Part shown: positions 1 to 64,000 of the stretch, piece by piece | Layout: every line of letters begins with the position of its first letter | Position numbering within the stretch: the first letter of the stretch is position 1 | Assembly: GCA_019112785.1 (NCBI GenBank) | Contig: DXIQ01000063.1 | Location: forward strand, 1 to 64,000 | Source: Candidatus Blautia stercorigallinarum | GTDB taxonomy: Bacteria > Bacillota > Clostridia > Lachnospirales > Lachnospiraceae | Reading direction: 5' to 3' | Length of the DNA stretch: 64,000 bases | Notes under the pieces: model-generated | Databases searched by the model: none | The model's input: only the letters and a program-made list of their open reading frames with translations | Told to the model about the DNA's origin: nothing | Made by a program: the position numbers and the translations under genes

Positions 1-1
1 C

Positions 2-418
2 AGTATGCTGGTGTTTGACGCCCTGATTTACAACGAGGACCGCCACTTTGGAAACTTTGGCGTCCTGCGGGATAACCACAGCGGCAGCATCATTGCGCCC
101 GCCCCCATTTTTGACAACGGGCTGTCCCTGTTCTGCTATGCCGGTAAGGAAGATTATGCAAATCTGGACGAGTACGCCAAAACCCGTTCCAACCCGTACA
201 ACATCTCCTATGAGGAGGTGTGCGCGGAGGTCATGGGGCCAAAGCAGAAAGAGCAGCTCCGCCGCATGATCGGGTTCCGGTTCAAGCGCCACGAAAGCCT
301 GGGCCTGCCGGAAGAACATCTGCAGGCCATTGAGAAGCATTTGGAGGGCCGGGTGCGCAAGCTGCTGGCAATCCCCACTCGCCGTCTGAAACAGGAGAAG
401 GCTCGGATAAATTACTGA
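2..418 (+). CDS. HipA-like kinase domain protein, C-terminal part (5' end outside window)
   Basis: Frame is open to the window edge; motifs NEDRHFGNFGVLRD and PIFDNGLSL resemble the HipA_C catalytic and metal-binding loops. Confidence 0.75.
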   Translation, partial: SMLVFDALIYNEDRHFGNFGVLRDNHSGSIIAPAPIFDNGLSLFCYAGKEDYANLDEYAKTRSNPYNISYEEVCAEVMGPKQKEQLRRMIGFRFKRHESLGLPEEHLQAIEKHLEGRVRKLLAIPTRRLKQEKARINY

Positions 419-1404
419 CGGTAAATTTCCAACAGCTGCCGGATCTGAAGATTCAGATTTTCCAGCAGCTGTTTTTCTGTCTTCGGAGCAAACTTCAGCC
501 ACAGATGAAGGCTGTGATATCTGGATAGGTTTCTTTTCCTGGAAGAGGCTGGGCTTTGGGCTGCTTTTATTTTTACAAGAACCCTCCGCTGTTCAAAAAG
601 AGGGATCACAATATAGTAAAACCGGTCATCGGAAAAAGACAGATATCCCAGTTCCTGCCTGGCGCGGTTTTTCAGATACAGCCGATGGTCTTTCAGTCTG
701 GAAGGAAAAAGAGATTCTTCCTCCTTAAGCTTTGAAAAGCCGCCGGTGACCTCCAGCATGGCAGGAAGGTAATAGATCCCATTTTCTTCCTCCCCGGGGG
801 AGATTTTTTTTGCCAGCTTTTTAAGGAGCGCGGTGCTGTCCATAAACTGCTGGGCCAGAAGATAAGTAAGCTGAGGCTGGAACCTGAGACGGAGGGCAGA
901 ATTCTCTTCCCGTTCCAGTTCTGCGTCGATCTCATCCAGCAGTTCCTGTCCGCAGCGGTAAATGCTCAGGAGAAACAGGGGAAAATCCTCTTCTGTAGTC
1001 CAGAGATATTTTCCCCGGGCAATGGTGAAATTTCCGATCACATTTCCCTCATAGTCCTCGGCATAATGAAGAATCTCCCGTTCTATCCATGCATGCTGAT
1101 TTAAGGGTGCGTCCCAGTGAAGGTTTTTGGAGAAGGGCCTCTTTTTTTCGCCGGAAGAAAGGGAGACTTCCGGATCTGAAAGGCTCTTTTTTAAAACAGC
1201 ATAGGCCAGATTGATCTCCTGGACGCTGTACCGGTAACTGGTCTTTGAAGAACCGGATACATCCGGATGAAACTGGTGCATAAGCCGCCGATACTGTTTT
1301 TTGATCTGTTCCATATCTGCTTTTGGGGAAATACCCAGGATCCTGCCTGCCTCTGCCGGTGTCATGGATTTCATACCTCCTTCTTTCTTTTCCATGTTTT
1401 CCAT
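412..1404 (-). CDS. J-domain (DnaJ-like) protein
   Basis: N-terminal AGRILGISPKADMEQIKKQYRRLMHQFHPDVSG with HPD motif; the ATG may be slightly internal. Confidence 0.8.
   Translation of the reverse strand: MENMEKKEGGMKSMTPAEAGRILGISPKADMEQIKKQYRRLMHQFHPDVSGSSKTSYRYSVQEINLAYAVLKKSLSDPEVSLSSGEKKRPFSKNLHWDAPLNQHAWIEREILHYAEDYEGNVIGNFTIARGKYLWTTEEDFPLFLLSIYRCGQELLDEIDAELEREENSALRLRFQPQLTYLLAQQFMDSTALLKKLAKKISPGEEENGIYYLPAMLEVTGGFSKLKEEESLFPSRLKDHRLYLKNRARQELGYLSFSDDRFYYIVIPLFEQRRVLVKIKAAQSPASSRKRNLSRYHSLHLWLKFAPKTEKQLLENLNLQIRQLLEIYRQ
431..476 (+). terminator. Intrinsic terminator of the HipA-like gene, lying inside the 3' coding end of the convergent J-domain gene
   Basis: AACAGCTGC (431-439) pairs with GCAGCTGTT (465-473), followed by a T run. 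Confidence 0.55.
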
Positions 1405-1472
1405 ATATCTGCCTTATGATAGCATAAATTATAAAGAAACACAAAGAAGCATGATATGGTAAAAACAAAAAA

Positions 1473-1508
1473 AGAACACTTGTTCGATTTTGCTTTTTGT
1501 GTTATCAT
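1473..1508 (+). promoter_or_regulatory. LexA (SOS) box overlapping promoter -35
   Basis: AGAACACTTGTTCG (1473-1486), perfect GAAC-N4-GTTC; TTGTTC(1480)-17-TATCAT(1503) promoter upstream of the polymerase gene. Confidence 0.7.
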
Positions 1509-1548
1509 TATCACAGAGAGAGAAGAATAATATAAGGAGGCCGGGAAA

Positions 1549-3072
1549 ATGTCGGAAAGAACTTACATTGCCATTGATCTGAAATCCTTCTATGCTTCTG
1601 TAGAGTGTGTAGAGCGGGGACTGGATCCTATGACTACGAATCTGGTAGTGGCAGATAAAAGCCGGACAGAGAAGACTATCTGCCTTGCTGTTTCCCCATC
1701 CCTGAAAGCCTATGGAATACCAGGGAGAGCACGGCTTTTTCAGGTGGTGCAGAAGGTCAGAGAGGTCAATGCCAGACGGCGGCAGGCTGTCCCGGGACAT
1801 CAGTTTACAGGTTCTTCCTGCCAGGATCCGGAGCTTCAGAAAGATCCCCATTTAGAGCTGGATTATATAACAGCGCCTCCTCAGATGGAGAAATATATGG
1901 AGATCAGCGGAAAAATCTATCAGATCTACCTGAAATATATTGCTCCGGAGGATATCCACGTCTATTCCATTGATGAGGTATTTATGGACGTCACCGATTA
2001 TCTGGAAACCTATAAGACCAGCGCCCCGGAGCTGGCCAGGAGGATGATCCTGGATGTGCTTCAGACCATCGGGATCACGGCTGCGGCAGGTATCGGCACC
2101 AACCTGTATCTGTGCAAAATTGCCATGGATATTGTGGCAAAGCATATCCCGGCAGATGAGAATGGAGTGCGGATCGCCCGGCTGGATGAGATGTCCTATC
2201 GAAGGCTTCTCTGGTCCCACAGGCCCCTGACAGATTTCTGGCGGGTAGGAAAAGGCTATGCCAAAAAGCTGGAGGCACATGGTCTGTATACTATGGGAGA
2301 CATTGCCCGCTGTTCCCTTGGAAAGCCCGGAGACTATTACAATGAGGAGCTTTTGTATGATCTTTTCGGGGTCAATGCAGAGCTGCTTATTGATCATGCC
2401 TGGGGGTGGGAACCCTGCACCATTAAAGATATCAAGGCTTACAAGCCTCAGAGCAGCAGTGTAGGATCCGGCCAGGTGCTCCACTGCCCTTATCCTTTTG
2501 AAAAGGCCAGACTGGCAGCAAGAGAAATGGCAGATATGCTGGCCCTGGATCTGCTGGATAAGGGACTTGTCACCGACCAGATCGTGCTGACGGTAGGGTA
2601 TGATATGGATAATCTGAAAGATCCTGAACGGCAGAAGCAGTACCGGGGAGAAATTACTACGGATACGTACGGAAGAAAAATCCCCAAACATGCCCACGGT
2701 ACCAGGAATCTGGACGGCTATACCTCTTCTTCCAGGCAGATCCTCCAGGGGGTGACGGAACTCTTTGACAGGATCGTGGATCAGAACCTGCTGGTGCGCC
2801 GTATCAATATGTCGGCGGAACATGTGATCCCGGAATCCCAGGCAGAGGAAAAAGAGGAGTTTTATCAGATGGATCTTTTTACAGATTATGCCGCAATGCA
2901 AAAAGAGCAGGAGAAAGAGGCTGCAGAATTGGAACGGGAGCGTAAGATGCAAAAGGCTGTGTTGGAGATCAAGAAAAAATTCGGAAAGAACGCGGTTTTG
3001 CGGGGGATGAACCTGGAAGAGGGAGCTACGGCAAGAGACAGAAACAGTCAGATCGGAGGTCACAAAGCATGA
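1549..3072 (+). CDS. Y-family DNA polymerase (UmuC/DinB/UvrX-like)
   Basis: MSERTYIAIDLKSFYASVECVERGLDP, DVYSIDEVFMDVT, GIGTNLYLCKIAMDIVAKH. Confidence 0.93.
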   Translation: MSERTYIAIDLKSFYASVECVERGLDPMTTNLVVADKSRTEKTICLAVSPSLKAYGIPGRARLFQVVQKVREVNARRRQAVPGHQFTGSSCQDPELQKDPHLELDYITAPPQMEKYMEISGKIYQIYLKYIAPEDIHVYSIDEVFMDVTDYLETYKTSAPELARRMILDVLQTIGITAAAGIGTNLYLCKIAMDIVAKHIPADENGVRIARLDEMSYRRLLWSHRPLTDFWRVGKGYAKKLEAHGLYTMGDIARCSLGKPGDYYNEELLYDLFGVNAELLIDHAWGWEPCTIKDIKAYKPQSSSVGSGQVLHCPYPFEKARLAAREMADMLALDLLDKGLVTDQIVLTVGYDMDNLKDPERQKQYRGEITTDTYGRKIPKHAHGTRNLDGYTSSSRQILQGVTELFDRIVDQNLLVRRINMSAEHVIPESQAEEKEEFYQMDLFTDYAAMQKEQEKEAAELERERKMQKAVLEIKKKFGKNAVLRGMNLEEGATARDRNSQIGGHKA

Positions 3073-3500
3073 AAAAACAGGACAAGGAGAAAAATTATGA
3101 AGATATCATAAACCTTCCCCATCATGTGTCCCCCGTCCATCCTCCTATGCCCCTGTCAGACCGGGCGGCCCAGTTTGCACCTTTTGCCGCGCTGACCGGA
3201 TATGGAGATGTGATAAAGGAGACTGCCAGGCAGACGGACAGAAAGCCGGAGCTGACGGAAGAGGAAAAACAGGAGCTGGATTATAAGCTTCAGATGGCAG
3301 TTTCTCTTCCGGGAGAAAAACCGGCGGTTACGATTACTTACTTTGTACCTGATAAGAAGAAAGCAGGGGGATCCTGCCACCGGGTACAGGGCAGGATCCG
3401 AAAGGCCGATACAGACAGAGGAATACTTATTATGGAGAGAGGAGAGCAGATAAATCTGGATATGGTAGTGGATATTACAGTGAGTGCAGACTGGATCTGA
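3069..3500 (+). CDS. YolD-like family protein
   Basis: 4-bp overlap with the polymerase; MPLSDRAAQFAPFAALTGYGDVIKETARQT is typical of YolD-like partners. Confidence 0.85.
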   Translation: MKKQDKEKNYEDIINLPHHVSPVHPPMPLSDRAAQFAPFAALTGYGDVIKETARQTDRKPELTEEEKQELDYKLQMAVSLPGEKPAVTITYFVPDKKKAGGSCHRVQGRIRKADTDRGILIMERGEQINLDMVVDITVSADWI

Positions 3501-3645
3501 AGGATGTGATCCTCAGCGTCCGGTCTGTAGGATACTGGATTGACGAAGAGATGTTTTGCCGGAAAATGACAGGAAAAGATTGAGGATTTTCAGAAAACAC
3601 TGCTATAATAGAGGAAAAGATTTTACAGAATAAGGAGGAAGTCCC

Positions 3646-4650
3646 ATGTTTGATCCAAAATCTATTATGGAAAAAAGAAAACTTCAGGAACCCATTCCTA
3701 CATCGGATCCAGCAGATTTTCCCCGGTCAGAGGAAGTGCCGGAAGGCTGTATTGTGCTGGAAGATCTGAAAGATGAATGGGGATGCCAGGTGGATTTCCA
3801 TACGGATGTTGTATATGCCCAGAGAGAGCCGGAAGACTGGTACGTGGATCCGGTGAGCTGCACACTGAAAATGCACATTCTGGAGCCTATTGTTCATGCC
3901 GGAGTGCCGGAAGAGGAAAAGAAGAAAGAGAGAAAGTGGCCCTGTATTGTCTATATCCAGGGGTCTGCCTTTCATAAACAATGGCTGTGGGACCATATTT
4001 CCAGGCATATCCGTATGGCGGAGCATGGCTATGTGGTAGCCATCGTGGAGTACCGTCCTTCGGAGATGGCTCCTTTTCCCGCTCAGATGCAGGACGCCAA
4101 GACGGCTGTGCGGTTTTTAAAGAAACACTGTGAGGAATACCATATTGACGTGGACCATATGGCTATAGCCGGAGATTCGTCCGGAGGCCATACTGCCCTG
4201 ATGGCGGGATTTACAGGAGATGAGGGACCGGATACCCGGCTGTATGGAGAATATTCCGCCAAAGTAAACTGCATCATCGACCTGTATGGACCTACGGTTT
4301 TCTCTCTGATGAATTATTATGAAAGCTCTCAGAATCATTATGATCCGGACAGCCCCGAGGGTTATGAGATCGGAGGGAAAAACGTACTGGAACACCCGGA
4401 ACTGGCGGACCTTACGATCCCAATGAATTATTTATCAAAGGAAAAAGAGACCCCGCCTCTTCTCCTCATACATGGAGGAAGAGATATGCTGGTGCCTTTT
4501 AACCAGAGCTGTCAGCTTTATAATTATATGCGGGAATTGGGGAAAGAGGTAACTTTCTATAAGATACAGGACGGCAGCCACGGCAGTCTGGGCTTTGACA
4601 ATGACCGGATCCTGGGGATCGTTCTGGACTTTTTAAAGTCCCATATATAG
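3646..4650 (+). CDS. Alpha/beta hydrolase (esterase/lipase)
   Basis: GDSSGGHTALM nucleophile motif; C-terminal LLLIHGGRDMLVP and DGSHG. Confidence 0.88.
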   Translation: MFDPKSIMEKRKLQEPIPTSDPADFPRSEEVPEGCIVLEDLKDEWGCQVDFHTDVVYAQREPEDWYVDPVSCTLKMHILEPIVHAGVPEEEKKKERKWPCIVYIQGSAFHKQWLWDHISRHIRMAEHGYVVAIVEYRPSEMAPFPAQMQDAKTAVRFLKKHCEEYHIDVDHMAIAGDSSGGHTALMAGFTGDEGPDTRLYGEYSAKVNCIIDLYGPTVFSLMNYYESSQNHYDPDSPEGYEIGGKNVLEHPELADLTIPMNYLSKEKETPPLLLIHGGRDMLVPFNQSCQLYNYMRELGKEVTFYKIQDGSHGSLGFDNDRILGIVLDFLKSHI

Positions 4651-4682
4651 GAAAGAAAAATGAAAATCGGAGGGACACGTAA

Positions 4683-6161
4683 GTGGCAGTTGTTTTAGGA
4701 ATTGATGTAGGAACTTCCAGTATGAAAGCAATGCTCCTGGACACAGAAAAGGGCGTAGCGGCAGTCCATGCCAAGTCTTATGAAGTGGATATTCCCCGGC
4801 CCGGATATGCCCAGCAGGATCCCGAAATGTGGTGGTCTTCTCTTCTGGAAGTTCTGGACTGGCTGCACATACACTATCGGGAAGAATATGAGAAGATTTC
4901 CGCAGTAGGATATTCCGGCCAGATGCACGGCCTGATCCTTGCCGGGGAAAATGGAGAGCCTCTTTACCCCGCCATCATCTGGCTGGATCAGAGAGCTGAT
5001 AAACAGCTGGAGGAGATCTACAGAACATATACAGAGGCAGAAATGGGCAGTCTGCTGTGCAACCGGGTCAGCAGCGGCTTTGCTTTTCCTTCTCTTTTGT
5101 GGGTAAAAGAAAAGGAGCCGGAGATATTTTCAAAGGTGAATAAAATCCTGTCGCCTAAGGATTATCTCCGCTTTAAGATGACGGGCAAAATGGGAGCGGA
5201 GGTGTCCGATGCTTCCGCTACCGGAATGTTTGCCACAGCAAAAAGAGACTGGGCCTGGGAGCTTTTAGAAAAATCCGGTTTGCCCAAAGAGATTTTTCCT
5301 TCTGTGGCGGAGTCTTCCTCTATTGCAGGGACCATCAGCCCTGAATGTGCCAAAAGGACCGGACTGCCGGAGGGGATCCCGGTGGTTTACGGAGCCGGGG
5401 ACCAGCAGGCCCAGAGCATAGGAAACGGGGTGATCCGGCCGGGGAAGATCATCTCCAATATCGGCACCGGAGGACAGATCTCCGCATTTCTTTCAGAACC
5501 TGTCTATGATAAGAAGCTTAGGACCAATACTTTCTGCCATGCCATAGAAGGGGCTTACACCATATTTGGCGCCACCTTATGCAGCGGTATGTCCATGAAC
5601 TGGATAAAAAACAAGATACTTGCCGTGGAAGATTACGGAAAAGTCAATGAACTGGCAGGGACTGCAGAACCGGGCTCAGAAGGACTTCTCTATCTGCCCT
5701 ATCTTTCCGGGGAAAGGACTCCCCATATGGATCCGAAAGCAAAAGGGGTGTTTTTCGGCATGACTCTGGCCCACGGACAGGGGCATTTTCTCCGGTCCGT
5801 GATGGAAGGGGTTACTTACAGCCTGAAAGACTGTATGGAGATCCTGGAAGGGCTGGGGGTAGAAGCTTCCGGAGTCATCGCTTCAGGAGGCGGAGCTTCT
5901 TCCCGGCTGTGGCTTCAGATACAGGCGGATATCTTCGAAAAGCCGGTCTATGTAAGCAAGGTAAAGGAGCAGGCCTGTCTGGGGGCCTGTATCCTGGCAG
6001 GGGCAGGGACTTCGATCCTTCCTTCAGTGGAAGAAGGGTGCAGGAGATTTGCTCTTCTGGAAGATGAAGTATTTCTTCCACAAAAAGAAAATCGGGAAGT
6101 GTACCGCCGGGGATTTGAGAAATACAGAGAAATATACAAAAGGCTGAAAGATCTGATGTGA
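4683..6161 (+). CDS. xylB: Xylulokinase (FGGY family)
   Basis: LGIDVGTSSMKAMLLD, GYSGQMHGLILA, GAGDQQAQSIGNGVI, ASGGGASSRLWLQIQADI. Confidence 0.92.
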   Translation: MAVVLGIDVGTSSMKAMLLDTEKGVAAVHAKSYEVDIPRPGYAQQDPEMWWSSLLEVLDWLHIHYREEYEKISAVGYSGQMHGLILAGENGEPLYPAIIWLDQRADKQLEEIYRTYTEAEMGSLLCNRVSSGFAFPSLLWVKEKEPEIFSKVNKILSPKDYLRFKMTGKMGAEVSDASATGMFATAKRDWAWELLEKSGLPKEIFPSVAESSSIAGTISPECAKRTGLPEGIPVVYGAGDQQAQSIGNGVIRPGKIISNIGTGGQISAFLSEPVYDKKLRTNTFCHAIEGAYTIFGATLCSGMSMNWIKNKILAVEDYGKVNELAGTAEPGSEGLLYLPYLSGERTPHMDPKAKGVFFGMTLAHGQGHFLRSVMEGVTYSLKDCMEILEGLGVEASGVIASGGGASSRLWLQIQADIFEKPVYVSKVKEQACLGACILAGAGTSILPSVEEGCRRFALLEDEVFLPQKENREVYRRGFEKYREIYKRLKDLM

Positions 6162-6166
6162 AAAGG

Positions 6167-6216
6167 TCTGCCTGTTTAACGGACATTTTAGCTTCGTTAA
6201 GTGGGCAGGCTTTTTT
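6167..6216 (+). terminator. Intrinsic terminator after xylB
   Basis: GCCTGTTTAACG...CGTTAAGTGGGCAGGC followed by TTTTTTT. Confidence 0.65.
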
Positions 6217-6314
6217 TATATGCCGGAGAATTAATAAAACAGAAACACTATGCAAACAAAAATCACAAAAAGAAATCGTAAGATCTTATCATCAAAAGAG
6301 AAAGGATGATCATT

Positions 6315-6419
6315 ATGAAAATATTTTTGAGAGCAGCAGCAGGAGTATCTATTGTAGGAGCAGCTGTTTTAGGCATTAAACTACTGTGGGATAAACAACA
6401 TCCCAGGGTCAGATATTAA
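6315..6419 (+). CDS. Small protein (34 aa) with one hydrophobic segment
   Basis: MKIFLRAAAGVSIVGAAVLGIKLLWDKQHPRVRY with upstream AGAAAGGATGA; below the ORF-track length cutoff. Confidence 0.5.
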   Translation: MKIFLRAAAGVSIVGAAVLGIKLLWDKQHPRVRY

Positions 6420-6439
6420 GACCAGTTACAGGAGGAAAA

Positions 6440-6526
6440 ATGGGGAACTTAGGGAAAATCATATATGGCATATTTATTGTGGCAGTTGTACTGCTTATTC
6501 TGGCTGGAAGCGGGATTTTTTCGTAG
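6440..6526 (+). CDS. Small single-pass membrane protein (28 aa)
   Basis: MGNLGKIIYGIFIVAVVLLILAGSGIFS directly after a strong AGGAGG Shine-Dalgarno. Confidence 0.5.
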   Translation: MGNLGKIIYGIFIVAVVLLILAGSGIFS

Positions 6527-6536
6527 AAAAAAGAGA

Positions 6537-6576
6537 AACGGGACAGATCTTTTTTGGAGACTGTCCCGTTTTCCGT
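6537..6576. terminator. Bidirectional terminator between small ORFs and phosphoketolase
   Basis: AACGGGACAG...CTGTCCCGTT with flanking A/T runs. Confidence 0.65.
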
Positions 6577-6597
6577 ATTAAAAGATATTAATGGTTT

Positions 6598-8979
6598 TTA
6601 TTTTTCAGGAAGGTGCCATTCCCAGTTGCGGATTTCTTCCAGATCCTGTCCGTTATCTGCGATATACTGTCTGTGCTCGATCAGCTTATCGTTCATTTTC
6701 TGGATCAGGTGAGATCCTTTATTTCCAAGCTGAGGCAGATGGATGATGGCGTCTTTTACCAGATTGAAACGGTCGATCTTATTCTGCACACGCATATCGA
6801 AAGGTGTGGTAATAGTTCCTTCTTCCAGGTAGCCGTGAACAGAGATATTATGGTTTGTCCGTTCATAAGTCAGCTCATGGATCAGAGTAGGATAGCCGTG
6901 GAATGCGAAGATGATAGGCTTATCCTTTGTAAAGATCGCGTCATATTCTGCGTCGCTGAGTCCGTGAGGATGTTTATGATCAGATTCCAGTTTAAACAGG
7001 TCTACCACGTTTACCACACGGATCTTCAGATCCGGCATTTCATCACGGAGGATGGTTACTGCAGCCATGGTTTCCAGTGTAGGAGTATCACCGCAGCAGG
7101 CCATTACCAGATCCGGTTCCTCTCCATCGTCATTGCTGGCCCACTCCCAGATACCGATACCCTGGGTGCAGTGTTTTACAGCCTGTTCCATAGACAGCCA
7201 CTGGCAGCTTGGATGTTTGGAAGCAACGATGGCATTTACATAATTTTTGCTCTTGATACAGTGATCAAAGCAGGAGAGCAGACAGTTAGTATCCGGCGGG
7301 AGATACATGCGGACAACATCTGCTTTCTTGTTGGCAATGTGATCCAGGAAGCCGGGATCCTGATGAGTAAATCCATTGTGGTCCTGCTGCCATACATTGG
7401 AGGTCAGGATAAAGTTCAGAGAAGCGATAGGCTGTCTCCAGGAAAGCTGGTTGCAGACTTTCAGCCATTTTGCGTGCTGAGCTGCCATAGAATCTACAAT
7501 ACGGATAAATGCTTCATAACTTGCAAAGAAGCCGTGGCGTCCGGTGAGAAGATATCCTTCCAGCCAGCCTTCGCACATATGCTCGCTGAGCATTCCGTCC
7601 ATGATACGTCCGTTTCTTGCCAGACAGTCATCAGTATCCAGCAGCTGGGCGTTCCAGTCACGGTTTTCCTCTTCAAATACTTTGTACAGACGGTTGGACA
7701 TGCTTTCGTCTGGTCCGAAGATACGGAAATTGTGGTTTTCTTTATTTAATTTGAAGATATCACGGATATATCCGCCCAGCTCGATCATATCCTGGGCTTT
7801 TGTCTTTCCGGGATCTACTTCGATTCCGTAGCTGCGGAAATCAGGCAGACGAAGATCTTTCAGCAGCAGACCGCCGTTTGCATGAGGATTGGCTCCCAGA
7901 CGGGCATTTCCCTTAGGCGCTAATTCCTGAAGTTCTGGGATCAGACGGCCGTTTTCGTCAAAGAGCTCTTCTGCGTGGTAGCTTTCCAGCCATTCCTTTA
8001 ACAGTTCCAGATGCTCAGGAGATTCCATAGTAAGAGGTACCTGATGTGCGCGGAAAGAACCTTCGATCTGCTGTCCGTCTACTACCTTGGGACCGGTCCA
8101 GCCCTTTGGTGTACGCAGAACGATCATCGGCCAGATAGGACGTTCCGGATCGTTGTTCTCACGGGCGTTCTTCTGGATGGCTTTGATCTCCTCAATAACT
8201 GTGTCCATGGTTTCTGCCATTTTCTTATGCATGGTCATAGGGTCGTCACCCTCTACAAAATAGGGCTTCCAGCCGCAGCCTTTGAAAAAGCTCTCGATCT
8301 CTTCATGAGGAATACGGGAGAAGATAGTAGGATTGCTGATCTTGTAGCCGTTCAGGTGCAGGATCGGCAGTACAGCGCCGTCCGTTACAGGATTCAGGAA
8401 TTTATTGGAATGCCAGGAAGTAGCCAGAGGACCGGTTTCTGCCTCTCCGTCTCCTACAACTACAGTAGCGATCAGATCCGGATTGTCAAAAACGGCTCCG
8501 AAAGCATGAGCGATAGAATATCCCAGCTCGCCGCCTTCATTAATAGAGCCTGGTGTTTCAGGTGCGCAGTGGCTTGGTACGCCGCAGGGGAAAGAGAACT
8601 GTTTGAACATTTTTTTCATTCCCTCTTCATCACGGCTGATATTCGGATATACTTCACTGTAGCTTCCGTCCAGATAGGTATTTGCGATCAGGAAGTTTCC
8701 GCCGTGTCCGGGACCGGAGAGGAGGATCATATCCAGATCATAACGTTTGATAACACGGTTGCAGTGAACATATACGAAATTCTGTCCGGGTACAGTTCCC
8801 CAGTGACCAACGATCTTCTTTTTGATATGATCCATGGTAAGGGGTTTTTTCAGCAGAGGATTGTCCAGCAGATATAACTGTCCTGCTGACAGGTAGTTTG
8901 CAGCCCGCCAGTAAGCATTCATCTTTTCCAGCATTTCCTGACACAGGGGCTGTTTCTCAAGACATGTTGTTTCTTGCAT
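6598..8979 (-). CDS. xfp: Phosphoketolase family protein (xylulose-5-P/fructose-6-P phosphoketolase)
   Basis: [46 protein letters not shown]; full length 793 aa. Confidence 0.96.
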
Positions 8980-9123
8980 AAGGTACCTTCTTTCTGTAAA
9001 ATACTCGTTAATTTTTTAACCATAAATATTTTATCATGAAAGAAGCTGGCGGTAAAATAATCATTTTATATCGTATCCATAAGTTTTTGATATGAATATA
9101 GAAAAAAGAAAGCAGAATATCCC

Positions 9124-10026
9124 TTAGTCGGGATATTCTGCGGAGATCAGGTATTTCTGAAAGGTCTTGGCGGCAATACTCTGGGGATATTCCGTGTCGT
9201 ATACCAGAAGAATATCCCGTTCAGGGAGCCGTTCTTCAATATTGATCTCAAATACAGTTCCTCTGCGGATATCTTCCGCGGCAAATTCTGAGGGGATAAA
9301 GCCGATCCCCAGGTTATGCCGTACGACTGGAAGGATCATGTCGGTAGTTGCAAGTTCTATATCCGGATTAAAGGGAAGCCCCAGTTCATTAAAATATCGG
9401 TCAAGGGAGGTCCTGGTGATGGATCCTGAGGTGAGACCGATCCAGGGATAGTCTTTTAACTCCTCCAGGCTGGTCTTCTTTCCTTTTAAATGTTGAAATT
9501 TGTTTCCGCCGATGAGGATATCATGATATTTCCGGAGAGACTTTATCTGCAGATGGCTTTCCCTTTGCAAAGGCACAGAGGAGACCACTGCCATATCCAC
9601 CCGGCCGGATTTCAGGGCCTGGATAGAATTAACCGTGCTGTTGTTTAACAGTTTAAACTGTACGTTTGGATAGTACCGGTTAAATTCCTCCATTGCTTTG
9701 AACAGGCAGCAGTGCAGGGCTGTTTCGGTAGCGCTGATACAGACGGTTCCATTGTCCAGGCTGATCATGCCGGCCAGCTCATTTTCTCCTTTAAAGATCT
9801 GGGCGCAGGCGGCAGAAATATATTTGTAGAAGGTCCGGCCTTCCGGCGTCAGTTCCACGCCGTTTTTGCTGCGGATAAAGAGACGGCAGCCAATGGCGCT
9901 TTCCAGATTGTGGATGGTGCGGGTCACTGCCGGCTGGCTGGTCATAAGCACATTGGCAGCGCCGGTGAGACTTCCGCACTTGCAGACATAATAAAAAACT
10001 TTGTAGTATTCAAAATTCAGATTCAT
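9124..10026 (-). CDS. LysR-family transcriptional regulator
   Basis: N-terminal HTH YYVCKCGSLTGAANVLMTSQPAVTRTIHNLE, LysR substrate-domain features. Confidence 0.92.
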   Translation of the reverse strand: MNLNFEYYKVFYYVCKCGSLTGAANVLMTSQPAVTRTIHNLESAIGCRLFIRSKNGVELTPEGRTFYKYISAACAQIFKGENELAGMISLDNGTVCISATETALHCCLFKAMEEFNRYYPNVQFKLLNNSTVNSIQALKSGRVDMAVVSSVPLQRESHLQIKSLRKYHDILIGGNKFQHLKGKKTSLEELKDYPWIGLTSGSITRTSLDRYFNELGLPFNPDIELATTDMILPVVRHNLGIGFIPSEFAAEDIRRGTVFEINIEERLPERDILLVYDTEYPQSIAAKTFQKYLISAEYPD

Positions 10027-18304: not shown

Positions 18305-19690
18305 TTATGAAGAAAAGTCCGAAGATGTTTCGGAATTTCCTCCATATTTTTTAAAGATATGTCTCAGCATGATAATCGCGCAGACCGCCAGGAACAGCTC
18401 TGCGGTGCACTGGGCATAAGCCAGTCCGTAAAGCGGAAACAGATAGTTCAGGATGAAAAGGGCAGGGATTTCCAGAACGATCTTCCGCATTACTGCAAAA
18501 CACAGGGAATATTTTCCCAGGCCCAGAGCCTGGAATACGCCTACGGCGAGGAAATCTACGCAAAGGAAGATCAGTCCCAGGCCGAATCCCTGAAGGAACT
18601 TTTCCCCATAAGCTACAATGGCGTTATTGTTCATAAACAGGCGGATCAGTGTACCTGCGCCGAAGTGATACAGGAGCATGACCACAGCCAGGATGGGAAC
18701 CATCAGTTTCAGGGCAAAGAGAATGGTATCTTTCATACGTCTGCGGTTTCCCGAGGCAAAATTGTAGCTTACCAGGGGCATGATGCCCTGGGAAAATCCC
18801 AGGGTGATCTGCATGGGAACCATGTAGATCTTGTAAGCGATCCCCATGGCCGCCACGGCGTCTGCGCCGTAAACAGCAGTAAAATTATTCAGGATCGTCA
18901 TACCGGTTACATTGAGAAGATTCTGGATAGAAGCAGGTATTCCAACGCCGCATACTTCCCGGATGATCCTTTTTTGAAAAGAAAATTTCCTGGGATCAAC
19001 ACATACAAAAGTCTTTCCTCTTTTCACATAGAGAAAGACAAAAAAGTATATACAAGCGGCACAGTTGGAAAGAAAGGTGGCAAGGCCCGCTCCTGCCGCT
19101 CCCATGTTGAAGCCCCAGGGAAGGATGAAAACAGGGTCAAGGATAATATTCAGGAAGCAGCCGCTCATAGTGCCGATACTTGCATGCATGGCGGCCCCTT
19201 CGGAGCGGACAAGGTAAGCCATGACCACGTTGAGTATGGCGGGAGCGGAACCCAGGAAAACTGTCCAGAAGAGATAGCCCTGGGTAGCTGCCCGGGTAGT
19301 CTCATCGGCTCCGATAAGGGTGAGAAGAGAACTCTGGAACAGAGCGCAGAGAAGTCCGAACAGGACTCCGCACACAAGGGAGCAGTAAAAGCCAAAGGCA
19401 GAGCTGCGGGACACAGTATCGTAGTCCTTCCTGCCCAGAGCGCGGCTCATCATACTGGAGGTTCCCACGCCGAACAGATTGTTGATGGCATTAAAGGCAA
19501 GGAGAACCGGGGCTGATAGTGAGACAGCGGCATTCTCTACGGAATTATTCAGCATTCCTACAAAATATGTATCCGCCATGTTATATAAGACCATAACAAG
19601 AGAGCTGAAAACCATGGGAATGGACAGCTTTGCCACAGCCGCCGGAATCGGAGTTTTTTCAAATAGTATCGTTTTTTGCGCGTCTTCCAT
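18305..19690 (-). CDS. MATE-family efflux transporter
   Basis: MVFSSLVMVLYNMADTYFVGMLNNSVENAAVSLSAPVLLAFNAINNLFGVGTSSMMSRALGRKD; start at 19690 after GGAGG. Confidence 0.93.
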   Translation of the reverse strand: MEDAQKTILFEKTPIPAAVAKLSIPMVFSSLVMVLYNMADTYFVGMLNNSVENAAVSLSAPVLLAFNAINNLFGVGTSSMMSRALGRKDYDTVSRSSAFGFYCSLVCGVLFGLLCALFQSSLLTLIGADETTRAATQGYLFWTVFLGSAPAILNVVMAYLVRSEGAAMHASIGTMSGCFLNIILDPVFILPWGFNMGAAGAGLATFLSNCAACIYFFVFLYVKRGKTFVCVDPRKFSFQKRIIREVCGVGIPASIQNLLNVTGMTILNNFTAVYGADAVAAMGIAYKIYMVPMQITLGFSQGIMPLVSYNFASGNRRRMKDTILFALKLMVPILAVVMLLYHFGAGTLIRLFMNNNAIVAYGEKFLQGFGLGLIFLCVDFLAVGVFQALGLGKYSLCFAVMRKIVLEIPALFILNYLFPLYGLAYAQCTAELFLAVCAIIMLRHIFKKYGGNSETSSDFSS

Positions 19691-19795
19691 TGTATTATTA
19701 CCTCCGGAATCGTAATATTTTTGCAAAAACATAAAGAACAAAAATATTCTATCATATTCTCCGGTTTCGTCAATATGGTGAAAGAACTCAGAATT

Positions 19796-20059
19796 TTACA
19801 GCAGCACAGCATGTAATACATGGGCTGCGATCAGAAGGCACAGAAGGACAGAAAAGATCCTGTGCAGCTTCAGCCATACAGCAGTTCCCATCCGCTTCCT
19901 GAACAGGGACAGAATAAGCAGGATGAGAAGACAGAGCCATGTTGCTTTTCCGGTCATCATAGCCGGCTTATTTCCTGACAGGATCCCATGGAGGAAAGAA
20001 ACCATCAGCAGGAGCAGTGCGAAGGATACGAGGATCATAATCAGATTAAGAATGGTCAT
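19796..20059 (-). CDS. Small multi-pass membrane protein, uncharacterised
   Basis: 87 aa, three hydrophobic segments, KLHRIFSVLLCLLIAAHVLH; GGAGA upstream of ATG. Confidence 0.6.
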   Translation of the reverse strand: MTILNLIMILVSFALLLLMVSFLHGILSGNKPAMMTGKATWLCLLILLILSLFRKRMGTAVWLKLHRIFSVLLCLLIAAHVLHAVLL

Positions 20060-20285
20060 AAAAATCTCCTTTGTATTTTGTATTTTAGTTAGTTTCAGCT
20101 AACGATAATACAGGAAAATCATCCTAAAGTAAAGAGCTGATTTACATGGACTGATCTTTGCCAGTTTTAAATTTTTATGGGAGAAAACAGTTTAGAAACA
20201 AAAGATTTCCTTGCGGATAGCAGGTATGACAGTTATACTGAAAAGAAGAGCATAAAAATTTTGCTTGTTTGGAGGAACGTAAAAT

Positions 20286-20630
20286 ATGAAAAAATGTAAG
20301 ATTACAGTATTAAAAACCACTCTTGATAAAGAACTGGCTGAAGAGTACGGTGCAGAAGGTCTGACTGCCTGTCCCATGATGAAAGAAGGCCAGGTATTTT
20401 ACGCAGATTATGCCAAGCCTGAGGGATTTTGCGATGAGGCCTGGAAAGCAATCTATCAGTATGTATTCGCACTGTCTCACGGAGCAGGAAATGAGGTGTT
20501 TTATTACGGAGACTGGATCAGGAAACCTGGCGTGGCTATCTGCAGCTGTAACGACGGATTGCGCCCGGTAATCTTTAAGATCGAGGTCACAGAAGAAGAG
20601 TCACAGATAGATTATGTGCCTGTGAGGTAG
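20286..20630 (+). CDS. TIGR04076-family protein
   Basis: MKKCKITVLKTTLDKELAEEYG...CPMMKEGQVF...CDEAWKAIYQYVFALSHGA...DWIRKPGVAICSCNDGLRPVIFKIE. Confidence 0.8.
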   Translation: MKKCKITVLKTTLDKELAEEYGAEGLTACPMMKEGQVFYADYAKPEGFCDEAWKAIYQYVFALSHGAGNEVFYYGDWIRKPGVAICSCNDGLRPVIFKIEVTEEESQIDYVPVR

Positions 20631-20681
20631 GATATTAGAAACTATACATAGCTGGATCCATCCAGTGGTACTTAGCAGGAA

Positions 20682-20719
20682 AGAGCTGCTGCATTAATCA
20701 AAATTAATGCAGCAGCTCT
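20682..20719. terminator. Perfect 17-bp stem hairpin at the end of the LysR gene
   Basis: AGAGCTGCTGCATTAAT-CAAA-ATTAATGCAGCAGCTCT. Confidence 0.6.
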
Positions 20720-21519
20720 GTTTCTGTATGTAAATGTTTTTGAAGTGTGTGGATAAATGTCTGCATAGCTCCAGATGGATTTTTTGCATACACTATCCCA
20801 TATGGCATTTCATAATCCCATTCCATGGGAATCGTCACAATAGATGGATGGACATCTTTCCAAATGTCCAGGGTTTCCATCACACATCTCATTTGTTCGT
20901 ATTCATTAAAGACTCCGGTATCATAAAAGTGCGGAGTATCAAGCAGCGTGATTTGCAGATGCTTTGTTTCAATTTCATCCCGCATTTTGTTCAACACAGG
21001 GGAATCTCCCCGTTTCACCAGCATAAAGGTTTCACCTTCAAGGTCACTCCAGGTAAGGGAATCACAGGGCCCTACAAAGCAGTCAATCTCCCGTACAAGA
21101 GAATCCAGCATAGTTTCCATGCTGACCGGGCTGTCATCGAAGGGAACGATATGAATTGCCACGGGCAGTGTACCATCATCAATCCCCGACCACAGATCAA
21201 CCAGCGTCTTACAGGGACGCAGGATGGATGTCCCAACACGAATGGCCTGCTGCTCATCGTTTGCGATCTGACGTGTCCGGGCAATGGCCTGTTCGGATTG
21301 TTTGATTATCTTTTTTGCGTCTTTATAGATGGAACGTCCGGCAGCAGTCAGCTGGGTGCCCTGATTGGTACGTTCGATCAGTTTTACGCCGATCAGGGAT
21401 TCCAGCTTGTTGATCTGATTCATGACAGAAGCCGGCGTAATATATAGTTCCTTTGACGCTTTCAGAAAACCTCCCTGGTCAGCCACCGCAATAAAAGTAG
21501 TCAGCTCCCGGCTATACAC
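20704..21519 (-). CDS. LysR-family transcriptional regulator
   Basis: TFIAVADQGGFLKASKELYITPASVMNQINKLESLIGVKLIERTNQGTQLTAAG. Confidence 0.92.
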   Translation of the reverse strand: MYSRELTTFIAVADQGGFLKASKELYITPASVMNQINKLESLIGVKLIERTNQGTQLTAAGRSIYKDAKKIIKQSEQAIARTRQIANDEQQAIRVGTSILRPCKTLVDLWSGIDDGTLPVAIHIVPFDDSPVSMETMLDSLVREIDCFVGPCDSLTWSDLEGETFMLVKRGDSPVLNKMRDEIETKHLQITLLDTPHFYDTGVFNEYEQMRCVMETLDIWKDVHPSIVTIPMEWDYEMPYGIVYAKNPSGAMQTFIHTLQKHLHTETELLH

Positions 21520-21568
21520 AGAATCACCTCGTTTTTAGATTTTCTAAAAACTATTTTAAGGTTAGGTC

Positions 21569-21765
21569 ATGGGATATTTTACGGTGCCTATGGCAGTTCT
21601 TACATTCGTCTGGGGCGTTCTTGCCGGAGCAGGGGCCAACATTAATCAATACTGGCTGGCAACAGCAGCGCCGAAAGCACCGGATTTTGCAAATGGACTT
21701 TTTCTTGCCTCTACCAATCTTGGAACCACGGTAGGAACTTCTGTATGCGGCTACTTCCTTTCCTC
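21569..21765 (+). pseudogene. MFS transporter remnant (internal/C-terminal TM segments only)
   Basis: VPMAVLTFVWGVLAGAGANINQYWLATAAPKAPDFANGLFLASTNLGTTVGTSVCGYFLS, then sequence switches to another gene. Confidence 0.65.
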
Positions 21766-22022
21766 AGGCAGAATTTGTTGTTCAGAAAGGTGTTCTTGTG
21801 AATACGGCAGAAGGGCTCTGCCTTCTGGCATCCGATGCCGTTCCCTTATATGAGTGTATAGAAGGCCTGGAACAGGGAAAATACGGGCTCAGCAGTCTCT
21901 GCGCTGACCTGGAGGCCTTTTATCATACATTTGACCGGCTGAGAGAATTACAGGAAAAAGAAGGTGTGAAGATCATCGCAAGTCATGATTTTCTTACATT
22001 GAAAGGCGGGTCTGGAAAATGA
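21766..22022 (+). pseudogene. Metallo-beta-lactamase-fold (AHL-lactonase-like) remnant, C-terminal part
   Basis: GLCLLASDAVPLYECIEGLEQGKYGLSSLCADLEAFYHTFDRLRELQEKEGVKIIASHDFLTLK. Confidence 0.55.
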
Positions 22023-22132
22023 AAAAAATCATTTCTATACTATTATTCATCGCCCTTTGGGTATTTACTGTGACATTGGCAGGCTGTGGACACAACGGAG
22101 AAGATACAGCTGGTTCCGGGACAGATATTTGA
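22019..22132 (+). pseudogene. Truncated lipoprotein (signal peptide and lipobox only)
   Basis: MKKIISILLFIALWVFTVTLAGCGHNGEDTAGSGTDI then stop. Confidence 0.55.
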
Positions 22133-22276
22133 TGGCTTTCTGGAACAGGGCGGCGCTGACTCAGACGCAGGTCTATGTGGATTCGGGATAGTTGTCCTTG
22201 TGAGAAATTTTCTGACATGATAATTTTTCTGAGAACAGAAGAATCTGAATAAAAATTACAGGGAAAAACCGGCATA

Positions 22277-22609
22277 TCAGAGCCGGTTTTTATCACCCCA
22301 TTCGCACATCCCGTCCAGGATCGGGATGAGAGATTTGCCCCTTTCCGTCAGACTGTATTCTACTTTAGGAGGAATCTGGGGATATTCTTCCCTGTGTACC
22401 AGCTGGTCGGCTTCCAGTTCCTTTAAAGTAGAACTCAGAGTTTTATAAGAGATCTGTCCGATATATCTTTTTATTTCATTGAACCTTACTACACCGAATT
22501 CCATCAGTGTGTAGAGGATCGTCATTTTATATTTCCCGTTGATCAAAGATAAGGTATAGCTGAATCCGGTGGTGCTTAAAGTTTCATTGGATATACATCT
22601 TTTTCCCAT
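22277..22609 (-). CDS. HxlR-family winged-helix regulator
   Basis: YTLSLINGKYKMTILYTLMEFGVVRFNEIKRYIGQISYKTLSSTLKELEADQLVHREEYPQIPPKVEYSLTERGKSL. Confidence 0.93.
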   Translation of the reverse strand: MGKRCISNETLSTTGFSYTLSLINGKYKMTILYTLMEFGVVRFNEIKRYIGQISYKTLSSTLKELEADQLVHREEYPQIPPKVEYSLTERGKSLIPILDGMCEWGDKNRL

Positions 22610-22647
22610 TTTACACTCTCCTTCAGGTAAGTATTGAACCTATTTGT

Positions 22648-22674
22648 AAGTACCGCACTTTTATGTGCGTACTT
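22648..22674. promoter_or_regulatory. Candidate HxlR operator
   Basis: AAGTAC-C-GCAC-ttttat-GTGC-GTACTT inverted repeat between the divergent genes. Confidence 0.5.
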
Positions 22675-22753
22675 GTTTTCTGACGTATTCTTGCTATGAT
22701 TGTAATATCAGCAGCGGGAAAAGTCAATCCGCTGAATAAAGGAGAGATTTATT

Positions 22754-23305
22754 ATGGGTAAGAAAATCGTAATTTTAAACGGAAGCCCCAGAAAAAATGG
22801 AAACACGTCAGCTCTGGTAAGATCCTTTACAGAAGGAGCAGAAAGTGCGGGAAATACCGTGACAGAATTTTTCCTTTCCGGTATGGATATCCATGGCTGC
22901 AAAGGTTGCTTTGGCGGACACAGCAGCCAGGCCTGTCCCTGTGTACAGAAAGATGATATGGACCAGATTTATCCGGCAGTAAAAAAGGCGGAGGTAGTGG
23001 TACTGGCAAGTCCGCTGTACTACTGGACAATGAGCGGGCAGCTGCGCACGGCTCTTGACCGTCTGTTTGCCTTGGAAGAGGGAGACGGCAATCTGCTGAG
23101 AGGAAACGGAAGAGCATCTGCCCTGCTAATGGCAGCAGAGGGACATGGCTTTGATGACGCAGTTCTTTACTATGATCATCTGCTGGAACATCTCCGGTGG
23201 GAAAATCTCGGACACGTTCTTGCAGGAGGAAACATGAATGTGGGGGACATTAAAGGAAAAACAGAAATTCAGCAGGCCTATGGACTGGGAAAATCCATAA
23301 AGTAG
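22754..23305 (+). CDS. NAD(P)H-dependent FMN reductase / flavodoxin-like oxidoreductase
   Basis: KIVILNGSPRKNGNTSALVRSFTEGAES, VVVLASPLYYWTMSGQLRTALDRLFAL. Confidence 0.9.
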   Translation: MGKKIVILNGSPRKNGNTSALVRSFTEGAESAGNTVTEFFLSGMDIHGCKGCFGGHSSQACPCVQKDDMDQIYPAVKKAEVVVLASPLYYWTMSGQLRTALDRLFALEEGDGNLLRGNGRASALLMAAEGHGFDDAVLYYDHLLEHLRWENLGHVLAGGNMNVGDIKGKTEIQQAYGLGKSIK

Positions 23306-23363
23306 TTCCCGGAAAAGGAAAGATATCAATTTAATAGCAGAGATAAGAAAGGAGACAAAAATT

Positions 23364-23936
23364 ATGTCAAAAAACCTGGGCGTTAAGCCATATTTATTTC
23401 CTATGCCGACTTATATGATCGGCACTTATAATGAAGATAATACAGTGGACGTTATGATGATGGCATGGGGAGGGATCTGTGCAGAAGATATGGTTGCACT
23501 GAATCTGGAAGCCGAGCACAAAACAGTAGCTAATATTGAGACAAGAAAGGCCTTTACTCTTGCTGTACCTGGAACAGACACCCTCCGGGAATCCGATTTC
23601 CTGGGAATCGCCAGCTCCAATAAAATGGCAGACAAGTTTGAGCGTACCGGACTTCACGCAGTAAAAAGCGAGAGAGTAGATGCCCCGGTCATTACAGAGT
23701 ATCCCCTTACCCTGGAGTGTGAAGTCGTGGAGATGCAGTCACAGCCTTACGGCCTGCGTGTCCTTGGAAAGATCGTCAATGTGATCGCAGATGAAAAGGT
23801 GCTGGATGAAGCAGGAAAGATCGATGCGGGAAAACTCCAGGCATTTGTCTTTGACCAGATGCAGAATGGATATTATGCGATCGGTGAAAAGGTTGGACAG
23901 GCCTGGCACAGCGGCGCGGATCTGATGAAAAAGTAA
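23364..23936 (+). CDS. Flavin reductase family protein (FMN-binding split barrel)
   Basis: YLFPMPTYMIGTYNEDNTVDVMMMAWGGICAEDMVALNLEAEHKTVANIETRKAFTLAVP. Confidence 0.88.
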   Translation: MSKNLGVKPYLFPMPTYMIGTYNEDNTVDVMMMAWGGICAEDMVALNLEAEHKTVANIETRKAFTLAVPGTDTLRESDFLGIASSNKMADKFERTGLHAVKSERVDAPVITEYPLTLECEVVEMQSQPYGLRVLGKIVNVIADEKVLDEAGKIDAGKLQAFVFDQMQNGYYAIGEKVGQAWHSGADLMKK

Positions 23937-23960
23937 GCTCCAGTAGGAACTGAGCAATAT

Positions 23961-23990
23961 TTTACCATTCTGAACATTTAGTTACCCTTT
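23961..23990. promoter_or_regulatory. Candidate AraC-type operator upstream of GH36 gene
   Basis: TTTACCATTCTGAACATTTAGTTACCCTTT; 26/30 identical to 27241-27270. Confidence 0.6.
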
Positions 23991-24047
23991 GAAAAATAGG
24001 ATATATAAGATAAAATGAAACAAAAGAGAAAGGGGAACATATCTGAT

Positions 24048-26231
24048 ATGAAGATCAGTAAGAACGGTAATATTTTTTCTATAGATAACGGACGCGTCAG
24101 TTACATTTTCAGTGTGGAAAAAGACAAGTATCTGATGCACCGGTATTTCGGCAGATACATAAACCAATATGCTGGAAGTGCACAGCCATTTTTCTTCGAC
24201 CGGGGGTTCTGCTCCAATCCGGATCCGGAGGATAAGAGATTTTCTCTTGATACGCTTCCTCAGGAATATCCGGATATGAACCAGGGAGATTTCAGAAGCC
24301 CGGCGTACATCATCCAGACAGAGGACGGATGCAGAGTTACAAGATTTTTTTATAAAGAGTATGAGATCATCCACGGGAAGCCGGGACTGGAAGGCCTTCC
24401 TTCTGTATATGCAGAGGGGGAGGATGAGGCGGAGACTTTGTGTATTACTCTGGAAGATAAATGTCTCCAGGCACAGATACGCCTTTACTATACAATTTTC
24501 CGGGATTTTGACGCGATCTGTCGTCATGTTGAGTTTATAAACCAGGGAAAACAGGAAATATATATGGAACGGCTGATGAGTACGAGTATGGATTTCCCGA
24601 GGACGGACTATGATCTGTTGACCCTTTCCGGCTCCCATACCAGTGAAAAAAATATAAACCGGAGAGCTGTCTCCGGGGATTCAGTAGTCATTGAGAGCAG
24701 CAGAGGCTGCAGCAGTCCACAGGAGAATCCCTGTGTGATCCTGATGGACAAAGAATCTACAGAATATCAGGGGCAGGTCTGGGGCTTTAATTATGTATAC
24801 AGCGGGGACTTTCAGGCTGTGGTGCAGACAGGACAGTATCAGACTGTACGGGTTCAGATAGGGATGAATCCCCAGACTTTCGGATGGCGTCTGGGCAGCG
24901 GACAAAAATTTGTTTCACCGGAGACCGTTATGGTATATTCCTGCAGTGGTCTTAATGGGATGTCTCAGACTTTTCACAGCCTGTACCGTAAACGCCTGTG
25001 CAGAGGCGTATACAGAGATAAAGTCCGTCCGGTTTTATTAAACAGCTGGGAAGCTTTCTACTTTGATATTCACGAGGAAGCATGCCTGTCTCTGGCAGCC
25101 CAGGCAGCTGATCTTGGCGTGGAACTGTTCGTAGTGGATGACGGCTGGTTTGTAAAGCGAAATACTGACCGCGCGGCTTTGGGAGACTGGAGAGAAGACA
25201 GAGAAAAATTCCCGGGAGGGATCTGTTCTCTTGCAGAAAAGATCAGAGAGATGGGAATGGGATTTGGTATCTGGTTTGAGCCTGAGATGGTATCTCCGGA
25301 CAGCGATCTGTACCGGGCACATCCGGACTGGATCATCCGAAGCAGTCTTTACGATCCGGTACTTAGCAGAACCCAGTATGTGCTGGATCTGTCTAATCCG
25401 GAGGTCTGCGATTTTATTTATCAGTCTGTTGCGGATATCCTGGAAAAGACAAAGGCCTCCTATGTGAAATGGGATATGAATCGGCATATTACAGACCTGG
25501 GATCCGCTTATCTGAAAGAGAAATGCCAACGGGAACTTTCTCACCGATATATACTGGGACTTTATTCAATATTGGAACGACTCAACCGGAATTTCCCGGA
25601 GGTGTTATTTGAAGGATGTTCCAGCGGCGGCGGACGCTATGACGCAGGTATGCTTTACTATATGCCTCAGACATGGGCAAGTGACAATACAGATGCGGTC
25701 TGCCGGCTGAAGATCCAGTATGGGACCAGTATCCTCTTCCCGACCATCACTATGGGATCCCATGTATCAGATGTACCAAATCATCAGGTGAGAAGGATAA
25801 CACCCCTTTCCACCAGATTTGCGGCAGCCATGTCCGGTAATCTGGGGTATGAGCTGGACCTGAGGAAGATGAGTGAAGAGGAAAAAAGAGAAGTAAAGGA
25901 AGAAATCCGGTTTTATAAATCAATCCGTGAAGTGATACAGATGGGCCGATTTTACCGTCTGAAAAATCCTCAAAGGGGCAATGAAGCCGCCTGGAACTTC
26001 GTTTCAGAGGACGGCAGGACTGTAATTTACTGTTACTTCAGGATCCTGTCAGATCCCCTGTCCCTCAGTTTTCCTGTGAAACTGAAAGGACTGGACCCGG
26101 ACAGCGTGTACAGACTGGAGGAGAACGGCCTTTGCTACGGCGGTGATGAACTGATGTATTCCGGCATTACCAGTTATCCGGAAAAAGGAGACTTCTCAAG
26201 TCATGTATATGTTTTCCAAAAAATAAAGTGA
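24048..26231 (+). CDS. Alpha-galactosidase, GH36
   Basis: ELFVVDDGWF, YVKWDMNRHITDLGS, LFEGCSSGGGRYDAGMLYYMPQTWASDNTDA; ATG at 24048 preferred over 24015. Confidence 0.93.
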   Translation: MKISKNGNIFSIDNGRVSYIFSVEKDKYLMHRYFGRYINQYAGSAQPFFFDRGFCSNPDPEDKRFSLDTLPQEYPDMNQGDFRSPAYIIQTEDGCRVTRFFYKEYEIIHGKPGLEGLPSVYAEGEDEAETLCITLEDKCLQAQIRLYYTIFRDFDAICRHVEFINQGKQEIYMERLMSTSMDFPRTDYDLLTLSGSHTSEKNINRRAVSGDSVVIESSRGCSSPQENPCVILMDKESTEYQGQVWGFNYVYSGDFQAVVQTGQYQTVRVQIGMNPQTFGWRLGSGQKFVSPETVMVYSCSGLNGMSQTFHSLYRKRLCRGVYRDKVRPVLLNSWEAFYFDIHEEACLSLAAQAADLGVELFVVDDGWFVKRNTDRAALGDWREDREKFPGGICSLAEKIREMGMGFGIWFEPEMVSPDSDLYRAHPDWIIRSSLYDPVLSRTQYVLDLSNPEVCDFIYQSVADILEKTKASYVKWDMNRHITDLGSAYLKEKCQRELSHRYILGLYSILERLNRNFPEVLFEGCSSGGGRYDAGMLYYMPQTWASDNTDAVCRLKIQYGTSILFPTITMGSHVSDVPNHQVRRITPLSTRFAAAMSGNLGYELDLRKMSEEEKREVKEEIRFYKSIREVIQMGRFYRLKNPQRGNEAAWNFVSEDGRTVIYCYFRILSDPLSLSFPVKLKGLDPDSVYRLEENGLCYGGDELMYSGITSYPEKGDFSSHVYVFQKIK

Positions 26232-26301
26232 TAAGCGCTACCCTTTTCGGACTGTCTGTTGTCAAAATACGAAGCATGTATAGAAGCTGCTGATAAGCGT
26301 T

Positions 26302-27180
26302 TTATATATGAGGCGTTTCATACACAGCACGTACAAGATCGTATTTAACAGATTGTTTCCGGTATTTATCAGGACTGATGCCTTTTTCTGCTTTGAAAAC
26401 TTTTCCAAAATAATTATTATTGGAATAGCCTACCATCTGGGCGATTTCCTGCAGTGTATGATCAGACTTTGTCATAAGCAGACGGCAGGCCTGTGAGATA
26501 CGGAGTTCTCTGAGATATTTTCCCGGAGAGACTCCGTATTTTTTATGGAATTCTTTGCACAGGGAATACTTGGACATGCCGGCATGGTCAGCTACCAGAT
26601 CCAGGTTCAGATCCTCCATGTAGTAATGCTGGTCTATGAAAGCTTTGGCATGATCCACCTTTGAAATTTCACTGACTGACAAGGTCATGGCATATTCTGT
26701 AAGACGCAGCCAGAGGTCATAGGAAATCCTGGAGTTCTCAAAATAGGATTTCAGTTCATTGTTAAGAGACATATCATAAATTTCCATAATACGCTCAAAG
26801 AGGGGAGAATCTTCCGGAAAGTGGATCACAGGACCGATGGTCCGGTGTATTTTCCAAAGTAGGGGAAGACACTCTTTGGTAAATTCCAGATAGACGAATT
26901 CCCAATAGGAAGAATGTTTGGGCAGATAATAATGGTTTGGCCCCGGAATGTCTATGATAAAAGCGTCTCCTTTGTGGATGGGATAGTGGATCCCGTCTAC
27001 TTCGATGGCCCCTTCCCCGTCAATACAATACTGAATGATACATTGTGAATCTTTGCGATTCCTGTTATCCCAGGAATAGGAGTGGGTGTCTACATACTGG
27101 ATTCCGATGCCTTTCATTGTCAACAGAGACAGATCTGAAGAAAAACTGAATCCGATGGATTGGTGCGGAACGGAAAGCAT
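26302..27180 (-). CDS. AraC-family transcriptional regulator (cupin plus HTH)
   Basis: C-terminal SPGKYLRELRISQACRLLMTKSDHTLQEIAQMVGYSNNNYFGKVFKAEKGISPDKYRK. Confidence 0.93.
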   Translation of the reverse strand: MLSVPHQSIGFSFSSDLSLLTMKGIGIQYVDTHSYSWDNRNRKDSQCIIQYCIDGEGAIEVDGIHYPIHKGDAFIIDIPGPNHYYLPKHSSYWEFVYLEFTKECLPLLWKIHRTIGPVIHFPEDSPLFERIMEIYDMSLNNELKSYFENSRISYDLWLRLTEYAMTLSVSEISKVDHAKAFIDQHYYMEDLNLDLVADHAGMSKYSLCKEFHKKYGVSPGKYLRELRISQACRLLMTKSDHTLQEIAQMVGYSNNNYFGKVFKAEKGISPDKYRKQSVKYDLVRAVYETPHI

Positions 27181-27240
27181 AGAAAAACCTCCTCGACAAT
27201 TTTTTACTATTATATCTTAGAACAGGAAATATGGCAAGAA

Positions 27241-27270
27241 TTTACCATTCTACACATTTTGTTACCATTT
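27241..27270. promoter_or_regulatory. Candidate AraC-type operator upstream of ABC operon
   Basis: TTTACCATTCTACACATTTTGTTACCATTT with TTACC half-sites about 20 bp apart; TACAAT -10 downstream. Confidence 0.6.
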
Positions 27271-27438
27271 ATTTCATGTGAGGTTAGGGTTACAATAAAG
27301 AAAACAAAGGAAAACTTACTGACTGGAAAGAACAAGATAATAGTATCCTTTGAGCGGGAGATTTTCTCTCAGAACACCGGTGTATATTATAAAAATATAA
27401 AATAATGTAGAAGGCTATTAGACGGAGGAGATTAAAAA

Positions 27439-28755
27439 ATGAGAAAAAATTCATGGTTGAAAAAAGGTCTGGCGATTGGTTTATCTACAGCATTCGTACT
27501 TTCATTAGCAGGATGCGGTGGCTCTGGAGAAAATTCCGGAAGCAGCGGAGACAAGACGATCCGGGTCGGGATCTGGGATAACAATCAGCTGGCAGGACTG
27601 CAGCAGATCGCAGATGAATGGGGCGAAGAAAACGGTTATGATGTGGAATTTCAGGTAACAGACTGGGATTCATACTGGACTATGCTGGAGGCTGGTGTAC
27701 AAGGCGGAGAAATGCCGGATGTATTCTGGATGCATTCTAACAACGCTCTGAAGTACATGCAGGCAGGTGCTATGCTGAATCTTGACGATTATATTGAAAA
27801 TGACGATACGATGAACATAGATGACTTCTATCCGGATATCACAAACCTCTATACACTGGATGGCTCTCACTATGCGATCCCGAAAGATCATGATACTATT
27901 GCTGTGATCTACAATAAAGCAATCTTTGATAAATATGGGATTGAATATCCCACAAGTGACTGGACATGGCAGGATTTTGCCGATATTGCCCAGGAGATCA
28001 GCGAAAAAGGTGCTGCAGACGGTGTTTATGGTACATACTGTAATTCAGGGGATGTTCAGAACTTCTGGTACAATGTTATATACGCCTTCGGTGGAAAGGT
28101 GATCAGTGATGACAAGACCGAATCCGGATTTGACGATCCTGCAACGGTAGAGGCCATGGACTTTATTGCCAATGAAATTCTTCCGGGATGCCCGCCAGCA
28201 GATGCAATGGCTAATACCGGCGGAGACACTATGTTCCAGTCCGGACTGCTTGGAATGCTTCCTCAGGGATCTTATGACGTTATCAAATATTATGATGCAG
28301 ACAATGTAGATGATTACGGTTGGGTAATGCTTCCTTATGCAGATGTGAACGGGGATGGCCAGTGCCAGAAAGAAGAGCGTGTTTCCATCTATAACGGATT
28401 AGGTTGGGCTGCTTATGCTAATACAGATGATCCGGATGCTGCGTATTCTCTGATTTCTCATTTCTGTTCTGAAGAAAGCCAGAAAAAACAGGCAGAACTT
28501 GGAGTTACCCTGGCAGGACGTATGGGCTGTTCCGATCCCTTCCAGGAGGCATATTCCAACATGGATATGACACCGTTTATTGATATTGAAGATGCTGGTA
28601 CTCTTGTAATGCGTCCTTATTCAAAGGAATCAAACTGGGAATCTGATATTTGTGATGTCCTGGTATCAGCCTGGTCAGATCCTTCCACTATGGATGAGGT
28701 TCTTACGGAAGTAGTGGATACAATGAATGCAGATCTGGCAGAGGAGAATGAATAG
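27439..28755 (+). CDS. ABC sugar transporter, extracellular solute-binding lipoprotein
   Basis: Lipobox LSLAGCGGSG; ADEWGEENGYDVEFQVTDWDSYW...DVFWMHSNNALKYMQAG. Confidence 0.93.
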   Translation: MRKNSWLKKGLAIGLSTAFVLSLAGCGGSGENSGSSGDKTIRVGIWDNNQLAGLQQIADEWGEENGYDVEFQVTDWDSYWTMLEAGVQGGEMPDVFWMHSNNALKYMQAGAMLNLDDYIENDDTMNIDDFYPDITNLYTLDGSHYAIPKDHDTIAVIYNKAIFDKYGIEYPTSDWTWQDFADIAQEISEKGAADGVYGTYCNSGDVQNFWYNVIYAFGGKVISDDKTESGFDDPATVEAMDFIANEILPGCPPADAMANTGGDTMFQSGLLGMLPQGSYDVIKYYDADNVDDYGWVMLPYADVNGDGQCQKEERVSIYNGLGWAAYANTDDPDAAYSLISHFCSEESQKKQAELGVTLAGRMGCSDPFQEAYSNMDMTPFIDIEDAGTLVMRPYSKESNWESDICDVLVSAWSDPSTMDEVLTEVVDTMNADLAEENE

Positions 28756-28773
28756 AAAGAGGGGTGAAAAAGA

Positions 28774-29661
28774 ATGAAAAGGAAAATGACACCCAGGCAA
28801 AAAAATGAGGCAAAATGGGGGCTGATCTTTGTAGCCCCTACCATCATAGGCCTTTTGATCCTGAATTATTACCCTATATTTGAAACCGTTTATCAGTCTT
28901 TTTGTAAAACCGGAGACTTTGGAATAGGAAATAAATTTATCGGACTGAAAAACTACATCACGTTATTTCACGACAAAGAGGTATTTCAGACTCTGTTTAA
29001 TGCAGTAAAATATGCGGCGGTAAGTCTCCCTTTGACCATCATTATATCACTGGTATTGGCTGTACTTCTGAATCGGAAGATGAAAGGAAGAGGAATCTAC
29101 CGTACGATCTTTTTCCTGCCTATGGTCTGCGCTCCTGCGGCAACAGCAATGGTATGGAAATGGATCTTTAATCAGCAGTATGGTCTGCTGAATCATATAT
29201 TGGGCATAGATGTGGCATGGGTTACAAATCCTGCGATCGCATGGCTCTGTATCGTGATCATTGGTGTCTGGGGCGGGATCGGCAATAACATGATCCTGTT
29301 TCTGGGAGGTCTACAGGATATTCCCAAGGATTATTACGAGGCGGCGGCTATTGACGGATCTACGGGAGTTCATTCCTTTTTCCATATTACCATCCCTCTT
29401 TTAAGCCCGATGCTGTTCTTCGTGATCCAGACAGGGATCATAGGCGCTCTCCAGCTCTTTGACCTTCCATACATGGTTATGGATAAGAGCAGCCGGGCAT
29501 GGCCTACTGTAAAATCTATCACCTATCTGTTTTATGAATATGCCTTTGAAAGGTCTGACAGGGGTTATGGAGCCACTATTGTTATGTTTATGATCGTTAT
29601 CATCGGTATCATAACCTTTATCTTGCAGAAGAGCGAGAAAAAATGGGTTCATTATGAGTAA
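28774..29661 (+). CDS. ABC sugar transporter permease (MalF type)
   Basis: KWGLIFVAPTIIGLLILNYYPIFETVYQSF; EAAAIDGSTGVHSFFHITIPLLSP. Confidence 0.94.
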   Translation: MKRKMTPRQKNEAKWGLIFVAPTIIGLLILNYYPIFETVYQSFCKTGDFGIGNKFIGLKNYITLFHDKEVFQTLFNAVKYAAVSLPLTIIISLVLAVLLNRKMKGRGIYRTIFFLPMVCAPAATAMVWKWIFNQQYGLLNHILGIDVAWVTNPAIAWLCIVIIGVWGGIGNNMILFLGGLQDIPKDYYEAAAIDGSTGVHSFFHITIPLLSPMLFFVIQTGIIGALQLFDLPYMVMDKSSRAWPTVKSITYLFYEYAFERSDRGYGATIVMFMIVIIGIITFILQKSEKKWVHYE

Positions 29662-29679
29662 TCGGAGAGGAGGTTCAGC

Positions 29680-30519
29680 ATGGGCTGGCATTTAAAACAA
29701 AAACTATCATCAGGAGCTATTCATCTTATCCTGATCGCAGGCTCCCTGGTGATGATCGTACCCTTTATCTGGATGCTGCTGACAGCATTTAAGACAAAGA
29801 CAGAAGCAATTTCTGTTAATCCTTTTTATATATTCCCGATGCACGGATGGCATATTGAAAATTTTATAGATGTGTGGAATTCTTATAATTTTCTTCTTCT
29901 TTACAGGAATACCTTGTTGCTGATCGTCCTTCGTGTTCTGTGCGCATGCGCCACAGCAACCCTTGCAGGATATGCTTTCGGAAGACTGAAATTTCCATTT
30001 AAGAATTTTCTGTTTGCCTTGGTGCTGGTTCAGATGATGGTGCCCTCACAGATATTTATCATTCCCCAGTATCTGATGGTATCCAAATTAAATGCAATGA
30101 ATACGCCCTTTGGTCTGCTGCTTCCGGGTATTGTTACTGCATTCGGAACCTATTTGTGCAAGCAGGGATATCAGACTTTGCCCCGGTCCCTGGAAGAGGC
30201 GGCGGAGATCGACGGATGTAATGTACCCCAGAGATTCCTGTTTGTCATGCTTCCGCTGACTCGTTCATCACTGGTGTCTCTCGGTATCTTTACAGCATTG
30301 TTTGCCTATAAAGATCTGATGTGGCCGCTGCTGGTAGCGCCCCGGACAGAGGCAACCACACTTACAGCAGCTTTGTCAAGGCTGCAGGGTCAGTTTGGAA
30401 ATAATTATCCACAGATCATGGCAGGCGCTTTTATGGCAGTAGTACCTATGATCGTCCTGTATCTGATCTTCCAGAAACAGTTTATAGAAGGTATCGCCAC
30501 ATCAGGCGGAAAACTTTAA
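29680..30519 (+). CDS. ABC sugar transporter permease (MalG type)
   Basis: EEAAEIDGCNVPQRFLFVMLPLTRSSLVSLGIFTALFAYKDLMWPLL. Confidence 0.94.
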   Translation: MGWHLKQKLSSGAIHLILIAGSLVMIVPFIWMLLTAFKTKTEAISVNPFYIFPMHGWHIENFIDVWNSYNFLLLYRNTLLLIVLRVLCACATATLAGYAFGRLKFPFKNFLFALVLVQMMVPSQIFIIPQYLMVSKLNAMNTPFGLLLPGIVTAFGTYLCKQGYQTLPRSLEEAAEIDGCNVPQRFLFVMLPLTRSSLVSLGIFTALFAYKDLMWPLLVAPRTEATTLTAALSRLQGQFGNNYPQIMAGAFMAVVPMIVLYLIFQKQFIEGIATSGGKL

Positions 30520-30529
30520 GAGGTGTATT

Positions 30530-31195
30530 ATGAATTTGATAGGCGGTTTTTTAGGAAATGACAGCACATTTGGAAGACTGATGACAAAGGTGGGAACTAT
30601 TATCGCCGCGAATGTATTATTTGCGGTATGCTGTATCCCCTTTGTTACCATAGGAGCTGCCCAGAAAGCATTATATCATACCATATTTTCCATGATAAAC
30701 GCAGAAGACTGTATCAATCCCTTTAAAACTTTCTGGCAGGGGCTGCGGAAAAATTTTATACGGACCACTTTGTATTGGCTGGCCTTCGTAGGGATCATGA
30801 TGCTTGGCAGCATTGATCTGCAGGTATGCGGACAGACCAGCGGAGTGCTGAAGTATTTTTCCGCAGGGATCATCGGGGTAATGTTCATAGTGCTTGTGAT
30901 CGCATTATATTTATTCCCTCTCTTGTCCGTATATACAGGAAAACTGACAGAGATGATCAAAAGGTCCATCTTTTTCGCACTGAATAGTCCCCTGAGACTT
31001 GCCGGGGTCCTGCTGGTGAATGTAGTTCCCCTGCTGATCTATTTCCTTGATGAAGCAAACCGCCCTACTTATGCTTTTATCGGAGCTTTCTTCGGATTCG
31101 GGCTGATGGCGCTGATCACAGGAAAGCTCCTGAACCCTCAGATTAGAAAATTTCCGGAGAATTTAATATTGGCAGAAAATAAGACAGCTATTTGA
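30530..31195 (+). CDS. YesL family (DUF624) membrane protein
   Basis: Position after sugar ABC permeases; NVLFAVCCIPFVTIGAAQKALYHTIFSM...FKTFWQGLRKNF. Confidence 0.85.
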   Translation: MNLIGGFLGNDSTFGRLMTKVGTIIAANVLFAVCCIPFVTIGAAQKALYHTIFSMINAEDCINPFKTFWQGLRKNFIRTTLYWLAFVGIMMLGSIDLQVCGQTSGVLKYFSAGIIGVMFIVLVIALYLFPLLSVYTGKLTEMIKRSIFFALNSPLRLAGVLLVNVVPLLIYFLDEANRPTYAFIGAFFGFGLMALITGKLLNPQIRKFPENLILAENKTAI

Positions 31196-31210
31196 AAGGA
31201 AAATAAGGAG

Positions 31211-32365
31211 ATGAACAGAAAAGCAATGTGTGGGGTTCCTCCCATGGGATGGAACTCATGGAATACTTTTACCGATAAGATCAGCGAAGATCTGATCAAA
31301 GAGACGGTTGACGCAATGAAAGACCAGGGATTCCTGGAAGCAGGTTATGAGTATGTAGTAATGGATGATTGCTGGAGCCTGAAGGAACGGGACAGCGAAG
31401 ACAGGCTGGTAGCGGATCCGGAAAAATTTCCCAATGGCATAAAAGCTCTGGCTGACTATGTCCACGATAAGGGATTTAAGTTTGGGATGTACAGCTGCTG
31501 CGGCACAAGGACCTGTGCGGATTATCCCGGAAGTTTTGAACATGAATATGAAGACGCCCATCAGTTTGCCCAGTGGGGCGTAGATTATCTGAAGTATGAC
31601 AACTGCTTTAAGCCCCAGTTTCAGGACTGCAGAACTTTGTACCGGAGAATGGGTCTGGCTCTGGCAAATTCAGGAAGAGATATTGTTTTTTCTGCCTGCC
31701 AGTGGGGGATAGAGTCCGTTCATGAGTGGATCAGTTCCACAGGAGCTCATCTGTTCCGCTCCACCCAGGACATTACAGACTGCTGGAATTCTATAAAGGA
31801 TATTGCCCTTTCCCAGATGGATAAAATGGCTTTTTCCGGTCCTTTCTGCCATAACGATATGGACATGCTGGTAGTGGGCCTCCATGGAAAAGGAGGAAAT
31901 GAATATATTTCCGCCGGCGGATGTACAGACGAAGAGTATCAGACCCATTTCTCCCTTTGGGCTATGATGAATTCTCCCCTGATGATCGGCTGCGATGTGA
32001 GAAACCTCACAGAGGAGACGAAGAAGATCCTGCTGAATAAAGATCTGATCGCCATTAATCAGGATACAGAATGCCGCGCTCCTTTCCGGGTAAACTGTCT
32101 GTCTAACAGCCCCGATGTGTTTATACTGGTAAAATTTTTATCGAATGGGGATGTAGCAGTTGGGATGTTTAATATGGGAGATGTACCTGCAATGGCGGTT
32201 GTGGATTTCTGGGATCTGGGACTGACAGTAAGCTCAGGAATGGCTCTGGAGTTTTATGACTGCATTGACCATGAAAATCTGGGAAAGAAAAGAGAGAGAT
32301 TTTCAGTTAAAGTTCCGGCACATGGATCAAAAGTCTACAGATGTAAAGTGGTGCCGAGAAAATGA
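31211..32365 (+). CDS. Alpha-galactosidase, GH27
   Basis: GVPPMGWNSWNTF, YVVMDDCWSLKERD, WGVDYLKYDNCFKP. Confidence 0.93.
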   Translation: MNRKAMCGVPPMGWNSWNTFTDKISEDLIKETVDAMKDQGFLEAGYEYVVMDDCWSLKERDSEDRLVADPEKFPNGIKALADYVHDKGFKFGMYSCCGTRTCADYPGSFEHEYEDAHQFAQWGVDYLKYDNCFKPQFQDCRTLYRRMGLALANSGRDIVFSACQWGIESVHEWISSTGAHLFRSTQDITDCWNSIKDIALSQMDKMAFSGPFCHNDMDMLVVGLHGKGGNEYISAGGCTDEEYQTHFSLWAMMNSPLMIGCDVRNLTEETKKILLNKDLIAINQDTECRAPFRVNCLSNSPDVFILVKFLSNGDVAVGMFNMGDVPAMAVVDFWDLGLTVSSGMALEFYDCIDHENLGKKRERFSVKVPAHGSKVYRCKVVPRK

Positions 32366-32571
32366 CGGATCATATCTGCATGAAATGCGGGGCAGGGCTC
32401 ATGTCTGATGAGATCGCTCTGCACAGAAAATTGTTCGGTATAGCTTCAAAGGAATTTATGTGTCTTGACTGCCAGGCAGAATACCTCCGGGTAGATCGGG
32501 AACGCCTGGAAAAAACTATTGAAATGTACCACAGAAGCGGCACTTGCATGTTGTTTGCAAAGTGGGAATAA
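32362..32571 (+). CDS. Small zinc-ribbon-like protein (69 aa), uncharacterised
   Basis: CMKCGAG...CLDCQAEYL two CxxC knuckles; overlaps GH27 stop by 4 bp (ATGA). Confidence 0.7.
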   Translation: MTDHICMKCGAGLMSDEIALHRKLFGIASKEFMCLDCQAEYLRVDRERLEKTIEMYHRSGTCMLFAKWE

Positions 32572-32592
32572 AAAATATAGTCTGCACCGTGG

Positions 32593-32640
32593 CCGGGGAG
32601 GCAAGGATGCGGCGGCATGCCTGTATCCTTGCCTCCCCGG
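32593..32640. repeat. Long perfect inverted repeat (16-bp arms) without a T tract
   Basis: CCGGGGAGGCAAGGAT (32593-32608) / ATCCTTGCCTCCCCGG (32625-32640). Confidence 0.7.
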
Positions 32641-32685
32641 TTGGGCGTCAGTTGTAAGATTATAAGAATGAGAAAGGGAATATAT

Positions 32686-34719
32686 ATGAGGGAAAATGTA
32701 AGATGTGAGATATACTGTCAGAAGGGAAAAAGTTTTTACCCGGAAATTACTCTGAACACAGAAGGGTGGGAAGAAGAAGGGCTTTATGTAGAAATAGCGG
32801 AACATATGACAAAGGACTGCTGCCTGGGGGAGATCTGCCTTCGCATTAAAAACACTTCTAATATGGAGAACTTTAATCTTCGGGCAGGGAGACCGGTGAA
32901 GATTTATCTTCCCATGGAACAGCCGGAAAAAATGACTGCCATGTATATGTTTAATCCATGGTGGACAAGACCGGCTTTCATAGAAAGTTTTCAGGAAATC
33001 CCCGACCGCACCCAGGTTCTTTTTATGAAGTATCCGGATCACTATGCCTGTATGGTGCCCATGGTGGGAAAAAAGTTTAAAACCTGTATATCCGGAGGAA
33101 CGAAAGACGGTCTCTGCCTGGATATGACAGCAGGCCTGGGAGGAATCAGTTCTTTAGAAGAGCCTTTGTATCTTATATCGAAAGCTTCCTCTTTGTACGA
33201 AGCCATACATAAGGCATTTGTATGGATTGCGGATTATAAAGGGATCCGGATCCGGGAAGAACGTCGGATCCCGGAAATGTTCCGGTATCTGGGCTGGTGC
33301 AGCTGGGATGCCTTTTACAGAGAAGTCAGCGAAAAGGGAATCCGGCGCAAAGCGGAAGAACTCTCTGAAAAACATGTCCCGGTAAAATGGATGATGATCG
33401 ATGACGGCTGGATGACCATGGATGACAAGGAAGAGCTCCTGGCTGATTTTGCTCCGGACCGGAAAAAATTTCCCGAAGGTTTCCGGAAGATGACAGAAGA
33501 GCTGAAAGAAAATAACGGGATACGGTGGATGGGCGTCTGGCATGCCCTGGGAGGATTCTGGGGAGGCCTTGTCCCGGAAAGCCCTCTGGCCCGGAGAGAA
33601 GCCCCCTATCTGTATCAGACAGTGAGCGGCAAGCTGGTTCCAAGCCCTGTGACAGGAGAAAAATTTTACCGTGACTGGTACGAGCTGCTGAACCGCCAGG
33701 GTATCAGCTTTGTAAAGGTAGACGGCCAGAGTTCGGCTACCTGGTATTTTGAAAATGATCTGCCTCTGGCCCAGGCTGTACGGGGAATGAATGAAGCTCT
33801 GGAGAGCGGCGCTTCCCGCATGGACGGAGGGGTCATTAACTGTATGGGAATGGCGATGGAAAATATCCTGGCAAGGCCGGCAACTGCTGTTTCCAGAAAC
33901 AGCGACGACTTTGTGCCGGACAAAGAAGGCGGATTTGCGGAACATCTTCTTCAGAACGCATACAATGCCCTGTATCATAACGAGCTGTACTGCTGTGACT
34001 GGGATATGTTCTGGACTATGCACAAGGACGCCGTGAAACACAGCCTGCTGAGAGCCGTCAGCGGAGGACCGCTATATGTCAGTGATAAGCCGGGGGCTAC
34101 TGACCCGGAAATTTTGAAGCCTCTTACTTATCAGAACGGCAAGATCCTGATGATGGACCGTTCTGCAAAACCTGCCCAGGACTGCATTTTTTCAGATCCT
34201 ATGAAGAAGGGCGTTCTGAAACTTCATAATATAGCTTCCTATGGCGATAAAAAGGCCGGAGGAATGGCAGTGTTTAATCTTACAGACCGGATGCAGCCCT
34301 TTTCTTTCTGCCCAGGGGATATTCCCGATTTGGAAGTTGCTCATACTTACCGGGTTTATGACTATTTCAGCAAGAAAGCTTTTTCCCTTGACCGGAATGA
34401 AAAATATGAAGGAACCATGGAGCCGGGTGGCTTTGGCTGGTATGTCATTCTCCCGGAAGGTGAAAATGGCGCCTGCCTGGGACTTTTGGATAAATATGCA
34501 GGATTTACAGCAATGGAAAATATATACGAAAGCAGCAACAGAGTCACTGTGATACTGGGAGAATCTGGAAGGGTAGGATGGATATCCGAGAAAAAGCCAC
34601 AGAAAATTCTGGTGAATGGTCAGGAGTTTAAGGGAAAAACAGAAGAGAGAGAAAAGGTATTTACAGTTGAGCTGCCGGAAAAGCCGTCTAAGCTTATTTT
34701 AACTCTGACTTTTGACTGA
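32686..34719 (+). CDS. Sip1-related / raffinose synthase-like alpha-galactosidase (GH36-type)
   Basis: MFRYLGWCSWDAFYREV, WMMIDDGWM, ISFVKVDGQSS; ATG at 32686 after GAAAGGGA. Confidence 0.85.
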   Translation: MRENVRCEIYCQKGKSFYPEITLNTEGWEEEGLYVEIAEHMTKDCCLGEICLRIKNTSNMENFNLRAGRPVKIYLPMEQPEKMTAMYMFNPWWTRPAFIESFQEIPDRTQVLFMKYPDHYACMVPMVGKKFKTCISGGTKDGLCLDMTAGLGGISSLEEPLYLISKASSLYEAIHKAFVWIADYKGIRIREERRIPEMFRYLGWCSWDAFYREVSEKGIRRKAEELSEKHVPVKWMMIDDGWMTMDDKEELLADFAPDRKKFPEGFRKMTEELKENNGIRWMGVWHALGGFWGGLVPESPLARREAPYLYQTVSGKLVPSPVTGEKFYRDWYELLNRQGISFVKVDGQSSATWYFENDLPLAQAVRGMNEALESGASRMDGGVINCMGMAMENILARPATAVSRNSDDFVPDKEGGFAEHLLQNAYNALYHNELYCCDWDMFWTMHKDAVKHSLLRAVSGGPLYVSDKPGATDPEILKPLTYQNGKILMMDRSAKPAQDCIFSDPMKKGVLKLHNIASYGDKKAGGMAVFNLTDRMQPFSFCPGDIPDLEVAHTYRVYDYFSKKAFSLDRNEKYEGTMEPGGFGWYVILPEGENGACLGLLDKYAGFTAMENIYESSNRVTVILGESGRVGWISEKKPQKILVNGQEFKGKTEEREKVFTVELPEKPSKLILTLTFD

Positions 34720-34763
34720 AAGATGATAGAACCCTTGTTAAAGGATATTGTTGTGAAAATCAG

Positions 34764-34797
34764 GAAAATCGTCTATACTTTAGTATAGGCGATTTTC
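34764..34797. terminator. Intrinsic terminator-like hairpin
   Basis: GAAAATCGTCTATAC-ttta-GTATAGGCGATTTTC. Confidence 0.6.
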
Positions 34798-34867
34798 TAT
34801 TCTGCAGAAAAATCAGCTGGGTTCTCCTGCAGAACAGGAAAGATGAAAAGGAGTGTGAAGGCATAGG

Positions 34868-36526
34868 ATGGGTGTGTATTTAAACAGTAAAAACCCTTAT
34901 GGAATGTTTTTGGATGAAGCTGCCTCCATGTACTTTATCGATAAGTCAGAAATGCTTCTTGAACTGCTTCCTATGGTAGAGAACAGTGAAGATATTATTG
35001 AAAATCTTGGCTCCGGCACAGGAAAAAGCAACCGTTATCTGTGCATTACCCGGCCCCGCCGTTTTGGAAAAACAGTAATGGCTACAATGATCGCTTCATT
35101 TTTCGGAAAAGGCAAAGACAGCAGACCGATTTTTGAAAAGCTGAAAGTAAGGAACGCAAAAGAAGCTTTCGAGGCTCATATTAACAAGCACAATGTGATC
35201 TACATCAGCTTAAATGAGGTTCCTCAGAACTGTTCAAGTTATGAAAAATATATTGGAAGAATCGAAAAAAGACTGCGTAATGATCTGAAAAGCCAGTTTC
35301 CGGATATAGAGGTTGATGAAGAAGAACCGGTTTGGGATATACTGAATGATATATATGAATCAGAAGATGAGGACCGTTTTATTTTTGTTCTTGATGAATG
35401 GGACTATATTTTCCACAGAGACTTTGTAAGAGAAAAAGATAAAAAGGCATATGTAGAATTTCTCAGTAATCTTCTTAAAGGAAAGTCTTATGTGGAATTA
35501 GCATATATGACAGGAATCCTTCCCATTGCAAAATATTCCAGCGGTTCAGAACTGAATATGTTTTATGAATATACAATGGCAGAAGAAGAAAAGTATTCAG
35601 AATATTTCGGATTTACTGAAGGGGAAGTTGACGAACTTTATAAAAGATATAAAGCTCAGAAACTTAATCCGGAAAATGTGACCAGAGAGAGACTCCGCAT
35701 CTGGTATGACGGCTACCATACGAAAGCTGGAGAACGGGTATATAATCCCAGATCCGTAGTAGCTGCGCTGACCAATAATAATCTTGGAAACTATTGGACC
35801 AGCTCAGGTCCATATGATGAAATCTTTTATTATATAAGAGAAAACGTAGATGCAGTCCGGGATGATCTGGCGCTGCTAGTATCGGGAATTCCGGTTCAGG
35901 CAAAAGTAAGAGAATATGCGGCCACATCTATGAATCTCCGGACGAAAAATGAGATATTCTCAGCTATGGTCGTCTATGGATTTTTGAACTACGAAAACGG
36001 ATACGTATCAATTCCAAATAAAGAACTGATGGATAAATTTGCAGATATGCTGCAAAAAGAGCCGTCATTAGGCTATGTGTATCGTTTAGCCGCAGAGTCT
36101 TCTAAAATGCTTCAGGCTACTAAAGACGGAAATACAGAGTTAATGGCAAAGATCCTGGAATACGCCCATAATACAGAAAGCCCATTATTAAATTATAATA
36201 ATGAGGCTGAGCTTACTATGATCGTTAATATGGTATATCTGTCTGCCAGAGACAGCTATAGGATAGAGAGAGAAGATAAAGCAGGAATTGGCTACGTAGA
36301 TTTTATTTTTTATCCTTTGTACAAAAATGAAGATGGAATTATTCTTGAACTAAAGGTGGATAATACGGCGGAAGCTGCAATCAGACAGATCAAGGAGAAG
36401 AATTATGCTTTAAAATTTAAAGGAAAACTGGGACAGGATCCTACATATACGGGACGGATTCTGGCCGTGGGAATTTCTTATGATAAAAAGACAAAAAAGC
36501 ATGATTGTAAGGTGGAGGTATTATAA
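34868..36526 (+). CDS. AAA-ATPase-like protein with C-terminal PD-(D/E)XK nuclease-like domain (PF09820/PF08011 type)
   Basis: FIDKSEMLLELL, CITRPRRFGKTVMATMIASFF, FVLDEWDYIFH, C-terminal GYVDFIFYPLYKNEDGIILELKV. Confidence 0.88.
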   Translation: MGVYLNSKNPYGMFLDEAASMYFIDKSEMLLELLPMVENSEDIIENLGSGTGKSNRYLCITRPRRFGKTVMATMIASFFGKGKDSRPIFEKLKVRNAKEAFEAHINKHNVIYISLNEVPQNCSSYEKYIGRIEKRLRNDLKSQFPDIEVDEEEPVWDILNDIYESEDEDRFIFVLDEWDYIFHRDFVREKDKKAYVEFLSNLLKGKSYVELAYMTGILPIAKYSSGSELNMFYEYTMAEEEKYSEYFGFTEGEVDELYKRYKAQKLNPENVTRERLRIWYDGYHTKAGERVYNPRSVVAALTNNNLGNYWTSSGPYDEIFYYIRENVDAVRDDLALLVSGIPVQAKVREYAATSMNLRTKNEIFSAMVVYGFLNYENGYVSIPNKELMDKFADMLQKEPSLGYVYRLAAESSKMLQATKDGNTELMAKILEYAHNTESPLLNYNNEAELTMIVNMVYLSARDSYRIEREDKAGIGYVDFIFYPLYKNEDGIILELKVDNTAEAAIRQIKEKNYALKFKGKLGQDPTYTGRILAVGISYDKKTKKHDCKVEVL

Positions 36527-37668
36527 TGAGATACAGAGAACTGGGAAAAACAGGCCTGAAAGTCAGTGAGATTGGCCTTGGAGCCGAATGGCTGGAACGT
36601 CACAACGAAGAAGAAGTAAAGGCAGTTATTGACTGCTGTGAAGACTACGGGATCAACATTCTGGACTGCTGGATGTCTGAGCCGAATGTGCGGACAAATA
36701 TCGGAAAAGCCCTGAAAGGGAAACGGGAGAAATGGATCATCCAGGGACATTTCGGCTCTACCTGGCAGGATGGACAGTATGTCCGTACCAGAGAGATGGA
36801 CAAGGTAAAAGAGGCATTTTCAGATTTGCTGACACGGCTGCAGACGGATTATATAGATCTGGGCATGATCCATTTTGTAGATGAAGAAGCAGAGTTTCAC
36901 AGGATCATGGAAGGAGAATTTCTGGCTTATGTGAAAGAGCAGAAGGAGAAAGGGATCATCCGTCACATTGGCATGAGCACCCATAATCCCAGAGTGGCAA
37001 AGCTGGCGGCCTTGAGCGGAGAAATCGAAATGCTCCTGTTCAGTATTAATCCGGCCTTTGACCTTCTTCCGGCAAGCGAGGATCTGAATATATATTTTGC
37101 AGAGAATTACGAGGAGAGCCTGGGTGGCATCGATCCGGAGAGGGCGGAACTATACCGGATCTGCGAGCAGCAGGGAGTGGGCATTACGGTTATGAAAGGG
37201 TATGCAGGGGGAAGACTGTTTTCTTCCAAGACTTCTCCTTTCGGCGTGGCCCTGACGCCGGTCCAGTGTATCCATTACGCCCTGACCAGACCGGCTGTGG
37301 CCAGCATACTTACCGGCTGCGATACACCGGAACATGTAAAAGAAGCTGCCAGCTATGAGACCGCCACGGAAGAAGAAAAAGATTATGCTACCGTGCTGGC
37401 AAAAGCCCCTCATCATGCCTATTCGGGACAGTGCACCTACTGCGGCCACTGCGCTCCATGCCCTGCTCAGATCGATATTGCCATGGTAAATAAACTTTAT
37501 GACCTGGCAGTGATGCAGAAGGAGATCCCAGCCAGTCTCCGGGCCCATTATGAAGGACTGTCTGCCAACGCAGAAGACTGTATCGGCTGCGGCGGCTGTG
37601 AAGAGAGATGTCCATTTGGAGTGCCTGTGGTTGAAAGAATGGAGAAGGCAAAAGCATTGTTCAGATAA
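36526..37668 (+). CDS. Aldo/keto reductase with C-terminal 4Fe-4S motifs
   Basis: MRYRELGKTGLKVSEIGLGAEWL; CTYCGHCAPCP and CIGCGGCEERCPFGV. Confidence 0.9.
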   Translation: MRYRELGKTGLKVSEIGLGAEWLERHNEEEVKAVIDCCEDYGINILDCWMSEPNVRTNIGKALKGKREKWIIQGHFGSTWQDGQYVRTREMDKVKEAFSDLLTRLQTDYIDLGMIHFVDEEAEFHRIMEGEFLAYVKEQKEKGIIRHIGMSTHNPRVAKLAALSGEIEMLLFSINPAFDLLPASEDLNIYFAENYEESLGGIDPERAELYRICEQQGVGITVMKGYAGGRLFSSKTSPFGVALTPVQCIHYALTRPAVASILTGCDTPEHVKEAASYETATEEEKDYATVLAKAPHHAYSGQCTYCGHCAPCPAQIDIAMVNKLYDLAVMQKEIPASLRAHYEGLSANAEDCIGCGGCEERCPFGVPVVERMEKAKALFR

Positions 37669-37794
37669 AAATGGAGTCCCCCTCACATCTGTTTAGCAAG
37701 AATTATAAAAATATGAGCAATGAGCAGATTGACGGAAGCTCCCTTTTTCCATATGATAAAATTAACAATAAAAGCAGGAGAAAGGAGAAGAATA

Positions 37795-39957
37795 TTGAAA
37801 GAAAATGCAAAAGGAAGAGTGACGATCCCTACAGACCTTGATGTGGTCCCTGAAACACTGGAGCTTCTGAAAAGATGGGGGGCAGATGCTATCCGTGACT
37901 GTGACGGCACAGATTATCCGGAAGAGCTAAAGAACGTAGATGCAAAAGTGTATTCCACCTATTACACTACAAGGAAAGACAATGCCTGGGCCAAGGCAAA
38001 TCCGGATGAGATCCAGCAGATGTATATTATGACCCCTTTTTACACCGCTGTCAGTGATGAGCTGTCTGTTCATCTTATGGACCACCTGTATCCGGATATG
38101 CTGAAAGTAAATGATCATGACGATATTACCAGATGGTGGGAAGTGATAGACCGGACTACCGGGAAAGTGGTACCGCCGGAGCAGTGGAGCTATGACAGCG
38201 AGACGGGAAACGTGACTATTCACAGCCCGCAGGCTTTTCATGACTATACCGTCAGCTTTCTTGCATATATCATGTGGGATCCGGTACATATGTATAATGC
38301 GGTGACAAACGGATGGAAGGATTTTGAAAAGCAGATCACTTTTGATGTGCGTCAGCCGAAGACTCATAAATATTCCATGGAGAGACTGCGGAAATTTATC
38401 GCGGACAACCCTCATGTAGACGTGATCCGTTATACCACCTTTTTCCATCAGTTCACTTTGATCTTTGATGAGCTGGCAAGAGAGAAGTATGTGGACTGGT
38501 ATGGATATTCTGCGTCAGTAAGTCCTTATATCCTGGAACAGTTTGAAAAAGAAGCAGGGTATAAGTTCCGGCCGGAATTTATCATTGACCAGGGGTATAT
38601 GAACAATACCTACCGTATTCCTTCAAAGGAATTCCTGGATTTCCAGGCTTTCCAGAGAAGAGAAGTAGCAAAACTGGCAAAAGAGATGGTGGATATCACC
38701 CATGAATGCGGAAAAGAAGCCATGATGTTCCTGGGAGACCACTGGATCGGAACAGAACCCTTTATGGATGAGTTTAAATCTATTGGCCTGGACGCTGTTG
38801 TGGGAAGTGTTGGAAACGGCGCCACACTGCGGCTGATCAGCGATATCGAGGGGGTAAGATACAGAGAGGGACGTCTCCTGCCTTATTTTTTCCCGGATGT
38901 ATTTCATGAAGGGGGAGATCCGGTAAAAGAGGCAAAGATCAACTGGGTAACGGCCAGAAGAGCGATCCTGAGAAAACCCATCGACCGGATCGGATACGGC
39001 GGATACTTAAAACTTGCCATGGAGTTCCCGGACTTCATTGATTATGTGGAAAGTGTATGCAACGAGTTCCGGACCCTATACGAGAACATCAAGGGAACAA
39101 CACCTTACTGTATTAAGAAAGTAGCGGTTCTGAACTGCTGGGGAAAGATGCGGGCATGGGGCAACCATATGGTCCATCACGCCATCTATTATAAACAGAA
39201 TTATTCTTACGCAGGGGTGATCGAGGCCTTAAGCGGGGCACCCTTTGACGTCCGGTTTATCAGCTTTGACGATATCCGTCAGGATCCGGATATCCTGAAA
39301 GATATTGATGTGATCCTGAATGTGGGAGACGCGGATACAGCCTATACAGGCGGAGAAAACTGGACAGATGAAAAGATTGTTACTGCCGTAAAGAAGTTCA
39401 TCTATAACGGCGGAGGATTTATCGGAGTGGGAGAGCCCACAGGCCATCAGTATCAGGGACATTTCCTTCAGCTTGCCACTACTATGGGCGTAGAGAAGGA
39501 AACAGGCTTTACTTTAAATGTAGACAAGTATAACTGGGAAGAACACGATCATTTCATTAAAGAAGACTGTACGAAAGAAATTGATTTCGGCGAAGGAAAG
39601 AAAAGCATGTATGCACTGGATGGAACCCAGATCCTCGTCCAGCGTGACAAGGAAGTCCAGATGGCTGTGAAGGAGTTCGGAAAAGGGCGCTGCGTATATA
39701 TCAGCGGCCTTCCCTACAGCTTTGAAAACAGCAGGATCCTGTACCGTTCCATTATCTGGTCTTCACATGATGAAGAGAAGCTCTGCCGGTGGTTCAGCAC
39801 CAACTTTAATGTGGAAGTTCATGCTTATGTAAAGAATGGAAAGTACTGTGTGGTGAATAACACTTACGAGCCTCAGACCACAACCGTATACAGAGGAGAC
39901 GGAACAAGCTTTGATGTGGATCTGAAGGCGAACGAGATCATCTGGTATGAAATATAA
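37795..39957 (+). CDS. 1,3-beta-galactosyl-N-acetylhexosamine phosphorylase-like (GH112)
   Basis: KGRVTIPTDLDVVPETLELLKRWGADAIRDCDGTDYP; TTG start at 37795 with AAAGGAGAAG (ATG ORF opens at 37720). Confidence 0.88.
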   Translation: MKENAKGRVTIPTDLDVVPETLELLKRWGADAIRDCDGTDYPEELKNVDAKVYSTYYTTRKDNAWAKANPDEIQQMYIMTPFYTAVSDELSVHLMDHLYPDMLKVNDHDDITRWWEVIDRTTGKVVPPEQWSYDSETGNVTIHSPQAFHDYTVSFLAYIMWDPVHMYNAVTNGWKDFEKQITFDVRQPKTHKYSMERLRKFIADNPHVDVIRYTTFFHQFTLIFDELAREKYVDWYGYSASVSPYILEQFEKEAGYKFRPEFIIDQGYMNNTYRIPSKEFLDFQAFQRREVAKLAKEMVDITHECGKEAMMFLGDHWIGTEPFMDEFKSIGLDAVVGSVGNGATLRLISDIEGVRYREGRLLPYFFPDVFHEGGDPVKEAKINWVTARRAILRKPIDRIGYGGYLKLAMEFPDFIDYVESVCNEFRTLYENIKGTTPYCIKKVAVLNCWGKMRAWGNHMVHHAIYYKQNYSYAGVIEALSGAPFDVRFISFDDIRQDPDILKDIDVILNVGDADTAYTGGENWTDEKIVTAVKKFIYNGGGFIGVGEPTGHQYQGHFLQLATTMGVEKETGFTLNVDKYNWEEHDHFIKEDCTKEIDFGEGKKSMYALDGTQILVQRDKEVQMAVKEFGKGRCVYISGLPYSFENSRILYRSIIWSSHDEEKLCRWFSTNFNVEVHAYVKNGKYCVVNNTYEPQTTTVYRGDGTSFDVDLKANEIIWYEI

Positions 39958-39987
39958 AATGCCGGTTTATCCGTCTGGAGAGCGCAC

Positions 39988-40821
39988 TTATTCTTTCTCA
40001 TGATCCTGCCGGTATCTTATAGGGGTGATCCCATAGAATTTCCGGAAGGTCTGTGTGAAATAAGACTGGGAGGAAAATCCTGTAGAGCCGGCGATATCCG
40101 AGACGGAGAGATCCGTATCCCTGAGAAGCTGACAGGCAGCCTCCAGTCTGCGCCGGTTCAGATACTGGATAGGAGAAAGTCCGGTATATTTGGCAAAGGA
40201 ATGTGCCATATAATATTTATTCATGTGAGTCAGCCCTGTCAGGGTGTCCAGAGTAATATGTTCTGCATAGTTTGTGTCCAGATATTCTTTTATCTGGGCA
40301 CATTCTTTTGTCATCCGTACAGTATTGATGGAGACAGGCACCAGCTGGCGGGAAGAGCGGAGGATCCGCAGGATCAGGATTTCAAGAAGGTGCTGACAGA
40401 TCAGTTCCGCACCGTAGCCTCCTGATTTCATTTCATAATGGATCTGGGCAAAAAGGTCCCGGATCAAAGACACATTATCAAAATTGCAGAAAATCTGAGC
40501 GGTAGAAGACTGGTCTTCTTCCTGAAAGGCGATGCCGTCGATGCCCAGGACATAATATTCAAGGGGCGTGCCGGGAATGGACTGCTCTGTGTGTTCCAGA
40601 TAAGGCGGAATGATGATCAGATCTCCGGTTTCGATAGGACGGATATCCCGGCGGAAGAAGAAGTTTCCTTTGCCATTGAGTACAAAGAAGATTTCTGTAA
40701 AGGGATGAGTGTGAAGAACACTGGGCCAGTCTTTTTCATCTTTGGACAGTGAGATGGACAGCAGCCGGGAATTGATCTTGGGGATCTCGTTTTCTTTGAT
40801 GGAATAATGTCTGTGGCTCAT
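39988..40821 (-). CDS. AraC-family transcriptional regulator
   Basis: SPIQYLNRRRLEAACQLLRDTDLSVSDIAGSTGFSSQSYFTQTFRKFYGITPIRYR. Confidence 0.93.
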   Translation of the reverse strand: MSHRHYSIKENEIPKINSRLLSISLSKDEKDWPSVLHTHPFTEIFFVLNGKGNFFFRRDIRPIETGDLIIIPPYLEHTEQSIPGTPLEYYVLGIDGIAFQEEDQSSTAQIFCNFDNVSLIRDLFAQIHYEMKSGGYGAELICQHLLEILILRILRSSRQLVPVSINTVRMTKECAQIKEYLDTNYAEHITLDTLTGLTHMNKYYMAHSFAKYTGLSPIQYLNRRRLEAACQLLRDTDLSVSDIAGSTGFSSQSYFTQTFRKFYGITPIRYRQDHEKE

Positions 40822-41049
40822 ACTGCTGCCTCCTTGTGTTTGCTTGAATTTTTGCTTTGTTGTAGATATTATACAAAGAAAAACAGGATGAAAGCAAGAG
40901 ATTGTAGATGAAATAACAAAAAATATTTAGATATCGTGGTGATATTGTTAAAAACAGCAATAATTATAAAAGAAAAGCCAATATCTGTATGGAAGAGGTA
41001 TTTAAAATAGTCTATGATGTAAACAACAGGAAAAAAGGAGGTAAAATCT

Positions 41050-42441
41050 ATGAAGAGAAAAATGGTGAAAAAGCTGATCTCGGCATCTCTTGTTTCTGTA
41101 ATGGCAGCTTCTATGCTGACTGCATGCGGAGGCGGTTCGGATGACGGCGCCGGTTCCGGTGACAGCGGAAGTGGCAGCGAAAGCGGAGGCGGGGACGTTC
41201 TGAAGGTCGCAGCTTTTGAAGGCGGAAACGGAGCTGATATCTGGGATAAGATCACAGCGGCTTTTGAGGAGGAAACCGGGTGCGAAGTAGAATTAGAGTT
41301 GTCCTCCGAACTGGATCAGGTACTGACAAAGGACATCCAGAATGGCGATGTTCCGGATATTGTCTACTATAACCTGGGACAGGCCAGCGGATTTACCGAG
41401 ACGATGCTGAAAGAACAGGCAGTTGCAGACATCTCCGATGTGTTTGATGATGAACTCAAGGGTAAGATGCTGGACGGAATCCTTGACGGAACAGCTGCAC
41501 AGCCTTATGGCGACGGGAAGATCTATCTTGCGCCGATCTTCTATACCCAGACCGGCTTCTGGTACAATGCAACACTGGTAGGAGAAGGAAAAGAATATGC
41601 CCTTCCAACTACCTGGGATGAATTCTTTGAACTGGGACAGCAGGCAAAGGCAGACGGAAGAGCGCTCTTTACATATCCTCAGTCAGGATACTTTGACGCT
41701 ACTATCTATGCGATGCTGGCACAGGCGGGAGGAATTGATTTCTACAATAACGCCCTGACCTATGACGCAGATACCTGGACTTCCGATGAAGGAAGAAAAG
41801 TCCTGGATACAGTAGCAGAACTGGTATCTTCCGACAACATCTGGGCAGATACTGTTGCCAATGCCAATACAGACGGCGGATTTAAGATCAATCAGCAGGC
41901 AGTTATTGACGGCGAAGCCCTCTTCATGCCAAACGGAAGCTGGGTAGTAGGCGAGATGGCAAACACAACTCCTTCAGACTACGAGTGGGGAGTAATGGGT
42001 GTTCCAAAATGGAGCGCAGACGAGAGCCAGTCTGTATATACCTTTACCGAGCAGATGTGGATCCCGGCAGATGCCGCCAACATCGATCTTGCAAAAGAAT
42101 TTATCAAATTTATGTACTCCGATACAGTTGTTGATCTTTGCCTGGCAAATAAGACAACCAATGCTGAGACCGGCGAAGAGTCCGATTCTCCTATCGTTGT
42201 TCCTGTAAAGGGCGCAGCCGATAAACTGCCTGAAGGTGTGATCAAGAGCAGCTTCCAGACAGGGGATGATGTAGTAGCTGTTACCGGTACATGGGCAACA
42301 ACAGCGCCTATCGAAGGACTTGATATGAAAGGTTCCATCTACGGACCGATCGATTCCATCAGCAACGGCGATATGACTGTGGACGAATGGCAGAGCCAGC
42401 TTGTAGATGTATGGGAAAGATGCGCAGCCGCTATGGAGTAA
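41050..42441 (+). CDS. ABC transporter solute-binding lipoprotein (probable GNB/LNB or related carbohydrate)
   Basis: Lipobox MLTACGGGSDD; family 1 solute-binding features; adjacent to GH112. Confidence 0.92.
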   Translation: MKRKMVKKLISASLVSVMAASMLTACGGGSDDGAGSGDSGSGSESGGGDVLKVAAFEGGNGADIWDKITAAFEEETGCEVELELSSELDQVLTKDIQNGDVPDIVYYNLGQASGFTETMLKEQAVADISDVFDDELKGKMLDGILDGTAAQPYGDGKIYLAPIFYTQTGFWYNATLVGEGKEYALPTTWDEFFELGQQAKADGRALFTYPQSGYFDATIYAMLAQAGGIDFYNNALTYDADTWTSDEGRKVLDTVAELVSSDNIWADTVANANTDGGFKINQQAVIDGEALFMPNGSWVVGEMANTTPSDYEWGVMGVPKWSADESQSVYTFTEQMWIPADAANIDLAKEFIKFMYSDTVVDLCLANKTTNAETGEESDSPIVVPVKGAADKLPEGVIKSSFQTGDDVVAVTGTWATTAPIEGLDMKGSIYGPIDSISNGDMTVDEWQSQLVDVWERCAAAME

Positions 42442-42473
42442 ATATTTGAATAAGAATAGCATATGTGCTGAGA

Positions 42474-42504
42474 AAACGGTGAGTTGTTACAGCTCACCGT
42501 TTTT
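42474..42504 (+). terminator. Intra-operon hairpin between SBP and permease genes
   Basis: AAACGGTGAG-ttgttacag-CTCACCGTTT followed by TT. Confidence 0.6.
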
Positions 42505-42524
42505 AAAAAGAAAGGAGACATAGT

Positions 42525-43415
42525 ATGAATCGAAAACGGGCCCAGGGACGCTTTATCTTTTTCTGTATCGCACCGGCGGCTGTACTGGTCACTCTTTTCA
42601 TATTTATTCCGACCATCAACGTGTTCAGGATGTCTCTGTACCGCATGGGCGGAATCACGAACAGAAAAGAATTTGTCGGTCTGTATAATTTTAAATCTCT
42701 TCTTGCAGACAAGAATTTTCTCCAGGCAATGCAGAATTCCATTGCCATCATTGTTTTAGTAACACTGTGCACAGTATTTTTTGCGATCCTGTTTGCAGCC
42801 ATACTTTCCCGCGGGAAATTCAAAGGGAAAAACTTTTTCAGGATCATTTTCTACATACCGAATATCCTCAGTATCGTAGTTATTGCCGGTATTTTCGGGG
42901 CGATCTACAATCCCAGTACCGGACTTCTTAATACGTTTCTCAATGCCATTGGCCTTGGCAGGCTGACCCAGCAATGGATGGGAAATCAGAACATAGTCCT
43001 TTATTCGGTGATCTTTGCCCTGGTATGGCAGGCCATCGGTTACTATATGGTAATGTACATGGCAAGTATGGCGGCGATACCCCAGGATCTTTATGAGGCT
43101 GCCTCCCTTGACGGAGCGACGGAGATCCAGATGTTTTTCCAGGTAACACTGCCTCTTGTATGGAGCAATATACGTACAACGCTGACTTTCTATATTATCA
43201 GTACGATTAACTTAAGCTTTCTGTTTGTACAGATCATGTCGGATGGAGGGCCAAACGGACATTCGGAAGTATTCCTGAATTATATGTACAAGCAGGCATA
43301 CGGCGCAGGAGTATACGGATATGGAATGGCCATCGGCGTAGTCGTATTTATTTTCTCATTTGCACTTGCGGCTGTTGTGAATAAGATCACAGAGCGTGAA
43401 GTGCTGGAATTCTAG
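42525..43415 (+). CDS. ABC sugar transporter permease
   Basis: FIFFCIAPAAVLVTLFIFIPTINVFRMSLY; EAASLDGATEIQMFFQVTLPLVW. Confidence 0.94.
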   Translation: MNRKRAQGRFIFFCIAPAAVLVTLFIFIPTINVFRMSLYRMGGITNRKEFVGLYNFKSLLADKNFLQAMQNSIAIIVLVTLCTVFFAILFAAILSRGKFKGKNFFRIIFYIPNILSIVVIAGIFGAIYNPSTGLLNTFLNAIGLGRLTQQWMGNQNIVLYSVIFALVWQAIGYYMVMYMASMAAIPQDLYEAASLDGATEIQMFFQVTLPLVWSNIRTTLTFYIISTINLSFLFVQIMSDGGPNGHSEVFLNYMYKQAYGAGVYGYGMAIGVVVFIFSFALAAVVNKITEREVLEF

Positions 43416-43433
43416 AAAGGAGGCGCATACAGG

Positions 43434-44306
43434 ATGAAAAAACAGAATCCGGTTACAAAGATCCTTTTCAAGATCATTGTATATGTAAGCCTGATCGTTA
43501 TGACCATCTCGATCCTGGTTCCGGTTGCCTGGGTATTTATGGCGAGTTTTAAGCGCAATGCGGAATTTATCGGGAAAGGGACCAATCCCTGGGCGCTTCC
43601 CCAGCAGCTCCAGTATCAGAATTACATCACCGCTTTTATAGATGCGGAGATGGGAAAATTCTTCCTGAATTCTGTGCTGGTCACAGCATTAGCTCTTATC
43701 CTGCTCCTGGTGATCGCGCTTCCGGCTTCCTATGCCCTTTCCAGGTTTGAATTCCGGGGAAAGAAGATCTTAAATACAGCTTTTATGGCAGGGCTTTTTG
43801 TAAACATCAACTACATTGTGGTACCCATCTTCCTTATGCTCAGCGACGCCAATAAAGCTCTGGGCGTAAGCTTTTTCCTGGACAACAGATTCTTGCTGTC
43901 CCTGATATATGCCTCCAGTTCACTGTCCTTTTCCATATATCTGCTCAGCGGATATTTCAAGACTCTTCCAAAAGGATATGAAGAGGCGGCTTATATTGAC
44001 GGATGCGGATATTTTAAGACCATGCTGCAGATCATGATCCCTATGGCAAAGCCCAGTATCCTGACGGTGATCCTGTTCCAGTTCTTGTCCTTCTGGAACG
44101 AATATATCATTGCTTTTACCATCATGGATGAAAACAGTACTCTTGCGGTAGGACTGAAAAATCTGATGGCTGTGGAAAGAACGGCAACCAACTATGGTAT
44201 CATGTATGCAGGTCTGGTGATCGTTATGATCCCGGTACTGATCCTTTATATGTGTGTACAGAAGCAGCTGACAGAAGGCATGACCCTCGGAGGTCTGAAA
44301 GGATAG
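43434..44306 (+). CDS. ABC sugar transporter permease
   Basis: EEAAYIDGCGYFKTMLQIMIPMAKPSILTVILFQFLSFWNEYI. Confidence 0.94.
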   Translation: MKKQNPVTKILFKIIVYVSLIVMTISILVPVAWVFMASFKRNAEFIGKGTNPWALPQQLQYQNYITAFIDAEMGKFFLNSVLVTALALILLLVIALPASYALSRFEFRGKKILNTAFMAGLFVNINYIVVPIFLMLSDANKALGVSFFLDNRFLLSLIYASSSLSFSIYLLSGYFKTLPKGYEEAAYIDGCGYFKTMLQIMIPMAKPSILTVILFQFLSFWNEYIIAFTIMDENSTLAVGLKNLMAVERTATNYGIMYAGLVIVMIPVLILYMCVQKQLTEGMTLGGLKG

Positions 44307-44318
44307 GGAGGAAATGAT

Positions 44319-44486
44319 ATGGGCAAAGTGATAAAAAACGTGATCCTGCTGGTCGTCTTTGTCGTGTGCCTTGGGCTGGTCATCATCGGACAGAGAAATA
44401 TCAGCCTGACAGGGCTTTCCATGGAACTGATCGGGCTTGTAGGACTGCTTGTCCTTCTGTTCCTCTATAACAGAAAATATAAGTGA
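44319..44486 (+). CDS. Small two-TM protein (55 aa), DUF6903-like
   Basis: MGKVIKNVILLVVFVVCLGLVIIGQRNISLTGLSMELIGLVGLLVLLFLYNRKYK after GGGAGG; not in the supplied ORF track. Confidence 0.65.
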   Translation: MGKVIKNVILLVVFVVCLGLVIIGQRNISLTGLSMELIGLVGLLVLLFLYNRKYK

Positions 44487-44509
44487 CGGATATGCAGGAA
44501 AAATACATG

Positions 44510-44552
44510 AAAAAAGAGCGGACACCTATTTTGCAGGTGTCTGCTCTTTTTT
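44510..44552. terminator. Bidirectional intrinsic terminator
   Basis: AAAAAAGAGCGGACACCT...AGGTGTCTGCTCTTTTTT. Confidence 0.8.
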
Positions 44553-44555
44553 CAT

Positions 44556-46016
44556 TCAGGGAAGGACTGCGTTTGGCAGAGAGGGCGGGTAGGGACGTCC
44601 CGGTATAAGACGTTCGCCATCGGTAAATCCTTCCGGTCTGTCTTTTAAAGAACGGATCAGACAGGTGCGCAGTTCCCGGATCCGTTCCTGCCTGGAAGGA
44701 TCCTGTATCCGGTCTGTCAGTTCATGTGGATCTGAGGACAGATCAAAATACTGTTCCTGTCCGGTCTGGGAATACCAGATATATTTGTCTGTTTCAGTGA
44801 CGATCCAGTGGTTGGAAAAGATATCGTAGGAATGTTCCCCATGAAGCCAGGCACGCTTCCTATCTTCCGGGGACCTGGTAAGGGGCAGAAGACTTTCTCC
44901 GTCTACAGAGGAAGGAATTTCGGCTCCTGCAATATCCAGGAGAGTAGGCATGATATCCCGCAGTTCTGCGATACTGTGGCAGACAGAACCGGCTTTCAGA
45001 TCCGGCAGTACATTTTTGCCTGCAGTGATGAACAGTGGAATATGGCAGCTTCCCTCATATGGCCGGGATTTTCGGAACATGTGGTGATCGCAGAGTTCCT
45101 CTCCGTGGTCGGAGGTAAAGAGAAATACCGTATCATCATAGAGTTCCTGCTCGATAAGAGCCATAATCAGACGACCGATCTGGTGATCCAGATGGGTGAT
45201 GCAGGCATAGTATCCGATCTGGGCCTGGCGTATCAGTTCCGGATCTGCAGGACCTGTCCGGGAATTGAAGATCCTGCCTTCCTTTTTCAGATATTCTTCC
45301 GTCTCCCAGGTACCTACAAAGGGAGGGCGCAGATCCTTATCTTTATAAAGATCGAAATAGCACTGAGGAGCGTCAAAGGGCGGATGAGGGCGGAGATAGG
45401 AAGCCATCAGGAAAAAGGGCTTCCGGGGATCCCGCCGCCGCAGAAAGTCCAGAGACCTGTCTGTGACCCAGTTGGTAGGATGATATTTTTCTTCGTAGAT
45501 CCATGGCCGTGAGAGATAGCTGTTGCAGTCCATGCCGGTATCTGTCACATCTGCGTCAGCCCCCAGCTCTTGTTTCAGCCAGTGAAAATAGTCGTCTGCC
45601 ACAAACTGAGATTCCCGGTAGGGAACGCTGCCGTACCGGGCACAGTGGAGATAGCCGTCATGAAGATCCACATTGTGGAAACCCAGGAAATTGCGGAGAG
45701 GATGGACATGCATCTTTCCCACACACTGGGTATAATATCCGGCGGCTGACAATTCTCCGGCCATTGTGTGTTCATAATTCCAGGGAAGCCCGTCCTCATA
45801 GCCTACCCGGCCGTGATGGCTCTGTTCCCTTCCGGTATGCAGTCCGGCCCGGGCGGCAATGCAGCTGGGACAGGCACTGTATGTATGGTCAAAGACCACG
45901 CCCTGGGCAGCCAGGCTGTCAAGATAGGGAGTTTTGACATCAGGATGGCCCCCATAGCCCAGGCAGTCGGCCCGAAGCTGGTCGGTCATGATAAAAACGA
46001 TGTTAGGTTTTGTCAT
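44556..46016 (-). CDS. Sulfatase (formylglycine-dependent, anaerobic-type C-x-A-x-R motif)
   Basis: PNIVFIMTDQLRADCLGYGG; CIAARAGLHTGR; FLFTSDHGEELCDHHMFRKS. Confidence 0.92.
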   Translation of the reverse strand: MTKPNIVFIMTDQLRADCLGYGGHPDVKTPYLDSLAAQGVVFDHTYSACPSCIAARAGLHTGREQSHHGRVGYEDGLPWNYEHTMAGELSAAGYYTQCVGKMHVHPLRNFLGFHNVDLHDGYLHCARYGSVPYRESQFVADDYFHWLKQELGADADVTDTGMDCNSYLSRPWIYEEKYHPTNWVTDRSLDFLRRRDPRKPFFLMASYLRPHPPFDAPQCYFDLYKDKDLRPPFVGTWETEEYLKKEGRIFNSRTGPADPELIRQAQIGYYACITHLDHQIGRLIMALIEQELYDDTVFLFTSDHGEELCDHHMFRKSRPYEGSCHIPLFITAGKNVLPDLKAGSVCHSIAELRDIMPTLLDIAGAEIPSSVDGESLLPLTRSPEDRKRAWLHGEHSYDIFSNHWIVTETDKYIWYSQTGQEQYFDLSSDPHELTDRIQDPSRQERIRELRTCLIRSLKDRPEGFTDGERLIPGRPYPPSLPNAVLP

Positions 46017-46148
46017 ATGCGATACTCCTTGTGGAAGATTTGGGCGCTCCGGTCTTCCTGTGTCAGATCCGGAGTACTCTTTGTTTAACCATAATATAGA
46101 TACAATGGAAATGCAAGAGCCGGAGCAGGGAAATTTTTGTACAGAAGA

Positions 46149-47099
46149 TCAAGAGGACAGTTGTCCTCCTGAAGTACGGCGGTCAGGTCCACGTTCGGCA
46201 ATGGCCCGGATAGAGGAGGCGTATTCAGAAGGGGTCATTCCCGTTATGTTTTTGAACTGTCTGGAGAAATAGTGGATAGAGGAGTATCCCAGTGATTCGG
46301 ATATCTGGGTGAAATTCATCTGTTCATCCCGGATCATCTGTTTTGCGGCTTCGATCTTCAGAAGAGAATAATATTCGATGATCCCTCTGCCGCATTTTTC
46401 ATGAAAGAGTTTCTGGAGCCGGGACCGGCCGATCAGATTATCGGCGCAGATCCGGGAAATGGACAGATGAGCGGAAAGATTAGCGGCAAGGTACCGGCTG
46501 ATCTTTGTAAAAGTTTCTTCATCGGCATTTTCTTTTATGGACTTATCCGGAGACGGAGCCAGACCGGCAGGGTTTTCGGGTACATCTTCTTTTTTATAAC
46601 GACGGTAAAGACCGATAAGGAACTGCTCCAAACAGGTGCGGATGATCTGGGCCGCTCCTGCAGGGGCATCCGGGCGAACAGACAAAGAAGTCTGATAGGG
46701 ATCATCCAGCCTGCCATTGAGATATCTCCGGGCTTCCTGAACAATACGTCCAAGGAGACGGCGGTCTTCGTCCCGGATATGCAGGATCTTTTTCCGGAAA
46801 AAATCCATCATAGGGCTGTCGCAGGAGAAAGAGATAACGATCAGGCAGGGGGCCGCGCCTTCTCCTGCTTTGACCCAGTGAAATTCTCCGGGTTCGTGGA
46901 AGGCGATCTGCCCCCGGCTAAGGACAAAAGAGCGGTCTCCGGCTCCGATAGTAACATCCCCTTTATCTACGCAGACAAATTCCCAGAAGGGATGGGATTC
47001 TCCCGGGAAGTAAAAACTGTTCATATATTCAAAATAATGAAGAGAGAAGAGCTGATCGATCATAAGCTCCTCCGGCAGGCGGATCCCCTGGTAAGACAT
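46149..47099 (-). CDS. AraC-family transcriptional regulator
   Basis: GIIEYYSLLKIEAAKQMIRDEQMNFTQISESLGYSSIHYFSRQFKNITGMTPSEY. Confidence 0.93.
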   Translation of the reverse strand: MSYQGIRLPEELMIDQLFSLHYFEYMNSFYFPGESHPFWEFVCVDKGDVTIGAGDRSFVLSRGQIAFHEPGEFHWVKAGEGAAPCLIVISFSCDSPMMDFFRKKILHIRDEDRRLLGRIVQEARRYLNGRLDDPYQTSLSVRPDAPAGAAQIIRTCLEQFLIGLYRRYKKEDVPENPAGLAPSPDKSIKENADEETFTKISRYLAANLSAHLSISRICADNLIGRSRLQKLFHEKCGRGIIEYYSLLKIEAAKQMIRDEQMNFTQISESLGYSSIHYFSRQFKNITGMTPSEYASSIRAIAERGPDRRTSGGQLSS

Positions 47100-47308
47100 A
47101 TATTTTTTCCTCCTTTTCCGACTGTGGATCTTCTGTTGAGGTATTTATCTTTATCATATCTTATTCATGCAGAAAATGCAAAATAAAAGAAGCAGATCGT
47201 GCAAATTAAATAGTATATAGGATAAAGATTTTCGGAAAAGTTTTCTATACAATAAGGATCAGAAAGCCAGTTACACAGATAGTCTGAATAAAGAAAGGAA
47301 GAGTAAAA

Positions 47309-48427
47309 ATGGGACGTGTATCAGAACTGCAGGTCAGAGAGGCAATTGCCAACTTTAATTATACAGGTAGGCTGAAAGACCGCCGGCCTTTCGGAAGCGG
47401 GCATATCAATGATACCTATCTGCTCACATTTGAGATCGGAGACATGGGGGATATGAGCGCTATCCTTCAGAGAATGAACCGGGAGATTTTTACAAAGCCG
47501 GTGGAACTTATGGAGAATATCGTAGGGGTGACTTCCTACCTTCGGGAAAAAATCCTGGAAAACGGGGGAGATCCGGAAAGAGAGACCCTGAATATCATTC
47601 CTGCAAAAGACGGAAAAGCCTATTATGTAGATTCTAAAGGAGAATACTGGAGATCCTATAAATTCATTACAGATGCCAGATGCTATGACCGGGTGGAAAA
47701 GCCGGAGGACTTTTATGAAAGCGCAGTAGCCTTTGGCAACTTTCAGAGACTTCTTGCAGAATATCCGGCAGAAACTCTCCACGAGACTATTAAAGGATTC
47801 CATGATACCCAGGCAAGATTTGAAGTGTTTAAACAGGCCGTTACTCAGGATGTCTGCGGAAGAGCAGCGTCTGTAGGCAGAGAGATCGAATTTGTACTTG
47901 CCCATGAGGAGACAGCCAGGGTGTTTGGAGAGCTGCAGAAAAAAGGACAGGTGCCTCTTCGGGTAACCCATAATGATACCAAGCTGAACAATATCATGAT
48001 CGACAATACTACCAGGAAAGGGATCTGCGTCATTGATCTGGATACGGTAATGCCGGGACTGGCTATGAATGACTTTGGCGATTCCATACGTTTTGGGGCA
48101 AGTACGGCTGCGGAAGATGAAAAAGATCTGAGCAAAGTATCCTGCAGCATGGAACTTTTTGAGATCTATGTGAAAGGATTCCTTCAGGGCTGTGCCGGAA
48201 GCCTTACACCAAAGGAGGTGGAACTGCTTCCCATGGGCGCGAAAGTAATGACTTATGAATGCGGAATGCGTTTCCTGACAGACTATCTTCAGGGTGATCA
48301 TTACTTTAAGATCCACAGAGAAGGCCATAATCTGGACCGGGCAAGGACCCAGTTCAAGCTGGTGGAAGATATGGAAGCAAAATGGGATATCATGAGAAAA
48401 ATTGTAAGCAGATACGGAAATCTGTAG
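47309..48427 (+). CDS. nahK: N-acetylhexosamine 1-kinase-like aminoglycoside phosphotransferase-fold kinase
   Basis: PFGSGHINDTYLLTF, LRVTHNDTKLNNIMID, CVIDLDTVMPGL; genomic context with GH112. Confidence 0.85.
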   Translation: MGRVSELQVREAIANFNYTGRLKDRRPFGSGHINDTYLLTFEIGDMGDMSAILQRMNREIFTKPVELMENIVGVTSYLREKILENGGDPERETLNIIPAKDGKAYYVDSKGEYWRSYKFITDARCYDRVEKPEDFYESAVAFGNFQRLLAEYPAETLHETIKGFHDTQARFEVFKQAVTQDVCGRAASVGREIEFVLAHEETARVFGELQKKGQVPLRVTHNDTKLNNIMIDNTTRKGICVIDLDTVMPGLAMNDFGDSIRFGASTAAEDEKDLSKVSCSMELFEIYVKGFLQGCAGSLTPKEVELLPMGAKVMTYECGMRFLTDYLQGDHYFKIHREGHNLDRARTQFKLVEDMEAKWDIMRKIVSRYGNL

Positions 48428-48442
48428 GTTTTCAGAAAAATA

Positions 48443-48500
48443 GGGACTGTCGCATTAATCAAAATCGAGAATATGACTAATGCGACAGCCCCGTATTTTT
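48443..48500 (+). terminator. Terminator hairpin after nahK
   Basis: CTGTCGCATTA (48447) / TAATGCGACAG (48478) with flanking GGG/CCC then TATTTTTT. Confidence 0.7.
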
Positions 48501-48798
48501 TGTGCAAGCACGCCGGTCGGGCGACCAACCTGCCCGCGGTATCGGATCGGATAGGGAAGGGACGCCATGCTTCCATGAGCAGGCGTTTGCCTGGAAAGAA
48601 ATTGTGCGCTTATGACGATGAAATACAGGTTTAGACTAGATAATTCAGCAAAAATGTGTTATCTTAGATACGTATCCTTAGTAATCTACTTGATTTGCGG
48701 ATTATCATTATTTTTCTTCAAAATACAGAGGGGGAAAATAACAGGAAAGACAAGGATAAAAGTTCCGAATATTACTATAAGGAAGGTGAGTAGAGCAA

Positions 48799-50760
48799 TT
48801 GGAAAATTATACTAAGTACAGGTTAAAAAACAATGATGAACTGGCATCTGTATTGGCCGGTAAAGACAATCTGTTCATCATTGCCTGTAACAAGTGTTTC
48901 AAGGAATTTGAAACAATCGATGAACCGGAATGCGCCGAGTTTGAAAAATTCGCCGCAGAGCAGGGGAAGACAGTTACAGGTACTGCAAGAGTTGATTTTT
49001 TATGCAACAAAATCCAGACAGAGAAAAAACTCCAGGATATGATCCCGGAAGGTACAGAAAATGTTTTCGTGATCTCCTGCGGACTGGGAATCCAGACTGT
49101 GGCAGAGCTGGCGGGGAAACCCGTATATGCGGCCAGCAATTCCCTGAATTACAGAGGCTATCACGGCATGGCGCTCACCCAGAAAAAGTGTGACGCATGC
49201 GCCCAGTGCTATTTGAACATAACCGGCGGCGTCTGTCCCATCGTTGACTGTTCCAAGAGTCTGGTCAACGGTCAGTGCGGCGGCGCGAAGAACGGAAAAT
49301 GCGAAGTAGACAGCAGTAAAGACTGCGCATGGGAAAAAATCTATCAGAGACTGGAAAAACAGGGACGTCTTGAAGAGTTCCTCCATCAACCGGTCCAGCT
49401 GAGAGATTACTCCAAGATCAATTTCAAGTTTGTAAATGATTACGTGAAATCCATCAGGGCAGAACGTCTGGAAGGCTATTACGGCGGCGTTCATCCTTTA
49501 GAGCGCAAAGAGTATACAGAACATATGGCTCTGAAGAGATTCCCTGAACCGGAAGAAGTTGTTATCCCTCTGTCCATGCATGCAGGGGCTCCGGCCAATC
49601 CTGTAGTGCAGGTGGGTGATACAGTTAAAGTGGGACAGAAGATCGGTGAGGCTGCGGCCTTTATCAGCAGCCCGGTACACTCCAGTGTCAGCGGTACGGT
49701 AACAGCCATTGAAAACCGTGGACATGCCACCAGAGGAGAATGTCTTTCTGTGGTGATCAAATCTGACGGAAAGAATACTCTCCATGAATCTGTTAAGCCT
49801 CACAAAGGCCTGGAAGAGCTGACTCCTGATGAGATCGTGGAAATCGTAAAAGAGGCCGGTATCGTAGGTATGGGCGGCGCCGGTTTCCCCACATCTGTAA
49901 AATTAAAACCTGCCAAGCCGGTAGATACCATCCTTCTTAACGGCTGCGAGTGCGAGCCCCTTCTGACTGCAGACCACCGGGTGCTCCTGGAGTTTGCAGA
50001 TGATGTGATCTATGGACTTAAGGCGATCCTTAAGGCAGTAGGCGCAGAAAAAGGCGTTATTGTCATCGAGGACAATAAGCCTGACGCTATCCAGCTTATG
50101 ACGGAGAAAACTGCAGATCTTGAAAATATAGAAGTTGTAACAGCTAAGACGAAATACCCCCAGGGTGCTGAGAAGATGCTGATCAAACGTGTGACCGGAA
50201 GAAAAGTTCCAAGCGGCGGCCTTCCTGCAGATGTAGGCTGCATCGTCAGCAACATCAGCACAACCAAGGCTATTGCCGACGCCATTTTGACCGGTATGCC
50301 GTTGATCGAGCGTGTTGTGACCGTAACCGGTGAGAGAGTGAAAAATCCGGGGAACTTTATCGTAAAGATCGGTACCAATACAAAAGATCTTATCGATTAC
50401 TGCGGCGGAGTGACAGGAGATGACGTTACTATTAAGGCCGGCGGACCTATGATGGGCTTCCTTCTTACAGATACAAATGTACCTATCATGAAAGGCTCCA
50501 ACGGAATTATTGCCGTGGATACAGATCATACTGTAGAACAGCCTTGTATCAAATGCGGCCGGTGTATGGATGTGTGTCCTATGGAACTGTCTCCACTGTA
50601 TTTCGCAAAATTTGCGGATGAGGAGAACTGGCAGGGCATGAAAGAGAAAAATGTTATGGACTGTATCGAGTGCAGATGCTGTGAGTATATCTGTTCCTCC
50701 AAGATTCCGTTAGTGACGAAGATCAAAGCCGGAAAAAATGCAGTAAGGGGGATGAAGTGA
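48799..50760 (+). CDS. MetV-like (methylene-THF reductase C-terminal) domain fused to RnfC-like protein (RnfC2 type)
   Basis: N-terminal CNKCF...CDACAQCYLNITGGVCPIVDCSKSLVNGQCGGAKNGKCEVDS (MetV); C-terminal GMGGAGFPTSVKLKP, CIKCGRCMDVCP, CIECRCCEYIC (RnfC); TTG start. Confidence 0.88.
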   Translation: MENYTKYRLKNNDELASVLAGKDNLFIIACNKCFKEFETIDEPECAEFEKFAAEQGKTVTGTARVDFLCNKIQTEKKLQDMIPEGTENVFVISCGLGIQTVAELAGKPVYAASNSLNYRGYHGMALTQKKCDACAQCYLNITGGVCPIVDCSKSLVNGQCGGAKNGKCEVDSSKDCAWEKIYQRLEKQGRLEEFLHQPVQLRDYSKINFKFVNDYVKSIRAERLEGYYGGVHPLERKEYTEHMALKRFPEPEEVVIPLSMHAGAPANPVVQVGDTVKVGQKIGEAAAFISSPVHSSVSGTVTAIENRGHATRGECLSVVIKSDGKNTLHESVKPHKGLEELTPDEIVEIVKEAGIVGMGGAGFPTSVKLKPAKPVDTILLNGCECEPLLTADHRVLLEFADDVIYGLKAILKAVGAEKGVIVIEDNKPDAIQLMTEKTADLENIEVVTAKTKYPQGAEKMLIKRVTGRKVPSGGLPADVGCIVSNISTTKAIADAILTGMPLIERVVTVTGERVKNPGNFIVKIGTNTKDLIDYCGGVTGDDVTIKAGGPMMGFLLTDTNVPIMKGSNGIIAVDTDHTVEQPCIKCGRCMDVCPMELSPLYFAKFADEENWQGMKEKNVMDCIECRCCEYICSSKIPLVTKIKAGKNAVRGMK

Positions 50761-50761
50761 T

Positions 50762-51379
50762 ATGTTGATTACCGAATTAAAACCCAGAGAAACCATCGAA
50801 GCCCTGGCAGAAGGGAAAAAAGTCTTTATCATCAACTGCCATGGCTGTAAAGAAGTTTATTTTCCGGTAAAAGAAGCGGAAGAACTTCAGAAAGCCTGGG
50901 AAGCCCAAGGAAAAGTGACCGGGATCCTCACAACAGATTACATATGCAATCAGGAAAATATGGAGCTCCGTCTCCAGAAACATATGGATGAGATCCAGGC
51001 TGCCGACATGGTCCTTGTATTTTCCTGCGGCGTAGGCGTTCAGACCATTGCCGCTTATCTGGAAGAGAAAAAGGTATGCGCTGCCTGCGATACATGTCCT
51101 CTGCCGGGGTTCCAGGGTGTAACTCCTCTGGAGTATAAATGCGATCAGTGCGGAGAGTGTTATCTGAACCTCACCGGTGGTATCTGCCCCATCACTGCCT
51201 GCTCCAAGAGTCTGGTCAACGGTCAGTGCGGCGGCGCCAAAAACGGCAGATGCGAAGTAGACAGCGACATGGAATGCGGCTGGGAGCGTATTTACAGACG
51301 CCTTGAGCAGATCGGACGTCTGGATGTACTGAAATGTCCTACCCAGGTGCGGAACTTTGCGACAGATGATGAAGTTTAA
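50762..51379 (+). CDS. MetV-like methylene-THF reductase C-terminal domain protein
   Basis: CDQCGECYLNLTGGICPITACSKSLVNGQCGGAKNGRCEVDSDMECGWERIYRRLEQIGRLDVL. Confidence 0.88.
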   Translation: MLITELKPRETIEALAEGKKVFIINCHGCKEVYFPVKEAEELQKAWEAQGKVTGILTTDYICNQENMELRLQKHMDEIQAADMVLVFSCGVGVQTIAAYLEEKKVCAACDTCPLPGFQGVTPLEYKCDQCGECYLNLTGGICPITACSKSLVNGQCGGAKNGRCEVDSDMECGWERIYRRLEQIGRLDVLKCPTQVRNFATDDEV

Positions 51380-51421
51380 AATGGAAAATGCAAAAATTTT
51401 AAGAATTAGGAGTAATGTATC

Positions 51422-52300
51422 ATGAAGATTACTGAGTTATTTGAACGTGGCGAATTTGTAGTATCTGCGGAGGTTGGTCCCCCAAAAGGATTTCATGTAG
51501 AGCATTTGCTGGAAGAAGCAAAAACCTATTTAAGCGGTATTACCGCAGTAAATGTAACCGATAATCAGTCTTCTGTTATGCGCCTGGGCTCTCTGGCTAT
51601 GTGTAAGGCTCTGAAGGATGAAGGACTGACTCCTATCTATCAGCTGACCTGCCGTGACAGAAACCGTATCGCTCTCCAGTCCGATCTTTTAAGTGCAGCT
51701 ATGTTCGGGATCGAGAACCTGCTGCTCCTTACAGGGGACCATACAAAACTGGGCGATCATCCACAGGCGAAACCGGTATTCGACCTGGATTCTGTTTCTC
51801 TGATCCACACAGTGAAAAAACTGGAAGAAGGCGTGGACCTGGGCGGAAACGAGCTGATCGGAGAACCTCCGAAATTCGCTAAAGGAGCGGTAGTATCTCC
51901 CTGCAGCGATTCCGTTGACGCACAGCTGGCAAAGATGGAGAGAAAAGTAATGGCAGGAGCCGATTACTTCCAGACCCAGGCTGTTTTTGAGCCGGAAAAA
52001 TTCATCAAATTTATGGAAAAGGCAAAACAGTTCGGAAAACCTGTACAGGTTGGTATCATCATTCCAAAATCAGCAGGAATGTGCAAGTTCATGAATAACA
52101 ATGTAGCCGGTGTTCATGTTCCTGACGAGATGATCGAAGAGCTGAAGAAGGATAAAGAAAAGACCAAAGCCGGAATCACCGGTGTAGAGATCGCAGCCCG
52201 CATCATCAAAGAATGTAAACCTTACTGCCAGGGCGTACATATCATGGCTCTTGGCTGGGAGTCCAAAGTACCGGATCTTCTGAAGGCTGCCGGGATCTGA
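51422..52300 (+). CDS. metF: Methylenetetrahydrofolate reductase
   Basis: FVVSAEVGPPKGFHVEHLLEEA, LLLLTGDHTKLGDHPQAKPVFDLDSVSLI, MAGADYFQTQAVF. Confidence 0.93.
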   Translation: MKITELFERGEFVVSAEVGPPKGFHVEHLLEEAKTYLSGITAVNVTDNQSSVMRLGSLAMCKALKDEGLTPIYQLTCRDRNRIALQSDLLSAAMFGIENLLLLTGDHTKLGDHPQAKPVFDLDSVSLIHTVKKLEEGVDLGGNELIGEPPKFAKGAVVSPCSDSVDAQLAKMERKVMAGADYFQTQAVFEPEKFIKFMEKAKQFGKPVQVGIIIPKSAGMCKFMNNNVAGVHVPDEMIEELKKDKEKTKAGITGVEIAARIIKECKPYCQGVHIMALGWESKVPDLLKAAGI

Positions 52301-52384
52301 AAAGCGAATTTTCCCCAGTCATCATGGCTGCTTTGACTGAACGCATATGTCATGCGGAAAAGGATGTATGCTGTCATGAAAAAT

Positions 52385-52531
52385 AGAACAAGACTTTTAT
52401 TTCTGCGGACAACGAGCCAAATGGACATGCTTGCATGTCCATTTGGAGACTGCCGCGAGGGTCAAATACCCCGATACTTGCATCGGAGTATTTGACTGCT
52501 GCGGGGACTGCCGGAATAGAGGTCTTGTTCT
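52385..52531. repeat. Composite tandem-hairpin element with terminal inverted repeats
   Basis: Ends AGAACAAGAC (52385) / GTCTTGTTCT (52522); inner hairpins CCAAATGGACATG-CTTG-CATGTCCATTTGG (52417-52446) and GTCAAATACcCCGAT-ACTTGC-ATCGGaGTATTTGAC (52461-52496). Confidence 0.75.
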
Positions 52532-52619
52532 TTTGTCGTAAAAAACGGGAATAAAAAGAAAAGAGGAAGATATATATGACGGAATATCGGCATAATTGGA
52601 TCTGCCAGGTGGTGACAGG

Positions 52620-53120
52620 ATGAATACTTTCTGGATTTTGCTGGAACAGATCGGACTTTTTGTTATTTATATTATAATAGGCGCTCTTCTTATTAAAACA
52701 AAAGTTTTTACAGAGATCACGATTGAATCCATTTCCAGATTCGTATTGAAACTGGCGCTTCCGGTTATGATCTTTGTGAATATCGCAGGAGGAGTGGACA
52801 GGAGAACTCTTTTTCAGTCTGCGGGAATACTGATATATACCTGCATTTTTTATATTTTTACTTTCCTGATCGGAAAAGGATTAAGCCGCCTGTTTCCCGT
52901 GATTTTTTACCTGCTGCTGGGATTTTTCCAGACACCGGAAGAAATACGTCTTACGATGTCTCTTCTGGGAGCAATGCCGGCGATGTCTTCTGTTGTAATG
53001 ATGGCAAAGGCTTCAGGATCTGAGGGAGATTATGCCATGGGCGGAGTATTTGTCACCACTCTCTGTTCCATCGTCACAATTCCGGCTGTATGCTGGATCC
53101 TCCAGAATCTCCTGTCTTAA
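52620..53120 (+). pseudogene. AEC (auxin efflux carrier) family transporter, internally deleted
   Basis: N-terminal and C-terminal AEC segments (RLTMSLLGAMPAMSSVVMMAKASGSEGDYAMGGVFVTTLCSIVTIPAVCWIL) joined in frame; 166 aa rather than about 300. Confidence 0.6.
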
Positions 53121-53176
53121 GTATCCGATGCAGACATGTCTGTATGGCTCGCTGGGCACAGAGATAAAAGATTTCC

Positions 53177-53205
53177 TTGACATTTACAGGACAGTATGTT
53201 AGATT
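53177..53205 (+). promoter_or_regulatory. Sigma-A-type promoter for riboswitch operon
   Basis: TTGACA(53177)-17-TAGATT(53200). Confidence 0.55.
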
Positions 53206-53220
53206 TTATTCAAGCAATGG

Positions 53221-53350
53221 AAAGGGAGTAGCTGAACATCCCAAAAGGATGGTTTTGTAATCGTCAACCGGTGCCGAGAGGCACCCGTAGCAAATGAGAT
53301 AGCAAGACTTTTATTGTGGCAGATGTCATGATAGAAGTCTTTTTCTTTTA
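53221..53350 (+). promoter_or_regulatory. yybP-ykoY (Mn2+) riboswitch: aptamer 53221-53312 and terminator expression platform 53304-53350
   Basis: AAAGGGAGTAGC ... ATCGTCAACC ... GGTGCCGAGAGGCACC ... ATAGCAAGACTTT matches the class core; AAGACTT re-pairs with AAGTCTT before a T-rich run. Confidence 0.85.
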
Positions 53351-53414
53351 TCATAAAAACCAAATACTCCGGACATCTGTCACAGAAACTTGCAGATGAG
53401 AAGGAGCGAGAAAA

Positions 53415-53837
53415 ATGACAGAAAGACTGGTAAAACAAGAATTAAGACAGGCAGAGAGGGCAGGAGAGAGAGCTTTGGAAAGCCTCTATACCCTCAGAGA
53501 CACTTTAAACAGCGCAAAGAACTGGGGACTTCTGGATCTTTTCGGGGGAGGAGCTTTTTCAGGATTTATGAAGCACTCCAAGATGGAAACAGCCGCAGGG
53601 CTGATCGACCGGGCAAAGAAAGATCTGGAAAGTTTTCAAAAGGAACTGAAAGACGTTCCCGTGTCCCTGGATCTGAGAATGGAGATCGGAAGTTTCCTTT
53701 CCTTTGCGGATTTTTTCTTTGATGATCCGGTTTCCGATTATCTGGTATACTCCAGGATCCAGAATACCCGGGAGGACGTGGAAGATGGGATCCAGCTGGT
53801 AGAAGAACTTTTGAAAAAACTCAGAAAACAGTGGTAG
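53415..53837 (+). CDS. Uncharacterised protein (140 aa), riboswitch-associated
   Basis: Good RBS (GAAGGAG); charged helical N-terminus, LLDLFGGGAFSGFMKHSKMETAAGLIDRAKKDLESFQKEL. Confidence 0.75.
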   Translation: MTERLVKQELRQAERAGERALESLYTLRDTLNSAKNWGLLDLFGGGAFSGFMKHSKMETAAGLIDRAKKDLESFQKELKDVPVSLDLRMEIGSFLSFADFFFDDPVSDYLVYSRIQNTREDVEDGIQLVEELLKKLRKQW

Positions 53838-53850
53838 AGGAGGAATAAGA

Positions 53851-54210
53851 ATGGGTTGTCTTGGAAATTTATTATGGTTTATTTTCGGCGGCGCTTTAAG
53901 CGGCCTGAGCTGGTGCCTGGCAGGATGTCTCTGGTGCATTACCATTATCGGAATTCCTGTGGGAATGCAGTGCTTTAAGTTTGCGGGGCTCAGTTTCTTT
54001 CCCTTTGGCAAAGAAGTACAGTACGGCGGCGGGGCAGGATCCTTTCTGCTGAACATCCTTTGGCTGATCCTTTCAGGCCTGCCTCTGGCAATAGAACATT
54101 GTGTGCTGGGAATCCTGATGTGTATAACGATCATCGGAATCCCCTTCGGCCTCCAGCATTTTAAACTGGCAAAACTGGCCCTGATGCCTTTTGGAGCGGA
54201 AGTTTATTAA
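53851..54210 (+). CDS. YccF domain (DUF307) membrane protein
   Basis: Two repeats NLLWFIFGGALSGLSWCLAGCLWCITIIGIPVGMQCFKFAGLSFFPFGKEV / NILWLILSGLPLAIEHCVLGILMCITIIGIPFGLQHFKLAKLALMPFGAEV. Confidence 0.9.
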   Translation: MGCLGNLLWFIFGGALSGLSWCLAGCLWCITIIGIPVGMQCFKFAGLSFFPFGKEVQYGGGAGSFLLNILWLILSGLPLAIEHCVLGILMCITIIGIPFGLQHFKLAKLALMPFGAEVY

Positions 54211-54220
54211 AATTATAAAA

Positions 54221-54270
54221 TCCCGTTTTTTCTCTTGCAGAGTGTCTGCAGAGAAGAAACGGGATTTTTT
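54221..54270. terminator. Bidirectional terminator
   Basis: AAATCCCGTTT...AAACGGGATTTTTT with inner CTCTTGCAGA/TCTGCAGAG pairing. Confidence 0.7.
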
Positions 54271-54290
54271 ACGAGACTGTAAGCGGCGGA

Positions 54291-55226
54291 CTATAGTTTA
54301 AAAAAATCTTTGATCTGGCCGGCAATGATCTTCATCAATCTCTGCCTTGCCTCTACTGCAGCCCAGGCAACGTGAGGGGTGATCAGCAGACGGCTTTTAT
54401 CTTTAACCGAGAGGAAGGGACTGTCTGCTGCCATAGGCTCGCCGGACAGTACGTCCAGACCGGCGGCCTGGATTTCTCCTTCATTCAGTGCTTTGACAAG
54501 GTCAGCTTCCCGGACAATAGGCCCTCTTCCCAGATTAAGGAAGATAGCGGAAGACTTCATTTTATGAAAGGCCTTTTGATCCATAAGTCCTTCTGTATAC
54601 TGGTTCAGCGGCGCATGGACGGACAGGATATCCGACTCTTTTAATAGAGTGTCAAAGTCTACCTGGCAGTATCCTTCCTGGGCAGAAGCCCCGGAAGCAG
54701 AATAGTAGATTACTTTGGCGCCGAACATTCCGGCAATGTCTGCCACTCTCCGGCCAATGGCTCCAAGTCCCAGGATTCCCCAGGTCATACCCCGGAGTTC
54801 ATGGAAGGTATGGCTGAAATGGGTAAACTCCCGGTCATTGACATAACGGCCTTCTTTTACATAATCATCATAATAGCGAAGGCCTTCCAGCAGATAGAAA
54901 AGCATAGCGAAGGTATGCTGGGCCACGGATTCTGTTGAATATCCGGCTACGTTTCTCCATTGGATACCACGGCGGGCCAGATAATCTTTATCAAGGTTAT
55001 TGGTGCCTGTACCGGTGACACAGACCAGTTTCAGATGATCTGCTAAAGAGATAGTTTTTTCATTGATCTGGATCTTATTGATCACAAGTACATCTGCGTC
55101 TTTAGAGCGCAGGGAAACTTCTTCAGAGGTGGAGAAAGGATATTTCGCCACTTCCCCCAATTCTTCGAATGGTGTATAATCAATGTCCTCTCCCAGAGTA
55201 TTGGCGTCTAAAAATACAATTTTCAT
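54291..55226 (-). CDS. D-2-hydroxyacid dehydrogenase (NAD-binding)
   Basis: WGILGLGAIGRRVADIAGMFGAKVIYYSASG; NLGRGPIVREADLVKALNEGEIQAAGLDVLSGEP. Confidence 0.92.
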   Translation of the reverse strand: MKIVFLDANTLGEDIDYTPFEELGEVAKYPFSTSEEVSLRSKDADVLVINKIQINEKTISLADHLKLVCVTGTGTNNLDKDYLARRGIQWRNVAGYSTESVAQHTFAMLFYLLEGLRYYDDYVKEGRYVNDREFTHFSHTFHELRGMTWGILGLGAIGRRVADIAGMFGAKVIYYSASGASAQEGYCQVDFDTLLKESDILSVHAPLNQYTEGLMDQKAFHKMKSSAIFLNLGRGPIVREADLVKALNEGEIQAAGLDVLSGEPMAADSPFLSVKDKSRLLITPHVAWAAVEARQRLMKIIAGQIKDFFKL

Positions 55227-55437
55227 GGATCTGTTTCTCCTTTTTCACAGGTTTGATTCGGATTTTTTCTCCAGTCCATTTTATCACGGAAAAAAGACGG
55301 CGTATAGTAAGAAATCATACTTGGATACAGGATTACCTGCAGAATAATTATAGATGCGCATAGGAATCTGATAGAACATGGATGAAAAACAGGCTATAAT
55401 TTTTTGCAAGGTTTACTACACAGGGAGGAAAAAATCA

Positions 55438-64000: not shown

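Follow-up and report, generated by a model that had tools for sequence, protein, structure and literature searches.

A P4-less leader related to the yybP-ykoY (Mn2+) riboswitch class precedes genes for a 140-aa protein and YccF in Lachnospiraceae

Two small genes in the window (the whole 64,000-nt stretch from Candidatus Blautia stercorigallinarum analyzed here) are preceded by a leader that the original prediction read as a yybP-ykoY Mn2+ riboswitch. One gene encodes an unnamed 140-aa protein and the other YccF. The locus therefore raises the question of whether the leader belongs to this riboswitch class, and what its ligand would imply for the two proteins. The promoter, aptamer motifs, terminator, and both open reading frames were all confirmed where they had been predicted. 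The features are listed below; R1 is a covariance model described in the next section.

53177..53205, + strand: promoter of the sigma-A type, TTGACA-17 nt-TAGATT (from sequence; boxes recur in other genera)
53219..53312, + strand: aptamer, assigned to a P4-less yybP-ykoY (Mn2+) riboswitch (R1 match, 108.6 bits; covariation; R1 also finds RF00080 loci)
53221-53224/53308-53311, + strand: switch (closing) helix AAAG/CUUU, four pairs
53231-53232/53302-53303, + strand: inner GC pairs
53237-53241/53247-53251, + strand: P2
53254-53258/53290-53294, + strand: P3
53266, + strand: A in L3 (GUCAAC), putative equivalent of the Mn2+-contacting adenosine (L3 alignment with residues in PMC6754395)
53270-53275/53280-53285, + strand: L3 hairpin
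53304..53349, + strand: intrinsic terminator, 17-bp stem 53304-53320/53325-53341 plus U-rich tail (fold, −18.9 kcal/mol)
53315..53384, + strand: second long-range helix, 13 bp, 53315-53327 with 53372-53384 (covariation in most 140-aa/YccF leaders)
53415..53837, + strand: gene for the 140-aa protein, a predicted four-helix bundle (ribosome site AAGGAG at ~53401-53406)
53851..54210, + strand: yccF, small membrane protein (profile match; PF03733 twice, NF008740)

As read from the sequence, the promoter consists of TTGACA at 53177-53182, a 17-nt spacer, and TAGATT at 53200-53205, and transcription is expected to start near 53212. In other genera the boxes lie at an equal distance from the leader, and the DNA upstream of them is unrelated. 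The order of promoter, aptamer, and terminator is likewise repeated 5' of homologues of the 140-aa gene in other genera; the block was found in Blautia, Roseburia, Diplocloster, and another Clostridia genome, with stems that are changed yet complementary. The fold of the window leader lies 4.6 standard deviations below shuffled sequences; with this recurrence and the covariation described below, it argues against a chance resemblance. In a locus of the same genus (L013, 1480-1720), the leader has decayed, with GGGAGTAGC lost, and the 140-aa gene is apparently broken; thus, the locus can be lost. Positions 52596-53120 of the window hold an AEC-type transporter gene that is ~420 bases shorter, in frame, than its near-identical relatives in L001 and L024. 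Consecutive genes at 48799-52300 encode an RnfC-like protein whose N-terminal part is MetV-like, a MetV-like protein, and MetF, a row that we take to resemble the MetVF-RnfC2 methylene-THF reductase of acetogens.

Relationship of the leader to the yybP-ykoY class

The aptamer carries the hallmark motifs AAAGGGAGTAGC (53221-53232), ATCGTCAAC (53260-53268), and AGCAAGACTTT (53301-53311). Its L1 is GGGAGUAG, its L3 is AUCGUCAAC and includes A53266, and the conserved L1 and L3 loops of the class are present as GGGAGUAGC at 53224-53232 and GUCAAC, respectively. The P4 arm of the solved four-way-junction structures is missing, and its place is taken by UGAGAUA (~7 nt).

The covariance search that the original prediction had named as its own check failed: RF00080 gave no match at the gathering score or at E ≤ 10, whether the window, the 600-base region (at E ≤ 10), or the full assembly was searched. 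Other weak Rfam matches at E ≤ 10 (mir-4536, sau-19, and ctRNA) were rejected as chance hairpin matches. Leaders were gathered both from relatives in Blautia and from loci with homologues of the 140-aa gene, and 13 related ones, none of which is an RF00080 match, were used to build R1. Three leaders found by short DNA match (L015, L016, and L018) precede a different gene with a P-type ATPase-like start. R1 scored the window leader at 108.6 bits. Across 200 Lachnospiraceae genomes it identified 97 leaders, distributed over 70 genomes with up to four in each; a class-wide search gave matches in 38 of 292 genomes. The genome under study has two copies, the one in the window and a second at C31:7215-7311 (L080), before a P-type ATPase gene.

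When applied to loci derived from RF00080 across the phylum, R1 matched 29 of 30 at the same position (E values from 4e-8 to 0.6). Most of these matches are weak, yet the positions coincide; L175 and L177, among these 30 loci, exceed the Rfam cut-off. Because R1 was built without any RF00080 match, this test is independent. RF00080 itself scored above its cut-off in 0 of 150 Lachnospiraceae genomes, in a family where R1 detects the element in 70 of 200, which makes RF00080 a poor means of refuting class membership. The limiting factor is likely the Rfam model rather than the element, since the short form falls outside what that model covers.

Conservation among the 97 aligned leaders points in the same direction. 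Standard pairs fill 93.7% of pair cells, and double-sided changes occur in 20 of the 22 pairs. Covariation scored 0.58, versus 0.18 for shuffled and <0.09 for slid versions; fitting the alignment to the structure favors this score, but pair counts from a MAFFT alignment agree. The unpaired loops are also kept: 87 leaders have GGGAGUAGC or GGGAGUAAC and the other 10 have GGGAGUAGU, while L3 is mostly CGUCA or CGACA. The P4 position measures 6 to 10 nt in 95 of the 97.

These data bear on whether the resemblance to yybP-ykoY could instead be convergent, the leader being no riboswitch but an attenuator or a leader that binds a protein. The missing RF00080 match and the shortness of the hallmark motifs would fit such an origin, but R1 and RF00080 choose the same places in independent genomes, unpaired loop sequences are conserved, the stems covary, and the gene sets match. 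We regard convergence as very improbable. Instead, the homology between R1 and RF00080 loci, the covariation, and the presence of MntP, P-type ATPases, Na/Ca exchangers, and CNNM proteins among the targets place the leader in the yybP-ykoY (Mn2+) class, as a compact member that lacks P4. The class assignment made in the original prediction is thus upheld by the homology to RF00080 loci, the Mn-type targets, and the conserved equivalent of A41 (see below), and the short form prevails among Lachnospiraceae leaders of this class.

The window leader shares with RF00080 members the L1 sequence, an L3 of CGUCA with the Mn-contacting A, GCAAGAC, an AAAG/CUUU switch helix that overlaps the terminator, and MntP and P-type ATPases as targets. 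In contrast, the short form has the P4 arm reduced to ~7 nt and a shorter switch helix, is invisible to RF00080, and includes 140-aa/YccF, OadB, and SPFH among its targets. P4 may not be strictly defining for the class, since at least one RF00080 locus (L180) also seems to lack it. A further likeness is to the consensus of RF02617 (SSRC10, "Streptococcus sRNA 10"), which has GGGAGuagC, CGUCaaUAC, AGCgaGaC, no P4, and a terminator but is filed as an sRNA. RF02617 did not match the window leader and matched L099, L115, L102, and L106 weakly, below the gathering score. From its sequence, RF02617 is probably a misfiled P4-less leader of the yybP-ykoY type.

Target genes and the 140-aa/YccF pair

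The first genes behind the 97 leaders, with representatives checked by Pfam, encode P-type ATPases (33), CaCA exchangers (16), the 140-aa family (16), OadB (9), SPFH proteins (8), flotillin (3), CNNM (3), MntP (2), an NptA-type (Na/Pi) protein (1), and YccF alone (1), with 5 others or unread. MntP is described in Pfam as a "putative manganese efflux pump"; hence, an assignment of Mn2+ as the ligand fits. OadB, SPFH, and YccF were unexpected as targets of a Mn-type leader. OadB, the beta subunit of a Na+-pumping decarboxylase (PF03977), lies directly behind leaders L096, L103, L105, L124, L129, L133, L141, L143, and L146. SPFH/prohibitin-like and flotillin genes lie behind L090, L100, L112, L116, L117, L126, L140, L151, L160, L164, and L168.

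YccF was readily recognized, with two PF03733 domains (138 bits, E = 1e-40) and a score of 151 bits against NF008740 (cut-off, 123). AF2 modeled it as four helices in two repeats, with confidence in only one of five models, and a structure search returned no fold match. The 140-aa protein gave no match over the curated cut-offs in Pfam, NCBIfam, or PHROG, and its profile found nothing below E 0.6 among PDB sequences. It is predicted to form a four-helix bundle (pLDDT 80), and searches of solved and viral structures with this model yielded only generic helical bundles at E > 0.01. In these family and structure searches, neither protein displayed a known metal-binding motif. Twelve residues are invariant in an alignment of 21 family sequences (A5): A34, D41, G44, G45, K53, E77, D80, F97, D99, F101, D103, and V111; the five acidic ones could form a putative metal site. 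A longer form of ~300 to 340 residues carries the 140-aa domain at its C-terminal end; a second copy in the genome under study (C92) is of this longer form.

The 140-aa family is present in 62 of 200 Lachnospiraceae genomes, and a leader was found at 16 of its 30 best loci, in one case with a gene for a small membrane protein lying between the leader and the 140-aa gene. A YccF survey found 44 genes in 42 of 200 Lachnospiraceae genomes; combined with the R1 leader positions, it showed a leader at about 12 of the 44 and none at about 32. In this family, then, the majority of YccF genes stand without a leader, as do many of the 140-aa genes. Nor are the two genes a fixed unit: one leader (L154 in G163) is followed by YccF with no 140-aa gene, and 140-aa genes lack an adjacent YccF behind L148, L155, L157, and L162. 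Nonetheless, because a leader precedes the 140-aa gene in 16 of 97 cases, YccF alone in one, and about 12 of 44 YccF genes, the pairing is conserved rather than accidental. The linkage of both genes to the riboswitch, repeated in many genera, proved to be genuine.

Switching mechanism and ligand

The terminator stem is followed by TTTTTCTTTT, and nucleotides 53308-53311 (CUUU), the 3' strand of the switch helix, also lie inside the terminator 5' arm. This shared strand substantiates both the predicted re-pairing with the aptamer 3' strand and a transcription-terminating expression platform. Secondary-structure energy was −47.3 with the terminator, versus −33.0 with the switch helix forced. Since energies alone favor the terminator, readthrough should need tertiary docking stabilized by the ligand. 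In Lactococcus-type control as described for the L. lactis yybP-ykoY riboswitch of yoaB, Mn2+ stabilizes P1.1 and prevents termination (PMC11087558). The window leader shares this logic of switch helix versus terminator; the yoaB riboswitch differs in having a four-way junction (solved structure) and another downstream gene. Manganese-dependent activation of a P-type ATPase is described for the Streptococcus mgtA riboswitch (Martin 2019, in PMC11477304); going by that description, the second copy in the genome under study (L080), also before a P-type ATPase gene, is similar.

In L. lactis, L3 reads UCA41AUUC, and N7 of A41 contacts Mn2+; the equivalent residue in X. oryzae is A48 (PMC6754395). 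Alignment with this L3 places the A41 equivalent at 53266. An A occupies this position in 95 of the 97 leaders, including that of the window. It is replaced by U in L161 (G167) and L162 (G064), both of which precede 140-aa genes, and in a third species, found by pattern search (L294 in G779); all three share CGUCUUCUU in L3. Judged by sequence, these leaders may represent a natural change of metal specificity.

Whether the short form as a whole might prefer another metal (e.g., Mg2+, Cd2+, or a general divalent or pH signal), such that 140-aa/YccF would answer a signal other than Mn2+, was weighed against these observations. OadB, SPFH, flotillin, and YccF are non-classical Mn genes, A41 has become U in leaders of three species, yybP-type variants with altered specificity have been called likely (PMC7266159), and a yybP leader from a streptococcus reportedly shows a pH effect (PMC4448216). 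However, the A41 equivalent is kept in the window leader and in 95 of 97 overall, and MntP and P-type ATPases are preceded by the same short form. We consider a different metal unlikely and infer that Mn2+ is the probable ligand of the window leader.

Because the putative Mn-contacting adenosine, A53266, is kept and the terminator competes with the switch helix, a Mn2+ ON switch is the most likely mode of control by analogy with known members. In the proposed mechanism, the terminator stem would capture CUUU 53308-53311 when Mn2+ is absent, and transcription would halt near 53349. Mn2+ would dock L1 onto L3 at A53266, the docked loops would hold the AAAG/CUUU helix so that the terminator could not start, and the resulting antitermination would allow transcription of the 140-aa gene and yccF. 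The products would then most likely respond to excess Mn2+, as an export/tolerance module or in membrane protection. We have good confidence in this overall reading, namely, a compact, P4-less Mn2+ riboswitch acting as an ON switch by antitermination, with the 140-aa protein and YccF likely in the response to excess Mn2+. Weighing against it are the missing RF00080 match, the absent P4 arm, the failure to find a metal-binding motif or structural match for either protein, the numerous YccF and 140-aa genes without a leader, and the suspected existence of yybP-type RNAs specific for other metals (PMC7266159).

The second long-range helix pairs the upper part of the terminator 5' arm with a stretch past the U-tract and is mutually exclusive with the upper terminator stem. 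It reached P ≤ 0.02 against shuffles in 10 of 17 140-aa/YccF leaders, compared to 9 of the 74 remaining leaders (Fisher P = 1e-4). Because the cut-off was picked after the pattern had been seen, and because the leaders are relatives of one another, the P values should be read as indicative. Covariation is illustrated by GUGGCAGAUGUC/GACAUCUGUCAC and GCGGCAGAU/AUCUGCUGC. When the helix was imposed along with the other parts of the leader, the fold was near-equal in energy (−61.7 versus −62.4). A role as a co-transcriptional antiterminator was rejected, since the terminator is transcribed before the 3' arm of the helix. Because the helix forms only after readthrough, we suppose that it acts on the finished message, settling it away from the terminator fold or stabilizing its 5' end.

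Possible roles of the two proteins

If the riboswitch is genuine, the 140-aa protein and YccF might protect or remodel a membrane disturbed by Mn2+ rather than serve as Mn homeostasis factors, a possibility that concerns only the protein roles and is compatible with the Mn2+ riboswitch explanation of the RNA. SPFH, flotillin, and CNNM genes share the leader type, YccF is a membrane protein, the 140-aa gene adjoins genes for small hydrophobic proteins in the L134, L157, and L215 operons, and Mn stress in B. subtilis engages YqgP-FtsH membrane quality control (PMC7231995). On the other hand, a role in export fits equally. We rate membrane protection as a serious possibility, at somewhat below even chances. 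More tentative, and rather doubtful at present, is the broader proposal that in gut Lachnospiraceae the two proteins form a system for Mn2+ export or for Mn stress at the membrane, within a riboswitch group whose A41-to-U members have been retuned to another divalent ion. No functional link between YccF and Mn was found in the literature searched, which lay outside the target lists of Dambach 2015 and Martin 2019.

Riboswitches indicate a likely signal for genes of obscure function, and the leader linkage offers such a testable signal for YccF and for an unnamed helical family. It suggests that the 140-aa gene and YccF belong to the bacterial manganese response. The A41-to-U members could directly test the changed metal specificity of yybP-type RNAs that was left open in PMC7266159. 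Altogether, the Rfam model overlooks almost the entire Mn riboswitch regulon of the Lachnospiraceae, a major gut family.
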